Positions 1-64,000 of a DNA stretch of 64,000 nt are shown one piece after another. Origin of the DNA: Candidatus Peregrinibacteria bacterium (GTDB lineage: Bacteria; Patescibacteriota; Gracilibacteria; UBA1369; JACRIC01). The notes below the pieces were generated by a model. That model did no database searches. It was given only the letters and a program-made list of their open reading frames with translations, and was not told where the DNA came from. Where the stretch lies: the NCBI GenBank assembly GCA_016188705.1, contig JACPHH010000028.1:1-64000 (forward strand), in the 5' to 3' direction. The first letter of the stretch is position 1. Each line of letters opens with the position of its first letter. The translations under genes were made by a program, and so were the position numbers.

Positions 1-306
1 GACAATCGTTTTAAAATTTGTTTCCCAATACCACTCCTGAATAAAAATCGGCCCATTTTTTATTTCTTTTTCCGTGTAATATTTTTGCAAACTCGACTCT
101 TTCCAATAGAGATTTTTATTTTCGTTTGATTGTATAGTTTTTTTAAACAAAGGTTCTCCAAATTTTTCAATTATTTGCTGTTCATTCCATCCAATAATTG
201 TTTCATCAATTTTTGAGTATGATTTTATAAAAAAATAATACGCAAAAATAAAAATTAAAATAGTGAAAAGAACGAAAAAAAAGATGTATTGTATTATTTT
301 TTTCAT
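1..306 (-). CDS. Partial membrane-anchored protein, BamE/SmpA-like C-terminal part, runs off the window start
   Basis: Manual reverse-strand translation MKKIIQYIFFFVLFTILIFIFAYYFFIKSYSKIDETIIGWNEQQIIEKFGEPLFKKTIQ... open to base 1; absent from the ORF track because it has no stop in the window. Confidence 0.6.
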   Translation of the reverse strand, partial: MKKIIQYIFFFVLFTILIFIFAYYFFIKSYSKIDETIIGWNEQQIIEKFGEPLFKKTIQSNENKNLYWKESSLQKYYTEKEIKNGPIFIQEWYWETNFKTIV

Positions 307-419
307 TTTTTTTATTATAGCACTCAGTAAAAGCATTATGCAAAATAACCATCTATGCTCATTTTAAAGGCTTATTTTTTATTTTTTCAATTTCCTACTG
401 GCGACGGAGTTGAAATGAA

Positions 420-824
420 CTAATCCGTCATCACTTTAAATTCCTTAACTTTTCCATCTTCAATATCTAAAAGCAACCAAATGCTATCAATTGCAAATGC
501 TCCTGGTTCCGGTCCCATCCAATAAACGAGATCCCAATTTTTAAACTTATCGGTCTTACTTTCAGGTCCGAGGAGTTGAACAAGATCGGCTTCAGCCATC
601 CCGACTATTTTATATTTTTTTAAAAGGTCTTTATGCATTCTATAACGAATATCTTCATCAAATTTTGTTTCACCATTTTGCCATTCAGATGAATCAAACG
701 AAACCCATGATGTACGATATGGATAGAAAAAAACGAAATAAATAAAAAGTCCATACGCGAAACCAAAAACCAATAGAGATAACAACGTTCCTATGATGAT
801 TTTTTTAAATCGATTTTTTATCAT
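420..824 (-). CDS. Small membrane-anchored protein with SmpA/BamE-like motif (ADLVQLLGPES)
   Basis: ORF with N-terminal TM segment; same architecture as the preceding partial ORF. Confidence 0.55.
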   Translation of the reverse strand: MIKNRFKKIIIGTLLSLLVFGFAYGLFIYFVFFYPYRTSWVSFDSSEWQNGETKFDEDIRYRMHKDLLKKYKIVGMAEADLVQLLGPESKTDKFKNWDLVYWMGPEPGAFAIDSIWLLLDIEDGKVKEFKVMTD

Positions 825-954
825 ACTTTGTAATTAAAAAAATTTCTAAACATCATAACGAAATCGCATCAGAAAAAATGCCTTGATTCTAAATAAAGGG
901 GTTATAACCAACTCTTCCCATTTGCAATCGAAAAAACGTTTTTCAAAATCCCCC

Positions 955-1407
955 TTACTTATGATAAACGCGGGCAATAATCATGCCGCCAAAAATACTG
1001 ATAACAAAGGCTTCAATAGCCCAAACCCAAATAAGCATCAAGGGAACGTTAAAAAGAAGAAAGGTTGAAAATCCGCTTGAAATGCCCGAAATAAGAAAAA
1101 TAAGTATGCCGAAACACATGCCTTTTTCCGAAACGGTTCCATGAAGAGAAGTATGAATGATGCTATACACAAATGCCAAAACGATGCCTATAACCATTGA
1201 AAAGAAAAAAGACACGACAAAAAACACGGGAGGAGGCGGTCCAAAAGATGGCATCATGATAACGCTCCAAACTTCACGAGTAGTACCCAAAGTATAATAT
1301 CCCATTGAAAAAAGGGCCGACACGCTATGAACCACTTGAGCAAGAATGGCGTACAAAAATCCCAGAAGAACAATTTTCCCAAAACGTTTCATCTCGAACA
1401 TAAACAC
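955..1407 (-). CDS. Hypothetical multi-pass membrane protein
   Basis: 150-aa ORF, hydrophobic segments. Confidence 0.55.
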   Translation of the reverse strand: MFMFEMKRFGKIVLLGFLYAILAQVVHSVSALFSMGYYTLGTTREVWSVIMMPSFGPPPPVFFVVSFFFSMVIGIVLAFVYSIIHTSLHGTVSEKGMCFGILIFLISGISSGFSTFLLFNVPLMLIWVWAIEAFVISIFGGMIIARVYHK

Positions 1408-1522
1408 ATAATCTAAAAAAAATACGATTTATAAAAACTATAGCACTTGTAAAAATAATGTAAAAGAAAAAATGCTAAAAATATTTTGATAGGGTGAAAA
1501 TAAAAGTTGTTCACATAGAATT

Positions 1523-1987
1523 CTATTTCACCTCAATAGTTCCCGCGTCACCAGGATTCAAATGATTATGATATTTCCAGCTTCCTGAAACATCAAACGT
1601 GAACAACCAACTATCGTCCGGCTGAACGCCTTTGCAAGCATCAAAAGTACTGCCGAGACACCCGCCTGTTGTAGGATACGAACGATGACTTGGATGAATC
1701 GCTGAAGCTGTCCACATTGACCGCGAGCTTTGATTTTTAAAAATAACGGTTTCACCCTTTTTAATCCGTAAAGCCGCTGGCGAATAACCTGCGTCGGTAT
1801 ATATTACTAATTTTTTTTCCGTAACAGAATCTTCTCCTAAAGATGGCGGCAACGCCGAATTTGAGTATGTGGATGTATTTGAGTCCATAAGAAAAAATCC
1901 GCTCAACGCGATAACCAAAACAATAAAAATAATACTAACGATTTTATTTATACTAAAAACCCCCTTAAAAAACTTTGGCGCGCCCAT
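1523..1987 (-). CDS. Membrane-anchored cupredoxin-like (blue copper) protein
   Basis: N-terminal TM; PAALRIKKGETVIFKNQSS and FTFDVSGSWKYHNHLNPGDAGTIEV are cupredoxin-like. Confidence 0.75.
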   Translation of the reverse strand: MGAPKFFKGVFSINKIVSIIFIVLVIALSGFFLMDSNTSTYSNSALPPSLGEDSVTEKKLVIYTDAGYSPAALRIKKGETVIFKNQSSRSMWTASAIHPSHRSYPTTGGCLGSTFDACKGVQPDDSWLFTFDVSGSWKYHNHLNPGDAGTIEVK

Positions 1988-2379
1988 GTCGTTATTTTTT
2001 GAAAAAAAGAAACCCGAGGCAGCATTGATTGAGGAAACGCGTCAATTACAAGCGCCAACGCCGCGACAAGAAGTCCAATATCCCGCACTGTTATATCAGT
2101 AATACCGCTTACCGTCAGAACAATAATAATATGAATGGAACCGACAAAAGCCGCGAGCCACGACAAAAAATCAAAAAGCAAAAAAGCACCGACAATAATA
2201 TCCAAAATGGCAGTCCCGATCATGGCTTTCTCCAAAGGAACAGGCAAAAGACCCGCCGCCCATGGCTGCAAATAGCCGCCCCAAGCCTCCGGAGTTTTAA
2301 AAATCAAAACGCCAATCCACAAAAAAGTGATTGCCAAACCGACTCTTAAAAAATGAAATGATGTTTTTTTCATGCTCAA
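1948..2379 (-). CDS. DoxX-like membrane protein
   Basis: LRVGLAITFLWIGVLIF...PWAAGLLPVPLEKAMIGTAILDIIVGAFLL pattern. Confidence 0.6.
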   Translation of the reverse strand: MSMKKTSFHFLRVGLAITFLWIGVLIFKTPEAWGGYLQPWAAGLLPVPLEKAMIGTAILDIIVGAFLLFDFLSWLAAFVGSIHIIIVLTVSGITDITVRDIGLLVAALALVIDAFPQSMLPRVSFFQKITTWARQSFLRGFLV

Positions 2380-2402
2380 ATTTTTTATATTAAATTTTTA
2401 TA

Positions 2403-2816
2403 TCAGAATTTAAGATTGCTTGCCAAAATTATAATCCCCATAAACCAAATGGTAAAGGCGGACATAAGACACCAAAAACACCAGGCTTTAATCACTCGCC
2501 ACTGAAGATAAGTAAAAACCAAAGACAGAACCGCTCCAATCAAAACAGAAAGTTTAAAAAGAAGCTCCCAAAACATCAGCGGTCCGATGCCGATGACCAA
2601 AAAACTTGAAATAAATGAAGCCGAAATATAGAACAACAAACCCAAAATATCATTTGGGATGATAAAAATTTTATTATATTTACTGTTTAAAACCAAAACG
2701 CAACTCTCTCCAATGGGGCAAACGGGTTTTTCATGTTCAATCCGCGTACGAATAAGATAGGCTGTTTCGCTTATGCCAATCGCCGAGAGTGTAAAAAGAA
2801 GCGCGAATGCTGTCAT
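2403..2816 (-). CDS. Vitamin K epoxide reductase (VKOR) family protein
   Basis: CPIGESC loop, WCFWC CxxC motif, multi-TM. Confidence 0.75.
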   Translation of the reverse strand: MTAFALLFTLSAIGISETAYLIRTRIEHEKPVCPIGESCVLVLNSKYNKIFIIPNDILGLLFYISASFISSFLVIGIGPLMFWELLFKLSVLIGAVLSLVFTYLQWRVIKAWCFWCLMSAFTIWFMGIIILASNLKF

Positions 2817-2836
2817 TCCGTAATGTTAGGCGGTTA

Positions 2837-3193
2837 TTATTTTTTTGGATTTGGACCATATTTATTTTCTCCAGGGTTACTATCTTTAGCCATTAATACC
2901 ACTAACCAAATGAATCCAATCAATGGAATAAGGTTTATTAATAACATCCAGCCGCTTTTTCCAATATCGTGCAATCTTCTTACTGAAACAGCTAATACCG
3001 GAATAAAAACCGCCAAAGAATAAATACCAGACATTCCAAGACTTACTCCTAAATTGCGTTTAATAAATTCATCAATAATACTAAGCACGATGCTAATAAT
3101 TATATTGAATAAAATAAAATACCAATACTCGGCCCGTTGAGAACGTCCATTAAAAACGGCGTACTTCTTCAATGCTGATAGGTAATAATTCAT
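2837..3193 (-). CDS. DUF805 family membrane protein
   Basis: NYYLSALKKYAVFNGRSQRAEYWYFILFN...RRLHDIGKSGW. Confidence 0.9.
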   Translation of the reverse strand: MNYYLSALKKYAVFNGRSQRAEYWYFILFNIIISIVLSIIDEFIKRNLGVSLGMSGIYSLAVFIPVLAVSVRRLHDIGKSGWMLLINLIPLIGFIWLVVLMAKDSNPGENKYGPNPKK

Positions 3194-3353
3194 GATATTT
3201 TAATTTTAAAAATTATGACGACCTTAATTGAGAAACATTAAAAAGGGCTTAAAAATTCCCTTAAAAATAATATACCAAAAAAAATAAAATTTTCAACCTT
3301 AGAAATTTTTTATTCCACTTAAAATTTAGGCAGTGTTCACAGCGGTCAAACTT

Positions 3354-3795
3354 TGGTGGAGATGCCGGGAGTCGAACCCGGGTCCAAAGACGAAGAAGAA
3401 AAACCTCTACAATCATAGTTTGCTTTCATTGAGCCATTAAAAGATAAAAAACAAACGAAAAACCTTATAATGGCAAGTTCAAAATTTTCGTGATTTTGAC
3501 CGAACTTACAAATCAAAATCCTTATCCTGAAAAGTTACACCGTAAAGAAATTATCAGGAATCATTTCCCACGATGCTCGTCAGCCTCCATTAAGGGAGGC
3601 TGAAACGAGAAAAACCTTAGGCAAGAACTGGCACGGGAGCAAGAGCCTTGAGAGCCCTTACTGTTGCCATCTCACCAAAAGTTCGCAGATTTTCTGCACT
3701 TAATGCGCGCTGGACGGATTAAAGGTGGGACAGCGCGACCACCTGATTGCCATCTTTCCTCAAAAACATCTCTGTCGAAGCCAAATTACATCCCC
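3354..3795 (-). ncRNA. ssrA: tmRNA (ssrA)
   Basis: Reverse strand begins GGGGATGTAATTTGGCTTCGACAG and ends GGACCCGGGTTCGACTCCCGGCATCTCCACCA; tag ORF GCA ACA GTA AGG ... GCC TAA at 3617-3667. Confidence 0.95.
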
Positions 3796-3842
3796 ATGTG
3801 TCAAAGAGCAAAAAAAGTATAGCAATAAAACCTTATTTGTAA

Positions 3843-4006
3843 AGGAACCTCTGAAAAACGTAACTTCGTAACGAAATTTTACCATGTTGAGCGAAAAATG
3901 TGAAAAGCGACAAAGACGTATCAGATAAGATACGTTGAGGAGCTTTGAACATTTTGCAGCCAACATGGTAAAATTGCAGTAGATGGTAGGTTTTTCAGAG
4001 GTTCCT
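3843..4006. repeat. Family-1 nested-hairpin repeat, copy A
   Basis: 17-bp perfect terminal inverted repeat AGGAACCTCTGAAAAAC / GTTTTTCAGAGGTTCCT; inner stems AATTTTACCATGTTG/CAACATGGTAAAATT, AAAATGT/ACATTTT, ACGTATC/GATACGT. Confidence 0.9.
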
Positions 4007-4172
4007 AAAGCGCGTCATGGGTACCGATGTCATAAAAAATAAACACCGCGCCATCTTTTCTATAAAGAGCTCTTAAATCATATCCGATAAAAATAGCTCG
4101 ATATCCAAAAAGTTTTCCGCCAAGAATATGATTTTTCAGTTTTGTATCAAAAGGATTACGCTCAAATAAAAA
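4005..4172 (-). pseudogene. 5'-truncated RelE/YafQ-type toxin remnant
   Basis: Manual translation FLFERNPFDTKLKNHILGGKLFGYRAIFIGYDLRALYRKDGAVFIFYDIGTHDAL*. Confidence 0.75.
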
Positions 4173-4174
4173 GC

Positions 4175-7100
4175 CTACAAATGTTTCTTTTTAGGCTTGC
4201 TTCCAAGCCGTTTCACGTTCTCTCGAAGCTCTGAAAACCAATTTACGCCCAAATCCTTGCTTTTAATTTTCAACTTGCTTCCGCTAATAATCCACTTGCT
4301 GTTATACTCAAGCATGTTAAAAATGTGTTCAGGCTTCATTTTGTCCGACATCGTCATCACAATTTGCCGCTGATCGGGATCGTGAATATTTTCAGCCTTA
4401 ATATTTGTAAGAAAAGCCTTTTTCGCCAAAATTTTCACTTCCAACACCCTGAAAAGATTACGCACTTCTCGCGGCATTTGTCCATAATCTTCCACGAGTT
4501 CGCCGGACAATTCATCAAGATATTCTTTATTATCCGCGGAAGCAAGCCGTTGATACACATTAATTTTCTCCTTCGTGTTAACGACATAATAATCAGGAAT
4601 AAAACAAGTAAGAGGAAGTTCAATCGACACGTCCGCGATTTCTTCAGTTTCCGCCCGCTTCCCTGCTTTCAAATCCTCAACGGCCTTATTGAGCATGCGC
4701 ATAAAATGACTCACTCCAACCACGTTAATGGCGCCATGCTGATTAACTCCCAAAATATCGCCTGCTCCGCGAATTTCAAGATCCTTCATGGCAATTTGAA
4801 AACCTGATCCCAATTCAGAAGCCTCAACAATGGCGCGAAGGCGTTTTTTAGCATCAAGAGGAAGTTTTTGCTGATGATAAAGAAAATAAGCATAAGCTTG
4901 CGTTCGACTTCGACCCACGCGACCTCTCAATTGATAAAGCTGCGCGAGTCCAAATCGTTCAGCGTTATTTACAATCAAAGTATTGGCATTTGGAAGATCA
5001 ATTCCATTTTCAATAATCGTGGAACTCACAAGAACATCATATTTACCATCTTTAAAATTAATAATAGCCTGTTCCAATTCGGAATTAGAAAGCTTTCCGT
5101 GAGCGACAATAAATTTTGCTTCAGGGATAAGAGTAGACAGGCGTTCCATGACGCCATCAATGGTTTGCACCCGATTATGAAGAAAATAAACCTGACCCTT
5201 TCGTGCGATTTCACGTAAAATCACGTCGCGCACAAGCTCATTTGAATACCTTCGAACCTCGGTAATAACGGGAAGCCTGCCCGGAGGCGGCGTGGTGATA
5301 GTGGTAATGTCGCGAATTTTATTAAGCGCGATATTCAGTGTTCTTGGAATCGGCGTCGCGGTAAGAGTCATGATATCTACTTCTTTTCGAAGATGTTTAA
5401 GGGTTTCTTTCTGCTTCACCCCAAACCGCTGCTCTTCATCAATAATAACAAGACCAAGGTCTTTAAATTTAATATCGCTTTGAAGGAGTCGATGCGTTCC
5501 AATAATAATATCGACCTCGCCTCGTTCCAAACGACATAAAATATCTTTTTGTTCTTTTTTACTTTTAAAGCGCGAAAGCATTTCCACCCTGACATGAAAA
5601 TCATTCATTCTTTTTGTAAAAGAATGATAGTGCTGATCCGCCAAAATAGTAATAGGTGAAATAAGCGCGACCTGTTTGCCGTTTTGAACCGCCTTAAAAC
5701 TTGCCCTCATGGCCACTTCCGTTTTTCCAAATCCAACGTCTCCACAAATAAGCCTATCCATTGGCTTAGCTTTTTCCATGTCGGCCTTAACGTCAAGAAT
5801 GGCTTTCACTTGACCGGGAGTCTCTTCGTAAGGAAAAGTTTTTTCAAATTTTTCCTGGTCAGGGACGTCTTGTTTAAAAGCAAATCCTTTCGCTTGTTGC
5901 CGACCGGCGTACAATTCCAAAAGCTCTTGAGCGATTTTTTCCGTTTCTTTGCGAACTTTATTCGTAACAGTAGCCCATTCAGCCGAACCAAGCCGCGTTA
6001 ATTTTGGAGCGCCTTCCGACGCGCCTATATACTTATTAACTTTATCAGCCTGATCAATTGGAACAAAAAGCTTATCATTTTCCGCGTAGCCGATTTTTAA
6101 ATATTCCCGCGTTACGTTATCAACGGTTCGTTTCTCCAAGCCCTGATACATGCCAATACCATGGTCTGAATGAACCACGTAATCGTTTACGCGAAGACTT
6201 GTAAGAAAATCGAGATACACTTTTTGTGAAGACTGGGCTCGTTTGCGCTCCTTAAAACTCATAATCTCCTTATCCGTCATGACAAGAATCTTCTCGTGCG
6301 GATTTTGAAAGGCATAAGGATACGTATCTTCTTTATCGATTTCTAAAAGAAAAATTCCATCTTTCTCTTGCTGGGACGCCATTACATGAAATGGAATATT
6401 TTTTTCATCAAAAATCGCCTTCATTTCATTAAAGTTTTTCGTAAAAAAAAGAATTTTCCAATTCGTCTGTTGCTTCTCGCGAAAATCATTCAAAAGATCA
6501 TGCAAAGAATAATACCGAAGAACAGAAAGATAATGAAGGTTTTCGTGGCGATCGCCTTCTTCAAAAAATGACGTAAAGCTTAAGGAATGAAATTGCTCTT
6601 TTCTTTGCTTAAACACGGTGTCAAAAAGCTCAGAAAACTCATCAATGGCCTCAATTTCATCATCAATAACAAGCGTTTCTTTTGGTAAATAATCCATAAG
6701 ACAACTACGAGAAAAATCACCATTCACGGGATATATTTCTAAATGAGTCAATTCCGTAAGGTGCGACTGTGTTGTTTTATCAATTAACATCATTTTACCA
6801 AGTTGATCAAAGTCAGCCTCAATCACCACGGGACTCTCCATGTTCACGGGAAAAATCGACAAAACTCCTCCTTGCCGAAAATACTTTCCTTTATCTAAAA
6901 CCATGTCTTCTGAAACCTCATATCCACGATCAATAAGTTGTTCAAAAAGATCCATAATCGGCATATTATCACCCTTTTTAAGAGTAATAACCCTTTGAAT
7001 AATTTCATCATAAAGAGGAACTGTTTGAAAAAGGGAAGTATAGGAAAAAACAATAATAACCCGATCGCTATTTTGAAGAAGAGAAAGTGTTTCCAAAAGC

Positions 7101-7411
7101 CTCATTTGATTTATTTTTTCCTTTTCTTTATTCCCCTCTTGATTTAAGTCAAGCTCCAGGCTGTAAACAGGAATATCTGTCCACATATGAAGAGAATGAA
7201 TAACATTTTCTTGTTCTGAAAAATTATTTACTCCCCAAAAAATCTTTTTTATTCCTTTGTCGCGCCGAAGAATATCGGAAATAATAAAAACTTTCGCGGA
7301 AAAATTTGAAACGCCGGAAAGGCTGATATTTTTAAATGCTTGAAAAAAAGAAAAAACTTTCAAATTATACTCATCCCCAAAAAGCGCGATAAGGTTTTTT
7401 AAAGCTAGCAA
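4175..7411 (-). CDS. mfd: Transcription-repair coupling factor Mfd
   Basis: CarD-like domain (DYVVHSDHGIGMYQGLEKR), SF2 helicase motifs (GDVGFGKTEVAMRA, DEEQRFGV, RGRVGRS), TRCF C-terminus. Confidence 0.97.
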   Translation of the reverse strand: MLALKNLIALFGDEYNLKVFSFFQAFKNISLSGVSNFSAKVFIISDILRRDKGIKKIFWGVNNFSEQENVIHSLHMWTDIPVYSLELDLNQEGNKEKEKINQMRLLETLSLLQNSDRVIIVFSYTSLFQTVPLYDEIIQRVITLKKGDNMPIMDLFEQLIDRGYEVSEDMVLDKGKYFRQGGVLSIFPVNMESPVVIEADFDQLGKMMLIDKTTQSHLTELTHLEIYPVNGDFSRSCLMDYLPKETLVIDDEIEAIDEFSELFDTVFKQRKEQFHSLSFTSFFEEGDRHENLHYLSVLRYYSLHDLLNDFREKQQTNWKILFFTKNFNEMKAIFDEKNIPFHVMASQQEKDGIFLLEIDKEDTYPYAFQNPHEKILVMTDKEIMSFKERKRAQSSQKVYLDFLTSLRVNDYVVHSDHGIGMYQGLEKRTVDNVTREYLKIGYAENDKLFVPIDQADKVNKYIGASEGAPKLTRLGSAEWATVTNKVRKETEKIAQELLELYAGRQQAKGFAFKQDVPDQEKFEKTFPYEETPGQVKAILDVKADMEKAKPMDRLICGDVGFGKTEVAMRASFKAVQNGKQVALISPITILADQHYHSFTKRMNDFHVRVEMLSRFKSKKEQKDILCRLERGEVDIIIGTHRLLQSDIKFKDLGLVIIDEEQRFGVKQKETLKHLRKEVDIMTLTATPIPRTLNIALNKIRDITTITTPPPGRLPVITEVRRYSNELVRDVILREIARKGQVYFLHNRVQTIDGVMERLSTLIPEAKFIVAHGKLSNSELEQAIINFKDGKYDVLVSSTIIENGIDLPNANTLIVNNAERFGLAQLYQLRGRVGRSRTQAYAYFLYHQQKLPLDAKKRLRAIVEASELGSGFQIAMKDLEIRGAGDILGVNQHGAINVVGVSHFMRMLNKAVEDLKAGKRAETEEIADVSIELPLTCFIPDYYVVNTKEKINVYQRLASADNKEYLDELSGELVEDYGQMPREVRNLFRVLEVKILAKKAFLTNIKAENIHDPDQRQIVMTMSDKMKPEHIFNMLEYNSKWIISGSKLKIKSKDLGVNWFSELRENVKRLGSKPKKKHL

Positions 7412-7561
7412 AGAATATAAAAAAAATAATAAATAAATTTATTAAGACTTCTTGGGGTTTTCAGGCTTATTCATATTTAATCTCGATTACAACACCTAAA
7501 AACTATTGAAAAAGGTGATTTTATAAAAAACAAAATACTAAAAATTGTTTATATAAAATAA

Positions 7562-8680
7562 TTACATCTTAAGAGGCATAATAATATGGATGTAATCATC
7601 TTTTCCGAGCGGCTTAAGAAGCGCTGGTGATAATTTGGAATCAATTTCAAAAACCACCTCATGGCTTCCAATATTAGTTAAAATATCAAGAAGAAATTGA
7701 AAATTAAGAGCTATTTGATTATCTTCTCCTTGTATTTGAGTAGAAATTTCTGTTGTTTCCTCTCCAACTTGGGTTTCTCCCGTGGATAAAATAAGTTTTT
7801 GCTCATTTGTAAGGCTTATTTTAATATTATTACTTTCTTCTAATACAAACAGACTTACCTTTTTTACGCCAAGAATAAAATCTTGAGTTAAAAGAGTGCA
7901 TTTTGTTTTACTGGTTTGGGGAATAATTTTTTCATAATCAGGAAAACTCCCTTCAATAAGTCGTGAAACAAGTTCAATATTATCCACTTTAAAAAGTATT
8001 TGATTTTTTGAAACCTGTACTTCAATGGGAATATTACTAGATAAACTCATAAGAATTTTCCCAAGTTCTTGAATGGTTTTTGCTGGAATAATGCACTGAA
8101 TATTATTTTTCACTACTTCTTGCAAAGTAATTATTTTTTTAGAAAGTCGATAGCTGTCAGTGGCGACAAGAGTAAGTTTATTTTTATCAACATGAAAAAG
8201 AATACCCGCGAGAGTTGGTCTGGAAAGATTTACTGAGGCGGCAAAAACAACTTGATTAATGCCATTTATAAATTCTTCTACTGGAAGATTTACAATATTC
8301 GGCTGTTCGATTTTAGGAATAAGAGGAAATTCATCTGCTGAAATACCTTTTATTTTTGTTCTTGAAGACTTTGATTTAATAGCAAGAGTAAGACCTTCTT
8401 CGAGTTTAAATTCTATTTTTTCATCTTGAAGAAGGTGTATATAATTCGTAAAAAGTTTAGCGGGGAGTGTAATACTTCCTTCGTTTTGAATATCAGCTTG
8501 AATCCAAAAATGAATGGCAATTTCAAGATTTGTGGCGGAAAAATAAAGTCTTTTTCCTTCTGCTTTTAAAAGAATATTATTTAAAACAGGTAAGGTGTTA
8601 TGAAGACTTACTGCTTTATTTACAATATTTAAAGCAAATATCAGGCTTTTTTGATCTACTGAGAGTTTCATAAAATTCAA
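7562..8680 (-). CDS. dnaN: DNA polymerase III subunit beta (sliding clamp)
   Basis: 372 aa; MKLSVDQKSLIFALNIVNKAVS..., VATDSYRLS, C-terminal IIMPLKM. Confidence 0.95.
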   Translation of the reverse strand: MNFMKLSVDQKSLIFALNIVNKAVSLHNTLPVLNNILLKAEGKRLYFSATNLEIAIHFWIQADIQNEGSITLPAKLFTNYIHLLQDEKIEFKLEEGLTLAIKSKSSRTKIKGISADEFPLIPKIEQPNIVNLPVEEFINGINQVVFAASVNLSRPTLAGILFHVDKNKLTLVATDSYRLSKKIITLQEVVKNNIQCIIPAKTIQELGKILMSLSSNIPIEVQVSKNQILFKVDNIELVSRLIEGSFPDYEKIIPQTSKTKCTLLTQDFILGVKKVSLFVLEESNNIKISLTNEQKLILSTGETQVGEETTEISTQIQGEDNQIALNFQFLLDILTNIGSHEVVFEIDSKLSPALLKPLGKDDYIHIIMPLKM

Positions 8681-8689
8681 TAATACCCA

Positions 8690-9280
8690 CTCATTATAAT
8701 CAAAAAAAAGTTTCTGACAAACTATTTCAAAACCTTACGACATAATTTTTTTAAAATATATAAAATAGTAGTAAATAGACAGGGCTTGATAAATTTTTTT
8801 ATTATTAGATATTTATATTTAGAGTATTAAAAAGCTTATTAAAAATATAAAAGAAAAAAGTTGAATATTTTTTTAATTCAAAAATAATGGCAATAAAGTA
8901 AAAGTTTTAGACAGTGTGTTAATAAAAACTTAACTCTAATAAAATAATATTTTTCTTTATTTTAAAAATAAAAAAAACATCATTATATAGAGAAAAATAA
9001 AGGAATAAAAAAATAAGTCATGGCGAAAAAAATTCTTCTGTCTAAAACTTGTGTATAACTTGTTAAAAAATATACGCGTATAAACTTTTTAACAAAGATT
9101 TTTTTTCAAACCATTTACCAAGGAAAAACTCAATTTTTTGCCGTAAAAATGGGAAAAATAAAACATTGAGATATTAAAAAATAAAAAACAAAAATAAAAA
9201 AGTGAAAAAATACTTTTCTACAAATAAAGGAAACTTTCCAACTAAATAAAAAAAGTAAGGCGATGAGTAAATGCTAAAAA
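8690..9280. other. Possible replication origin region upstream of dnaN
   Basis: Very AT-rich intergenic region; TTATACACA (reverse strand) at 9050-9058; 12-bp palindrome TATACGCGTATA at 9071-9082; 11-bp inverted repeat GTTTTAGACAG/CTGTCTAAAAC at 8904/9038. Confidence 0.4.
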
Positions 9281-9282
9281 AA

Positions 9283-11250
9283 TTACACAGTTACTATAAC
9301 AGGAAGTATAAGAGGTGTTTTCTCTATTTTTTTATGAACAAACCTGTCCAGCCTGCTTCGAATATAATTTTTTACATCACCTCTTTTTGCGCGAGCGTCT
9401 CGGCTAATAATATCCTGATAAGCCTTTTTAGCCTCTTCCGTAACGGCTCCAATAAGTTCCTGAGATTCTTTCATGTAAATAAATCCGCGGGAAATGACAT
9501 CGGGAATGCTTTTTAATTTTTTTGAATGACTGTCGACATTAAAAATAACAACAAGAACTCCGTTTCCAGCCATGATTTGTCGTTCCATAAGCACTTGGGC
9601 GCCAACATTTCCAACGCCAAGCCCGTCAACCATAATATAATTCGTATCAACTTTTTCTTCTAAAACTCTAAGTTCGTGATTCACGATTTCTAAAATAGTG
9701 CCGTTATTCGCGATAATAGTATGTTTTTCGCCATAACCAATGCTTTGCGCCAATTGAGCATGAGCCGTTCTCATATAAAGCTCTCCGTGAATTGGAACCA
9801 TGTATTTTGGCCGAACAAGGTTCATCATAAGCTTAAGATCTTCTTGGCATCCGTGGCCAGAAGCATGAACGTCCATGACGGCATTAGAAATTGTTTTCAC
9901 TCCCATTTGGCAGAGGTTGTTGATCACTGTTGTAATAGCTCGTTCATTTCCAATAATCGGCGATGATGAAAAAACAACCGTATCGCCTTTTTTCAAAATA
10001 ATCTGAGCGTGATCTTTCATGGCCATGCGGGAAAGAGCGGAAAGCGCCTCTCCTTGGCTGCCCGTGGTAAGAATAACCGCGTCATCGCCGCCAACCATTT
10101 TTGGCGAAGCTTTGCGGATATCTTTCACGGTTCCTGGCGGAACTTTGATATAGCCGAGTTCCATGGCGATGCCAACGTTATCCACAATGCTTCGGCCGCT
10201 CAAATATACTTTTCGATCGTATTGAATGGCGGCCTGTATGATTTGTTGAATGCGTCCGAGAGAAGATGAAAAAACTGCGATAATAATGCGTCCTGGAATA
10301 TTTTTAATCATATCGCTCAAAGTTATTCCAACGGTTTTTTCCGAAACGGTATAGCCCGGCTTAGTAGCGTTAGTGCTGTCGGAAAAAAGAGCGGTAACAT
10401 TTTGAACTCCAAGTCTCGCCATTTTCGCAAAATCCGCGGGCTTGGAATCAGGAGGCGTAAAATCAAACTTGAAATCGCCGGTATGAGCAATGGTTCCTGC
10501 TGGAGTTCTTACGATAACTCCTGCGGCATCTGGAATGCTATGATTGACTCGAAAAAGTTCCACTTGAAAATAGCCAAGCTGAATCACGTCATCATAATCA
10601 ATGGTGTGGAGCCTGGCGGTCCGGTCGAGGTCAAATTCTTCAAGTCGTTTTCGCACAAGCCCCATAGTAAGCCTTGTTCCGTAAAATTCCGGCCCGCCAA
10701 GCTTATTATAGAGGTAAGGAATTCCTCCAATGTGGTCGAGGTGTCCATGTGTAATAAAAACCCCTCGAATTTTATGAGTTTTTCCTTGAAGATAGTTTGT
10801 GTCGGGAATGACGTAATCAACTCCCAGCATGTCTTCTTCAGGAAATTGAAACCCCATGTCAATAATGATAATGTCACTCGACTCTTTATGGCCGGCTGGA
10901 ATATATTCCAAAACCATCATGTTTTTTCCTACTTCTTCAAGTCCTCCGAGCGGAATAATACGAAAAGTGCCATGGCCTTTTGGAGGAAGCGTTTGCGGAG
11001 CCACTCTGTGCGTGATTTTTTTTAAAAAATGAGTTGGCTTCTTTTCTGGAACGCCTTGAGTGCTTATTTGAGCTTCATGCCGCGCTTCTTCGCGAACATG
11101 TCCAAAATGTCGCCCCTTAGGACGATTTTGATCAGGAACACTTGTGTCATCGGGATCTTTTTTTTCTTGCGGAGCCTGTTCTGGCACCACTTTTCCTTGA
11201 GGAAGCAAGGTCTTTTTGAGCCATTGGCTCAAGTTGTCATCTTTTTCCAT
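9283..11250 (-). CDS. rnj: Ribonuclease J
   Basis: FITHGHLDHIGGIPYL, HTGDFKFD, MDVHASGHGCQEDLKLM; charged N-terminal extension; ORF extends to 11304, MEKDDN start preferred. Confidence 0.95.
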   Translation of the reverse strand: MEKDDNLSQWLKKTLLPQGKVVPEQAPQEKKDPDDTSVPDQNRPKGRHFGHVREEARHEAQISTQGVPEKKPTHFLKKITHRVAPQTLPPKGHGTFRIIPLGGLEEVGKNMMVLEYIPAGHKESSDIIIIDMGFQFPEEDMLGVDYVIPDTNYLQGKTHKIRGVFITHGHLDHIGGIPYLYNKLGGPEFYGTRLTMGLVRKRLEEFDLDRTARLHTIDYDDVIQLGYFQVELFRVNHSIPDAAGVIVRTPAGTIAHTGDFKFDFTPPDSKPADFAKMARLGVQNVTALFSDSTNATKPGYTVSEKTVGITLSDMIKNIPGRIIIAVFSSSLGRIQQIIQAAIQYDRKVYLSGRSIVDNVGIAMELGYIKVPPGTVKDIRKASPKMVGGDDAVILTTGSQGEALSALSRMAMKDHAQIILKKGDTVVFSSSPIIGNERAITTVINNLCQMGVKTISNAVMDVHASGHGCQEDLKLMMNLVRPKYMVPIHGELYMRTAHAQLAQSIGYGEKHTIIANNGTILEIVNHELRVLEEKVDTNYIMVDGLGVGNVGAQVLMERQIMAGNGVLVVIFNVDSHSKKLKSIPDVISRGFIYMKESQELIGAVTEEAKKAYQDIISRDARAKRGDVKNYIRSRLDRFVHKKIEKTPLILPVIVTV

Positions 11251-11552
11251 TCGTAGTATTGTTTGGTTAGTAAATGGTACTCCGTAAGGCCCCAAAAGGG
11301 TCAAGTCCTTACGAAAGTGTTTTCATGGCCTCAAGCCATAAAAAATAAACTTTTTTCTTCTTTAAGGTCGCGGTGATAATTGTTGGTTATGTGATACGAT
11401 GCCGAAAACCTTTATCGAAGAAAACCTTTCTTGAGTGGAGAAAGGAAGAAATAAAAGCCTATGATATATAAACTCTCTATTTCTCACTTTCTCGAAGTTC
11501 AATACTCAGTATACCACGAATCAGCAACGAAGTCACTTGACAAAAAAGCAGT

Positions 11553-13202
11553 ATGATAAAAAACATGCGCATTGCGATTTTGGGCTATGGCATTGAAGGA
11601 AAAGCGCTTTTGAAATATTTTTTAAGCAAAGGATACACAAATATTACTGTTTGCGACCAAAGAGATGCTTTTAAGAGCAGTCTGGATAAAGACGGAGAAA
11701 ATAAAGACAGAAAAAATACGAGTGGCGGAAATACAAAAAACCCATATGGCGCTCAAAGATTGAATATAAAAATTCAGACGAATTTCGGAAAAAATTACCT
11801 AAAAAATCTCAAATCATGCGACGTTATTTTCCGAAGCCCCGGCATTTCTTGTCTTACTCCTGAAATAATCGAAGCAAAGCGCCGCGGACAAAATGTTACG
11901 AGCCTCACGCAGTATTTTTTTGACCACTGCCCGTGTCCGATTATTGGCGTAACGGGGACAAAGGGCAAGGGAACAACATCGACTCTTATTTATAAAATTT
12001 TAAAAAAAGCTGGGCGGGACGCTTATCTTGGCGGAAACATTGGCGATCCCCCGCTTGATTTTTTAAAAAAACTCAAAAAAACATCCTGGGTGGTATTGGA
12101 ACTTTCAAGTTTTCAGCTTCAGGACATGACAAAAAGCCCTCACATAGCCGTGATTCTTAATGTGACTTCCGAGCATCTTGACTATCATCGTTCGCTTGAA
12201 GAATATCACGAAGCCAAAGAAGGACTGGTCGCGTTTCAAAAGAAAAATGACTATTTGGTCGTCAACGAAGATTATGAAAAATCTCTTTCTTACGCGTCAA
12301 AAACCAATGCCGCGACATATACCGTTTCAAGAAAACATGCTGTAAAGCGCGGCGCCTACATTGAAAACGGAACTTTATATGTCGCGGACGAAACTTTTTT
12401 AAATATACAACATCCTCCTTTCCCTCAAAATCCTTATCCTATTATAAGCACTCGCGAAGTCGGACTTATTGGCGCTCATAACCTTGAAAATATTTTGCCG
12501 GCGATAACCGTGGGAGCAATTTTAAAAATTCATCCTGACGACATTCGAAGCGCGGTTCAAGAGTTTCGAGGGCTTCCGCATCGACTCGAATTTGTGGCTG
12601 AGAAAGAAGGCGTAAAATATTACAACGACTCTTTTTCCACGACTCCTGAAACAACCATTGCCGCCATTGATTCATTTACGAGTCCGCTGATTATTATTGT
12701 AGGCGGTTCTGAAAAATATTCTGATTTTAACGCGCTTGCCGAAAAAATCGTACATGCTCGCCATATAAAAAAGGTTATTTTTCTCGGAAAAGAATCGGCA
12801 AAGAGAATAGAGAAAGCCATTCATCTCGCGAATAAAAGAGCGATAAAAAAAATAAAACATCAAAACGCGCAAACGCGAGCTAATAAGCAATCGCGGGCTG
12901 ATAAACAAGAGTGCCCCGATGAGCGATTGCAGTCTAATGAGCAATCACATTCTGATAAGCAAACACGGCTTGATGAGCGATTGCAATCTGATGAGCAAAT
13001 CCGACCAGATATTTCTTTCATTTTTAGCCACGCCATGTCAATGAACGAAGCGCTGCAAAGCGCGCGAAAAGATGCTAAAAAAGGAGATACCGTGCTACTT
13101 TCTCCCGCTTGCGCGAGCTTCGATCTTTTTAATAATTATAAAGAACGCGGCGAAATTTTCAAAAACCTTATTTCTGTCGAACGAGGGCGACCATGTCTTT
13201 AG
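11553..13202 (+). CDS. murD: UDP-N-acetylmuramoylalanine--D-glutamate ligase with repeat insertion
   Basis: GVTGTKGKGTTSTLIY, ELSSFQLQD, NVTSEHLDYH, YYNDSFSTTPETTIAAI, SPACASFDLFNNYKERGEIF. Confidence 0.95.
   Translation: MIKNMRIAILGYGIEGKALLKYFLSKGYTNITVCDQRDAFKSSLDKDGENKDRKNTSGGNTKNPYGAQRLNIKIQTNFGKNYLKNLKSCDVIFRSPGISCLTPEIIEAKRRGQNVTSLTQYFFDHCPCPIIGVTGTKGKGTTSTLIYKILKKAGRDAYLGGNIGDPPLDFLKKLKKTSWVVLELSSFQLQDMTKSPHIAVILNVTSEHLDYHRSLEEYHEAKEGLVAFQKKNDYLVVNEDYEKSLSYASKTNAATYTVSRKHAVKRGAYIENGTLYVADETFLNIQHPPFPQNPYPIISTREVGLIGAHNLENILPAITVGAILKIHPDDIRSAVQEFRGLPHRLEFVAEKEGVKYYNDSFSTTPETTIAAIDSFTSPLIIIVGGSEKYSDFNALAEKIVHARHIKKVIFLGKESAKRIEKAIHLANKRAIKKIKHQNAQTRANKQSRADKQECPDERLQSNEQSHSDKQTRLDERLQSDEQIRPDISFIFSHAMSMNEALQSARKDAKKGDTVLLSPACASFDLFNNYKERGEIFKNLISVERGRPCL
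12870..13014 (+). repeat. Degenerate 18-bp minisatellite inside murD
   Basis: Successive units encode RANKQS/RADKQE/CPDERL/QSNEQS/HSDKQT/RLDERL/QSDEQI/RPD. Confidence 0.85.
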
Positions 13203-14652
13203 TTACGGCTTTTGTGGCGATAAGCATGATGATATAAACAATCGCGCCGAGAGGAATAAGGGCAACAATAAGAAAATTTTGCATAATGTCATAGAACGGC
13301 TCTCTAAGAAAATAAATAACGAGCCCCATAATGCCGACGGAAAAAAGCGCTCGAAAGGCGCGATCAAGTGAAATACGGTAATCCACATATTTGTGAACCG
13401 CCCTTGAAGTGAGAATGAGAATGAGGAGTTCGGAAAAAATACTCATAAACGCCGCTCCGCGAAAGCCCCAATGCGGGATGACAAGAATATTGGACGCGAT
13501 ATTAAAAATGACTCCGCAAGCGTTGATTTTTAAAAGGTCAACTTGTCGATCAAGCGCCACGAGAGAAAATCCAAAAATGCTGTTGATATAAGCGAAAAAC
13601 ATGGCAAACGCCAGAATTTTAATTCCGATATCCGAGCCATAAAATCCTTCACTAATCCTGCTTAGAAAATCCGGACTCGCGATGACAAAAGTAATTTGAT
13701 AGGCCAAAAGATATGCCCCAACGACCATCGGCAAAGCCGTAATAACGAGAAAATCAAAAGCATACTGAAGAATCATTTTTACTTTTGGAGAATGGTCTTT
13801 GATGTGGCGCGTCAACACGGGAAGCACGGAATTCATAAAAAAAACAGGAACAATATTGAGAATTTCAAGCATTTTCATGGGGACTCCGTAGATTCCAACC
13901 TCTTGAGTCCCCTTCATGAGCGAGAGAATAATCGAATCAATTTGAAAATAAATCATGCTTAAAATAAGAGCGAAGCCGTATGGAAGCGCTTTGATAAGGA
14001 CATCCCTCCAAAATATCCAGTCAAAACGGTACGAAATCCGCGCGAATTTACTCGTATAAAAATACGTCAACCCCAGGAGAATTGCCGCATTGATATTGCC
14101 GGCGATCATAAGGTGAATAAATCCTGTATGGGGATCATTTTTAAATGCGTACAGGACAATCCAAAGCATATACAGAAAGGAAACGATGCGCCCGATTATC
14201 AAAGAAAAAATGGAATATTGCATTTTAAGATGCACTTGAAGAACGCTTGAAATGGTGCCGGCAAGAATGGAAAAAATGGTCGAAAGCGAAGCAATGGCGA
14301 CTCCGAGAGGAATCAAAGTATTGTCATATTTTGGAATAATGGCCGCCGTAATGATGGCAACAATCATCATTGCCACGCAGAGCAGTGTTCTGAGGCTCAA
14401 AACATTCCCGATGATGAATGGAATATTGTTTTCATCCTTTGACATTTCCCGTACCGCGATGGTAAAAAGTCCAAGGTCGGCGGCGACGCCGAAAAATGCC
14501 AAATATGAATAGACCGTGACGTATTGACCGTAGCCGTCGGGTTCCAAATAGTTCGTGAGGAGTTTGACGATAATAATGCTCAGAAGGGCGGTAAAAGCCC
14601 GTCCCATAACCTGATATCCCGTGTTTGAAAGAATTTTTCGCGCCGTAGACAT
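13168..14652 (-). CDS. Oligosaccharide flippase family (Wzx/MATE-like) membrane protein
   Basis: MSTARKILSNTGYQVMGRAFTALLSIIIVKLLTNYLEPDGYGQYVTVYSY, ~14 TM; overlaps murD convergently by 35 bp. Confidence 0.85.
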   Translation of the reverse strand: MSTARKILSNTGYQVMGRAFTALLSIIIVKLLTNYLEPDGYGQYVTVYSYLAFFGVAADLGLFTIAVREMSKDENNIPFIIGNVLSLRTLLCVAMMIVAIITAAIIPKYDNTLIPLGVAIASLSTIFSILAGTISSVLQVHLKMQYSIFSLIIGRIVSFLYMLWIVLYAFKNDPHTGFIHLMIAGNINAAILLGLTYFYTSKFARISYRFDWIFWRDVLIKALPYGFALILSMIYFQIDSIILSLMKGTQEVGIYGVPMKMLEILNIVPVFFMNSVLPVLTRHIKDHSPKVKMILQYAFDFLVITALPMVVGAYLLAYQITFVIASPDFLSRISEGFYGSDIGIKILAFAMFFAYINSIFGFSLVALDRQVDLLKINACGVIFNIASNILVIPHWGFRGAAFMSIFSELLILILTSRAVHKYVDYRISLDRAFRALFSVGIMGLVIYFLREPFYDIMQNFLIVALIPLGAIVYIIMLIATKAVTKDMVALVRQK

Positions 14653-14973
14653 AAAGTATGCCGTGAATGGAATTACTCACCTGCCCTAAGGAATTTTAAG
14701 AAAAACGTGCTTATTACTGCGATTTACAAATTTTGGCTGTAAAATTTTTCATCGCGTGCTATGACTGTCCATCATTTTTTTAAAACAATGGGCAATTCCC
14801 TGCATGAGGTATTGTATAAGGAAATGAAATCATAATACAATATAAAGGCTTTATTTATTCAATCTCTGACGCTGACTTTTTTAACTTGTGCCTCGATTTT
14901 GTTATGGTAACTGAATAAATGAATTATTTTCAGGACATTTAAAAGATTTATTCATTTTTAAAAAATCCATCGT

Positions 14974-16107
14974 ATGTTTCTCGAAGAACTTACACAAAAG
15001 CTTGAAACCTTGCGCGAGGAAATTACTCGCGCTAAAACGTATTTTGAGCCCGAAAAGGTAAAAAATCGCATTAAAGAGCTCGAATATCTCGCTTCGCAGC
15101 CGGATTTTTGGACGAACCAAGAGGAAGCGAAAAAAGTGTCACGAGAAATGTCGGAAAAACGGGAAGATTTGGAATTATGGGAAGGGCTTGAGAAAGACGC
15201 GAATGATTACTCCGCGCTTGCTGGAATGATTCACCCGACCAATGAGCCGGACGAATACAAAGATCTTGAAAAAAAGACTCTGGAGTTCGAAAAACGATTT
15301 AACAAAGCCAATGTAAAACTTTTTCTTAACGGAAAGTACGACCACTCAAGCGCCATTTTGTCCTTTCACGCGGGCACGGGGGGCACGGACGCGCAGGACT
15401 GGGCGGCCATGCTTATGCGCATGTACATGAAATACGCTGAAAATCACAAGTACAAAACAAGTATTTTGGAAGAAAGTCCGGGGCATGAAGCTGGCATAAA
15501 AAGCGCGACAATCATAATTGAGGGCCCAAATGCCTATGGTTATTTAAAAAATGAACACGGCATTCATCGATTAGTGAGGTTATCCCCTTTTAACGCGGGA
15601 AATACTCGCGAAACATCATTTGCGCTTGTGGAGGTTATACCTGAAATTATTGAGGATGAAGAAATCGAAATCAATAAGGATGATCTTCGCATTGACACTT
15701 TTCGTTCATCGGGCCCTGGCGGCCAGAGCGTCAACAAAACAGACTCAGCGATACGCATTACGCATTTGCCGACAGGAATAACTGTCAACTGTCAAAACGA
15801 ACGATCACAAATCCAAAATAAGGAACGCGCCATGAAACTTCTCAAAGGAAAACTTCAAAAAATGAAAGAAGAAACGCAGGCTGAAACCCTCGACGATCTC
15901 AGGGGGCAACACAAGGAAGTAGCCTTCGGAAACCAGATTCGTTCGTATGTCCTTCATCCTTATACCATGGTAAAAGATCAACGCACGGACTGTGAAACGA
16001 GCCAAGTCCATGACGTGCTTGATGGCGATCTTGATATTTTCATTGAAGCAAGTCTTTTAAAAATGAGGCAGAGCTTTCCTCTATCGAATGGAATAAAGGG
16101 GCGCTAA
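14974..16107 (+). CDS. prfB: Peptide chain release factor 2
   Basis: GGTDAQDWAAML, RSSGPGGQSVNKTDSAIRITHLPTGI; continuous frame. Confidence 0.97.
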   Translation: MFLEELTQKLETLREEITRAKTYFEPEKVKNRIKELEYLASQPDFWTNQEEAKKVSREMSEKREDLELWEGLEKDANDYSALAGMIHPTNEPDEYKDLEKKTLEFEKRFNKANVKLFLNGKYDHSSAILSFHAGTGGTDAQDWAAMLMRMYMKYAENHKYKTSILEESPGHEAGIKSATIIIEGPNAYGYLKNEHGIHRLVRLSPFNAGNTRETSFALVEVIPEIIEDEEIEINKDDLRIDTFRSSGPGGQSVNKTDSAIRITHLPTGITVNCQNERSQIQNKERAMKLLKGKLQKMKEETQAETLDDLRGQHKEVAFGNQIRSYVLHPYTMVKDQRTDCETSQVHDVLDGDLDIFIEASLLKMRQSFPLSNGIKGR

Positions 16108-16295
16108 GATTTTTCAAACCATTTTTATGCTACCTTATTTTCAAAGATCGAAAATTCTATTCAATGATATACGAGAGATTCCTTTACAAAATCAGTAAAA
16201 AATTATGAGTAAAAACGCCATGGAACGGCATTGAAATAGTAGTATAAAACAGGTATTCTCTTGGTACTTTTTTATTTGTAATCAACGGTAAAAGC

Positions 16296-16760
16296 ATGGC
16301 CATTCTTTCAATGCAAACAGGCGCGGATAATCCGATTCTGCGAAAAAAATCGACAGAGGTAAAAAAAATCGATACCAAGTTGAAAAAGTTTATCGATGAC
16401 ATGAAAGATACGCTTGTGTCGCACGAAGGCATTGGACTTGCGGCTCCTCAGGTAGGGAAAAATATCCGCGTGGTTCTCGTTTGTCTCAATCCGAAAACAA
16501 AAAACGAAAATACGGTTGTCATGATCAATCCTGAAATAACGTATAAATCTGAAGAAATGTATGAGGCGGAAGAGGGTTGTTTAAGTCTTCCTGGAATATA
16601 TTTGCAGGTTTTGCGTTCTAAGGAAATTATTGTCGATTTTCAATCTTTAAAAAAACAAAAACAAACACTTCGCCTCGAAGGTATAAATGCTCGCATTGTC
16701 CAGCATGAAGTCGATCACGTTAACGGCATTCTTATCGTGGACTACCATTTGAACGCATAG
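16296..16760 (+). CDS. def: Peptide deformylase
   Basis: GIGLAAPQVG, EGCLSLPG, QHEVDHVNG. Confidence 0.95.
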   Translation: MAILSMQTGADNPILRKKSTEVKKIDTKLKKFIDDMKDTLVSHEGIGLAAPQVGKNIRVVLVCLNPKTKNENTVVMINPEITYKSEEMYEAEEGCLSLPGIYLQVLRSKEIIVDFQSLKKQKQTLRLEGINARIVQHEVDHVNGILIVDYHLNA

Positions 16761-16838
16761 CAAAGCGTAGAGAAAATGTAGTTCCTGCCCATCTACTATT
16801 TGAATAAAAAATAACAGCAGTGGGAAAATTACGTTTTT
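16737..16838. repeat. Family-3 palindromic repeat overlapping the def 3' end
   Basis: ggactaccatttgaacgcatagcaaagcgtag closely matches ggactaccatttgagcgcatagcgaagcgtag at 30480-30511; downstream cagcagtggg matches the right-hand end of that copy. Confidence 0.8.
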
Positions 16839-16874
16839 ATAGATTTTAGAACGATTTTTTGCTAAAATAAAACC

Positions 16875-17183
16875 ATGAGACTTGAAAATATATCATCGGA
16901 TTTTCTCAAGAAAGAGATACGAAATCGCATGGAAAAACATCTTGATCTCAAAAAGTATAAAGTGTTCATTTTTGGATCGCGCGTGACGGGAAAGGGAGAT
17001 GAACACTCGGATATTGATATTGGCATTGAAGGCGATAAACCGATTCCGCGCGTTCTTTTTTCTAACATGCGCGACGAAATTGAAGACATACCGATTCTTT
17101 ATACAATTGAGGTGGTTGATTTTCAGCGTGTTCCAAAGGAATTTCGAGATATCGCGCTTCAACATATTGAGCTTTTAAAATAA
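16875..17183 (+). CDS. Minimal nucleotidyltransferase domain protein (MNT-like)
   Basis: IFGSRVTGKGDEHSDIDIGIEG (GSxxxG..SDxDl motif). Confidence 0.85.
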   Translation: MRLENISSDFLKKEIRNRMEKHLDLKKYKVFIFGSRVTGKGDEHSDIDIGIEGDKPIPRVLFSNMRDEIEDIPILYTIEVVDFQRVPKEFRDIALQHIELLK

Positions 17184-17244
17184 TTTTTTCTTGTGTCAAG
17201 AAATAAAAAATGCTATAATTATTAGAAAATAAAAATAAATAACT

Positions 17245-17610
17245 ATGGCAGTTCTCGCAAAGGTGGCGACACAGAAAGTAAGTCTCAATGAACTTTTACA
17301 GCATTCTTTGACGGTTCAATCTCTTTCGGAAGAGGAGCGTCAAAAATTTATCGAACATGTAAAAGCCTTGCCGAAAGATAAACAACGAGAAGTAGCGGAC
17401 GTGCTTTTAAACGAAGCGAATCAACTCAATAAAATTGAGGAAACGCTTATTCCAGAGAGAAAAGCAATTTTAGAAAAATACACAAAAGATATGAACGAAG
17501 CAAAAAAGAAATGCATTCGTTTGCTTCAACAAAAAATTGAAGAAAAAGAACGAAAGAAAGAAACACAAACAGAAAAAAATATTCTGAAAAAATTAGACGA
17601 TAGCCACTAA
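17245..17610 (+). CDS. Hypothetical helical protein
   Basis: 121-aa ORF directly upstream of the giant ORF; charged/helical. Confidence 0.6.
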   Translation: MAVLAKVATQKVSLNELLQHSLTVQSLSEEERQKFIEHVKALPKDKQREVADVLLNEANQLNKIEETLIPERKAILEKYTKDMNEAKKKCIRLLQQKIEEKERKKETQTEKNILKKLDDSH

Positions 17611-17615
17611 ATTAC

Positions 17616-20600
17616 ATGAAATATCTCAAATATAATTGGCTACTCTCAAAAAAGTTTCCTCAAGGAAAATTTCTTTTTTTTATAAAAAACGAAGGAATGG
17701 AAACTCCAAATATTATAGACGCAGGAGAAACTGCTGAACTGAGAAAAGACGCAACAGGGGCAAGTCCCAGCACGTATGTAGATGCAGCAAGAGCAAAAAT
17801 ATTTATTTCTGACAATGCAAAACAGGCAAGAGATGCAATCATTGATCAATACAAAGGCCAATATGATGCTGCCTACTTAAGTAAATGGGAACTTACAAAA
17901 AATTTGGCTCCAGATGTTCTATTGACGACAGGAGGCGCTGTAGTAGGAGGAGTGATGGCGGGTGGGGCGCGACTGATAAAATGGGGAGGAGCCGCGCTAA
18001 AAGCCAAAAAGGCAGTAAATGTCGCAACGAAAGCAATAGATGCATCCAAGGCAGCAAAAGCCTCATTAGTAACCTTACAAGCAGCAAGAGCAACAGCAAA
18101 AGCTGCGGGTACGAAATTGCCAATTGGGATAAAAGGCTTGACGGCAACGGTAAAAGCTGCAGGCGATGCAGAAAAGATAGCAGTAGATGAACAGGCGGTG
18201 GCCATGGCAGAAAAAGTAACTGCGAAAACAACTCTACTTTGGCATCCGAAAGCCTTAATCGCAACTGGTGGCGGATTGGCAGGCTACGGAGCAATAGCTT
18301 CAGACATGTTTAACGAACTTGGAATCGTAACCAATGATACGGCTATTCAGAAAGCAACTTTGGCGGTGAGAATGATTGAAGAGGGAGCATTGCAAAAATT
18401 AAAACTCATCGAAACAACTTCTGGAGTAGAAGAAGATCGACTTGGAATAGTGCGTGGAACGGCAAAAGAGCTCTCAGAGATTGTTGGCTATACCGTCCAT
18501 ATTAATACGCCAAATGCGCCAAGTGGCGTACCTCTGGTTGATAAAGCACGAGATAATTTTGGATTGAATCCTGAAAATGGTTTGTCAACAGGAACGCCTG
18601 TAGAATTTCAAGAAGAAGAAATGGATGCTCTTTTGAGCAGTAATCCATTTGTGAACGCTCTTTTTACCAAAATTGATCAAGATACCACTTTTGATTGGAA
18701 TGATAGTCTTACATCGTTTGGAGAAGGAAATAAAGTTTCTCTTAAAGAAAACTTAATAAAATCAGAAATTATTCGAATTTTTGCAAATCCTGACATACCC
18801 ATATTCATAGGCCTTATAGGTCAAAATGAAAACAATAATGAATTTCTCGATCATATGTCAGAGTGGATGGCACGCTTGCCGAATAAAGAAATAACCTATC
18901 CAGCAGTAGACAGCTTACTCGGGCTACTTCGCAAAGATGAATCTGAATATCAAGGATATATAGATGCTGCCGTAAAGAAAATAAGAATAGAGATTGATCC
19001 AATAAAAAACACACTTCTTAATTTAAATATCGCCCTTGCGACGGAAAGATTTGAAATAATAGATAGCGAATTCATGGCACTCTTAACAAAGGATATGTCT
19101 GTTCTCACTCTTGAAGATATAAAAGATTTCATTGAATTTGACGCAAAAAGCCATGAAGTCAAATTAAAGGAAGATGGAACTTTAAAAGCTAAAATAATTG
19201 ATAAACTCACAGAAGTTTTAAAAAAACTTGAAGATCATGAAGCAGCGTCTCATCCGGATATTAAAGAGAAAATAGAAAAACTAAGTGCAAACATAAAAGA
19301 AATTAACATAAATACACTGACTACTGATGATAAAAACCCTGTTAAAATTTTTAATGATATTTTGGCGGCGAAAGAAGACGCAGAGAAAACAAAAGAAACA
19401 TTTGAAAAGGAAAAAAAGGAATACGCAAACCTTTTTGGATCATACATGGCAGTTAAGGCTGCTATTGATGATATGAAGCTCGGAATAGATACCGCTATAA
19501 CTCCTGAATTAAAGAATCCAGCTAGTCCACCACTCGTGTTCGCCGATCTCACGGATTTTACATCAATTAAAACCGCAATCACTGCAAAAATAAAAGAAAT
19601 ACTCAATCAGACAACGGAAAAACTGAAAGATAAAGCAGAGGTAAGAAACCTTGAGTACATAAAAGTGCAAATTGACGCAGAGATAACTCCAAAAATTGTA
19701 GTCTTAGATGAGGCAGCCCTGACAAATGATGACGCGGTGGCAAAACTAACGAGTGATATAATAACTCCACTTCAAAACATTGCTGTCGATGTGAATACAG
19801 AAATAATACCGCCACTTCCAGATAACCTAGAAGGAAGAAAGGCTGAATATAAAATACTTTCTGATCTTTTCTGGCAAGTACATGAAGCCAATGAAGAATT
19901 AAAATCAGGAGTAGCCACAGAATGGCCGTCAACAATAGTTTTTAATGAAGCAGAACATCTTCATGAAAGTGAAATTACCTCTGTCCTTCTCGATGAGTAC
20001 AAGTGGAACATGACAACCACTCTAAAGGGCTATTTGACAGCGGCTACTACATTTTTAGAAGAGAACTCAAATATACTGACCGATCATACAGACATAAACA
20101 CACTTCTCGTGGCAATTAATGGCAAAATTGAAACTTTGAATCCCTCAATAATAACAACCAATGGGCAAAGAATTATACGTGAAATTATCAGTCAATTAAA
20201 AGAAGTAAATGTAAATATCCAAGATGAGCTGAACGCCGATCCGGAAGCGGTAAAAAGGCTTGCTCGAGAAAATTATAAGAAATTGAAAAAAAGTTACGAC
20301 TATATACAAGATCAAGCGAAAAAATTAGGAATAGCCATCGAATGGCCAAGCGGAGGAATTGCTCAAGATAGAGATCCTGAAATACTCACTGACATAGAAC
20401 TCACGCAAATAGCAATATTGGGAGACGCTTTGAGTAATAATATTAAAGCGGGTTTACAAAAGATGGTTGAACCATTGGAAAAGAGAGCTAACGATCTTGC
20501 AAATTCGGAAATTATAGCAAAGGTCGCGGCGCTCAAGATAAAAATAGGAGAAATCACCCCTGCTGATCTTACCACCTCTGTAGATGCCTCTCCTACAGGG

Positions 20601-22079
20601 ACAAAACACAAACTCGTCGATATTGTCGAAGCATTCACGGGAATTGATTCACTCATTAAAAGCGAAGAAGAAAAAAAGAGACCAACAGAAGATAAAAGAA
20701 AAGTGACAGCAAGCTCTCTTAACCTTCGAGACGATGATATTCAAAAAATTAAAACTACAATTCCTCGAGGAGCAGAAGTGACAGTTCTGCCAGGTACTGC
20801 AAGAACTGAAAAAATAACAACAGCGAAGGGAGTAGAAGAGACTCATACTTTTGTGAAAGTAATAAGTAATGGCAATGAAGGATGGATGGCAGAAAAATAT
20901 TTACAAAAACAAGAAACGGAAACTTCTGCTGGAGGATTGGCAGGAAGCACAGATCGATCACGAGGAGGTCGACTAGGAGCACGACGCCATGAACTAGCTT
21001 CGGCCGAACCCGCGCCAGCAACGGCGCCGGCAGGAAATAACGACACAAGAAGCATTGAACCTGCTTCATCTGCGCAGGCAGGAGCATCAGGCAGCCCCAA
21101 CGCTCCAGCTGCCGCCCCAGCGCCACCAAATTTACCTGAATCACCAGCGTCAGTCATACCAGAAAAAATAAATAATATATCAATAGAACAAAAAAAGGTT
21201 TCCAACTACCCTGATGAATTTTTGGGAGAGATAGAATCTCTTTTTCACTATGTGAATGCTGAAGCCATGAATGCGAAAACGGTTCAATATGTGACAGAAG
21301 AAAAATACAGAACTGAAAAATATGGAAGTCGAAATATGTGGAAAGATTTTGACGTAATGAGAAAAGATATTTTTTCCATATCGCAAGTGAAATATCCCGA
21401 AAAAACCTCAATTCTTGAAGCTCTTTATCAAATATATACAAGAGAAGGATTGGCGCGATTTGGAAAAGGAGGAGTAACAATGCAGGCTCGACGACGCGAC
21501 GTGCAGGAGTCGGGTGCAGATAAGCTTTTTAGAGAGCAGATAGGTGGACGAGGAGAAAAAATCGTAACAGAGCCATTTAAAGTTGTGTTCAAGGATATTT
21601 TAGGACAAGGGGCTGGCGGTTTCTTAACAAACCTCGGAAAAGGAAGAATAGATAGCGCTTTAGGATCGCTTTTTGGAGGAGTCTTCAAAGGTGTCGGGCG
21701 TACGCTTTGGTATCCATTTGGAGCAGTTACGAATCTAAAACCTGGGACATTGAAGCCCACAAAAGAGCTTGACGAGCTTGTGGATGATTACATGGATGAA
21801 ATAAAAGAAAAAATAGCTGAATCGAATTTAGGATATTCAAAAAGAGAATGGAGCGATCTCATGAAACGAAAGTATAAAGATATACAAGAATATACAATTT
21901 ACGCAACACTTCAAAGCCTCGTAATTCAATACGAAATTAAGGTAGAAGAAAAAGATACAGTAGATAAAGTCATACGGAAAATAGTTCAAAGAGATCTCTA
22001 TCAAGAGTTACAGGAAGAAGCGAAAAGACGAGAAGCCAAATTAAGAGAAAACCCTTCCGGCACACCTGGTTCTAAATAG
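17616..22079 (+). CDS. Giant (1487 aa) coiled-coil protein with bacterial SH3-like domain
   Basis: KVTASSLNLRDDDIQKIKTTIPRGAEVTVLPGTA...FVKVISNGNEGWMAEKYLQ is SH3b-like; Ala-rich N-terminus, Pro/Ala linker; MET start at 17697 possible. Confidence 0.75.
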   Translation: MKYLKYNWLLSKKFPQGKFLFFIKNEGMETPNIIDAGETAELRKDATGASPSTYVDAARAKIFISDNAKQARDAIIDQYKGQYDAAYLSKWELTKNLAPDVLLTTGGAVVGGVMAGGARLIKWGGAALKAKKAVNVATKAIDASKAAKASLVTLQAARATAKAAGTKLPIGIKGLTATVKAAGDAEKIAVDEQAVAMAEKVTAKTTLLWHPKALIATGGGLAGYGAIASDMFNELGIVTNDTAIQKATLAVRMIEEGALQKLKLIETTSGVEEDRLGIVRGTAKELSEIVGYTVHINTPNAPSGVPLVDKARDNFGLNPENGLSTGTPVEFQEEEMDALLSSNPFVNALFTKIDQDTTFDWNDSLTSFGEGNKVSLKENLIKSEIIRIFANPDIPIFIGLIGQNENNNEFLDHMSEWMARLPNKEITYPAVDSLLGLLRKDESEYQGYIDAAVKKIRIEIDPIKNTLLNLNIALATERFEIIDSEFMALLTKDMSVLTLEDIKDFIEFDAKSHEVKLKEDGTLKAKIIDKLTEVLKKLEDHEAASHPDIKEKIEKLSANIKEININTLTTDDKNPVKIFNDILAAKEDAEKTKETFEKEKKEYANLFGSYMAVKAAIDDMKLGIDTAITPELKNPASPPLVFADLTDFTSIKTAITAKIKEILNQTTEKLKDKAEVRNLEYIKVQIDAEITPKIVVLDEAALTNDDAVAKLTSDIITPLQNIAVDVNTEIIPPLPDNLEGRKAEYKILSDLFWQVHEANEELKSGVATEWPSTIVFNEAEHLHESEITSVLLDEYKWNMTTTLKGYLTAATTFLEENSNILTDHTDINTLLVAINGKIETLNPSIITTNGQRIIREIISQLKEVNVNIQDELNADPEAVKRLARENYKKLKKSYDYIQDQAKKLGIAIEWPSGGIAQDRDPEILTDIELTQIAILGDALSNNIKAGLQKMVEPLEKRANDLANSEIIAKVAALKIKIGEITPADLTTSVDASPTGTKHKLVDIVEAFTGIDSLIKSEEEKKRPTEDKRKVTASSLNLRDDDIQKIKTTIPRGAEVTVLPGTARTEKITTAKGVEETHTFVKVISNGNEGWMAEKYLQKQETETSAGGLAGSTDRSRGGRLGARRHELASAEPAPATAPAGNNDTRSIEPASSAQAGASGSPNAPAAAPAPPNLPESPASVIPEKINNISIEQKKVSNYPDEFLGEIESLFHYVNAEAMNAKTVQYVTEEKYRTEKYGSRNMWKDFDVMRKDIFSISQVKYPEKTSILEALYQIYTREGLARFGKGGVTMQARRRDVQESGADKLFREQIGGRGEKIVTEPFKVVFKDILGQGAGGFLTNLGKGRIDSALGSLFGGVFKGVGRTLWYPFGAVTNLKPGTLKPTKELDELVDDYMDEIKEKIAESNLGYSKREWSDLMKRKYKDIQEYTIYATLQSLVIQYEIKVEEKDTVDKVIRKIVQRDLYQELQEEAKRREAKLRENPSGTPGSK

Positions 22080-22188
22080 CATTAATGGTTATGAAAAACT
22101 ATATCAAGAAATTGAGGGTACATTTTTCAAAATTGAAACGAAAAGAAATATCGTTCAGTCTTTGGCTGAGGCGTTCTCAATGATAATT

Positions 22189-23733
22189 TCATGTGGACGA
22201 AGGAGCGATACCAAAAAGGTCATACCAAAGGTAGCCGTGTTTTTTCGCGTCCAGCATGGCGGTCCATTGTAAAAGATAGGGAGCCATGAGGTCGCGGTGG
22301 CGATTTGACGAGGCTCCATAAAAATACGTGGCGCGATCGCCAAAATGGGTGACAATAATAGCCGCGATCGGAACACCTCCAATTTTTTTCACAATTTCAC
22401 GAGGAAAACTTTGTTCAGATGACGAAAATGCGGAATGAGCGACATTTTTATCATGAACACCTATTGAGTCTTTTGCTGTCATGTCTCGAGATATATGACA
22501 AATTCTTGTTGAGTCTTTTTCTTGTAGATCTCGCTTGATGGTGTCTTCGGAGATCTGTTGTTTATTTTCAATTTCATGAGGCATATACGCGATAAAGAGC
22601 TTTCCTAGTCCAAAATCGCCAGATGTCATTAAAAATCGCGTGTAATAATCGGCATCGTGGCCGTGAAATCCGTCGCGAGTCGTGGTTTCCTCAAAAAGCT
22701 GAAAAAAGACTCGACCTGCCTCTTCAGCTTTCAAAAAAGTCGGATCATGCAACTCTCGCTCTCGATCCCATTTCCACAAAAGAGACTTAACTCCCTTCTT
22801 TTGCGCAAGTCGAATATTATACCGGCCTTTCGGCTTCATCTGCTGCAAAATTTTTTCTTCCGGCAACGACAAATCAATCATGTTCGTCCATTCAGGCTGA
22901 TAATGCTGATGAGCGAGTCGAAATCCATTTTTGTGCCAAAAATCGGAAAAATTTTTAGAAGAATCAATTTTAGAAGATTTAAAAAGCTTTTGATGGGAAT
23001 TATCGTCAAGAGCGTTACAGTTTTCTTTTTTCGGTTTTTTTACAGAAAAACAAAACCTATTTGTCGCGAGACATAACTTTTTTGCGGCAAAACTAAGCTT
23101 CTTTCCCGCAAGAAAAATACAATACCATGGCATCTGAAAAACATATTCAACAGCAGGATGATACTGAATAATACGTCCTCCGAATTTCAATTTAAATTCC
23201 GTGATGCCACTCCATGAGTGATTATGAACCGGTCGATATTCATTCGCGTTTATGTGGAAAATAGTTGATTCATTGGGTTCCACGCGCAAAAAAATAGCTC
23301 GTTCCTTTATGGCAATAGCCTGAATATGATGAAAAAGGGCATCCCAAATGGACGAGTTCAGCTCTTTCCATCCCGGACCGCGCGGACAATAAAGCCATGA
23401 ACGTCCAAAAGGAAGCTTTCGTACATACAAAGTAATCGTTGCGACGAGTTTTCCTGGAACATCTTTCGCGGAAAGAAAAACTGTTTTTTTGTAATGTAAA
23501 CCCTTGCCGCTAAGACGAGACATTTTCGCGGAAAAACCAGATCCCTTCTTAATGTTCGATTCTGAGGAAAAAAAATGTGGCGCCTTTATTACCCCTAGAT
23601 TATATCGAAGCCCCGAGTCGACATCAAAAAGACCCGTAGAACTTTGTTGCACATCCCCGCCCATATTTTGAACAAATGCGTCAAATCGCTCAACATCTTC
23701 ACTCGATGGCGTGAAATAAACGATTTTATACAT
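22189..23733 (-). CDS. FemAB-family peptidoglycan bridge aminoacyltransferase with low-complexity insertions
   Basis: KGRYNIRLAQKKGVKS, FFQLFEETTTRDGFHGHDADYYTRFL, YFYGASSNRHRDLMAPYLLQWTAMLDAKKHGYLWYDLFGIAP. Confidence 0.9.
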   Translation of the reverse strand: MYKIVYFTPSSEDVERFDAFVQNMGGDVQQSSTGLFDVDSGLRYNLGVIKAPHFFSSESNIKKGSGFSAKMSRLSGKGLHYKKTVFLSAKDVPGKLVATITLYVRKLPFGRSWLYCPRGPGWKELNSSIWDALFHHIQAIAIKERAIFLRVEPNESTIFHINANEYRPVHNHSWSGITEFKLKFGGRIIQYHPAVEYVFQMPWYCIFLAGKKLSFAAKKLCLATNRFCFSVKKPKKENCNALDDNSHQKLFKSSKIDSSKNFSDFWHKNGFRLAHQHYQPEWTNMIDLSLPEEKILQQMKPKGRYNIRLAQKKGVKSLLWKWDRERELHDPTFLKAEEAGRVFFQLFEETTTRDGFHGHDADYYTRFLMTSGDFGLGKLFIAYMPHEIENKQQISEDTIKRDLQEKDSTRICHISRDMTAKDSIGVHDKNVAHSAFSSSEQSFPREIVKKIGGVPIAAIIVTHFGDRATYFYGASSNRHRDLMAPYLLQWTAMLDAKKHGYLWYDLFGIAPSST

Positions 23734-23811
23734 AGCTACGAAAGTTCCTTTATCACGATTTTGAACTATGAGAGAAAAATAAGCGCGAAAAAATATGTTT
23801 GCATCCTTTTT

Positions 23812-25020
23812 TTACTTCGTCATTTTCTTTCGAATAAAAGCGGGAATATCCAGCTCATTTTCCACCGACTTGAAGGCTTCCGGAGAAATATTTTTAGACT
23901 CAGTCATGGGCTGAGAAGGAGAGGTTTGTTGCGGTCGTTTGAGTGTCTGGTGTCCTCTCATCGTGCTCAAGTCCACATGGGTTTTTTCATCAAATCCAGT
24001 CGCCACCACGGTAATCTTGATTTCGCCGGTATAGGAATCATTAATAACAGCGCCGAAAATAATATTCGCGTCAGGATCAGAAGCCTCTGTAATAATACGA
24101 GCAGCCTCATCCACTTCAAACATGCTCAAATCCGTGCCGCCTGTAATATTAAAGAGAATACCTTTTGCTCCATTAATATTCATTTCAAGAAGAGGGCTTT
24201 CAACAGCTGATTTCGCGGCTTCAACGGCACGATTTTCACCGCTGCCGTAACCGATTCCCATAAGAGCTGAACCGGAATTATCCATAATTGCCTTCACGTC
24301 GGCAAAATCCACGTTGATCATTCCGTGAATGGTAATAAGATCAGCAATGCCCTGTACGCCCTGCCGAAGCACGTCATCAACGACGGTAAAAGCATCCGTC
24401 AAAGGCGTTTTTTTATCAATAATGGAAAGAATGCGATCATTTGGAATCGTGATAAGCGTGTCAACTTTATTTTTAAGATTTTCCATGCCTTCTTCAGCTT
24501 GATTTTTGCGTTTCAAGCCTTCAAACGCGAATGGCCGAGTGACCACTCCGACAGTAAGGATTCCCATATTGCGGGCAAGATCGGCAATAACGGGCCCTGC
24601 TCCTGTTCCTGTTCCACCTCCAAGTCCAAAAGTAATAAAAACCATATCAGCGCCTTCAATAGCAGACTTTAATTCTTCGCAACTTTCTTCCGCTGCCTGC
24701 CTGCCGACATCTGGATTGCTTCCAGCGCCGAGTCCGCGGGTCGTTGCCTTTCCGATATTGATTTTAATGGGAGCTTCGGAATGATACAGGGCTTGAGCGT
24801 CGGTATTAACAGAAATAAAATCTATGCCTTTAAGGTTTGATTTTATCATTCGGTTAATAGCGTTGCCTCCGCCGCCACCAACGCCAATGACTTTAATTTG
24901 GGCCACTGGACTTATTTCAGGATGCACCTCCATGGTGCGCTTGGAAGAAGGGGGCGTTTTTCCAAATAAATTTCGTATAGGATCATTCTGACCTATATGT
25001 GGATCATTCATCTTGGACAT
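23812..25020 (-). CDS. ftsZ: Cell division protein FtsZ
   Basis: [34 protein letters not shown] tubulin signature. Confidence 0.98.
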
Positions 25021-25069
25021 AGGGAAGGATTAAGGATAAGGAAAAAATGTATGTAAAAATATCTCTCAT

Positions 25070-26308
25070 TTATGGAAGAAGGCTTTTTACCCAATCTTTC
25101 ATGCCTCCAAACGCTTTGGAAACGCTGATCGATTTCAAACTGAGCCCCTGGGAATGCCCTTCAAAACGGGCTCCCCAAAGAATAAGTCCGATTGCTGAAG
25201 CATAAGCGGGATCATCAATCTTATCAACCACGCCTTCAAAATTTTGAGGAAAACCAATTTGCACGGGAAGATTGAGCGTTTCGCGAGCCAAATCGATACT
25301 TCCTGGCATTTTTGAACCTGCCCCCGTGAGAATAACTCCTGCCGGAAGCATGCCATCACGGTTAATTTTTGCCAATTGTTCTTTGACAAGACTGAAAATT
25401 TCGTGATATCTGGCCTGTATAATTTCCACCATAAGTTTTTTTGAAACCGTCTGCTGATCGATTTTACTGAGCTGGGAAAGATCAATGGTTTCGCGTTCAC
25501 TCACGTCTTCGGGAATGCAGGAGCCATATTCAATTTTAATTTTTTCCGCGGTATCAATGGAGGTGCGAAGTCCAATGGCAATATCATTGGTTACATTTTC
25601 GCCTCCAACGGGAATAATGGCGGTATGTAAAGTAGTTCCTTCTTCAAAAACACTCACCGACGTGGCGCCGCATCCGATGTCGACAACCACGACTCCGAGT
25701 TCTTTTTGGCGGCGCGAAAGAACCGCTTCGGAAGCCGCGAGAGAAGTTGGAATAATATCATCAATATCGACGCCCGCTTGATGAATACACTTTTCGATAT
25801 TTTTTACCGCGGGAACAAGTCCTGTAACGATATGAGCCTCAACTTCAAGCCGAATGCCCATCATTCCAACCGGGTATTTAATTCCTCGTTGATCATCGAC
25901 GGAAAACGCTTTTGGAATGATACGCAAAATCCTTCGATTATGAGGAAGGCTCACGGCCTGAGCCGCTTCAAGCACGCGATCAATGTCATCTTCAGAAATT
26001 TCATTGCCCGTATGAGAGATAGCGATAACGCCCTTACTGTCAAATGCTTCGATATGATGGCCTCCAATTCCCAAAAAAACATGATGAACAGTTTCGCCAG
26101 CCATTCGTTCGGCGTCTTCGAGCGAAGCGGAAATGCTTTGAATAGTTTCTTCAACGTCAATAACAAGCCCTTTTCGAAGTCCGTTGGAAGGAGCCACTCC
26201 GACTCCAATAATATTAGGAAGAGCGCCTTTATCTTCCAGACGACCTATGACGGTTCGAATTTTTGAACATCCGATATCAAGTCCTGCTACCAACTGTACT
26301 TTAGGCAT
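25070..26308 (-). CDS. ftsA: Cell division protein FtsA
   Basis: VAGLDIGCSKIRTVIG, VVVVDIGCGATSVSVFEEG, VILTGAGSKMPG; upstream of ftsZ. Confidence 0.96.
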   Translation of the reverse strand: MPKVQLVAGLDIGCSKIRTVIGRLEDKGALPNIIGVGVAPSNGLRKGLVIDVEETIQSISASLEDAERMAGETVHHVFLGIGGHHIEAFDSKGVIAISHTGNEISEDDIDRVLEAAQAVSLPHNRRILRIIPKAFSVDDQRGIKYPVGMMGIRLEVEAHIVTGLVPAVKNIEKCIHQAGVDIDDIIPTSLAASEAVLSRRQKELGVVVVDIGCGATSVSVFEEGTTLHTAIIPVGGENVTNDIAIGLRTSIDTAEKIKIEYGSCIPEDVSERETIDLSQLSKIDQQTVSKKLMVEIIQARYHEIFSLVKEQLAKINRDGMLPAGVILTGAGSKMPGSIDLARETLNLPVQIGFPQNFEGVVDKIDDPAYASAIGLILWGARFEGHSQGLSLKSISVSKAFGGMKDWVKSLLP

Positions 26309-26917
26309 ACTGTGTAAAAAAATAAAAAAGTAAGAAATAAAGCCTACAAATCTCTACGCTACGTCTAAAAAAAATATAAACGAAAAAAAACCATTTTACA
26401 AATATATTGTTCAATTTTTGGCTTATTTAAGCCTTTTGTATCAAATTCTTATTCAATCCCCTCCTCTGCTCTAAGCCAAAAAGAGGCTACAAAGTCTTTT
26501 AAAAACACCTCAATTTTTAAGCGTAAAATACCGCAAGAATAAGAAGAAAATACGAATAAATTATTTATTCCATTAAGAAGTTGAATAAAAAAAATATACA
26601 AACATGTAAAAAACAGCCTTATGAAAAGAAAAATGATCTATAAAAAAAAATGAGCGCTTTTCATTTTTTTTAAAAAAAATGAAAGAAAAATAACTTCAAC
26701 GAATAAAATCGAAAAAATGAATTTTAATGGCTTTTTTAAGCCTTAAAGACGATATTTAAAAAAGAAGGTTGTTAAAATTGATTATCGCGAAATAAAAAAA
26801 GAAAAAACGCAAGACATTTTTTAATAACTGCTCATGATTTTTTTTTAAGCAGAGGGAAAGACATATAGGAACTCCCGCAAAATTTCGTTACGAAAATGAG
26901 GTTTTGTGAGAATTCCT

Positions 26918-27003
26918 GCCATTTGAGCGCGTGGCAAAGCATAGCGAAAATGAAGTTCCCGCCGCATTTCTACTACAATTTGAACGCAGAGCGAAACGTG
27001 GCG
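26918..27003. repeat. Family-3 repeat, two adjacent half copies
   Basis: catttgagcgcgtggcaaagcatagcgaaaatgaagttcccgcc and aatttgaacgcagagcgaaacgtggcgtagcgaaaat. Confidence 0.7.
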
Positions 27004-27019
27004 TAGCGAAAATCAATTT

Positions 27020-27904
27020 TTAAAAAAGCTTTGTTTGTTCTGGAGCTGAATCAAGAGAAAGTTTTTTGAGCAAGCTTGTAAAATGAAGCGCTCGAAAGAA
27101 ATCTGGAACTCCTGTTTTCGCAAGGTCACGTACTTGGCACTGTTCGAAATGAAGTTCAACGGGAACGCTGGTATAAATCGTGGCCAATTTTTTACTTAAA
27201 AAAGCGGTATCTCGATCATTTTCAAGTTTTCGACGCGTTTTTTCGGGAATATTCGCGAGATTTTGATAGATATTTTCAAGAGAACCATAGGTTTCAAGAA
27301 GCGATTCTGCTGTTTTCGTGCCGATACCGCGCACTCCAGGAATATTATCGCTCGCGTCCCCTTTTAAACCTTTGAAATCTATTACCTGCGTCGGAGTAAC
27401 GTGGAGACGTTCTTGGACTTTTTCAGGAGTATAAAATTCAAATGCTTGAAAGCCCGGCGTGGCGACTGTTGTTACTTTATTGACTAATTGAAAAGTATCG
27501 AGATCGCCTGAAACAACAATAACTTCGACATCGTTTTTTTCGACGCCTTTTTTGGCAAGTGTCCCGAGAATATCATCTGCTTCGTAGCCCGGAGCTTCGT
27601 AAATTGGCACGCCGAGAGCCGTAACAAAGGCTTTGATTTTTGGAATTTGATCATACAGTTCTTGGGGCGTTTTTTTTCTAGTAGCCTTATATTCAGGGAA
27701 AGAATCGTGTCTGAAACATTTTTTTGAGCTGTCAAAAGCGACAGCCATATACTCCGGATTCATTTTTCGCAGAATATTCATGACAATGCTCGCGAATCCA
27801 TAAACGGCATTCACGAGCTCTCCCGATGGAGACGTCAGCGGAGGCAAAGCGTGAAAAGCTCGATGAAAAAGTGAATTTCCGTCGATAAGAACGAGTTTTT
27901 GCAT
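27020..27904 (-). CDS. Stand-alone 5'-3' exonuclease (PolA N-terminal type)
   Basis: LVLIDGNSLFHRAFHALPPL, APGYEADDILGTLAKKG, DFKGLKGDASDNIPGVRGIGTKTAESLL; ORF extends to 27931. Confidence 0.93.
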   Translation of the reverse strand: MQKLVLIDGNSLFHRAFHALPPLTSPSGELVNAVYGFASIVMNILRKMNPEYMAVAFDSSKKCFRHDSFPEYKATRKKTPQELYDQIPKIKAFVTALGVPIYEAPGYEADDILGTLAKKGVEKNDVEVIVVSGDLDTFQLVNKVTTVATPGFQAFEFYTPEKVQERLHVTPTQVIDFKGLKGDASDNIPGVRGIGTKTAESLLETYGSLENIYQNLANIPEKTRRKLENDRDTAFLSKKLATIYTSVPVELHFEQCQVRDLAKTGVPDFFRALHFTSLLKKLSLDSAPEQTKLF

Positions 27905-28004
27905 AAGTTTTTGAAGTACATGACGACTCATGAATTATAAAGAAATATCTGGAAAAAACATAGAATTTTTGTTATAATAATATAATTGATTCAGCATTGT
28001 AATA

Positions 28005-28547
28005 ATGGCGTTATCTCGAAAAAAACAGAATAAAATTTCCTTTCAAAAAACATTTCACTTGAATATTGATTCTGGAACGCCGCTCATTACGGTTTTTATC
28101 GATTATTTTCCTTTGGAAAAGAGAGAAATGTTGCCGCTTCTCATTGAAGGATTTTTGACGCTTCCTCTTCAGTTAGCAATTATTGAGCCCGCAAAAGATC
28201 TTTTAAAAAATGCCGTAAAATTGCCAAAAAATGGCAATGCTATTTTTATTTCCGAAAAAAGTATGGAACGGCTCTTTGAAGCGAGCGATATGGCACTTTT
28301 TCTCATGGAAACATATCACTCGTTTGTGCCGATAAAAAGCGCTCTGCGGTCAAAGGTTGTGCCTATCATGCAGGGTTTTTCAGAGCTGAAAAATCTTACA
28401 AATTACAATCCTGTAACGGAAAAAGGAAACAGTTTTCTTTTTGATCATTTTACTGCTTGGAATATTTTTGCGGAAGTAGTGAGGGCCTGTGAAAATTATC
28501 GTTTTCCTTATGACTGGAAAAATATCATAGAGCAGGGAAAAGAATAA
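28005..28547 (+). CDS. Small protein resembling the C-terminal half of a starch/glycogen synthase-like GT-B glycosyltransferase
   Basis: ASDMALFLMETYHSFVPIKSALRSKVVPIMQGFSELKNLTNYNPVTEKGNSFLF...W aligns by eye to GT5 C-termini; catalytic-site residues altered. Confidence 0.5.
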   Translation: MALSRKKQNKISFQKTFHLNIDSGTPLITVFIDYFPLEKREMLPLLIEGFLTLPLQLAIIEPAKDLLKNAVKLPKNGNAIFISEKSMERLFEASDMALFLMETYHSFVPIKSALRSKVVPIMQGFSELKNLTNYNPVTEKGNSFLFDHFTAWNIFAEVVRACENYRFPYDWKNIIEQGKE

Positions 28548-28716
28548 CGCGAATGACAGAAATATCAACTTTTCAGCCCCCAAGAATATTCTTTAATCCA
28601 GCTATTTCCATGGGAAACTTCTGAAAAACGTGGTTTCATTAGGGAGTTTCTGAAAAACATCTTTTTTATTGTAATTTGCAAACTTCGCGCGAAAATTTAT
28701 TTTTCTAAAGATGCCA

Positions 28717-29103
28717 TTATTGAAGCGTTCCATTTTTTCCTTCGCCTGTAATATTTTGAACAGTATTGAGTATTTCTCCAAAATCGATATATCGAATAAT
28801 ATCCAGACCCAAAGCCTTTCCGACTGTTGCGACGAGAACTACGGCAAGCACCGTAATAATAAGCCCGATAATCGCATGGCGGATTGTTCCGACTGCTTCT
28901 TTGATTTTAGCATCATCACCGCCTGAAAGAATAAATTTTATGCCTCCGTAAATGACGTAAAACACGCATAGGAGTCCGGCAAGAATAATGGCATAAGCAA
29001 TGCCGCGATTAATAATTTCGACTATGTTTATATTGGCAAGATTGGAAAAATCAATATTTTGCTGAGGAACAACGACTATCCATCGAAACAAATCCTGAAT
29101 CAT
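28717..29103 (-). CDS. T4SS-pilin-like membrane protein
   Basis: EIINRGIAYAIILAGLLCVFYVIYGGIKFILSGGDDAKIKEAVGTIRHAIIGLIITVLAVVLVATVG, typical of Patescibacteria pilin-like ORFs. Confidence 0.75.
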   Translation of the reverse strand: MIQDLFRWIVVVPQQNIDFSNLANINIVEIINRGIAYAIILAGLLCVFYVIYGGIKFILSGGDDAKIKEAVGTIRHAIIGLIITVLAVVLVATVGKALGLDIIRYIDFGEILNTVQNITGEGKNGTLQ

Positions 29104-29107
29104 AGAC

Positions 29108-29518
29108 TTAGTCTAAGGTATCAACGCCGCTGGAACCGCCGGATTCTCCAATGCTGCGGACAGTATCAATAATATCGCCAAAATTAATATATCGAATAAT
29201 GTCGAGTCCAAGAGCCCGACCAACCGTGGCTACGGCAACAACAGCCAAAACCGTAATAATAAGACCAAATATCGAATAACGTATAGTACTTACCGCCTGT
29301 TTGATTTTTCCTTCATCCCCGCCTGAGAGAATAAAAGAAATACCGCCAATAAAGACGAAAATAACCGAAAGAAGACCAGCGACAATTATCGTATAGGCAA
29401 TACCTCGGTTAATAATTTCAACCACGTCATAGTTTTGGGCGGCTTCAACGATAGACTGAGCAGGCATAGGAATAAATAAAAAAATAATATTTATCAAGGG
29501 TTCCCTTAACTTTACCAA
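29108..29518 (-). CDS. T4SS-pilin-like membrane protein (tandem paralogue)
   Basis: Close paralogue of 28717-29103, 4 bp apart. Confidence 0.75.
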   Translation of the reverse strand: MVKLREPLINIIFLFIPMPAQSIVEAAQNYDVVEIINRGIAYTIIVAGLLSVIFVFIGGISFILSGGDEGKIKQAVSTIRYSIFGLIITVLAVVAVATVGRALGLDIIRYINFGDIIDTVRSIGESGGSSGVDTLD

Positions 29519-29585
29519 GAAATCTATTTAAAAATAGCACCCCCTCTGCGGATAGTATATACGGAATCCAAAAAGAAAACAAAAA

Positions 29586-29912
29586 TTATTCGTTATCGTC
29601 CGGAATACTGACAGCATTTTCCGTATCAGGTTCAACAATTTTCAGATTGACACGGGCGTTATGCTTGGATCCAATGACTCGGAGGAGAATTCGGAGTGAT
29701 TTGGCGGTTTGACCACTTTTTCCAATAACCTTGCCCATGTCATCCTTGCTTACTCGAAGGGTGATAAGCACTCCCATTTCATCAACGCTACGAGTCACCA
29801 CGACCTCTTCGGGTTTTTCTACGATCTGTTTGACTACCCATTCAATAAAATCACGATCCGGCCCCTGAGTAGGATCAGTATCAACGAGAGTTTGTGTGTC
29901 GTCGGCCATCAT
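29586..29912 (-). CDS. KH-domain RNA-binding protein (KhpA/YlqC-like)
   Basis: LRVSKDDMGKVIGKSGQTAKSLRILLRVIGSKHNARVNLKIVEP. Confidence 0.93.
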   Translation of the reverse strand: MMADDTQTLVDTDPTQGPDRDFIEWVVKQIVEKPEEVVVTRSVDEMGVLITLRVSKDDMGKVIGKSGQTAKSLRILLRVIGSKHNARVNLKIVEPDTENAVSIPDDNE

Positions 29913-29957
29913 AATTCGGTGTTAAAAAAATAAAATATGCAAAACGAGCGCAAATTT

Positions 29958-30353
29958 TTATACTGTGTCTTTTGATGCCGCATCTTTTGATACTGCTGAT
30001 GCCACGGGCTTTTTTGAAGCTTCTGGAGCGTTAGATTGAGCGTCTGCTCCTGCCGCTTTCATCTCTTTTTTATTTTTATGTTGAAAATTGCGCGGTCCGA
30101 TGTAGCGTTCCATATTTTGCATGCCGGCGCGTTTTAAAAGAGAAGCGATGCTATCAGTAGGCTGAGCTCCGCGTGAAATCCAAAAATGAACACGCTCTTG
30201 GTCAAAATGAATGTCTTTGTTTGGAGAAGTAGGGTTATAATGGCCCAAAACTTCAGTTATTTTTCCTTTAATGGGGTTTCTCGCTTCGGCCACAACAATA
30301 CGAAATTTTGGCTGATTTCTGCGACCTGTTCGAGAGAGTCGTATTCTGAGCAA
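29958..30353 (-). CDS. rpsP: 30S ribosomal protein S16 with Ala/Ser/Lys C-terminal extension
   Basis: MLRIRLSRTGRRNQPKFRIVVAEARNPIKGKITEVLGHYNP. Confidence 0.97.
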   Translation of the reverse strand: MLRIRLSRTGRRNQPKFRIVVAEARNPIKGKITEVLGHYNPTSPNKDIHFDQERVHFWISRGAQPTDSIASLLKRAGMQNMERYIGPRNFQHKNKKEMKAAGADAQSNAPEASKKPVASAVSKDAASKDTV

Positions 30354-30446
30354 GTTACAATATTCATTAAAAAATAAAACAATGCATTTAGAAATGCAGA
30401 AAGTATGCTAGCAGAATGCTTATGAGGGGTCAAGTCTCTTTTTTGT

Positions 30447-30563
30447 AATCGCCCACTGTTTTTTTTTAAAAAGAGGGCGGGGACTACCATTTGAGCGCAT
30501 AGCGAAGCGTAGCGAGAATGGAGTTCCCGCCCTCTTTTATCTGAACAAAAAGCAACAGAGGTG
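30447..30563. repeat. Family-3 palindromic repeat, most complete copy
   Basis: Outer arms CGCCCACTGTT / AACAGAGGTGGGC; inner arms AAAAGAGGGCGGGGACT / AGTTCCCGCCCTCTTTT around ACCATTTGAGCGCATAGCGAAGCGTAGCGAGAATGG. Confidence 0.85.
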
Positions 30564-30568
30564 GGCAG

Positions 30569-30928
30569 TTATTGTTTTTCAAGAACGACCGTTTCTATGA
30601 TGGTGCGGACATCTCGAATGGCATCTTTACCAAAACGTTTATTCAATAGTTCAATGAGTTCTTTTTTATGAAAAAAAATTTCCTGAGCAGCTGGAGACGA
30701 TGAAACCGAAAGAGTCAGAATTTTCGATTGATAGTGTTTCGGTTCAACTTCTCGCAGAGCATAATCACCCAAAACTTCCGCGCGAATTTGCCGAAAAACT
30801 TCACAAACAAGAGCGGCGTTAAGAGTGCGTTCCATTTCAATTTTTCGAGTCGCGCGTGGTAAAAGGTCTTTAAGTTGAGTAAACATGAAAGTGTAAGGGT
30901 TAATGATCGCAAAAAACTTTGAAATCAT
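30569..30928 (-). CDS. DUF721 (DciA-like) domain protein
   Basis: Short basic ORF with LTLSVSSSPAAQEIFFHKKELIELLNKRFGKDAIRDVR pattern. Confidence 0.75.
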   Translation of the reverse strand: MISKFFAIINPYTFMFTQLKDLLPRATRKIEMERTLNAALVCEVFRQIRAEVLGDYALREVEPKHYQSKILTLSVSSSPAAQEIFFHKKELIELLNKRFGKDAIRDVRTIIETVVLEKQ

Positions 30929-31012
30929 ATTTATAAGGGCTTTTTTTACTTTTGTTTATAGATTTATGCTCTTTGGAATAATTATTCTTATTTTAAAAAT
31001 TGCATGATAACA

Positions 31013-32140
31013 CTACCGAGTATAAAGCCTTCGAATTTCTTCCGCCATGATTTTCCATGAAAAATCTTTCACGCGAATTTTCCCGCGTTCTTTTAATGTT
31101 GAAAGGAGTTTTTCATTTTCCAGCATATAATGAATAGTATTGGCAATATCACGATAGTTATCCGGATTAAAAAAACGCGCGTTTCCATCTCCTGCAATTT
31201 CCGGCAAGCAGGAACGATTTGAAGAGGCGACTGGGGTGCCACAGGCAAAAGCTTCAAGAATATTGAGACCAAAGCCTTCATAAAAAGAAGGCTGAACGTA
31301 AATTGCGGCAGCATTGTAAAGCTGTACGAGGTTTTTTTCGTTGACGAGCCCGGGAAATCGAACAAAATTTTCAAGAGAAAGTTCGCGTACAGTGGCTTTG
31401 ACTTCGGGATAAGCCGAATCTTCTCGTCCGGTAAGAACGAGTAAAATGTCGTGATGATAGCTTGTTCGAAGGCTGTGAAAAGCCCGAATGAGATTGACAA
31501 GATTTTTATGATTTCTCCAAACTCCTGCGTAGAAAAGAAAAGGCTTATTGAGGTCATATTTTGATCGCGCTTCTTGCGCGTCTTTTTCAGGAAGCATTCG
31601 AAATTCCTCTCCAACTCCTTCGTAAATAATGCGTATTTTGCTTTCAGGAAGCCGAAAAAGTTTCAGAAGGTCGAGTTTGGTATTTTCTGAAACCGCGATA
31701 ATGGAGCGCGCTTTTTTTACAATGGAACTGAGAGTGAGATTATAGCCCCAGCGATGCCAGGGTTTGGTCATTTTCTTGCCGGGATAAAAGGAAAGAATGA
31801 GGTCGTGGATGGTGACAACGCAAGGTTTTTTATAAAAAATAGGCGCGTTAAAATGAGTAAAATGCATAAGATCGAGTTTCGCGTCATGAAGAAGTCGCAA
31901 AAATTTCGTCTGTTCACTGAAAGAATAATGATGGGCATTCACGTGAATTTTTGTAAAATACGGCGGTACAGCCTGAAAAAGATCATATTCGGGATCATTG
32001 AAAAAAAGAACATATTGATTTTGTTCCTCCTTCGGAAGGGTTTTTTCTATAATGCCGAGGTGCCGAACAAGCTCAAAAACATAGCGCCCGATACCCGTAA
32101 ACGAGCTTGAATACATCCGACAATCAATTCCAATGCGCAT
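31013..32140 (-). CDS. Glycosyltransferase family 4 (GT-B)
   Basis: MRIGIDCRMYSSSFTGIGRYVFEL..., VQPSFYEGFGLNILEAFACGTPVASSNRSCLPEIAGD. Confidence 0.93.
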   Translation of the reverse strand: MRIGIDCRMYSSSFTGIGRYVFELVRHLGIIEKTLPKEEQNQYVLFFNDPEYDLFQAVPPYFTKIHVNAHHYSFSEQTKFLRLLHDAKLDLMHFTHFNAPIFYKKPCVVTIHDLILSFYPGKKMTKPWHRWGYNLTLSSIVKKARSIIAVSENTKLDLLKLFRLPESKIRIIYEGVGEEFRMLPEKDAQEARSKYDLNKPFLFYAGVWRNHKNLVNLIRAFHSLRTSYHHDILLVLTGREDSAYPEVKATVRELSLENFVRFPGLVNEKNLVQLYNAAAIYVQPSFYEGFGLNILEAFACGTPVASSNRSCLPEIAGDGNARFFNPDNYRDIANTIHYMLENEKLLSTLKERGKIRVKDFSWKIMAEEIRRLYTR

Positions 32141-32261
32141 AAAGTGAGAAAAAGACGTAAGCGTAACAAAGTTTTTCTATAGTTCTTTTATTTAAAACGC
32201 ATCCATACTACAGAGATTTTCCTAGAATATGTTTAGAATATGTATTGATGGATAAATTTTA

Positions 32262-32360
32262 CAAATCATATGCCCTTTTTGATCCTGCCGAGTATTCGAG
32301 CGACAATCTCCCTCCTGCCAGCGATATGTGCTTTTATTCAAAGTAATGTGCGTATAATCT
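32262..32360. repeat. Degenerate family-2 repeat copy
   Basis: tttttgatcctgccgagtattcgagcgac...gccagcgatatgtgctttt resembles the 51154-51261 copy. Confidence 0.65.
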
Positions 32361-32475
32361 TATTTGTGAACACTGCTTAGGCATTATAAAGGAGAACTTG
32401 CGAAGAATAAAAGAGTCCGTTATCATATTTCCGCTTTCAAAACCGCTTAATCAAGTGGAAAAATAAAAATACCGT

Positions 32476-32552
32476 GGGACGGTAGCTCAGTTGGTTAGAG
32501 CGCATGCCTGTCACGCATGAGGTCGCGGGTTCAAATCCCGTCCGTCCCGCCA
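32476..32552 (+). tRNA. tRNA-Asp (GTC)
   Basis: GGGACGGTAGCTCAGTTGGTTAGAGCGCATGCCTGTCACGCATGAGGTCGCGGGTTCAAATCCCGTCCGTCCCGCCA; cloverleaf-compatible, encoded CCA. Confidence 0.97.
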
Positions 32553-32634
32553 GAGAAAAATATTGCAAATCAAAAAAAAATACGAACCACTTTTTCTGTT
32601 TTATTTACAGAATTTTATTTAAAAAACTGGCATC

Positions 32635-33750
32635 TCAAATATCATAAGCTTTCATGTTACTCAATCTCGGAGTTACTTCTTGATATTTTTTTTGACTTCC
32701 AAGTCCTGTCCAATGGGGATTAGCCAACAAAGCCACTTCTGGAGTGATGTGTTTTGCAACCTCAAGCAATGATGTAATGTTAACAGGAAGTCGTTGGTCC
32801 GCCTGTGCTCTATCTTTAAAACTCAAAAGTGGAATTTTTGTAGAGAAATCAATTTGCCGTTCAGGAGAGAGTCTCCCTTGAGATAATTCTAAAAACAATT
32901 GGATGGCTTCATAATAATCCTTCAATTCAGTAAAAGCAGAAGCATTACCTTCTAAAAAATTTGCTGAAGCATGGCAGTATAATTGCAGATCCAATAATGC
33001 AAAACCGAGGAGCCTGTGGCATAGAGATATCTGTTCTATTTTGTCGGATGCTTGAATAAAACTCATGAAGCAATTTTGAACGCGAGAAAATATTGTTCGA
33101 TAATCAGGAATCGATGACTGATTTGGACGTGAGGTCAGATTTCTACGCTCAAAAATTTCCTGTGCCGAATTCAAACTAGTAAGAAATCTTTCATAAGAAT
33201 TGAGAGTCTTATAAATCTTTCTCTCCCGCTGAGTGGGGCGTGGAGGAGCTTGTGGCCGTTCTGGAAGAGCCACTGCTTGATGCACGGTATTCCAACATTG
33301 TGCTTGAGTATCATCAACAACTCTACAAATCTCAATTATTGAGTCAACTATTCTTCTTAAGCATTGTGCGACACTCACAATATACAACTCTTCTCCACTT
33401 GGAGATGATGGGGCAGATATAGCGTCTGCACCATCTCGATGATATGTGCCAGAATACCCGGATCTGTAAAATTCCATTACTGGATCATGCTCTAAAAAAT
33501 GTAAAACTTGCGTCAAAAGACTTTCTGCGGCATCTGCAGAAGGCAACTGGAAAGAAAATATTTGAGTTTTCATTTTTACGAACTGCTCAGTAAAGTCTGC
33601 AGCTTTTTTTGATGCGCCATTATCTAAACCAAAAGGAGGCTCATTGTTCTGAATAAAGTTACCTAAAAAATTAATTACAAAAGTTAGATCACTTACGATA
33701 CTATCTTTTGAGGGCATGATTTCTATCATCTTTATTACTGATATTTCCAT
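32635..33750 (-). CDS. Orphan helical protein, unknown function
   Basis: 371-aa ORF, divergent from the ATP-grasp gene; no recognised domain. Confidence 0.65.
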   Translation of the reverse strand: MEISVIKMIEIMPSKDSIVSDLTFVINFLGNFIQNNEPPFGLDNGASKKAADFTEQFVKMKTQIFSFQLPSADAAESLLTQVLHFLEHDPVMEFYRSGYSGTYHRDGADAISAPSSPSGEELYIVSVAQCLRRIVDSIIEICRVVDDTQAQCWNTVHQAVALPERPQAPPRPTQRERKIYKTLNSYERFLTSLNSAQEIFERRNLTSRPNQSSIPDYRTIFSRVQNCFMSFIQASDKIEQISLCHRLLGFALLDLQLYCHASANFLEGNASAFTELKDYYEAIQLFLELSQGRLSPERQIDFSTKIPLLSFKDRAQADQRLPVNITSLLEVAKHITPEVALLANPHWTGLGSQKKYQEVTPRLSNMKAYDI

Positions 33751-33941
33751 ATATAAATATTAAAAAAATACGAACAACATACAAACGACACACATTTCCC
33801 TACTCCAGGAAGTGAATATAAATGATTATGAAAAAAAGTCAAGCAAGGTTGGACATTTTTCAAGCCTTGTGAGCAATTACGGGATTTGCGCTTGCAAAAA
33901 AGCCATCATCCTGTATGGTAATAATCCTATAAATAACTACA

Positions 33942-35228
33942 ATGGCTATAGAAAATAGGCCAATCGAGACAATAGGTGATGTTGGAACCATTTCAGAACT
34001 ATATGGTAAAGATTTAGATCAGGGTGATGAGCTGCTACTTCCATATCCTACTTCAGATCCAGCGCGAGATAGCGATCCAAATCAAGATAAATTCTACATT
34101 CAAGATGGGAGTACTGCAGACGTAAGAGTTTCTAATGGCACAAGAAGAGTATTAGAACCTGGCAGACACGCTGCTCTTTTAGGTAGAGGCATTAAAGGTC
34201 TGGTTACTCAACCAATACCAGACGTATTGATTGCCTGCCTTAAGGACCAATTCGATTTTGATCCAGAAACAGTGGAGGTTTTACCACCTGAGACATATTG
34301 CGACGTGATCAATGCCGAACAAAGAAGAGTATTGACACTTTTTCCATACGATCGCATCCACAAAGACCGTTGCGTGATTGATCCAGAGAAACACTATAGA
34401 TTGTTGAGTAAAGAGTGGTTAATAACCGGTGAATTCCCTAGCCCTGAATCTCATATAATGAATTTTGATAATGATCTTGAAAGTGTGATAACAGGAATAA
34501 GAATGTTGCTTAAAACCCCTCGTCTGGTAAAAACATTACATGGACTTTCTGGTGATGGACAAAAAATTGCTCGTGAACCCAAAGACTTATCAGCAGCTTT
34601 GGATTTCATAGAAGCTTATGCTCGTTATCAGCCATTAGAAAAAATAATTTTACAGGATCTAATACCCCATACAATTAATCACGGTATTCAGTTTTATTTA
34701 AGTAAAAGCGGTACAATAAGGCTTATGGGAGTGGCAAATCAAGTAGTTGATCGAGAAGGACACTATATGGGTGGTTTGGTGAATTATGACGAGAATATTC
34801 CAGCAGCCTATACTCCAATCATTCAACGTGCGGCCTCTTTATGTTTTCAGGCAGGTTATTTTGGCATTGTTGGCCTCGATATTATTACTGATCAACGTGA
34901 TGACGAGCCAAAAGTCATAGATGCAAATCTTCGATTGACTGGTATGACTCCCGCGTATCTTCTCAAGCCTAAACTAACAAGTACTGGTAATAGTCGAGCC
35001 CTCCTCTCAACAGAATTTATATCTCATCGGCCATTAGACGAGACTCTTGCTGCTTGTAGAACAGCAATGAATTATAATATATTAGCCGTGCTTTCAGCTT
35101 TGCAAGTCGATGGAAGTCGAACCAAAGTGTACGGTGTAATTGCTGGTAAAGATGAGGGGTCACTTGCTAAAAATCGTAAAAGAATTGAAAATTGTGGTCT
35201 TGTTATCCCTGGTAAATGGGAAAATTGA
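33942..35228 (+). CDS. ATP-grasp family ligase (peptide/amino-acid ligase-like)
   Basis: VKTLHGLSGDGQKIA (lysine plus glycine loop), KIILQDLIP, GLDIITDQRDDEPKVIDANLRLTGMTPA (Mg-binding D..DxNxRxTG). Confidence 0.8.
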   Translation: MAIENRPIETIGDVGTISELYGKDLDQGDELLLPYPTSDPARDSDPNQDKFYIQDGSTADVRVSNGTRRVLEPGRHAALLGRGIKGLVTQPIPDVLIACLKDQFDFDPETVEVLPPETYCDVINAEQRRVLTLFPYDRIHKDRCVIDPEKHYRLLSKEWLITGEFPSPESHIMNFDNDLESVITGIRMLLKTPRLVKTLHGLSGDGQKIAREPKDLSAALDFIEAYARYQPLEKIILQDLIPHTINHGIQFYLSKSGTIRLMGVANQVVDREGHYMGGLVNYDENIPAAYTPIIQRAASLCFQAGYFGIVGLDIITDQRDDEPKVIDANLRLTGMTPAYLLKPKLTSTGNSRALLSTEFISHRPLDETLAACRTAMNYNILAVLSALQVDGSRTKVYGVIAGKDEGSLAKNRKRIENCGLVIPGKWEN

Positions 35229-35280
35229 TCACACAATCTCGATTCGCACTTCGCTCCATAAAGTAATTTTTCATAAGACT

Positions 35281-35421
35281 TCAACGCTTTGCCTCTATCT
35301 TTTTCATTTGCTTGTACTTCTTCATTAAATCCATTTGTTCTTTATTCGCGGCGCGGATGGCTTTTTTGATAATTCGTTTTTTATCTTTTTCCGGCAAGGT
35401 AAAAAATTGAGAGGAATTCAT
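35281..35421 (-). CDS. 46-aa basic small protein
   Basis: Manual translation MNSSQFFTLPEKDKKRIIKKAIRAANKEQMDLMKKYKQMKKIEAKR*; below the ORF-track size cutoff. Confidence 0.55.
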   Translation of the reverse strand: MNSSQFFTLPEKDKKRIIKKAIRAANKEQMDLMKKYKQMKKIEAKR

Positions 35422-35614
35422 GATTTTTTAGTTAGTCATTTTTGAGGCGCCTGTATACAAAATTCCATAATATTTTATATAAAACAACAGACTTTAAATC
35501 AACAATTTCGTTTATTGAATTAAGTAAATCATCCAAAAAATACGTTCTAACATTGTCTACTGCGCCCCGACAATTCGATAAAACGGTAATAAATTCAAAA
35601 TTTGAGATACAAAA

Positions 35615-36805
35615 TTATTCGCATAAGTGTCTTGATGTAATCTCATCCGAAGTAGTACAAGCGATAATACCAGATGCGGGTTGACTTTGATGCGAAAATT
35701 GGTAGGTAAAAGGTATAATTTGTAAGCCTGATTTTCCTAGTCGTGTATGAGGAGTATTCAATTTTACTTCTAGTCTTGAGTCATCTTTAAAAAGATCTGA
35801 CATATTAGAAGGCAATTCCAAATTGTTTACGCCTCCCAGTAAACGTAAAACGGTACTCTCTGCAGAGTCTAATCTGATATGAGATAAAGCAATTGTCAGT
35901 ATTTCAACCAGTGTTGAAAGGCTAACTGGTGACGATTGTGCAAAAGTATCAAAACATCCCTCTGCGGTTGGAGGATGTAAAGCGAAACTATAAACATCGC
36001 TTGATGGCCGTTGACAACAGTTTGGACAATTACAAAGAGTATTGTGCGCAAAAGGATTTCTATGAGTCGTATTTGTAATAGCGTTATTATTTAGGCGCCC
36101 TACAACTCGAATTATTCTGCCTTGGTTTGTAACAAATTCACCGTCTAATGCGATATCTTGTGCATTTGGAATAGGATGTTGGGTTCCAAGTCGATTCTTA
36201 ACAATGTTTCGTGTTTTCTTAAAAAGGCTCGGTGCTTTATTATCATGAGATGAAGCTGATAATGTTAAATTACTCTGTAGTGGCTTGCGCCATGTAAAAC
36301 GTCGCATGAGATGAATAGCTTCTGAGGGTTGTAAAAGATGACGAATCAATTCTGTTACTGCCAATAATGAATCAGATCCATGTACAAAAGAGTTACTCCA
36401 TGGCGTGTAAAATAATGCCGTATTACAGCTCGCAGATGTTTGACCATCTGTTATTACATCGCATACAAGGCTTGGAATATTCTCCCATACATCATCATGA
36501 CATGGTTTGCTGGTAGAATCAGGCATGTTGGCATCGCAAAAACATAAATCCGTATTAGCTCTTATAGGAACACTAATTTGTCTAAAAATTGCATCTATTT
36601 CTTCTTGTACAAGTTGATGGATTCTTCGTATTTCTGCTAAATCGTTAGCGTCTTTTAAGAATCCTTTTGAGTCTAAATTTTCTAATTGTTCTAATAATTT
36701 ATGCGTGCGTTCTCGAAATCCACGACAATTCTCCAAAATTAAAGGAGCAAAAGCTGGCGACATAAATATTGGCAGATCGACATGAAAAGATGAAGGTAAT
36801 AGCAT
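35615..36805 (-). CDS. Orphan protein with cysteine cluster (CNCPNCC)
   Basis: 396-aa ORF, NTLCNCPNCCQR plus further Cys; no recognised family. Confidence 0.65.
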   Translation of the reverse strand: MLLPSSFHVDLPIFMSPAFAPLILENCRGFRERTHKLLEQLENLDSKGFLKDANDLAEIRRIHQLVQEEIDAIFRQISVPIRANTDLCFCDANMPDSTSKPCHDDVWENIPSLVCDVITDGQTSASCNTALFYTPWSNSFVHGSDSLLAVTELIRHLLQPSEAIHLMRRFTWRKPLQSNLTLSASSHDNKAPSLFKKTRNIVKNRLGTQHPIPNAQDIALDGEFVTNQGRIIRVVGRLNNNAITNTTHRNPFAHNTLCNCPNCCQRPSSDVYSFALHPPTAEGCFDTFAQSSPVSLSTLVEILTIALSHIRLDSAESTVLRLLGGVNNLELPSNMSDLFKDDSRLEVKLNTPHTRLGKSGLQIIPFTYQFSHQSQPASGIIACTTSDEITSRHLCE

Positions 36806-36953
36806 TTGATTATTAGAAAAATTCTAAGAATTTACTAAACGGTATTTTAAACAAAAAGTCAAGAAATAGATTTTTTGGCTTATAAATAAGCAAGATTTGA
36901 TATTTCTTTAAAAAGAGAGTATTAAGAAAAACATAATATTTCATTTAAATTTT

Positions 36954-37604
36954 ATGAAAAAATATTTTTTTATTACCATTTTGGCTATCACTCTGACGAC
37001 AACAGGCGTAGCAATGGCCAGTACAGGCGAGACGCCAATAGACGTCATTATGAAACTCCTACGTTTTCTAAGAACGGATGTTGAGCAATTGCAAACAAAA
37101 ACCGAAGAAATACAAAATCAGGTGAGTGGCATAAAATCAGATAAGAATTTGAAAGTAGTTGATGCTGAAGGAAAAGAGGTGGGATTTTTGATTGATTCTT
37201 CCTTGGGGCCTGACACATCAGGCTGGATGTATCGTGTTTATGATACAAATATCAATAAAGTTTATGATATAGTTGATAGTATAGAAAAAATGGAAATAAG
37301 CACGTCATGGTATCTGACAAATCAATGGTTTGAAAGCGAAGATTGTACTGGAACGCCCTTAACAGGATTCAATACCTATGTTCTTCCAAATCCCAATGTG
37401 TTTGGACAAGATTCAGTAAATCATAAATATTACACAACTTCAGAATACGAAGAAGGAGAACTAAATAGCCGACTCACCTACCCTGATGGACAAAGGGATT
37501 GTGTAAAAATGAAAGAACCGAGCCAGCAAGGTGCAGATTATTATAAGCTCGAAGAATTTTCCTTCCCTGAATATACTTTACCTTTGAAAATTGAAGTAAG
37601 ATAA
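36954..37604 (+). CDS. Predicted secreted protein
   Basis: Signal peptide-like MKKYFFITILAITLTTTGVAMA. Confidence 0.7.
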   Translation: MKKYFFITILAITLTTTGVAMASTGETPIDVIMKLLRFLRTDVEQLQTKTEEIQNQVSGIKSDKNLKVVDAEGKEVGFLIDSSLGPDTSGWMYRVYDTNINKVYDIVDSIEKMEISTSWYLTNQWFESEDCTGTPLTGFNTYVLPNPNVFGQDSVNHKYYTTSEYEEGELNSRLTYPDGQRDCVKMKEPSQQGADYYKLEEFSFPEYTLPLKIEVR

Positions 37605-37680
37605 TTTTTTAAAACGCATTGACTCTGAAAAGCAAAAGGCATACAATAGTACTGGAAAGTAATACTAAGTAAACCACTCC

Positions 37681-37935
37681 ATGCCAACCATTTCTTTCAA
37701 AGCAGACGATAATTTTAAAAACAAGCTCGAACTTTTAGCCCAAAAAAAAGGGATAAATACGTCCGCCTACATTAAACTCCTGTTAACGAAAGAATTAAAA
37801 ATCGAACTCGTTGAAATCACTGAAAATGGCCTCACTGTGGCCGAAGAGCTTGAAATTCTCGCTTCTGATAAAAACGATAAAATCTTTGGCCCATTTACAA
37901 CTGCAAAATCAACAATAAAAGCTTTGAAAAAATAA
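37681..37935 (+). CDS. Antitoxin (RelB/DinJ-like ribbon-helix-helix)
   Basis: MPTISFKADDNFKNKLELLAQKKGINTSAYIKLLL; directly upstream of a RelE-like ORF. Confidence 0.7.
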   Translation: MPTISFKADDNFKNKLELLAQKKGINTSAYIKLLLTKELKIELVEITENGLTVAEELEILASDKNDKIFGPFTTAKSTIKALKK

Positions 37936-37943
37936 GGAAACCT

Positions 37944-38213
37944 TTGCAAAATATGCGAATTATTTTCACCGATGGATTTAAAAAAAAGTACAAACTCTTG
38001 CAACCAAAAATCCAAAAACAATTTGAAAAACGACTCGGACTTTTTATAAAAAATCAAAATCATCCGCTCCTGAAAGTCCATCCATTGAAAGGAAATCTCG
38101 TAGGATGCAGAGCTTTTTCCGTTACCGGCGATTTTCGCGTCATCTATCGTCTTCTCGATCAAAACAGTGCAAAATTGATCGATATCGGCACTCATTGTCA
38201 GGTTTATAAATAA
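37944..38213 (+). CDS. RelE/YafQ-family toxin
   Basis: HPLLKVHPLKGNLVGCRAFSVTGDFRVIYRLLDQNSAKLIDIGTHCQVYK. Confidence 0.85.
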   Translation: MQNMRIIFTDGFKKKYKLLQPKIQKQFEKRLGLFIKNQNHPLLKVHPLKGNLVGCRAFSVTGDFRVIYRLLDQNSAKLIDIGTHCQVYK

Positions 38214-38328
38214 GCAGACAAAGTCAAAAAGCTTAAGGAACCTCTAAAAAGTTTGCAAAAGCATCGTATCTCAAACTAAACCTTTCGTTCAAATGGCTTC
38301 AAGGTTATAGTAAATACGTTCATCCATT

Positions 38329-39180
38329 TTGAATAATATGAAAAATATTATAGTTCCTAAGCCTAAAAGCGACAGTTTAATTCATCAATTAGAGGTTTTT
38401 TATAAAACTTTCAAAAATATTGCTGCTGACGAAAATGTGATATTTGATTTGTCGGAAATAAATTGGATTCATCCGCTAATCATTCTGCCGATTGCTTCTC
38501 ATATTTATGCTACCAATAGTGATTATCAGACTCGTTCAAATAATGTTATTAATCGCTATTTAAGCATTATTCATTTCCCGAAAGGGGTGAATACTTTTGA
38601 AAGTTGTCAGAAATTAAAAAGTTTTATTCCAATAACCCTGATTAAAGAAAATAATCCGATCGAAAGAGATAAAATTATCGATTGTTTTTTAAATTTAATT
38701 TACAGAACAACTAATAATATTCCAAAAGTAAACAAAAGCGCCATTTTTTACCCTATAACTGAATTGGTTACGAATATTGCCGAACATAGTAAAAAAGATT
38801 ACGGTTTTATTTTTGGACAAATTTACAGTAAAAAGAAACATTTGGATATTTGCATTTTAGACAAAGGAAGAGGTTTGGTGCAATCTTATAAACAAGAAAA
38901 AAATATCAATCTTACAGATAAAGAAGCAATCGAAAAAGCACTATCCGGAGATTCAACCAAAAGCCTAGATCGAGGATACGGCATCAGGACATCAAAAAAG
39001 ACCGTCTGTGAAGGATTTAATGGTGACTTTTCAATAATTTCAGGAGAAGAATGTTTTATTGCCAATAAAACAAAAAATCAAATTTTTACTTTACCAGGCT
39101 TTTATTGGCAAGGAGTGATTATGGCTTATAGAATTCCTTGCCCTGAAAGAGCAGTTGATATTTATCAATATTTAGAATAA
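38329..39180 (+). CDS. STAS-like plus HATPase (GHKL) protein
   Basis: NVIFDLSEINWIHPL; N-box ELVTNIAEHSKKDYG; ILDKGRGL; RGYGIRTSKK. Confidence 0.8.
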   Translation: MNNMKNIIVPKPKSDSLIHQLEVFYKTFKNIAADENVIFDLSEINWIHPLIILPIASHIYATNSDYQTRSNNVINRYLSIIHFPKGVNTFESCQKLKSFIPITLIKENNPIERDKIIDCFLNLIYRTTNNIPKVNKSAIFYPITELVTNIAEHSKKDYGFIFGQIYSKKKHLDICILDKGRGLVQSYKQEKNINLTDKEAIEKALSGDSTKSLDRGYGIRTSKKTVCEGFNGDFSIISGEECFIANKTKNQIFTLPGFYWQGVIMAYRIPCPERAVDIYQYLE

Positions 39181-39207
39181 ATTACAATGCCTTAACCTAA
39201 AATATTT

Positions 39208-39522
39208 ATGATAATAAAATTAATTAATATTTTCTCCACGACTACGATTTCCTCAAGAGAATCAGTAAAAGAATTAATAAAAAAACTGAAGAAAGATGAT
39301 GAAATTATTTTAGATTTTAGTAAAATCGAATTTATTTCTCGTTCCGTCGCTCATGAATTATTAAAGTTAAAAGAAAAGCATTCTAACATGCGCTTCTCTA
39401 ATATGGCCGAAGAGGTGTCGAAGATGGTCAGATTGGTAGCCGCAAATATTGCTTACCCTCAAAAAAACACAGAAGAGTTTAAACCTAAAAAAACCACGTT
39501 ATCTTCTGTGTTAAGACGTTAA
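39208..39522 (+). CDS. STAS-like (DUF4325-type) protein
   Basis: EIILDFSKIEFISRSVAHELLKLKEKH; downstream of the HATPase gene. Confidence 0.75.
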   Translation: MIIKLINIFSTTTISSRESVKELIKKLKKDDEIILDFSKIEFISRSVAHELLKLKEKHSNMRFSNMAEEVSKMVRLVAANIAYPQKNTEEFKPKKTTLSSVLRR

Positions 39523-39546
39523 ACATCGCACATAATACATTCTAAC

Positions 39547-39714
39547 ATGGAGGTGATCGCCATCGCTCAGTCGCTGAATTTTACGGTGAGCGAAGTGCCC
39601 GTAAGCTGGTACAATTCATCTGAAAGTCGATTGCGTCCCATAAGAGATAGTTTAAGGACATTTATGGAGCTTATATATATTAAATTGAATATCTGGAGCG
39701 GAAGGTACCGATAG
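39547..39714 (+). pseudogene. 3' remnant of a GT2 family (dolichyl-phosphate sugar synthase-like) glycosyltransferase
   Basis: Manual translation MEVIAIAQSLNFTVSEVPVSWYNSSESRLRPIRDSLRTFMELIYIKLNIWSGRYR* matches the C-terminal pattern of GT2/DPM-like enzymes; no upstream catalytic domain. Confidence 0.75.
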
Positions 39715-39794
39715 TATGAATTTTAAAATAATACTTGTATTTTTTGTACAATTTGTTATAATTAGACTGTTTGTACAATTATTATAATTTTTTT

Positions 39795-40040
39795 ATGCTC
39801 TATTATAATACTTCAGAAGCCAGAAAGCAGTTAAATGACATTATAAACAGAGTAAAATATCAAAAAGTAATTATTTCCATCGGGCGGCGAGGAAAAGCAG
39901 AAGTGCTGATTATACCTAAAATTGATACTGATGAATCGTTGCCTATATCTGAAATAAATACTGCTTCCCAAAGCTTTGATTTTTTAGCAGAAGAACCTGA
40001 AATGTATTCAGTAAATGATCTAAAAAAACGTTATGTATAA
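39795..40040 (+). CDS. Phd/YefM-family antitoxin
   Basis: MLYYNTSEARKQLNDIINRVKYQKVIISIGRRGKAEVLII; ORF starts at 39771. Confidence 0.8.
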   Translation: MLYYNTSEARKQLNDIINRVKYQKVIISIGRRGKAEVLIIPKIDTDESLPISEINTASQSFDFLAEEPEMYSVNDLKKRYV

Positions 40041-40386
40041 ATTTGGAACACTTGTTCTTGTGCCATTCCCTTTTACGGACCTGACGTCGGCGAAATTGAG
40101 ACCTGCGTTGATTGTATCGAAAACAAACCAACAGAGCGAAGATATCATGGTAGTTTTTATTACCACTAAAGCGCGTAAAAAACTCCAGAGTGGTCATTTT
40201 CTTTTAAAAAATATCGATCCATGCTTTGAACAAACCGGCCTGAAAGTAAGTTCTTTGTTTCGTTTCGATAAAATAGCAACGATCAATAAAAAACTTATTC
40301 TTGGAGAGTTGGGAACGGTTCATAAAACAACACTGAGTAAAATGCGATCACATTTTTTCTCTGTTTTTGGCTTTGAACATGCTTGA
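40033..40386 (+). CDS. PemK/MazF-family toxin
   Basis: GTLVLVPFPFTDLTSAKLRPALIVS; overlaps the antitoxin by 8 bp. Confidence 0.9.
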   Translation: MYKFGTLVLVPFPFTDLTSAKLRPALIVSKTNQQSEDIMVVFITTKARKKLQSGHFLLKNIDPCFEQTGLKVSSLFRFDKIATINKKLILGELGTVHKTTLSKMRSHFFSVFGFEHA

Positions 40387-40439
40387 AATTCAGGAGTAAA
40401 AAAATCCACACGGACACTCGCCTTAAAAATTGTATAAAA

Positions 40440-42155
40440 TTACGTCGTAATGGCTCCCTTGCTTGCCGAGCCGACACAGTCGTAGTATTTGGCGAGTACT
40501 CCGCGCTTGTATTTTTTTTCGGGCATTTTCAATTTTTCTCGTCGCTGCTTTAAGGCGCCTTCGGAAACATGCAAAGTGATGGTATTTTCAAAAGGACGAA
40601 TTTCAATCAAATCCCCTTCTTCCACTAAAGCAATCGTTCCTCCGACTTGAGCTTCCGGAGCCACGTGCCCAACCATAATTCCATGAGTCCCTCCTGAAAA
40701 ACGACCATCGGTAATAAGTCCAACATTTTTTCCTAAATCAGCTCCAACGAGCGCGGAAGTAACGGAAAGCATTTCTCGCATACCCGGTCCTCCTTTCGGC
40801 CCTTCGTAGCGAATCACCATAATATCACCCTTTTGAATTTTTCCATCCAAAATCGCATCCAAAGCGTCTTCTTCGCGCTCAAAAACTCGCGCCGGTCCTG
40901 TAATACATTTAATTTCTTTCCCGCTTAATTTCATCACGCAACCTTCCGAAGCGAGATTGCCACGGAGAATTCTTAGATGATGACCAGCCTTGGAAAGCGG
41001 CTTTGAGATAGGAAAAAACACTTTTTGATTAGTCGGAATCTGGCCAGCGTCGATAAGATTTTCTCGTACCGTTTTACCAGTCACTGTCACGCAGTCGCCA
41101 TGAATAAAACCAGCATCCATAAGCTCTTTCATGACCATTGGAATACCGCCGATACGATCAAGATCAAGCATCACGTAATCACCAAATGGTTTCATGTTGG
41201 CCAAAAGTGGGACTTTTTCGGAAATTTTTTGAAAATCCGTTAATGTGAAATCAATATTCGCCTCGTGAGCCACGGCGAGAAGGTGAAGCACCGCGTTTGT
41301 TGAGCCGCCAAGCGCCATAACAACGGAAACAGCATTCAAAAAAGCGTCGCGAGTCATAATATTTCGTGGCGAAATACGCTGTCGAATAAGCTCCAAAATC
41401 GCCAACGATGCCCGTTCTACTTCTTCAAGTTTTTGAGGACTTAAACGGTTATTATGATCGACGGCCTGTGTGGAAGCCGTCCTTGGAAGGCTTATCCCAA
41501 GCGCTTCAAAAGCTGAAGACATTGTATTGGCGGTATACATTCCTCCGCAAGCTCCACTTCCCGGGCACGAATGGCATTCAATGTGGTGAAAATCTTTCTG
41601 ATTCATTTCTCCGCGAGAATATGCCCCGATAGCCTCAAAAGTACTCACGATCGTAAGGTCTCTATTTTTATAACGACCTGGCAAAATCGTTCCTCCATAA
41701 ATAAAAATACTCGGAACATTGGTCCGCGCGAGTGGCATTACCGCTCCGGGGATGCTTTTATCGCAGCCACCAAGCGTAATTGCTCCGTCGCAATAGTACG
41801 CGTCAATCATCATTTCAATGCCGTCTGCGATGAGATCGCGGCTTACGAGTGAATATTTCATCCCCGCGGTTCCCATCGTTATGCCGTCACTCACAATGGG
41901 CGTTCCAAAAATAAGAGGCATGCTCCCCTTTTCCATAAGCTGGGTTTTGAGCCGATGTCCAAGTTTTTCAAGGTGGTTATTGCAGGGAGTCGCATTCGTA
42001 TAAGGGCTTGCTACGGCGATAAGTGGTTTATCAAAATCAGCTTCTTTTGTAAAATCTACAGCCCGTAACATAGCTCGAGCCGCGGCACGTTTGATCCAAT
42101 TTTTCTGTCCGCGCATTCCCGTCAGTTCTCCGCTGCGTATTTTAAGAGTTTCCAT
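40440..42155 (-). CDS. ilvD: Dihydroxy-acid dehydratase
   Basis: [53 protein letters not shown]. Confidence 0.97.
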
Positions 42156-42291
42156 GCGTAAGGGTATCGATACGGAAGCATTTTATCAGATTAACGGATG
42201 AAATACTACAGGAACCTCGAAGCCTTTAAAAAATGTTTTTTTGCCATAAACGCTTTATTCATCATAGAAGCATGAAATTGCTGACAGAAAA

Positions 42292-45200
42292 TCATTTTTT
42301 TATCGCGCGCAACCTGAGTTTTGGCTTACTTCTCTGGCGCATTATTGTGGCAATTGCAAGAGTTGCGGTAAGAACAATTGTAAATGGCACAATCCAACGT
42401 GGAGAAAAAAGCGCGGACGGTTCTTGAATGGTAAATTCAATTTTAATATCCGGACTTCGAACATTATCCTTGGAGCGAATGGCATAGGCCCAAATAGTAT
42501 GATCACCTTGCTCAAGTTCTTGCGGAGAAATATTAGAAAATGTGCCTTCGAGCGAGTCTGCGATCAGGGATGAAGAGAAAATGGCGCTTTTCCAATGAAG
42601 CACGACAACGCTGTTATAATCAGCCACTCCCATGAGATAGGGTCGAAGATCATTGATTGTCAAATGACGGCCGGAAATAATTTGTTTGCCGGAAAGACGC
42701 GTGAGCTTCGGAGCAGTGATATCAAGAGTGGTATTAATGATAAACGATATTTCTTTACTCGTGACCTGAGAAGAATCGCTATAACGTGCTATAATACGAT
42801 ACTCGCCATCAAGAAGTCCGTTGACTATTTCAAAAAGAAATTTTCCCTTATTCGTGACTTGATACGTTCCAAGGTCAAAAATCTGACCTTCTTCATTTTT
42901 TAATTGTATTGACACTGTGCTGTTCGGCTCGGCAACGCCTTGAATTACAGGTGTATTATCGGCAATAATGTCGCCATTGCGAAGATTTGTGAAATAAGGA
43001 ATCATAGAGACAGGAGGAGTTATATCAAGTTCGCCTTCGGAAGATGTATTTTCAGTTGACTGACCTTCAGTTTGAACAATTTTTGGCAAACTTTTTATAT
43101 TTTTCGGGTCAGTGTTGTAATCGAGAAATTCTTCACTGTCTTGATATCCATCGTTATCGGTATCGATTTTATTTTGATCCGTTCCAATGAGACATTCGGA
43201 CCTGTCGCTCAAGCCATCCTTGTCCGCGTCAGTTGTTCCGCTGTACAAATCACACTTGTTCTCTGGACTTCCTCCACCAACAGCCTGAACAATGGTCTCT
43301 ATTCCCACAGAAGATACGACCATTTCTTCGGTTTGAGGGCTATTTTCACCAGCTCCAGTGGATTGAGTATTTTCCTGTTCCACAACATTTTTTTCTTCAT
43401 TTATGCCTGAAGTTTCTTCAGCAGAGCTTGTTTCACTCGAGGGAATGAGTATTTGATTTTCATTAGTTTCCGAAGTTGTGGAAGAGCCGGAAGTTGTTTG
43501 AGAATCGGATGATGAAGCGGGAGCTCCTCCGCCGGTACTTTCCGGAGAGGGAGAAGTTTCTTGTGAAGGAGTAGAAGTCTCCTCTGAAGGTTGAGAGGAT
43601 TCCTGTGGAGTTTCCTGCTGAGTTGGAGTAGTTTCAGTTGTTGAGGGATTTTCATCCGAATTTTCTTCGCTGCCTTCAACGACTTCTTCGCTGCAAATAT
43701 TAGAGCATCCATCTTCACTTTCCGTGTTACCGTCGTCACAAGTTTCCGTCGAATCTATAATGCCATTTCCGCATGAAGGATTATAATTTAAAATAATATG
43801 AATCCAAGGCTTATCGAGAGTAACAGCCTCATCCACTGAAAAGTCGATATTTTTATAGTAATGATTGGAAAAATAATCGCTCGACGCAATAAGAATAAAG
43901 TCTTCATTGATTGCCCAATCAACATTATCTATTTTTTCACGAATATTATTGAGAACATCCGGAAGCAAAGCATTTTTTATGCGAATACTGACAACCTCGT
44001 CGGCAATATCAGCATTCACTTTAATATCAATGTTTGTCGCGTTTTTTAAAAACTCTACTATCTTAGCCAAGGGCTCATAAGTGAAACGCGCTTCTTTAAT
44101 ATTGATGGTATCGAGATTTCGATAAATTTTTTGAGCCGCTTCAAGTTTTTTTGGAGAAAAAGAAGTTGAAGCTTCTCGCGCTGGCTCTTCTTCGGAAACA
44201 ATGACATCTTGAAATTTTTTAATGTCAAAAGTTTGAGATGGCCATTCTGTGACTTGAGAAGAAGTTGATGTATTTTCCGTCATTTTTTCAGTCGTTGACT
44301 TCTTAGTTGTTGCCGTTTCCTGAGTCGTTATTTCCGGCGAAGAAGTTGTTTTTGGGGCAGTTGTTACTTCGATCGAAGGAGTTAATTCGGGTGTCGTCGT
44401 TATTGCCGATGGAGTTACGTCCGATGAGGAAGTTGATTCGGGAGAGGTTGTATCAGAAGATTGAGGATTTTTGATCGTTACTTTTTGATCAGGAGTATCA
44501 ATAGCAGGCGTTTCAACGGAAGAAGAAGTTCCACTGCTGTTACTTCCGCCGCCACCTCCTCCTCCGTAGGTAGTTTGTTCAGTGCTGCTGACGGTAAATG
44601 ACCATGAGGTGGAAAGTCGATTCGCTGTAGTGACAGTATCGTCAACCACCAAAGTAGCAGTGTGAGTTCCTACTGACATGGAGCCTGGCGGATCGTAACT
44701 TACATCATATATAGTTGGAACTGTAATCGCCGTGATTGTCGGAGTGACCGCCAAACCATCAAATTGCATTGAAATCGAGCTTGTATTAATGCCTGTGCCA
44801 GCGTCAGTAAGCCGAAACGTGACAACAGCAGTTGAAGAAACGCTTGTTGCATTTATCGCGGGAGATTGTGAGCTTATCACGGGAGGGCTGCTATCGGGAT
44901 TTATGACTGTAAATGACCATGAGCTCGAAGCGGTATTTGGAGTAGACCACAAATCTTGCGCCCCTACCACCACGGTTATCAATGAATTAGCGGCAAAATT
45001 GGACGAAGGATCATAAGTCACATCGTAAATATTTGGGGCGGAAACAGCAGTGACGGTTGGTGTCACCGATACCCCTCCAACAGTGAGGCTAATCTGGCTC
45101 GTATCTAGCCCTGAATCAGCATCCGTCAGTCGGAAACTGATATTCGCATTTTGAGCGACATTCGTGGCTCCGCTGGCAGGAGACTGATTACTGATGCTGG

Positions 45201-46275
45201 GCGCGATATTATCATTTTCATAGGCTCCCATGTCATATGAGGAACCGTAAGGACGAGTGTTGCCGACGATATCGTTTGTCACGCTTGAAGTAGTGCCTGT
45301 ATTAATGGAAGGCGAACTGGTTTGAAGTCTGAAATTTTCAGAGCCGCTTGTCGTAGAAATATACTTGGGATCGGAAGAAATATCCCCTGTTCCGGCAGAT
45401 GCGCCGCCGGAATAATTTGTGCTATTTGAAACAATATTATTATAAGTATTCGTCAAAGTAGTATTCGAACTTTTAGTAAGACCCGTAGCGTTATTCGATA
45501 TGATATTATTTGTTGCGGTAACAGTTGATGCTACAAAACTTCCAATTCCAATTCCAATTCCAGGATTACTGAAAATCGTATTATTGACAAGAGTGGCGCT
45601 CGTCGATGGATTGATCCAAATGCCGTCAGTGGTATTTCTGTAAATAACATTATTTGAAATAGTGAGTCCATCATTTATTAAGGATACATCGTCAGAGCCA
45701 ACTTGAATGCCGTCTATAGCATTGGAATAAATAAAATTTCTACGAATAGTCACATTATCGGCATTTTTCCAGAGATTTATGCCATCATTGCCATTATTTC
45801 TGATGATATTGTCTTGAATGATAATATTATTAACATTGAGAAGCTCAACGCCATGTCCAACCTGGCCGGAATCAGTAGTAATAGTAAATCCTGAAATGGT
45901 TACATCGCTGACAGTTGTATCTCCTCTCATGTCAAAAGTATTTCCTGATCCAGAAACAATAGTTGTAGTCGCTCCTGCCCCTGTAAGAGTGGCGCCGGAA
46001 GAAGGACGCAGCGGGAATGTTTCACCACTGGCCGTATTATAGGTTCCGGCGGCGACGCTAATGGTGTCTCCGCTGGCGATTTGAGTAAGTCCGAAAGTAA
46101 TGGTTTTCCAGGGAGAGCCTTGAGAGCCATTATTACCGTTGCTTCCTGTATTCACATTGACATAGTAGGTAGTGGCAGCTTGAGCAATATTGAGGAAAGG
46201 TTGAAATAGAGGCTCGCTGAAAACAAAAAATAAAATAAGAAGAATGGCAAAGGTTATTTTTTTGTTTGTTTTCAT
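42292..46275 (-). CDS. Large cell-surface protein: right-handed beta-helix repeats, Ig-like domains, Ser/Thr-rich linker, STN-like domain, Myxo-Cys and TSP3 repeats, C-terminal TM
   Basis: GNTFDMRGDTTVSDVTISGFTI beta-helix; CDDGNTESEDGCSNIC; DKDGLSDRSECLIGTDQNKIDTDNDGYQDSEEF; signal MKTNKKITFAILLILFFVFSEP; ORF extends to 46377. Confidence 0.88.
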   Translation of the reverse strand: MKTNKKITFAILLILFFVFSEPLFQPFLNIAQAATTYYVNVNTGSNGNNGSQGSPWKTITFGLTQIASGDTISVAAGTYNTASGETFPLRPSSGATLTGAGATTTIVSGSGNTFDMRGDTTVSDVTISGFTITTDSGQVGHGVELLNVNNIIIQDNIIRNNGNDGINLWKNADNVTIRRNFIYSNAIDGIQVGSDDVSLINDGLTISNNVIYRNTTDGIWINPSTSATLVNNTIFSNPGIGIGIGSFVASTVTATNNIISNNATGLTKSSNTTLTNTYNNIVSNSTNYSGGASAGTGDISSDPKYISTTSGSENFRLQTSSPSINTGTTSSVTNDIVGNTRPYGSSYDMGAYENDNIAPSISNQSPASGATNVAQNANISFRLTDADSGLDTSQISLTVGGVSVTPTVTAVSAPNIYDVTYDPSSNFAANSLITVVVGAQDLWSTPNTASSSWSFTVINPDSSPPVISSQSPAINATSVSSTAVVTFRLTDAGTGINTSSISMQFDGLAVTPTITAITVPTIYDVSYDPPGSMSVGTHTATLVVDDTVTTANRLSTSWSFTVSSTEQTTYGGGGGGGSNSSGTSSSVETPAIDTPDQKVTIKNPQSSDTTSPESTSSSDVTPSAITTTPELTPSIEVTTAPKTTSSPEITTQETATTKKSTTEKMTENTSTSSQVTEWPSQTFDIKKFQDVIVSEEEPAREASTSFSPKKLEAAQKIYRNLDTINIKEARFTYEPLAKIVEFLKNATNIDIKVNADIADEVVSIRIKNALLPDVLNNIREKIDNVDWAINEDFILIASSDYFSNHYYKNIDFSVDEAVTLDKPWIHIILNYNPSCGNGIIDSTETCDDGNTESEDGCSNICSEEVVEGSEENSDENPSTTETTPTQQETPQESSQPSEETSTPSQETSPSPESTGGGAPASSSDSQTTSGSSTTSETNENQILIPSSETSSAEETSGINEEKNVVEQENTQSTGAGENSPQTEEMVVSSVGIETIVQAVGGGSPENKCDLYSGTTDADKDGLSDRSECLIGTDQNKIDTDNDGYQDSEEFLDYNTDPKNIKSLPKIVQTEGQSTENTSSEGELDITPPVSMIPYFTNLRNGDIIADNTPVIQGVAEPNSTVSIQLKNEEGQIFDLGTYQVTNKGKFLFEIVNGLLDGEYRIIARYSDSSQVTSKEISFIINTTLDITAPKLTRLSGKQIISGRHLTINDLRPYLMGVADYNSVVVLHWKSAIFSSSLIADSLEGTFSNISPQELEQGDHTIWAYAIRSKDNVRSPDIKIEFTIQEPSALFSPRWIVPFTIVLTATLAIATIMRQRSKPKLRLRAIKK

Positions 46276-46370
46276 ATTGTATGAATATTTAAAAATATAT
46301 TTATCAGTACATATTAACATAAAATTATATAAAAAACAACGAGATATTATGTAACCGCTCACCGTTTTTT

Positions 46371-46612
46371 GGATCATACGGGATCATACGCTTTTTCTTT
46401 TGAAAAAAAGTACATATCGCTGGGAGGCGGGGGCTCGTCGCTCGGATACTCGGCTGGATCAAAAAGGACGAAAATTCGCTAAAAATGCTATCGGCTACGC
46501 ATTTTTTAACGCTCATTTTCGCCTCTTTTTGAAAACCAAAAACCAGCCTGCGTAACTCGCTCCGAACCCACGCCTCCCAGCATATATATTCAAAGGAAAA
46601 AGCGTATGATCC
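46371..46612. repeat. Family-2 long inverted-repeat element, copy 1
   Basis: GGATCATACGCTTTTTC...GAAAAAGCGTATGATCC termini; ggatcatacg doubled at the left edge. Confidence 0.85.
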
Positions 46613-46623
46613 ATTTTTATCTG

Positions 46624-46653
46624 AAAAAAGCCCTCTCGCTTGAGAGGGCTTTT
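46624..46653 (-). terminator. Rho-independent terminator of the 46668-50855 gene
   Basis: AAAAGCCCTCTC-AAGC-GAGAGGGCTTTT followed by Ts on the minus strand. Confidence 0.9.
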
Positions 46654-46667
46654 GGAAAAAAAAATTG

Positions 46668-49600
46668 CTACAGGCTCATGCTAACCTGATCAGTTGGTAA
46701 ACCGCTTAATTTATATCCATTTGTCCAATCGGTAGTAGTAGTGGAATGACTGGAAGCTGATCTATCAGACCAGACAGTATTTCCGCTGACGCTTGCGGCT
46801 GCCGCGTTGGTCGCGAAGCTGGTATCGTCCTGAACACGCGTACTAATGCTGTTGTTCTGAGAATTTGTATCAATCGTAAGTGATCCTTTTACAATGTACG
46901 TTACCTTTCCACCCGCGCCAATCGTATCAGGGGTTGAAAGTTTAAACGCAGCCATATTATTGCTCACGGAAGCTGTCGCGAGCACCGTAGATTGATCGTT
47001 GTAATCATAAAGTGAAAGTGTGCCAGGCGTAATGGAAGAACCTGCTACCTGAAGAGTTACTTTATAGAGATCTACCGATCCATTCGAATCAGCCGTTACA
47101 TCGAAACAGTAGATGTTATTCGTGCCGCTGACAGGCTTTGTTGAATTCGTAGGACAGCCTGAGGAAGTGGAGTTCGTGGCAAACGTAGGAACAGTCTTAT
47201 AGAGCGCGACATGATTGTTGTTACTGACATCGGCATCACTGGAAGTCACGTTATCGACTATAGAATAACCTGACGACTGCCCTATTGCCTCAAATTCATC
47301 CGTCGCGTCCGTCGCGTCAAAATCAATGCGAATTCTGTCTCCGCTGAGAGTTGCTCCGCTTTCGATAGTATCCGTGTCCATATAGACGGAGAACTCTACA
47401 GTTTTATCTTTTGGCGCATAGAAGGAAAGACCTGTGAAATTTGCCAACTTCGTAGTAGTGCCAGTGAGAAGAACTTTTGGACTTGTGACGGTTATTCCAT
47501 TTTTATCAGGATACTTAAAGTAGACATATTCAACATCGTTTGTTGAAGCTTGTGAAAGATTGATGGCTTGAAGATTCAGCTTCGTGATCATGAAATCTTC
47601 ATCTGTCGCCGTAGCTTTGAATTTCGATACAAGAACACCATTGACTCCTGCAATGATTTTTGAATCAGTTACCACATTGTCGGCATTGGCAATCGAAAGA
47701 GTGCCGGCCGAAGTGACTGTAATAACTCTTGACGGCGTAGCTCCTCCATTTGGACTGCCAGGAGTTACCGTGATGGAACTTCCATCATCCGCTTTTTGAG
47801 CCGTTACTGAGCTTAGGTCAAATGAAAATCTATCATTCGTGTTGTTTTGTGGAGAGGTAGTCGAAATTTGAACTCGTACTTCCAATTTTTCAATGATTCC
47901 AGCCTTTAAAGTCCAAGTCAATCCTGAGAATGTTACAGAACCAGTATTTGATACATTCTTTGAAACTGAAGAAATTTTGTTTCCGCTTCCGTCGTAAATA
48001 TCAACAAATTGAACGGTATCTTTTAAATATTTACCATTATCACTGCCGGCAGATCCATACGTTCCATCGCCATTTTCATCGAAGTAACCCTGAAGTACCA
48101 CGTCGGTAACGAGTACATCTGCGGCTGTTCCGGCCGTGAAGGTGAATCCTACCGCTGGTACATTCGAGGAGCCTTTGACGAAGGTGTCAGAAACAGGACT
48201 GGACGCAAGGCCAATCGTAAGCGTAGGCATTTTAATCGTCATATTATTGCCCTGAATAGCGCTGGAAGGAACGATATTGGTGATATAATGACCATTTGTA
48301 TCTGAAATGCCATCCGTTGTACTGACTGGATTAAGTGTTACATAGATTGATTCGCCGCTGAGAGCTGATTGATTGGCAATATCCATGGTAACAACGAGAT
48401 TTTTCGATTTTCCTGCCGCAAGTGGCCAGCTATCCGTAAAGGTCAGTGTTTGACTAATATCATATCCTGTACCCACGGAAGTGGTTGAAGTTAATTCTTT
48501 GGGTCCCATCAGCCAAGCGCCACTATCGGCATCAATAATTTTGATATCGCTAAAATTGGCAACCATAGAAGAACTATTCCAAAGATTAGCGGCCGGCGTT
48601 GATGTATTGGCCGAAGCCGCGGTAATCGTAAGCGTGAGTTTTTGCACTTCGATATTTGTTTGAGTTGAAAGATTCAATTTTAAAAATGGAACATCCTTTC
48701 CATTTAGAGCCACGTCCGTAGCAACTGGACCATTGAAGGCAATAGTTACCTGTCCTCCTTCAATAATGGAATTGGATGAGTCGGGTACGCTGCCATCTCC
48801 ATCAGAGTCGGTCGTCTGGTCGCCGTCATAATCATTTCGATTAACCTGCGCTCCATATCCGTAAACGGTACCAATGGCAACGAGATCGGTATCTTCTTCC
48901 ATAAAGATTTGAATGGTATCATTTGGATCAGCTTTAGCGCTCACGTCAGCGTAAACATAAAAAATGCGGTTATCACCTTTTTTAATTTCAAAAGGCGTCG
49001 CAAGTGAAAAGGTCATAATATCATCTTCATTGACCATGTCATCCGTCGCGAGTTCAGTTGTGCTTTGATAGAGTTTAAAATTTGAAAGGTCGGCGCTTGC
49101 CGATACATTTCCTTTCACTGCTAATGCTATTTTCTGAACACTCATATCTTCATTTGCGGCCGTGAGTTGGAATTCAGCAATTTTTACATTCATTTGTCCA
49201 ACGTGTGGATTGGGGATTGAACCATTTTTTGCAATCTTAATGCTGCCGACGGTTGATGCACTGATTCGCATATATTCACCAATAACAGTGCCATTAAAAT
49301 TTATATTTTTCGCGCTGGAATTAATTTTATCAGCTCCCGCGAGTTCAAACGCATTTTCATTTCCCGTGGCGGCCACGGCAGAGATATCAGCTTTTAGCGT
49401 AAGTTCAAAAGTTTCCCCAGCAGGAACCGTTACATCAATATTATTAAAGGAAACTTCATTAGTATCTGTGTTGATCAAATGACCGGAAGTAAGGCGTTCA
49501 TCTCCATTATAAAGATAAACATTATTAAAATCCCATGCGGATCCAACTCCTATTCTATGAAACGTCATGCCATTTATTTCAACATTTTCCGAACCGGTAT

Positions 49601-50855
49601 TTTTCAAATCTACCGCAAGAAATGGCACAGCCGTTGCTCCTTTGGGGACAGCAGAACTTTTTGGGCTATCTGGACTGAGTGAAACAATGAGTTCATCCCG
49701 CGATCCATAAAAATTAACACGCATCACATTGCTATAAACATATTGACCTGTTCGCTGTTTTTTATATTTGAGAATGAAATAATACGTCGATTGGCCGGAA
49801 AGGTCTTCGGCGACATAGGTGATATCACTGCATCCTGGACAGCTCGTAACGGTTCCTGAAAGAGTTGACCACTGTGAAACATCATCGAGGTATTGATCTT
49901 CCAAATATCCGACGGAATACTCAATGCCCTTCGATGTCTGCGATGTTGCGTAAAAGGCGGTTTGGTAAGGATCAGCGGCATCAAGATCGGTCTTAAAATA
50001 TTTTACCTCGCCTTCAATATAGTCGCCGCGTTTGGGAGCGGTCCATTCTAACAATAAGGGATTCTTGCTATTGCTTTGAGTTTCATCGGAAAGGTAAAGG
50101 TTGTCAATAATCGTCGTGGTATCTTTTTTAAAAACTACATTGGTTTGCGTCGTATTATTGTTTTCATCCAGTTCGTGGATGGTATTAGTGGCATCCACTG
50201 TGACTGTAAAAACATGAGGGTTATTCGAAAGTTTTAAAGCTCGTTCTTCATAAGGAAGAAAATCTGAATGATAAACGTATTCTCCTCCTGAAGGAATTTT
50301 TTCAGCGGAAGATTGGAATTCATATTCAAAACCCCAATTTTTTTGATCAAAAATTGTCAGAGTAAATGGTGTTTTACTTGGATCAACGGCACCTTTTCCA
50401 TTATTTTTTATCGTAACATCAAAAGAGACTGGATCCGTTACTTTAGGTTCACTGCTTGGAGTAACTATAATATTTGAAACAGTAAGATCGGGAATGGCAG
50501 TCAGCGCAATATTGTAAGTTGTATTGCCATAAACATTAAATTCAGCGTACAGAGTCTCATAACCATCTTTTTCCACGCGAAGTTTTTGATGCGTGTCCGT
50601 GGCGGGAATTTGAAGCGTGTATCGACCTGTTTCGCTGCTCACGGCTTGTTTTCCGCTTGTTTCACTTAAAATAACCACCTGTGAAAGTGGCGCGCGAGTA
50701 GATGATTCAGTTACCGTTCCTCGAATGAAGTAAAACGATGCCATTTTTGAAACCGCCACGCTTGCATATGCCGTTTGGCTTAAAAGCAAGGAAAAAAGGA
50801 GAAAGGATGAAAATATTTTTCGAGTCATGCGAGCCATAAAGGATGTTCGAACCAT
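46668..50855 (-). CDS. Large secreted/surface protein with carboxypeptidase-regulatory-like and CARDB domains
   Basis: FIRGTVTESSTRAPLSQVVILSETSGKQAVSSETGRYTLQI; LTVSNIIVTPSSEPKVTDPVSFDVTIKNNGKGAV...VDATNTIHELDENNN. Confidence 0.88.
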   Translation of the reverse strand: MVRTSFMARMTRKIFSSFLLFSLLLSQTAYASVAVSKMASFYFIRGTVTESSTRAPLSQVVILSETSGKQAVSSETGRYTLQIPATDTHQKLRVEKDGYETLYAEFNVYGNTTYNIALTAIPDLTVSNIIVTPSSEPKVTDPVSFDVTIKNNGKGAVDPSKTPFTLTIFDQKNWGFEYEFQSSAEKIPSGGEYVYHSDFLPYEERALKLSNNPHVFTVTVDATNTIHELDENNNTTQTNVVFKKDTTTIIDNLYLSDETQSNSKNPLLLEWTAPKRGDYIEGEVKYFKTDLDAADPYQTAFYATSQTSKGIEYSVGYLEDQYLDDVSQWSTLSGTVTSCPGCSDITYVAEDLSGQSTYYFILKYKKQRTGQYVYSNVMRVNFYGSRDELIVSLSPDSPKSSAVPKGATAVPFLAVDLKNTGSENVEINGMTFHRIGVGSAWDFNNVYLYNGDERLTSGHLINTDTNEVSFNNIDVTVPAGETFELTLKADISAVAATGNENAFELAGADKINSSAKNINFNGTVIGEYMRISASTVGSIKIAKNGSIPNPHVGQMNVKIAEFQLTAANEDMSVQKIALAVKGNVSASADLSNFKLYQSTTELATDDMVNEDDIMTFSLATPFEIKKGDNRIFYVYADVSAKADPNDTIQIFMEEDTDLVAIGTVYGYGAQVNRNDYDGDQTTDSDGDGSVPDSSNSIIEGGQVTIAFNGPVATDVALNGKDVPFLKLNLSTQTNIEVQKLTLTITAASANTSTPAANLWNSSSMVANFSDIKIIDADSGAWLMGPKELTSTTSVGTGYDISQTLTFTDSWPLAAGKSKNLVVTMDIANQSALSGESIYVTLNPVSTTDGISDTNGHYITNIVPSSAIQGNNMTIKMPTLTIGLASSPVSDTFVKGSSNVPAVGFTFTAGTAADVLVTDVVLQGYFDENGDGTYGSAGSDNGKYLKDTVQFVDIYDGSGNKISSVSKNVSNTGSVTFSGLTWTLKAGIIEKLEVRVQISTTSPQNNTNDRFSFDLSSVTAQKADDGSSITVTPGSPNGGATPSRVITVTSAGTLSIANADNVVTDSKIIAGVNGVLVSKFKATATDEDFMITKLNLQAINLSQASTNDVEYVYFKYPDKNGITVTSPKVLLTGTTTKLANFTGLSFYAPKDKTVEFSVYMDTDTIESGATLSGDRIRIDFDATDATDEFEAIGQSSGYSIVDNVTSSDADVSNNNHVALYKTVPTFATNSTSSGCPTNSTKPVSGTNNIYCFDVTADSNGSVDLYKVTLQVAGSSITPGTLSLYDYNDQSTVLATASVSNNMAAFKLSTPDTIGAGGKVTYIVKGSLTIDTNSQNNSISTRVQDDTSFATNAAAASVSGNTVWSDRSASSHSTTTTDWTNGYKLSGLPTDQVSMSL

Positions 50856-51153
50856 GGAAGATGAGTTAAAAATTGTATAAGTCCTCTGTAAAACATAATT
50901 TCATTATGAAATTTACAGGAGAAAGTAGATTCTCAAAGGACTTTATATATAAAAATAGAGAAAAATAAAATGATCTTCGCTTAAAATTATCCTCGCTTAT
51001 TTGATAACGCATATCCGCATAATTTGCATAGCATAGTATGGATAGTTTGATGGAAAGATAAAAAAGGACTGAGGAATGAATCCTAACATAAACGCCATGA
51101 AATAAACAAGAAAAAGATAGAAAATTGTATGTGAACACTGCCTAGTAACTGCC

Positions 51154-51261
51154 GGATCATACGCAAATTTTCGTCCTTTTTGATCCAGCCGAGTATCCGA
51201 GCGACGAGCCCCCGCCTTCCAGCGATATGTACTTTTTTTCAAAGGAAAAAGCGTATGATCC
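51154..51261. repeat. Family-2 element, copy 2 (single arm)
   Basis: GGATCATACGC...GCGTATGATCC termini; internal gatccagccgagtatccgagcgacgagcccccgcc is the reverse complement of the 46381 arm. Confidence 0.85.
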
Positions 51262-51344
51262 TAACTGCCTGCCATTTTTTATACCGTTTGATTCTTTAGT
51301 CGCGGGAGGTTACAATAAAATCTCAATAAAAAAAACATTACTCT

Positions 51345-52610
51345 ATGCCAAAATTTCTCATCGACGGCGGAAAAAAACTCAATGGCGAAATACATGTTTC
51401 AGGCTCAAAAAATGCCACGCTTCCAATACTCGCGGCCTGCCTTTTGACTGACGAACCCTGCACTCTCAAAAATGTACCCGATATTGCCGATGTTCATAGC
51501 ATGATTCACCTTTTAAAAGGACTCGGCGTGAAAGTGCGTTTTCAAAATAATACAGTGCTTATTCACGCGGAAAAAGTGAAAAAAACAGCTATTGATGACC
51601 CCTTAGTAGGAAAATTTCGAGCTTCCATTCTTCTTCTTGGACCACTTTTGCGACGGCTTGGAGATGTTCGACTGAACTTTCCCGGCGGTTGCGTTCTTGG
51701 AAAACGTTCCATTTATGCCCACCTTCATGCGCTTCAGGAATTAGGTGGAAAAATTGAGGGAAAAAGCACGCATATTCATCTTCGCGGTAATCATTTACAA
51801 GGAAAAAATTTTGTTATGTCGGAAATAAGCGTTACCGCGACGGAAAACGCCATTATGGCGGCGGTATTAGCCGAAGGGATGACAATTATACGGCTTGCTG
51901 CAGCCGAACCGCATGTTCAAGATCTCTGTCTTTTTCTTAATAAAATGGGGGCTCGTATTAAAGGAATTGGAACCCACGCGCTTATTATACACGGGGTAAA
52001 AAAACTGAAGGGAACGGGATACAAAATTACTTCAGATTATCTCGAAGTCGGAACACTTGCCCTCGCGGCGGCTCTCACGAAAGGAACCGTGACTATAAAA
52101 GGCATAGAATCCCATCATTTGGACTCGTTTTGGAATAAACTTGAGGAAGTTGGGGCAAAATTTGAGCTCAAGACAAACGAAGTCACCATATATCCCACGG
52201 ACCATTTTATGGCCGTTGAAAAGCTGAGGACAGCGGTATATCCGAGTTTTGCCACTGACTTGCAGGCGCCATTTTCAGTGCTTTTGACGCAAGCGGACGG
52301 AGAGAGTTTTATTTTTGAAACTCTGTTTGAAGGCCGACTGAATTATTTGTTTGAACTTGAAAAAATGGGAGCAAAACTGGCAATAATAAATCCTCATCAG
52401 GCCCGTATTCATGGTCCGACGGCGCTCAAAGCCGTGCCTGTGGCAAGCTGTGATATTCGAGCCGGCACCGCCATGGTACTCGCGGCGCTTATTGCCAAAG
52501 GCACGACCGAAATCAGCAATATTTATTACATTGATCGAGGCTACGAAAATCTTGATAAAAAATTGCGGAGTTTGGGCGCTTCGATTCAGCGCTCAGAGGA
52601 AAAATTGTGA
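51345..52610 (+). CDS. murA: UDP-N-acetylglucosamine 1-carboxyvinyltransferase
   Basis: HVSGSKNATLPILAACLLTDEPCTLKNVPDIADV; PGGCVLGKRSIYAHL; DIRAGTAMVLAALIAKG. Confidence 0.96.
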   Translation: MPKFLIDGGKKLNGEIHVSGSKNATLPILAACLLTDEPCTLKNVPDIADVHSMIHLLKGLGVKVRFQNNTVLIHAEKVKKTAIDDPLVGKFRASILLLGPLLRRLGDVRLNFPGGCVLGKRSIYAHLHALQELGGKIEGKSTHIHLRGNHLQGKNFVMSEISVTATENAIMAAVLAEGMTIIRLAAAEPHVQDLCLFLNKMGARIKGIGTHALIIHGVKKLKGTGYKITSDYLEVGTLALAAALTKGTVTIKGIESHHLDSFWNKLEEVGAKFELKTNEVTIYPTDHFMAVEKLRTAVYPSFATDLQAPFSVLLTQADGESFIFETLFEGRLNYLFELEKMGAKLAIINPHQARIHGPTALKAVPVASCDIRAGTAMVLAALIAKGTTEISNIYYIDRGYENLDKKLRSLGASIQRSEEKL

Positions 52611-52621
52611 AATCGTCTCCG

Positions 52622-53551
52622 CTACAAAAATGGAGGAGACGTGATCATTATGCGATTTCCTTTTTCAAGAGTAAAAAGGCATCCATTATCGGTGAGCGTG
52701 ACTTTAATTCGACCTTGAATATCATTGCGAAAAATTTCAATAGCACGATCGGAAAAGCGTTGTAAGATTTTTTTATGAGGGTGGCCATAATTGTTGTTTT
52801 GCCCTGATTGTATAACAACATAGCGGGGTTGAATCGCGTCGATAAAGGCTTCGGAATTACTCGTGGAACTCCCATGGTGTCCTGCTTTCATGAGGATTGA
52901 GGAGAGAGTAAATCCTTTTTTGAGTATTTGCGATTCTATTTTTTCCTGAGCATCGCCGGTAAGAAGCACGGAAACCTTGTCTGAAACGAATCGCAGCACA
53001 ATGGAGCTACTGTTGATATCACTGACATGCTTGCCGGTCAGTGGAGAAAAAGGATAGAGAATGTCCAAGTACATGCCATTTCCTAGAAAAAAATCTTCAT
53101 CATTTCTTGCGATGAAAACAGGAATATTTTTTAATGTAAGATTTTGAAGAAAAGTGGTATAAAATTCGCTTTCGTAAGCGACACCTGTGAAAAGAACGCC
53201 TTTGACTTCGTAGCGTTCGAGAACAGCTAAAAGCCCTCGTACATGATCGGCATGGGGATGAGTAAGAATCATGAAGTCGATGGTTCGATCAAAAAAAGGA
53301 AGGACCTCGCCAAGAGAAGTAATTTCATCGGTCTCAGAAGGTCCTCCGTCTATAAGAATATTTTGAAAGAGCGGAGTGCGGATAAGAATGCTGTCGCCCT
53401 GGCCAATATCGAAAAAAATAATTTCCGGATCGCTGTTCGGAAGACGACTAAGAAACAGCGAAAGAAGAAAAATAACGGTTAAAATCGTTCCGTAGGTCCA
53501 AAACCAAAAACGTGAAAAGGATATTGCGTTCATAGAAAAATCTTCCCTCAA
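52622..53551 (-). CDS. ComEC-like metallo-beta-lactamase fold hydrolase
   Basis: FFDIGQGDSILIRTP, LTHPHADHVRGL, LLTGDAQEKIE, KAGHHGSSTSNSEAFIDAIQPRYVVIQSG. Confidence 0.93.
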   Translation of the reverse strand: MREDFSMNAISFSRFWFWTYGTILTVIFLLSLFLSRLPNSDPEIIFFDIGQGDSILIRTPLFQNILIDGGPSETDEITSLGEVLPFFDRTIDFMILTHPHADHVRGLLAVLERYEVKGVLFTGVAYESEFYTTFLQNLTLKNIPVFIARNDEDFFLGNGMYLDILYPFSPLTGKHVSDINSSSIVLRFVSDKVSVLLTGDAQEKIESQILKKGFTLSSILMKAGHHGSSTSNSEAFIDAIQPRYVVIQSGQNNNYGHPHKKILQRFSDRAIEIFRNDIQGRIKVTLTDNGCLFTLEKGNRIMITSPPFL

Positions 53552-53713
53552 AACATACAGAAGAAAGTTAAAATTTTTCTAAAGCAGAAATAAAATAGAC
53601 TCACTGCGCAGTGAGTTTAATAGCTTTAAGAAAAACGTGATTTCGTTACGAAGTCACGTTTTTCAGAGGCTCTTTAAGTTATCCATCTGTTTATTGTCGT
53701 AATTAAAGAAAAA

Positions 53714-55195
53714 TTATACTTTCAGCGCAAATTTTTTTCGTACAATCGCAAAACCTAATATTCCGGAAAGGAGAGAAAGCGCTATCAGTCCTCCCGGACC
53801 GGTTTTTGGAAGTTCCGATGGACATTGAAGGCATGAACTTGCGGTAACTCCGAGGCTTTCATTGCCTGACGTGTCTCGGGTCGAAATTTTAAAGGTATAA
53901 CTCATGGTTGGATCCAGAGTAAGTTCATAACTTGTGGAATCTGGAGCAAGAATTGTGCCTTGATCATAAGTTTTGCCAATATCGGTACTGACATACACGA
54001 CATAATTTTTAAGATCCCCTGCTGAATTTAAGGAAGCTGTCCAGCTGAGTTTTGCGGCATTATTTTGAATAGCGGTAATAATATTCGTGACCTCTTCCGG
54101 CGGAGTGGTGTCACTATTAGAATTAATGGCTTGCTCATTCACAAAACGTGCTCGCGAAGTATAATCATCGGCAATAAGATTACCCGCGAGATCGCTCACG
54201 TTTTGGACTTTTATTTCATATTCCGTATTGGCGACTTGCTCTTCGGTTGTAAGAGTCGCGGTTTTTTTATCATCACTAAGACTGGCGCTATACACGGAAA
54301 GATTTACAGCGCTTCCATCGACTTCTGTAATTTGAAAATTATCACTGCCGTTCACGACGACAGGTTCAGAGAAAGTAATCTGTGCTTGAGTTGTACTGGT
54401 CGCGTCGGCGCTTATGATTTCAGGAGCGACGGTATCCGTGGAAGAGGGTTGAGTCGGTTGTGGAGTGGTTGAGGAAACTCCTGTAAAACTCGCCGTATCC
54501 GATTCTCCGCTTTCAATAGGATTGCCGGCGGTATCTTTCACCGCAATTCCAAGGGTAAGAATGTATGAGGCGCCTGCGACTTGTTGAGCAGTAGTGAGAA
54601 GAACCGTTTTTCCTTGAATGTCTTCAATGTCCATTTCAACTTTCGTGACAGATAAAGGTTCCAGCGTGTCGGATTTTTCAATGGAAAAAGCGGTTTCAGG
54701 TTTATCGGCTGGAAGTGTAATGGATTCGGAAAAAATAACTCTTACTTGTGTGTTAGTCAGGGCTATTGCCGAAGTTACCGTTGGAGCTACCGTATCAACG
54801 GAAGTCGTACTCCCTTTTGGAGTGGCGCTTGCTTCATAGCTGTAATTTTCAGATTCATTTCCTGCCGCATCAAGAGCTGTTATCGCAAAATAGTATGTAG
54901 TCCCGTTTTTAAGGTTTTTGACCGTATAAGTAAGTACATTGCCTGCTTCAATGGGGAATTGATACTGGCCGCCATCAACCGTAACAGATTCAATGCCATA
55001 GTACACCTTGTAAGAAACAGTATCTTTATCGACCGAAGCATCCCATCGAAGGGTTACTTGCCCATCACCGGCAGTAGCAATAACATTTTCTGGTTCTGAG
55101 GGAGAAGTAACATCTTTCGTTTGAGCGAGTACGGCCTGAAACGAGATTAAAATGCTTAAAAGGCCAACAAAGAGGAAAAAGGTTATTTTTTTCAT
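53714..55195 (-). CDS. Surface protein with fibronectin III / Ig-like domains and LPXTG-type anchor
   Basis: Signal peptide; VTLRWDASVDKDTVSYKVYYG; C-terminal LPKTGPGGLIALSLLSGILGFAIVRKKFALKV. Confidence 0.9.
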   Translation of the reverse strand: MKKITFFLFVGLLSILISFQAVLAQTKDVTSPSEPENVIATAGDGQVTLRWDASVDKDTVSYKVYYGIESVTVDGGQYQFPIEAGNVLTYTVKNLKNGTTYYFAITALDAAGNESENYSYEASATPKGSTTSVDTVAPTVTSAIALTNTQVRVIFSESITLPADKPETAFSIEKSDTLEPLSVTKVEMDIEDIQGKTVLLTTAQQVAGASYILTLGIAVKDTAGNPIESGESDTASFTGVSSTTPQPTQPSSTDTVAPEIISADATSTTQAQITFSEPVVVNGSDNFQITEVDGSAVNLSVYSASLSDDKKTATLTTEEQVANTEYEIKVQNVSDLAGNLIADDYTSRARFVNEQAINSNSDTTPPEEVTNIITAIQNNAAKLSWTASLNSAGDLKNYVVYVSTDIGKTYDQGTILAPDSTSYELTLDPTMSYTFKISTRDTSGNESLGVTASSCLQCPSELPKTGPGGLIALSLLSGILGFAIVRKKFALKV

Positions 55196-55306
55196 AGTGT
55201 GCGAGAGTGAAATTGAAATAGAGATAGAAAAATGAAAATATATCTCTATATAATATCAAAAAATGAAAAGACTTGCAATATATTTTTTTTGGAGCTTTAC
55301 CATTGT

Positions 55307-56266
55307 TTACACACCACAACCGCCGCCACCGCTTTGCCGTACAGGTTGGACAAGCGATTGAATGGCTCGATATCCCTTTGAACTGGAATATTGGGCGCTG
55401 AGCATTTCTTTTGGATCAACATTTTCCCAGGAAATACCATTTTTTAACTCGTATTTGGCCAGCGTAAGATAGGTAGTTGGAAACCAATAAGCATTCACCT
55501 GAAGGGCCATTTTGTACATATCAGCTTCCGACGTGCCTTGTGATGCCATAAGTTCAAGGAGTCCGAACATAGCCATGCCGTGGTTGCAATCAGGAAAGTA
55601 GGTTGAATTATTGCAGCACGGCCGAAAAATTCCTTTCGAAACATTTTCAACCAAAATTTGTTGGTCATAAGTAAGCTTGATAAATTCGTGTTTACTGAAA
55701 TGATCCATGGCGTCGCCACTCGCGAGCGTCCAGCCGCCGGTTGAAGCGAAATTTCCAGCTCCGCCATATTCTTTGTCAGACATCGGGCCTGAGTTCAAAA
55801 TTTCATTTTTATTACTCAGTCCAAGCGCCCAAAACATATTGAGAATAAAACCGGCATTATCAGCTGTAATTTTTATTTTTCCGTTTTCACTTTCGTCCAC
55901 AAGTTTTTGCTCGTCTGGACCAAATCCGGGTCGTTCTTTATAGAGAGAAAGAAGCTGGTTGCGATCAATAACACCCTTTTGAACGAGCTGTTTTCCCAAG
56001 TCCCCCCACCTGGCAGGAAGTTCAATCCCTTCCAATGGTAAAACAAGTTTCGTCAGACTCTCAATATCAATGTCAACATCGCTAATGGATGTAGTGTTTG
56101 TTCGATTTTCTGACAGGGTTCGAGCTGTTTTGCTATTACGAAAGAAAAGTCCCCTTAAATCTGGCCCATAGAGATCACCAAGAACAAAGCCGACACCGAG
56201 AGTGAGAATTGTTGCTCCTGCGAATAAGCTATAAAGAACTTTTTTTGCCGTCTTTTTTTGAGTCAT
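55307..56266 (-). CDS. Membrane-anchored hypothetical with Cys/His motifs and GGGGCGV C-terminus
   Basis: N-terminal TM; PCCNNSTYFPDCNHGMAMFG; C-terminal SGGGGCGV. Confidence 0.75.
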   Translation of the reverse strand: MTQKKTAKKVLYSLFAGATILTLGVGFVLGDLYGPDLRGLFFRNSKTARTLSENRTNTTSISDVDIDIESLTKLVLPLEGIELPARWGDLGKQLVQKGVIDRNQLLSLYKERPGFGPDEQKLVDESENGKIKITADNAGFILNMFWALGLSNKNEILNSGPMSDKEYGGAGNFASTGGWTLASGDAMDHFSKHEFIKLTYDQQILVENVSKGIFRPCCNNSTYFPDCNHGMAMFGLLELMASQGTSEADMYKMALQVNAYWFPTTYLTLAKYELKNGISWENVDPKEMLSAQYSSSKGYRAIQSLVQPVRQSGGGGCGV

Positions 56267-56294
56267 TGTATTTTTTTTAAAAAAATAAAATGTA

Positions 56295-56735
56295 TTACCA
56301 ATCTCGGCAACAGGCGATAAGCCGTTCCATAATTTTTTGCATATTTGGATGATTTTGAAATAAATATATGCCCGTGAATACCAACCATAGAAAAGCCAGA
56401 AATGTCATGGCCATAATGACGCCGTCTCGAATACCAATTGAGAGATACACAATAACAGTCATGGTGATGATAAATGGCCAACGAAAGAGCTGCCACTTGA
56501 CCGGCGCCTTTTTTTCAAGGAGGTAATAAAGACCAACGACGCTTTCTCCCATGAGAACACCAATAAGTGTTGAATTGACGTTATAGCCAAAAAAACGAAA
56601 ACTTAAAAGTAACAGCCAAGTACCGCTCACCGCAACGCAGACCGCGCAAAATCTAAGTCGCAAGAAACTTTGTGCTGCGATGCCCGCGACAAAAATAGCC
56701 GTAGTGAAAAGGATAAGGAGTGGTAACACGCTCAT
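56295..56735 (-). CDS. Hypothetical membrane protein with CxxC
   Basis: RFCAVCVAVSGTW and C-terminal LIACCRDW; 4-bp overlap with the upstream gene. Confidence 0.7.
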   Translation of the reverse strand: MSVLPLLILFTTAIFVAGIAAQSFLRLRFCAVCVAVSGTWLLLLSFRFFGYNVNSTLIGVLMGESVVGLYYLLEKKAPVKWQLFRWPFIITMTVIVYLSIGIRDGVIMAMTFLAFLWLVFTGIYLFQNHPNMQKIMERLIACCRDW

Positions 56736-57280
56736 AGAATAAATTGCGTTATGATTGAAATAATGCCAAGGAGGGCAAGAGTGAGCAGTACGCCTTGATA
56801 CGGCAATGTTATGCCGCGATATTCGGTAATGAATCGACTGAGTCGAGGAGTAAGAAAAATAAGAATGCCGCCAGTAAAACTGCCAACGAGAAATAAATTA
56901 ATAGGATATGTACGATTAAGAAGTGATCCATATGGCCCGCGCCAGTTAATATATATGGATGTATAGTCCGAGAGGAGCATTTTCAAGGGGAGAATAGTGG
57001 TAATCCAGGAAAACACGCCGAGAATAGCATCTTGATAAATCAAATATTTTTTTTTGATGATTCTGGCAATCCAAAGACCCATAGCCACGGCAAAAGCACC
57101 AAGAAATACTCCTATGGTCAAACCGTTGACTCCGAGCCAATAAGCGCCGAGAGTTATAAGCCCTGCCCCCGCTGTGCAAAGAGGACAGTGAGCAAAGACA
57201 GTAGCAGGAAGTAGAAAAGAGCTGAAGCCAATTCCAATGATAAAGATCCTCTGAAAAACATTCTTTCGACTGCGTTTCAT
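56732..57280 (-). CDS. Hypothetical membrane protein with exported CxxC
   Basis: MKRSRKNVFQRIFIIGIGFSSFLLPATVFAHCPLCTAGAG; the track ORF extends to 57535 only through repeat DNA. Confidence 0.75.
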   Translation of the reverse strand: MKRSRKNVFQRIFIIGIGFSSFLLPATVFAHCPLCTAGAGLITLGAYWLGVNGLTIGVFLGAFAVAMGLWIARIIKKKYLIYQDAILGVFSWITTILPLKMLLSDYTSIYINWRGPYGSLLNRTYPINLFLVGSFTGGILIFLTPRLSRFITEYRGITLPYQGVLLTLALLGIISIITQFIL

Positions 57281-57317
57281 TTTGAAAACAGTGTTTTTTA
57301 GAGGTTCAATGAGTAAA

Positions 57318-57480
57318 GGAAACCCTGATAAATATGATTTCGTTACGAAAATTGCAAAATTCGAGCGAAAACGCTGAATGACCGACGAAGCCGTATCAAA
57401 AAAAGATACGGTAAGGAGGTCTGAAGCGTTTGCAGCCGAATTTTGCAATTTGCAGTAGTAAGCATATTTATAAGGGTTTC
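57318..57480. repeat. Family-1 nested-hairpin repeat, copy B
   Basis: Inner stem AATTGCAAAATTCG/CGAATTTTGCAATT (14 bp perfect), AAACGCT/AGCGTTT, CCGTATC/GATACGG; terminal inverted repeat AAACCCTGATAAATATG. Confidence 0.92.
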
Positions 57481-57545
57481 TTAAATGAGACCGCGCGATA
57501 TTCATATTTTTTTTACTGCCAATGTAAGGTGTCAAAAGTTCAAAT

Positions 57546-58031
57546 TTAGAAACTTAAATAGGGTAGCGAAGTACCGTCCGCGTTAAAACTGGAAATATCA
57601 AAAGTTCCTATTTTTCCACCAGGCATTCCAGGAGAACCTGAGGGCATTCCAGGGAGGGCGATGCCGTCAATGTCAGGCTTTTCAGTTAATAATTTTTGAA
57701 TAACTTCCGAGGGTATATGGCCCTCTACTGTATAATTTTCGATGCGAGTAGTATGACAACTTTTAAGATTATCGGGAACGCCGAATTGTTGTTTTATCGT
57801 GGCCATATTTTCAGTTAATTTTTCTTCAACTTGAACGCCTGCCTTGCGTAAATATTTAATAAAATTGGCGCAGCAGCCACACGTTACCGAACGATAGACA
57901 ACGGCATTTTTCCCCGCAAGAAGGTTGTTGTTTGAGGGAGACTGATTCGTTGTCGCGATGAATAAAACGAATCCGACAACGAAGGTAAGCACGCAGATAA
58001 TTACGTATTTTTTTTGATATGACTTTATCAT
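57546..58031 (-). CDS. DUF411 family protein
   Basis: VYRSVTCGCCANFIKYLRKAGVQVEEK...LKSCHTTRIENYTVEGHIPSEVIQKLL...GIALPGMPSGSPGM. Confidence 0.93.
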   Translation of the reverse strand: MIKSYQKKYVIICVLTFVVGFVLFIATTNQSPSNNNLLAGKNAVVYRSVTCGCCANFIKYLRKAGVQVEEKLTENMATIKQQFGVPDNLKSCHTTRIENYTVEGHIPSEVIQKLLTEKPDIDGIALPGMPSGSPGMPGGKIGTFDISSFNADGTSLPYLSF

Positions 58032-58116
58032 AGAGAATAAAAATTATAAAAATACCAATACCTATACCATAGGTCATGGTATTTAAAAAATACCACTTCT
58101 CATATTTGTTTGTCAA

Positions 58117-58280
58117 GGAAACCCTGATAAATATGATTTCGTTACGAAAATTGCAAAATTCGAGCGAAAACGCTGAATGACCGACGAAGGCGTATCAAAA
58201 GAAGATACGGTGAGGAGGTCTGAAGCGTTTGCAGCCGAATTTTGCAATTTGCAGTAGTAAGCATATTTATCAGGGTTTCC
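58117..58280. repeat. Family-1 nested-hairpin repeat, copy C
   Basis: Nearly identical to copy B (about 5 differences by eye), same orientation. Confidence 0.92.
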
Positions 58281-58290
58281 TTAAATAAAA

Positions 58291-58395
58291 GAGCGTTAAA
58301 AAATGCGTATCAGATAAGATACGTAAAGGAGGAGTGACGAAGTCGTAGCCAAAATGGTAAAATTACAGTCGTTGGTACTTTTTTCAGAAGTTCCT
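58291..58395. repeat. Family-1 repeat, 5'-truncated copy D
   Basis: GCGTATCAGATAAGATACG hairpin, AAAGGAGGAGTGA, GTAGCC, right terminus cttttttcagaagttcct. Confidence 0.8.
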
Positions 58396-58424
58396 AAGAT
58401 GAATACCCTTATTATATTAAAAAC

Positions 58425-59735
58425 GTGTCAATAAATTCCTTCGTTATTATCGTGGCGGCTGGAAAATCACGGCGTTTCAAAAAAAAGCTTTTTCGGGAAA
58501 TTGATGGAAAAAAAATTCTCGTTTATACGCTTGAAGCCTTTGAAAAACACCCAAGCATTCATCATGTGATCATTGTCGTTCGAAATGAAGAACAAAAAGA
58601 AATAAAAAAAATGTTACGGGAAGAAGGAATAAAAAAAGTCAAAGCTTTGGTGAATGGCGGGGAAACTCGGCAAAAAAGTGTAAAAAAAGGACTGGAGTGG
58701 CTTATAAAAGTAAAAAAGCCAAAGAAAAACGATATCATCATGATACATAACGGAGCCAATCCACTCGTGTCTCAAAAGGAAATAACAGACGTGCTAATGG
58801 CCGCTCAATCATTTGGAGCCGCCGCCTGCGGAGTGTCGCTTGTGGATACTATAAAAAAAGTAAAGGGTGGTTTTGTGCAAAAAACAATACTTCGGGAAAA
58901 TCTCGCGGTGATGCAGACACCGCAAGCTCTTCGATTTGACTGGCTCGTGGAAGGGATGAAAAAGGCTGAAAAAGAGGGAAAAATTTTTACGGACGATGTG
59001 AGTTTAGTAGAGCAGTTAGGGAAAAAAGTAAAAATTGTGCAAGCGCGTGAAGAAAATAAAAAAATAACATTCGAAAGCGATATTTTGTACATGCGGCGCA
59101 TAATTGAAAACAGAAAAAGACTAAAAAATATAGCTTTAAATAAAGAAAAAGGTAAAAATAATGACGATAAAAAAGATCAAAAAAGAGAAAATGACAAAAA
59201 TGAGCTAAAAATGATATGTAATAATATAAAAAAATGGCTAATAAAAAAGGAAAATAATACCAATTATTCTTTTGGAATTGGAGAGGATAGTCATGTGTTT
59301 TCAAATGAAAAAGGGCTTACTCTCGGAGGAATATACTTTCCCTATTATCAAAAACTCGACGCGAATTCTGATGGAGACATTATTATTCATGCTCTTTTTA
59401 ACGCGCTTTCCTCTGCCATTGGCGGTGATTCTCTTGGTAAAACGGCAGATTCCCTTTTTCAACATCAATTAATAAAAGACAGTACCGTCTATCTTAAGCC
59501 GTTATTGGAAGTTATGCAAAAACGTAACCTTAAAGTGAGTCATCTCGCTATAAGTTTGATTACCCAAAAACCAAAAATCGATGATCACGCAAAGGAAATA
59601 AAAGATTCTCTCTCAAATATTCTCAAGATGCCAAATAACCATATCGGGCTTACGGCCACATCGGGCGAAGGGCTTCCTGATTGGAAAAAAGTTATGAAAT
59701 GTACCTGCGTTGCGCTTTTGGAAAAAAAGAAATAA
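58425..59735 (+). CDS. ispDF: IspD-IspF bifunctional fusion (MEP pathway)
   Basis: IVAAGKSRRF, MQTPQALRF, FTDDVSLVE (IspD); GIGEDSHVF, SDGDIIIHALFNALSSAIGGDSLG (IspF); Lys/Asn-rich linker. Confidence 0.9.
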   Translation: MSINSFVIIVAAGKSRRFKKKLFREIDGKKILVYTLEAFEKHPSIHHVIIVVRNEEQKEIKKMLREEGIKKVKALVNGGETRQKSVKKGLEWLIKVKKPKKNDIIMIHNGANPLVSQKEITDVLMAAQSFGAAACGVSLVDTIKKVKGGFVQKTILRENLAVMQTPQALRFDWLVEGMKKAEKEGKIFTDDVSLVEQLGKKVKIVQAREENKKITFESDILYMRRIIENRKRLKNIALNKEKGKNNDDKKDQKRENDKNELKMICNNIKKWLIKKENNTNYSFGIGEDSHVFSNEKGLTLGGIYFPYYQKLDANSDGDIIIHALFNALSSAIGGDSLGKTADSLFQHQLIKDSTVYLKPLLEVMQKRNLKVSHLAISLITQKPKIDDHAKEIKDSLSNILKMPNNHIGLTATSGEGLPDWKKVMKCTCVALLEKKK

Positions 59736-59749
59736 TACAAAAAATCAAT

Positions 59750-60676
59750 ATGATAACTCTTAAATCTCCCGCGAAGGTCAATCTCGCTCTCGATGTTCTT
59801 GGAAAAGATGAAAAAAGCGGCTACCACGAAATACAAACAGTCTATCAAGAAATTCCGCTTTATGACGAAATTACCATAGAAGAGATAGCGAAAAATGAAA
59901 TTCAAATAGAGTGGCGGCCATTGCATCACAATTTGATGAATCAATATATGGGAACGCACATTATCATGAATCAAAACGAGTTTCTCATGGACGCGGAGGC
60001 TTTTTCTGAACCGAAAAAAGAAGATAATACCGCGGTTCGTGCCGCGAGACTCATAAAAGAAAAATACGGCGTTAATAAAGGTCTCAAAATAAAAAAAAAA
60101 AAAAATATTCCTTTAAGGTCGGGACTTGGAGGAGGAAGTAGTAACGCTGCGGCGGTTTTAAAAGGATTAAATGTGATATGGAATCTCGGGCTTAATGTTG
60201 AACAATTGAGAAAAATCGCGGCAAAAATAGGTATGGATGTGGCTTTTTTTATCGAAGGCGGAACAGCATACGGCACGCATTTTGGGGAAAAAATAGAAAT
60301 GCTTCCGTCATTCGATGGGGATATCATGTTATTTCACACGGGGCTTGAAGTTGAAAGTAGAGCGGCGTATGCGGAGTTGGATTGCGGAAAGTGCGGACAA
60401 AATAAAGACAATACGAAAAAGATTGTTGAAGCTTTAAGAAAAGAAAAAAATAAAAGAACTTTTGAAAAACACATTTTTAAAAATGAAACACGGTTGAAAG
60501 ATACGTTTCTTGAAGTTCCTAAAAATGAAATATTTGAATTGTTCCATAATGATTTTGAATATTTGATTCAAAAAAAATTTCCGCGCATTGCCTCTGATTT
60601 TCATAGGGCGAAAAAAACTCCAGCGAAATATGTTGGACTCAGCGGTTCAGGCGGAATGATTTTCAGTGTATATTAA
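59750..60676 (+). CDS. ispE: 4-diphosphocytidyl-2-C-methyl-D-erythritol kinase
   Basis: MITLKSPAKVNLALDVLGKDEKSGYHEI; IPLRSGLGGGSSNAAAVLKGLN; YVGLSGSGGMIFSVY; track ORF starts at 59681. Confidence 0.95.
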   Translation: MITLKSPAKVNLALDVLGKDEKSGYHEIQTVYQEIPLYDEITIEEIAKNEIQIEWRPLHHNLMNQYMGTHIIMNQNEFLMDAEAFSEPKKEDNTAVRAARLIKEKYGVNKGLKIKKKKNIPLRSGLGGGSSNAAAVLKGLNVIWNLGLNVEQLRKIAAKIGMDVAFFIEGGTAYGTHFGEKIEMLPSFDGDIMLFHTGLEVESRAAYAELDCGKCGQNKDNTKKIVEALRKEKNKRTFEKHIFKNETRLKDTFLEVPKNEIFELFHNDFEYLIQKKFPRIASDFHRAKKTPAKYVGLSGSGGMIFSVY

Positions 60677-60794
60677 AGAGCCTCCGAAAAACACAATTTT
60701 GGAAACGAACTATAGAAGCCTTAAGAAAAACAAATTTTCATTACGAAATTTGCAAATTTTGTCATTGCTGTAGAAAATTTTATGTGAACACTGC

Positions 60795-61400
60795 CTAATA
60801 TATATGTCGTCCTTCGAGGGCGTTTTTAAGCGTCATTTGATCGGCATATTCAAGATCCCCGCCCATGGGAATACCGCAGGCAATTCGGCTAATTTTTATA
60901 TCGTACGGTTTGAGAAGATTATGAATATACATAGCGGTTGCTTCGCCTTCCATCGTAGGATTCGTCGCAAGAATAATTTCTTTAATAATGGGATCATTTC
61001 GTTTGAGCCTTTTTTCCAGTTGGGCGATCGTGATATCTTCAGGACCAATTCCATCAATGGGAGAAATAGCGCCATGCAACACATGGTACGTCCCTTTATA
61101 GTCGTGAGTTTTCTCAATGGCGAGAGCGTCAAGGGCTTCTTCGACAACGCAAATCGTCGATGTGTCGCGTGAAAAATCCGAACAAATAGTACAAAAAGAT
61201 TGATCCGTCAGAATGGCGCAATTTTCACAGAGAAGAATATTTTCTTTGAGGCGAAGAAGAGTTGTGCCAAGTTTTTGGTGAAGAGAATGTTGGGAACGAA
61301 GAAGATAAAAAGCCAGTCTTTGAGCGGTTTTTGTGCCAATGCCGGGAAGTTCGGAAAATTCATGAATGAGAGATTGGAGTGACTGTGGAAGAAAATCCAT
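60795..61400 (-). CDS. recR: Recombination mediator RecR
   Basis: LPGIGTKTAQRLAFYLL, four-Cys zinc motif CENCAILTDQSFCTIC, Toprim region; ORF extends to 61436. Confidence 0.95.
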   Translation of the reverse strand: MDFLPQSLQSLIHEFSELPGIGTKTAQRLAFYLLRSQHSLHQKLGTTLLRLKENILLCENCAILTDQSFCTICSDFSRDTSTICVVEEALDALAIEKTHDYKGTYHVLHGAISPIDGIGPEDITIAQLEKRLKRNDPIIKEIILATNPTMEGEATAMYIHNLLKPYDIKISRIACGIPMGGDLEYADQMTLKNALEGRHIY

Positions 61401-61555
61401 AATACGATGAGAATGAAAAAAAGCCCTAAAGAACATTAAGAAAAACAGATTTTCATTACGAAATGTATAATAAAAAAACGTTTTTTTAAAATTGCTTAAA
61501 AAGTTGCATACATACTATAACGCCACAACTCAAAAGATTCAATATTGTAAAAAAA

Positions 61556-62110
61556 CTATTTTCCGATGAGTTTCAGAAATTCCGATCGCGTATTCATGTC
61601 GTTTTTAAACGATCCAAGAAGTGAAGAAGTGATAAATTGGCTTCTCTGTTTTTCTACGCCACGGCACATAATGCAAAAATGGCGTGCCTCCAAAACCACG
61701 CCGACGCCTCTCGGGTTTAAAAGTTTTTGAAGACTCTGAGCAATTTGAGATGTGAGTCTTTCCTGATTTTGCATCCTGCGGGCATAAATATCGACCATGC
61801 GGGGAAGTTTTGAAAGTCCGATAATTTTCTTTAGGGGAATATAACCGATGTGTGCTTCGCCGAAAAAAGGAAGCATGTGATGTTCGCACGTGGAATAAAA
61901 TTCAATATTTTTTGCCACAATCATTTCATCATAATTCTCTCCGTCAAAAACAGTGAGGAGATCTCGCGGGTCTTTTTTATATCCAGAAAAAAGCCTTTCA
62001 TAGCTGCGAATCACGCGTTCCGGAGTTTTTTTCAAACCTTCGCGTTCGGGATTTTCTCCAATAAAAAGGAGAAGAGATCGAATAAGTTCTAAAGGGTAGA
62101 TTTTTTTCAT
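61556..62110 (-). CDS. folE: GTP cyclohydrolase I
   Basis: [58 protein letters not shown]. Confidence 0.95.
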
Positions 62111-62712
62111 AATGTATGAAAATGATGGAGAAAATTTTTTTTGCACATTTGAATAAAATATCGATGAATCGCGGTATCATCAGTCATTTCAGGATGAAAG
62201 GTCGACGCGAGCAGATTGCCCTCGCGAACAAGTATTTTGTCGGTTCCATGCTTTGCAAGAACTTCGACCATCGGCCCGACATGAACAATTTTTGGAGCTC
62301 GTATAAAAACGGCGCGAAGTTTTTTTTGACTGATTTTCGGCGCGGAAATCAAAGTTATGAAGCTTTCAATTTGCCTTCCATACGCGTTTCTCTCTATTTC
62401 AATGTCCATGACGCGAAGAATTTCAGGCTCTTTTCCATAGGCTTTTTGAGCAAGAAGAATAGCTCCCGCACAAGTTCCATACACAGGAAATCCTTTCTTT
62501 ACTTTACGAATAATGGCTGAATGCAATCCTGAAATATGGAGAAATTTTCCGAGGGCCGTACTTTCGCCGCCCGGGAGTATAAGGCCATTTACCTGATCAA
62601 GATCTTCGACGCAGCGAATTTGCCGCGAAATCGCGCCACATTTTTTAAGAGCACGTTCATGCTCGAAAACCGAACCATGAAATCCTAAAACACCGATTTT
62701 CATGAGATACAA
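62107..62712 (-). CDS. pdxT: Pyridoxal 5'-phosphate synthase glutaminase subunit
   Basis: [53 protein letters not shown]. Confidence 0.93.
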
Positions 62713-62821
62713 GACAAAAACATGGTTACTGTATCATATTTTTTTCTTATATAAAAGCTCGCGACGGTAACTGCCCTCTTTTCGTTTTTTTTTGAGTCTT
62801 ATGAGAGCAATTACTCGTGAC

Positions 62822-63028
62822 TCAAAGTTTAACCTTATAAGAACTCAAGCTTTCAATATTTTTTTTCACAATATCAAGATCAAGTTGAGAATCATGTACA
62901 AGAAGAGTATTTCCTGTTTCAAAATCGACATTGCATTCGAAAACGCCGGGAATTTCTTTGCACGCTTCTTCTATAAGGAGCCTACAGGCACGGCAATGCG
63001 TTCCTGTTATTGTAAATTGAGTTTGCAT
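62822..63028 (-). CDS. Heavy-metal-associated (HMA) domain protein
   Basis: HMA/CopZ-like fold signature with altered metal site THCRACRLLIEEACKEIPGVFECNVDFETG. Confidence 0.85.
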   Translation of the reverse strand: MQTQFTITGTHCRACRLLIEEACKEIPGVFECNVDFETGNTLLVHDSQLDLDIVKKNIESLSSYKVKL

Positions 63029-63037
63029 ATAAAAAAA

Positions 63038-64000
63038 TTAACGAATAATAAATTCTCCAAGCGGATTCCCCATGCTGCATGTAAGAAGTGAATTTCCCTC
63101 CTTCGTTGGAGTAAAGGAGAGCGTATTTTTCCCCAAAGTGAGGCGTTTCGCGACATCATAATCCGGTACCACGACTGTTCCCATGCAACCGCCTAAGGCG
63201 ACTTTGTCATCGATTTCAAGTTCAATGGGAATACCCTTTTTTGCTTCAAAAGTATTCGGATAAAAACCGCGTTCATTTGAAACCTCCATGAAAAATTTTT
63301 GAATTGGACAGCTTTCAATCGAGGGATCACAGCCATCTGTTCGGCCTGTATTAAGAGCGTCGGCTTCGACAAGAGCATTAACGGAATTATCAGAATTCGT
63401 TGAAATCGATCGACTTGAATTGTCAGTAATATTTGAGGCGTTTTCAATCACGGTGAATGAGGCGCCAGGCGTCATCATCCCCATGCTGCAGTTAAACGGT
63501 ATTTCACCTGTTTCTTTTGGAGTAAAGCGAATGGTTTTTATGCCCTTTTTTGGCAAATATTCCGAAATGTCCAAATTTGGCGCTACGATAACTTGTCCGC
63601 AACCTTTGGCCCCGGATCCATCTATGCGCCATTCCACTGGAACATTTTTCACGATAGTAAAATTGCTGGGCGAGTACTCGTAACCATTCACTTTCATTTC
63701 CACGATCTGTACGCCATTCACAATTTTGACAAGATTATCTTGAGATGCGGTTGTTTGACCGATATCAAAAAGTGAAGCCGAAGAAAAACGAATACCCGCG
63801 AGATTAAGTCCGTTATTGATATTGGAAAACCCAAGAACAATAACAAGAATGCCTGCGAATTTCAAAAAATACCGTTGAAATGAACCTTTAACAAAGCTCG
63901 AAAGAGCGCTTAAAGAAAGGAGCGCGGGCAGAGTTCCCAGTGAGAAAGCGAGCATGGTCAGTGCGCCGGTTAACGAATCACCCTTGCTCAAGACATACAG
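63038..64000 (-). CDS. UreH/TauE-SafE-type membrane domain fused to two cupredoxin-like domains (partial, runs off the window end)
   Basis: TGALTMLAFSLGTLPALLSL; two repeats FTPKETGEIPFNCSMGMM and FTPTKEGNSLLTCSMGNPLGEFIIR; frame open to base 64000 (63991 M is a TTG codon). Confidence 0.85.
   Translation of the reverse strand: MYVLSKGDSLTGALTMLAFSLGTLPALLSLSALSSFVKGSFQRYFLKFAGILVIVLGFSNINNGLNLAGIRFSSASLFDIGQTTASQDNLVKIVNGVQIVEMKVNGYEYSPSNFTIVKNVPVEWRIDGSGAKGCGQVIVAPNLDISEYLPKKGIKTIRFTPKETGEIPFNCSMGMMTPGASFTVIENASNITDNSSRSISTNSDNSVNALVEADALNTGRTDGCDPSIESCPIQKFFMEVSNERGFYPNTFEAKKGIPIELEIDDKVALGGCMGTVVVPDYDVAKRLTLGKNTLSFTPTKEGNSLLTCSMGNPLGEFIIR

Follow-up and report, generated by a model that had tools for sequence, protein, structure and literature searches.

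A stand-alone, LdmS-like ATP-grasp protein predicted to ligate amino acids, encoded in a variable genomic slot beside tRNA-Asp

Introduction

The described enzyme closest to the gene reported here is LdmS, the L-aspartate--L-methionine ligase of Staphylococcus (NF047900). The closest solved chain found is 7r8p/7r8q, and we take 7r8p, from profile agreement, to be the structure of LdmS. BesA (PDB 8yi6), an L-propargylglycine--L-glutamate ligase, is an ATP-grasp dipeptide ligase. The ATP-grasp superfamily is defined by a linker lysine, a lysine in strand 2, an aspartate in kinase-like strand 4 and an E/DxN motif, and most of its amide-forming members are marked by a conserved arginine in the first kinase-like strand (PMC4431377).

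Here we describe an ATP-grasp gene within a 64,000-nucleotide stretch of DNA (the window) from a Candidatus Peregrinibacteria bacterium, whose genome assembly comprises 1.37 Mb with a completeness of 94.65%. An initial annotation of the window had proposed that this gene and the two orphan genes flanking it share a foreign origin and constitute a small-molecule or peptide-tagging locus. On balance we favour a different reading, in which the gene encodes a stand-alone, LdmS-like ATP-grasp amino-acid ligase that would form dipeptides and that occupies a variable slot by tRNA-Asp. The protein would thus represent a divergent, apparently laterally acquired branch of the little-studied LdmS-like amino-acid ligases.

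Results

Three genes of alternating orientation

The locus contains three genes, here called A, B and C, which lie beside a tRNA gene and a glycosyltransferase gene:

31013..32140, - strand: GT4-type glycosyltransferase, on the fixed side of the tRNA and outside the trio (Pfam Glycos_transf_1, 1.3e-33)
32476..32552, + strand: tRNA-Asp (GTC), marking the edge of the variable region (ARAGORN; Rfam RF00005, 75.3 bits)
32635-33750, - strand: A, a 371-aa orphan, apparently helical, function not assigned (open reading frame)
33942-35228, + strand: B, a 428-aa putative ATP-grasp carboxylate-amine ligase of the LdmS/pre-ATP-grasp type, predicted dipeptide (amino-acid) ligase (Pfam, NCBIfam, PDB, tree)
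35615-36805, - strand: C, a 396-aa predicted double-hotdog protein, dehydratase/hydratase-like (AlphaFold2, Foldseek, VIA-align)

The list of open reading frames bears out the sizes and placement first given for the trio, with A and B divergent and B and C convergent. Because the gene directions alternate (-, +, -), the three do not form an operon. The initial annotation was also right that the trio is less rich in lysine than the surrounding genes: lysine makes up 4.3% of A, 4.9% of B and 3.0% of C against a window median of 6.9%, and arginine exceeds lysine in all three proteins. GC3 is 0.27 for A, 0.26 for B and 0.22 for C, compared with 0.33-0.45 for most long neighbours, and the codon-usage correlation with the remainder of the window is low (B, 0.80; C, 0.81) or middling (A, 0.86). 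A shared origin does not follow from this composition, because C is restricted to the order of the host and B has its nearest relatives among cyanobacterial plasmid genes; the histories of the genes differ, and a foreign origin for all three was rejected because the C family was found only within the order (6 of 89 genomes). Searches gave no support for a phage origin.

The description of A as an orphan stood, since no relative was found in Pfam, NCBIfam, the PDB, plasmids or phages, and among the 89 order genomes only the host itself has the gene (no relative at E<=1e-3). Weaker matches elsewhere (E 0.009-0.15) lay in genes of ordinary appearance or in broken reading frames, and a single-sequence structure model was discarded as uninformative (pLDDT 37.6). 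An open frame of 371 codons and a composition like that of its neighbours suggest that A is a real protein.

B has the catalytic positions of an ATP-grasp enzyme

Profile and sequence comparisons make it near certain that B is an ATP-grasp enzyme, as had been called from its motifs. The protein matches Pfam ATP-grasp_3 (PF02655) above the cut-off (E 1.9e-7; 31.7 bits, cut-off 23.2), and its only clear relative in the PDB is 7r8p, which is found at E 2.3e-10 with B alone, at 1.3e-19 with a three-row profile of B and cyanobacterial rows, and at 2.1e-25 with a ten-row family profile. LdmS is the best-scoring NCBIfam model both for B and for most of the relatives tested; B reaches 62.9 bits (2.2e-17), which is sub-threshold against the equivalog cut-off of 475. 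Housekeeping ligases (purine, biotin, D-Ala) were rejected because all scored far below their cut-offs, in line with the earlier view that B is not recognisable as one of them.

Catalytic positions were assigned by alignment with relatives, not from a structure. All four of the superfamily-defining positions are present in B, as K157 (the presumed linker lysine), K197, D313 and D327-x-N329, and the glycine loop reads LSGDGQKI. The R2K/CDC123 clade, which has neither the linker lysine nor the glycine-loop motif, was excluded by the presence of K157 and this loop. The place where the arginine of the amide-forming members would be expected, as far as the strand can be assigned by alignment, is taken by Asn246, and the aligned residue in 7r8p is also asparagine. 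Taken together, these features mark B as a complete enzyme of the ATP-grasp superfamily, with the pre-ATP-grasp/LdmS type of organisation.

The likeness to LdmS/7r8p extends over the ATP-grasp domain, which aligns across residues 189-348 of B and includes an N-x-x-x-Q motif in the first kinase-like strand, a D-x-N metal motif and then a G-x-T motif. However, the similarity is confined to this domain, and with B alone the N-terminal half does not align at the sequence level. BesA is a very distant relative that matches weakly at residues 251-335 (E 0.19, or 9.6e-4 with the family profile), and the amino-acid pathway dedicated to it was not in evidence here.

The nearest relatives of B are encoded on cyanobacterial plasmids

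Similarity along most of the protein was found with WP_012599657.1 from Gloeothece citriformis plasmid pP742401, an uncharacterised 'hypothetical protein' that is 29% identical over 91% of B (2e-51), in an alignment that takes in the pre-ATP-grasp part at the N-terminus, and with a Kovacikia minuta plasmid protein that is 34% identical over 75% of B (1e-48). In a maximum-likelihood tree B and these two proteins form a clade (100/100) that excludes the Peribacterial sequences; elsewhere in the tree, several branches are long and the way they join is uncertain. B-type genes were detected in 13 of the 89 order genomes, and B resembles these relatives only in its ATP-grasp domain (29% at best, 2.5e-12). 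A contig scan, sensitive to close relatives only, returned just two relatives from Peribacteria. Because plasmids were the only part of the cyanobacteria searched at full sensitivity, the nearest true relative of B may lie elsewhere. B was probably acquired laterally, and the sequence relationships make it likely that the gene was exchanged between cyanobacteria and the host lineage, or that both received it from a common third source.

Neighbouring genes were surveyed (as raw counts) at about 50 B-family loci from Patescibacteria and plasmids, where the ligase gene often adjoins a gene for an amide hydrolase or a PLP decarboxylase. The ligase gene lies directly beside an isoaspartyl peptidase (Asparaginase_2) gene in four loci from two phyla, namely G029, G343, Gloeothece (WP_012599656.1) and Kovacikia (a fragment). 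It adjoins an M20 peptidase in G052, a PepD-like peptidase in G030 and an AstE/AspA-like hydrolase in G004, while a LysA-like PLP decarboxylase is its neighbour in seven loci, four of them in Peribacteria and three in another lineage. A ligase adjoining an enzyme that cleaves aspartyl or dipeptide amides suggests that a small amide is made and recycled, and the recurrent neighbours (isoaspartyl peptidase, M20/PepD and the LysA-like decarboxylase) provide a direct handle on the ligase products. A literature search, a limited test of novelty, found no report on an ATP-grasp protein with an isoaspartyl peptidase or on a Peribacteria ATP-grasp protein. Unlike the Gloeothece plasmid, the host genome (94.65% complete) contains no Asparaginase_2 gene, so the peptidase pair is incomplete here, and in the window none of the neighbours of B was recognised as biosynthetic.

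A putative dipeptide ligase and the alternatives

With its family, intact catalytic positions, nearest relatives and gene neighbourhoods in hand, a mechanism can be proposed for B. According to the model, B would most likely act as LdmS does: ATP would phosphorylate the carboxylate of one amino acid, the ATP-grasp subdomains would hold the resulting acyl-phosphate between them, and attack on it by the amine of another amino acid would yield a dipeptide, ADP and phosphate. The chances are somewhat better than even that B is a carboxylate-amine ligase acting on amino acids, and we infer a dipeptide as the product. The earlier suggestion of a ligase joining amino acids or peptides retains its core, since the named members of the ATP-grasp group that includes B are enzymes that join amino acids, although the three-gene system built around it does not. 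As for the substrate, our best guess is an aspartyl (possibly beta-aspartyl) one, since the group has an aspartate-methionine ligase as its named member and an isoaspartyl peptidase is encoded beside the nearest cyanobacterial relatives of B; aspartate as a substrate is nonetheless a tentative, rather doubtful assignment.

Several observations count against the ligase reading. LdmS is the sole relative of B found with a known activity, and the match to it is far below the cut-off; the arginine of the amide-formers appears as Asn246; and the host offers B neither the peptidase partner nor a recognised biosynthetic neighbour in the window. Thioesters, esters or phosphates are other possible products of ATP-grasp enzymes.

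Alternatively, B could add an amino acid to a larger acceptor (a peptide, a nucleotide-sugar or a cell-surface polymer), as D-Ala ligases, RimK and cyanophycin synthetase do. We consider this unlikely. The Pfam RimK match that would speak for it (7.1e-4) is below the cut-off, with LdmS scoring best for B and for most of the relatives tested, and the glycosyltransferase found beyond the tRNA in the window, which would also speak for it, is a fixed neighbour of that tRNA in the order, present also where B is not; sugar-nucleotide and polysaccharide genes do, however, lie near the relative of B on a Gemmobacter plasmid. Less probable again is an extension of the dipeptide-ligase reading, in which B and its cyanobacterial and Patescibacterial cousins would be the synthetic half of a make-and-break pair, with an adjacent isoaspartyl peptidase opening the product and only the ligase kept in this host. 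If true, nitrogen or aspartate would be stored as a beta-aspartyl (isoaspartyl) dipeptide, polymer-free.

About equally improbable, and if anything slightly more so, is that B is an acquired gene without function, or in decay, that survives by chance in a variable slot. Its sporadic distribution and its position in a variable region would fit such a history, as would the state of the Kovacikia relative, which appears truncated and has a fragmentary peptidase alongside. Against this, B is a full-length open reading frame with no stops, and all of its catalytic positions are intact at about 30% identity to its relatives.

C is predicted to adopt a double-hotdog fold

FabZ and polyketide-synthase (PKS) dehydratases employ a catalytic mechanism based on a histidine and an aspartate or glutamate. 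An alignment of five C-family members from the order (5 rows) was used for AlphaFold2 and gave a model with a mean pLDDT of 69.2 and core blocks mostly at 70-92, in which a strand-helix pattern is repeated to form two consecutive hotdog halves. All 23 Foldseek matches at E<=1e-3 were hotdog proteins or multidomain synthases containing one, among them acyl thioesterases, polyketide or fatty-acid dehydratases and other hotdog-containing proteins, and VIA-align gave Z values up to 12.4 over 196 residues. On the strength of this model C is very probably a double-hotdog protein. It resembles FabZ/FabA, the PKS dehydratase domains and TesB-type thioesterases in having two hotdog halves (Z 10-12 over ~200 residues), but it shares only 3-12% identity with them and has an extra helical N-terminus.

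As in FabZ/FabA and the PKS dehydratases, the first central helix begins with a histidine and the second contains an acid. In C these are His142, invariant in 6/6 members, and Glu301, a position that is Glu or Asp in 6/6 members; by range arithmetic alone, H142 lies at the same offset as His959 of PpsC. The model and this analogy make His142/Glu301 a candidate catalytic pair, and we give even chances to C being an active dehydratase/hydratase. Neither a ketosynthase (PF00109) nor an acyl-carrier protein (PF00550) was matched in the host genome (94.65% complete), so the pathway that would feed such an enzyme is not in evidence there. Given the fold and the His/acid pair together with this result, C is probably either a hydratase/dehydratase acting on CoA- or other thioesters or a binding protein built on the hotdog fold.

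The C family was found in 6 of the 89 order genomes and in two of 380 genomes sampled across the phylum (the host and one more, both of the order), and it thus represents a double-hotdog family that is specific to the order and has a dehydratase-like active site. C does contain the CNCPNCC motif singled out in the initial annotation, yet the motif does not characterise the family, because only one of four aligned relatives has a comparable cysteine cluster (CECSDCC in G022).

A, B and C share a slot beside tRNA-Asp

That the three genes form one small biosynthetic or modification system, with the ligase tagging a peptide, C dehydrating or modifying it and A serving as carrier or substrate, is very improbable: their adjacency and common composition (low lysine, high arginine, low GC3) are outweighed by the alternating directions, by the lack of any relative of A, by the host genome being the sole one of the 89 to have both a B-type and a C-type gene, and by four fully read C-type loci (G011, G022, G036 and G014) that have no ATP-grasp neighbour of the B kind. 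The neighbourhood of the trio is therefore not conserved: elsewhere in the order B-type genes never occur with C or A, an outcome that the initial annotation had itself named as telling against such a system. Its peptide-tagging reading fared no better, as there is no sign of protein tagging and no co-inherited A or C, and a protein-tagging or RiPP locus was rejected because no precursor-like or co-inherited gene was found. For C, the AlphaFold2 model, Foldseek and VIA-align pointed to a dehydratase-like double-hotdog protein, not to an obvious partner for the ligase. Adjacency and common composition did not mean a common pathway here, and B merits study on its own, apart from A and C.

The glycosyltransferase encoded at 31013-32140 also adjoins tRNA-Asp in 23 of the 29 order loci inspected, and one recurrent small gene often follows it, whereas gene content on the opposite side varies from genome to genome, which places the trio in a variable slot. 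As there is no operon and B and C co-occur in the host genome alone, we conclude that this slot gathered three separate accessory genes, which share a location and not a pathway. The 3' end of tRNA-Asp occurs only once in the window; duplication of the tRNA end as an island boundary was therefore dropped, and integration at tRNA-Asp is a possibility only. A 24-nt near-repeat at 32567 and 33755, which flanks A, was likewise discounted, since the core-match count of the window was reached in 10 of 100 shuffles. Beyond the trio, the variable side continues with short genes as far as ilvD at 40440; by eye, these resemble toxin-antitoxin and STAS/anti-sigma genes.

A hot spot for accessory genes beside tRNA-Asp

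In the window (31013-32552) and in loci L136-L163, a glycosyltransferase gene and tRNA-Asp form a block conserved within the window's taxonomic order, while the tRNA flank opposite the glycosyltransferase differs from locus to locus. This variable flank marks a hot spot for accessory genes. In the window it holds gene A, ligase B and protein C, together with short genes whose resemblances were judged by eye:

37681-38213: toxin-antitoxin-like gene pair
38329-39522: histidine-kinase-like ATPase (anti-sigma type) and neighbouring STAS-like protein
39771-40386: toxin-antitoxin-like gene pair

By eye, the two pairs look like toxin-antitoxin modules; the 84-aa first gene of these pairs has no Pfam match, nor does the histidine-kinase-like gene at 1e-3. 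Resemblances noted were, for one pair, a RelE/YafQ-like toxin and, for the other, a MazF/PemK-like toxin with a Phd-like antitoxin.

Two AT-rich 24-mers, 83% alike, lie just beyond either end of gene A (32567-32590 and 33755-33778). Their similarity is possibly due to chance, because 10 of 100 shuffles reached the window's count of matches to the core.

Neighbour genes of the ligase family and the family of protein C

At seven Patescibacterial loci from two lineages, a LysA-like PLP decarboxylase directly adjoins one (L089, L090, L091) or two (L025-L028) ATP-grasp ligases related to B, as in L025:

6307-7632: LysA-like decarboxylase
7622-8950: ATP-grasp ligase
9262-10503: ATP-grasp ligase

The decarboxylase scored 160.7 bits against TIGR01048, below the cut-off of 297.9. 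Such combinations may constitute a small biosynthetic pair or triplet.

An isoaspartyl peptidase/Asparaginase_2 gene adjoins the ligase on two cyanobacterial plasmids, one pair being broken, and in two Patescibacteria:

L041:11962-14455
L030:4162-6486
L114:4471-6990
L042:9557-11041

Ligase and peptidase may work as a make-and-break pair, the first forming an aspartyl dipeptide and the second opening it.

A Pfam search of the window's own genome detected neither ketosynthase nor acyl-carrier protein. Protein C belongs to a new double-hotdog family, found only in the window's order, whose members share a conserved His/acid pair:

Window 35615-36805 (-): protein C
L020:7169-8200
L021:8246-9481
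L022:987-1952
L023:7404-8489
L038:6238-7275

Follow-up and report, generated by a model that had tools for sequence, protein, structure and literature searches.

The repeat at 57318-57481 (+ strand) of the window, the whole 64,000-nt stretch of DNA analysed here, raises the question of why a small repeated sequence should change the bases of its stems and yet keep them paired. The original prediction took this as a sign of selection on a folded RNA, or on single-stranded DNA, rather than of a simple MITE. The element is a MITE, with terminal inverted repeats (TIRs) of IS5 type, 4-bp target duplications (TSDs) and a high copy number from recent spread, and its one nested hairpin shape is kept across distantly related bacteria though most paired bases have changed. 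The reading we favour, to which we give a probability of about one half, is that of a non-autonomous IS5-type MITE with a selected core folded from the + strand, preferably as RNA.

Copies in the Window and Their Fold

Three copies had been described at about 164 nt each, and they are present where they were placed, with slightly shifted ends. Copy A (3844-4005, +) is 162 nt long, belongs to a different subfamily from the other two and is flanked by TAAA at 3840-3843 and 4006-4009. Copy B (57318-57481, +; 164 nt), GGAAACCC...GGGTTTCT, lies between TAAA at 57314-57317 and at 57482-57485, and its core matches the covariance model at 57338-57458 with 131.9 bits. Copy C (58117-58280, +; 164 nt; TSD TCAA/TTAA) is 97.5% identical to B and of the same subfamily, so that the window by itself yields only two independent sequences. 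The window also contains a truncated A-type copy comprising P4 and the 3' half (58301-58395, +), a short internal-deletion derivative that has P1 and part of the P1/P2 loop without the core (57242-57309, −), and a P1-end fragment with the TTCGTAACGAAA loop (53640-53675, −). Copy A is inserted between the tmRNA gene (3354-3795) and mfd (TRCF), about 48 nt upstream of the tmRNA 5' end; in rickettsiae, the tmRNA and RNase P RNA genes are reported to contain Rickettsia palindromic elements (RPEs) (PMC2229807).

Copies A, B and C each form one long nested hairpin, more stable than shuffled sequence by a z of -10.3 (copy B as DNA) or -12.6 (copy A as RNA). In copy B, the outer helix P1 joins 57318-57336 to 57462-57481, which are at the same time the left and right TIRs, and encloses P2 (57349-57363 with 57437-57451), P3 (57369-57375 with 57425-57431), P3b (57378-57383 with 57418-57422) and P4 (57390-57397 with 57405-57412), all on the + strand. 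The pairings quoted for P1 to P4, and the loops, are correct; P3b is an extra short helix between P3 and P4 that was absent from the first description. On the + strand, most of the internal loops consist of tandem G.A mismatches: G.A/A.G tandems occur at the P3/P3b and P3b/P4 junctions, and again beside a C-G pair at P3b/P4, while the P1/P2 and P2/P3 borders each carry a G.A loop with a single bulged base. Retention of G.A/A.G is about 80-93% at columns 38/84, 39/83, 45/77 and 46/76, which hold the tandem mismatches, and the near-constant, strand-asymmetric loops noted earlier recur in 43-127 divergent sequences. Such G.A loops exist solely in the folded + strand, whereas the − strand would carry C.T mismatches instead, and the + strand folds more stably than the − strand in 57 of 58 copies from this genome and in 87 of 92 from relatives.

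Copy Number and Distribution

The genome is a 1.37-Mb draft of 35 contigs (94.65% completeness), the window being part of contig 33. A covariance model of the core, with P1 excluded, gave 68 matches in it, of which about 58 (about 60) are near-full-length copies, plus many fragments; the further genome-wide copies on which the original prediction depended are thus found. Two subfamilies show 90-98% identity, and terminal-repeat-like sites number about 306, compared with 41 for a reversed control pattern. The core model found copies in 14 of 59 relatives and 21 of 89 genomes of the order, and a broader model, applied with a stricter cut-off, in 23 of the 353 genomes covered for the class, the named matches being Peregrinibacteria and Gracilibacteria. 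The distribution is patchy, with 1 to about 60 copies per genome. The relatives are draft metagenome genomes in which element ends were set by an automatic rule, some of them clearly wrongly where P1 is unusual. In one relative (G034), many contigs end inside an element copy (C30, C33, C38, C88, C90 and C28 among them), and copy numbers from short-read assemblies are therefore probably underestimates. No occurrence was found in phages, plasmids or viruses, and three Pseudoalteromonas matches from a pattern scan look like chance.

Covariation of the Helices

Among 19 diverse sequences from the same genome, 97.4% of cells are paired and 22 of 38 pairs are altered on both sides, which no shuffle reaches. 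A structure-blind alignment of 43 divergent sequences has 30 of the 38 pairs altered on both sides (0 of 500 shuffles match this) and 92.8% of cells paired, compared with 31-41% after sliding the partner. The covariation and wobble tests were of our own making. The tree-aware null was an R-scape-like test in which substitutions were re-placed on a FastTree tree (127 sequences, 60 simulations); it covered the core helices and returned 15 column pairs at E<0.05, all 15 being pairs of the proposed helices. Significant covariation with more copies, which the original prediction required, is accordingly present, and it is as clear as in many accepted structured RNAs. Of the covariation claimed for all four helices, that of P2, P3/P3b and the base of P4 stands. 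Most of P4 is near-invariant, so that its support comes mainly from its base and a few families, and P1, which lay outside the tree-aware test, is paired in most copies despite very different P1 sequences.

Transposition and Terminal Repeats

Identical 4-bp repeats (TAAA, TTTA, TTAG, CTAA, ATAA and others) flank 37 of the 58 copies in this genome, most of the others matching at three of four positions; the rule permitted end shifts of up to 3 nt, and most ends land on GG...CC. For copies in relatives, identical TSDs flank 23 of 77, and 23 more match at three of four positions. TTAG, CTAA, TTAA and CTAG fit YTAR, the TSD pattern of IS5 type (PMC10359306), but TAAA, TTTA and ATAA do not. One copy (C29:64063) lies inside another repeat family, where the exact empty site is visible, with TSD TTTA.

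The TIRs of the 162-164-nt element are its P1 arms, about 20 bp at either end, and they have counterparts in intact insertion sequences of the IS5_4 family, about 1.2 kb long, that are present in the class and carry an intact transposase (one such protein, L169, scores 336 bits as NF033581 IS5_4). The TIRs of these insertion sequences are GGAACCTCTGAAAAAC (L283), GGAAGCTCTGAAAAAC (L282), GGACTCTCTGAAAAAA (L281) and GAGGCCTCTGCAAAAG (L287), of which GGAACCTCTGAAAAAC and GAGGCCTCTGCAAAAG correspond to the element's two main types of P1. The left end of L283, in G352, has a 16-nt identity with the element; the TIRs in G060, G039, G254 and G288 are close to those of the element, and G080 has the second TIR type. 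What the IS5 elements have in common with the MITE is the outer 16 nt or so, not the core. A transposase acting on a known TIR-MITE had been named as something that could account for conservation of the whole sequence; because the IS5 elements lack the core, IS5 transposition explains the ends of the element and not its structured core.

An IS5-type transposase probably moved the copies in this genome, judging from their ends, although no match to DDE_Tnp_1, DUF772 or IS5_4 was found in the draft (94.65% complete), nor any TIR pair around a transposase gene in the stretches read. Co-occurrence is weak, as two of the eight genomes with IS5_4 above cut-off carry the element. Transposition of the Y1/RAYT kind (REP, IS200/IS605) was rejected, the Y1/HUH gene (PF01797) being absent from this genome. 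Copies occur in both orientations relative to neighbouring genes, without orientation bias, and their insertion sites have no common gene neighbourhood. In other orders the core motif GAGCGAAAAA ... TTTTGCAGCC lies inside different terminal repeats, e.g., GAGCCTGTTCAGAATCTC, GGGAGTGTTCACAAATTGG and AGAACCTGTTTAATATCTT, so either the core has swapped ends or the ends have diverged beyond recognition.

Insertions within Genes

Conserved protein genes carry eight copies in their interior, four in this genome (a glycosyltransferase, PyrD, KsgA and a Radical_SAM protein by Pfam that we take from its sequence to be QueE) and four in relatives (a WbaP-like sugar transferase, UvrC, TilS and an Orn_DAP_Arg_deC protein that is presumably an NspC-like decarboxylase). 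For PyrD, KsgA, UvrC, TilS and the WbaP-like protein, Pfam domains flank the insertion on both sides. All eight insertions, counted as element plus duplication, are 165 or 168 nt long and leave the frame open, the element being read in the sense direction in some subfamilies and antisense in others; in PyrD and KsgA the insert amounts to 56 aa. An insert length divisible by three occurs in about 40% of all copies, and no member of the 162-nt A subfamily (insertion 166 nt) was found within a gene. Chance would rarely give eight of eight (p ~0.001, a rough estimate), which is what selection against frameshifts would leave. An RNA intron was considered and rejected: copies whose insert length is not a multiple of three never interrupt a gene, and splicing is neither needed nor supported. 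Three further apparent interruptions (L124, L129 and L233) are each two adjacent genes run together.

Neighbouring Repeats

The window carries other repeats of related appearance. A second, larger nested-hairpin element of about 257 nt at 46381-46637 (−), with pieces at 51163-51263 and 32274-32362, has terminal repeats GGATCATACGCTTTTTC and GAGCGA-type loops, its region folding as RNA at -144 kcal/mol on the − strand; apparently it represents a further family built in this style. A palindromic repeat of about 60 nt, GGGCGGGAACT...AGTCCCCGCCC, is found at 16736-16790, 26910-26964 and 30478-30532, and at six further sites in the genome (e.g., C2:9745, C12:34279 and C22:59602) it hosts the element studied here. 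Repeats ending in AGTGTTCACA (TAGGCAGTGTTCACATA) occur at 51118-51147, 60771-60800, 30993-31022 and 32353-32382 and resemble the terminal repeats of hairpin elements in G325. Elsewhere in the genome, members of a 216-217-nt subfamily carry an additional hairpin, GGGGTCCCCGTTCTGG..., inserted beside P4 (C29:64063, C9:5873, C12:30742 and C17:14041).

What the Core Is For

The interior of an ordinary MITE is free to drift, and conservation is not expected there. Since this one keeps its structure, the question becomes what the folded strand does for the transposon. In the mechanism that best fits the data, an IS5-family DDE transposase supplied in trans would cut at the outer 16 bp or so of P1, and insertion would generate the 4-bp AT-rich target duplication. 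The core, i.e., P2, P3, P3b and P4 with their tandem-G.A and G.A-plus-bulge loops, would be held by selection as a folded + strand, presumably because the fold, and not the base sequence of the stems, serves the element. From the favoured strand and the covariation we infer that selection acts on this folded + strand, as RNA or as single-stranded DNA; to that extent the original prediction is borne out. Our preference for RNA as the active form is only a guess, as is anything said of what it binds; in this view a structured RNA within a transcript crossing the element would act in cis, helping the element either to spread or to be tolerated by the host.

An RNA helix under selection normally admits G.U but not A.C. 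The ratio of G.U to A.C is 33:5 in tRNAs from the same genomes, which became the RNA wobble control after SRP RNA proved undetectable in 40 genomes. (The SRP RNA model RF00169 had no match in 40 relatives of the order, though most control genomes match; SRP RNA may be absent from these relatives or strongly divergent.) In P2, P3 and P3b of the element the ratio is 46:33 for 50 sequence clusters and 9:8 for multi-copy clusters, and recent copies give 42:18, or 26:15 when counted as distinct changes, while the base of P4 has 53 G.U to 6 A.C. Near-equal values outside P4 are not the usual outcome of RNA selection, and the occurrence of copies in both orientations to neighbouring genes likewise counts against the favoured reading. 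The decay of dead copies adds G.U and A.C equally, which blurs the test; with G.U so scarce, we place RNA only slightly ahead of single-stranded DNA, without conviction.

It is possible, at well below even odds, that the same MITE is selected as single-stranded DNA, the + strand folding during replication, transposition or ssDNA uptake and its tandem-G.A hairpin being recognised by a protein, either the transposase or a host factor. Stems that are almost only Watson-Crick, with G.T barely preferred over A.C, would suit this, as would the stability of tandem G.A in DNA hairpins and the example of integron attC sites, which keep a structure while their stems are free in sequence. The TSDs and IS5 TIRs, however, indicate double-strand DDE transposition, the genome has no Y1 (HUH) transposase, and the base of P4 is rich in G.U. 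The low preference for G.U would also suit an ordinary IS5 MITE in which changes on both arms arose by template switching from one palindrome arm to the other, without selection on the fold. Long palindromes are prone to such quasi-palindrome correction, and P1 arms match well even in copies whose P1 sequence resembles no known TIR. Yet template switching would erase the asymmetric loops as well, and the G.A and bulge positions have stayed the same through a turnover of the stems across families and orders, so that we consider this explanation improbable.

A vertically inherited family of non-coding RNA genes is the least credible of the readings, and the TSDs already go far towards refuting it. 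In its favour, some genomes (G076 and G023) have a single divergent copy whose structure is intact, but a conserved gene neighbourhood is lacking, and copy number and distribution are too uneven. Nor does the element match a known RNA family: Rfam 15 at gathering score matched only tmRNA and tRNA in the window, with nothing credible at E up to 10. For IscB/HEARO, IS110 and other RNA-guided elements, the same Rfam comparison gave no match.

For the favoured structured MITE, an indication that the core matters comes from derivatives of 33-119 nt that have both ends but no core, some with a duplication. In about one quarter of the genome, where they were sought, nearly all differ from one another (two may have a common origin). 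Core-bearing elements have multiplied and core-less ones are nearly all singletons, which suggests that the core helps spreading. A bolder view, which we hold to be rather unlikely, is that Patescibacteria harbour a selfish structured nucleic acid spread through the whole class. This would be one folded module, recognised by its shape, that has been combined with several different sets of transposon ends and depends on its fold for spreading, the folded RNA or single-stranded DNA being a true working part of transposition.

Comparison with Known Systems

With IS5-derived MITEs, the element has in common the IS5-type TIRs, the 4-bp TSDs, the lack of autonomy and the high copy number, but its nested structure persists from one genus, family or order to another, even where the TIRs are different. 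Integron attC sites likewise have stems that are free in sequence, with conserved structure and extrahelical bases, and are strand-specific; unlike them, the element has TSDs, and by eye no core sites were seen and no cassette array was noticed. We know of no conserved internal-loop code for the Correia/NEMIS elements of Neisseria, which differ from the element in TIR and target. They too are small TIR elements with long stem-loop transcripts, for which a role at the RNA level via RNase III has been proposed (PMC2229807). REP/REPIN sequences, which depend on RAYT (Y1), are also palindromic hairpins of high copy number and have a GTAG-like loop tetranucleotide in common with the element (PMC3733652, PMC3116915), whereas the element has TSDs, a length of 162-164 nt and no Y1 transposase in its genome.

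A close likeness, drawn from descriptions, is to the RPEs, which are likewise palindromic stem-loops of 100-170 nt found both between genes and in frame within conserved protein genes. There they insert a peptide of about 50 aa, and they also occur in Wolbachia (PMC2229807, PMC10969869); their TSD is listed as '?' (PMC2229807). The present element differs in having clear 4-bp TSDs, a matching IS family and a covarying core, and in belonging to another phylum, the CPR/Patescibacteria, whose genomes are very small. For in-frame palindromes of the RPE kind, the mover of which has long been unsettled in Rickettsia, there is now a candidate transposase family together with precise TSDs.
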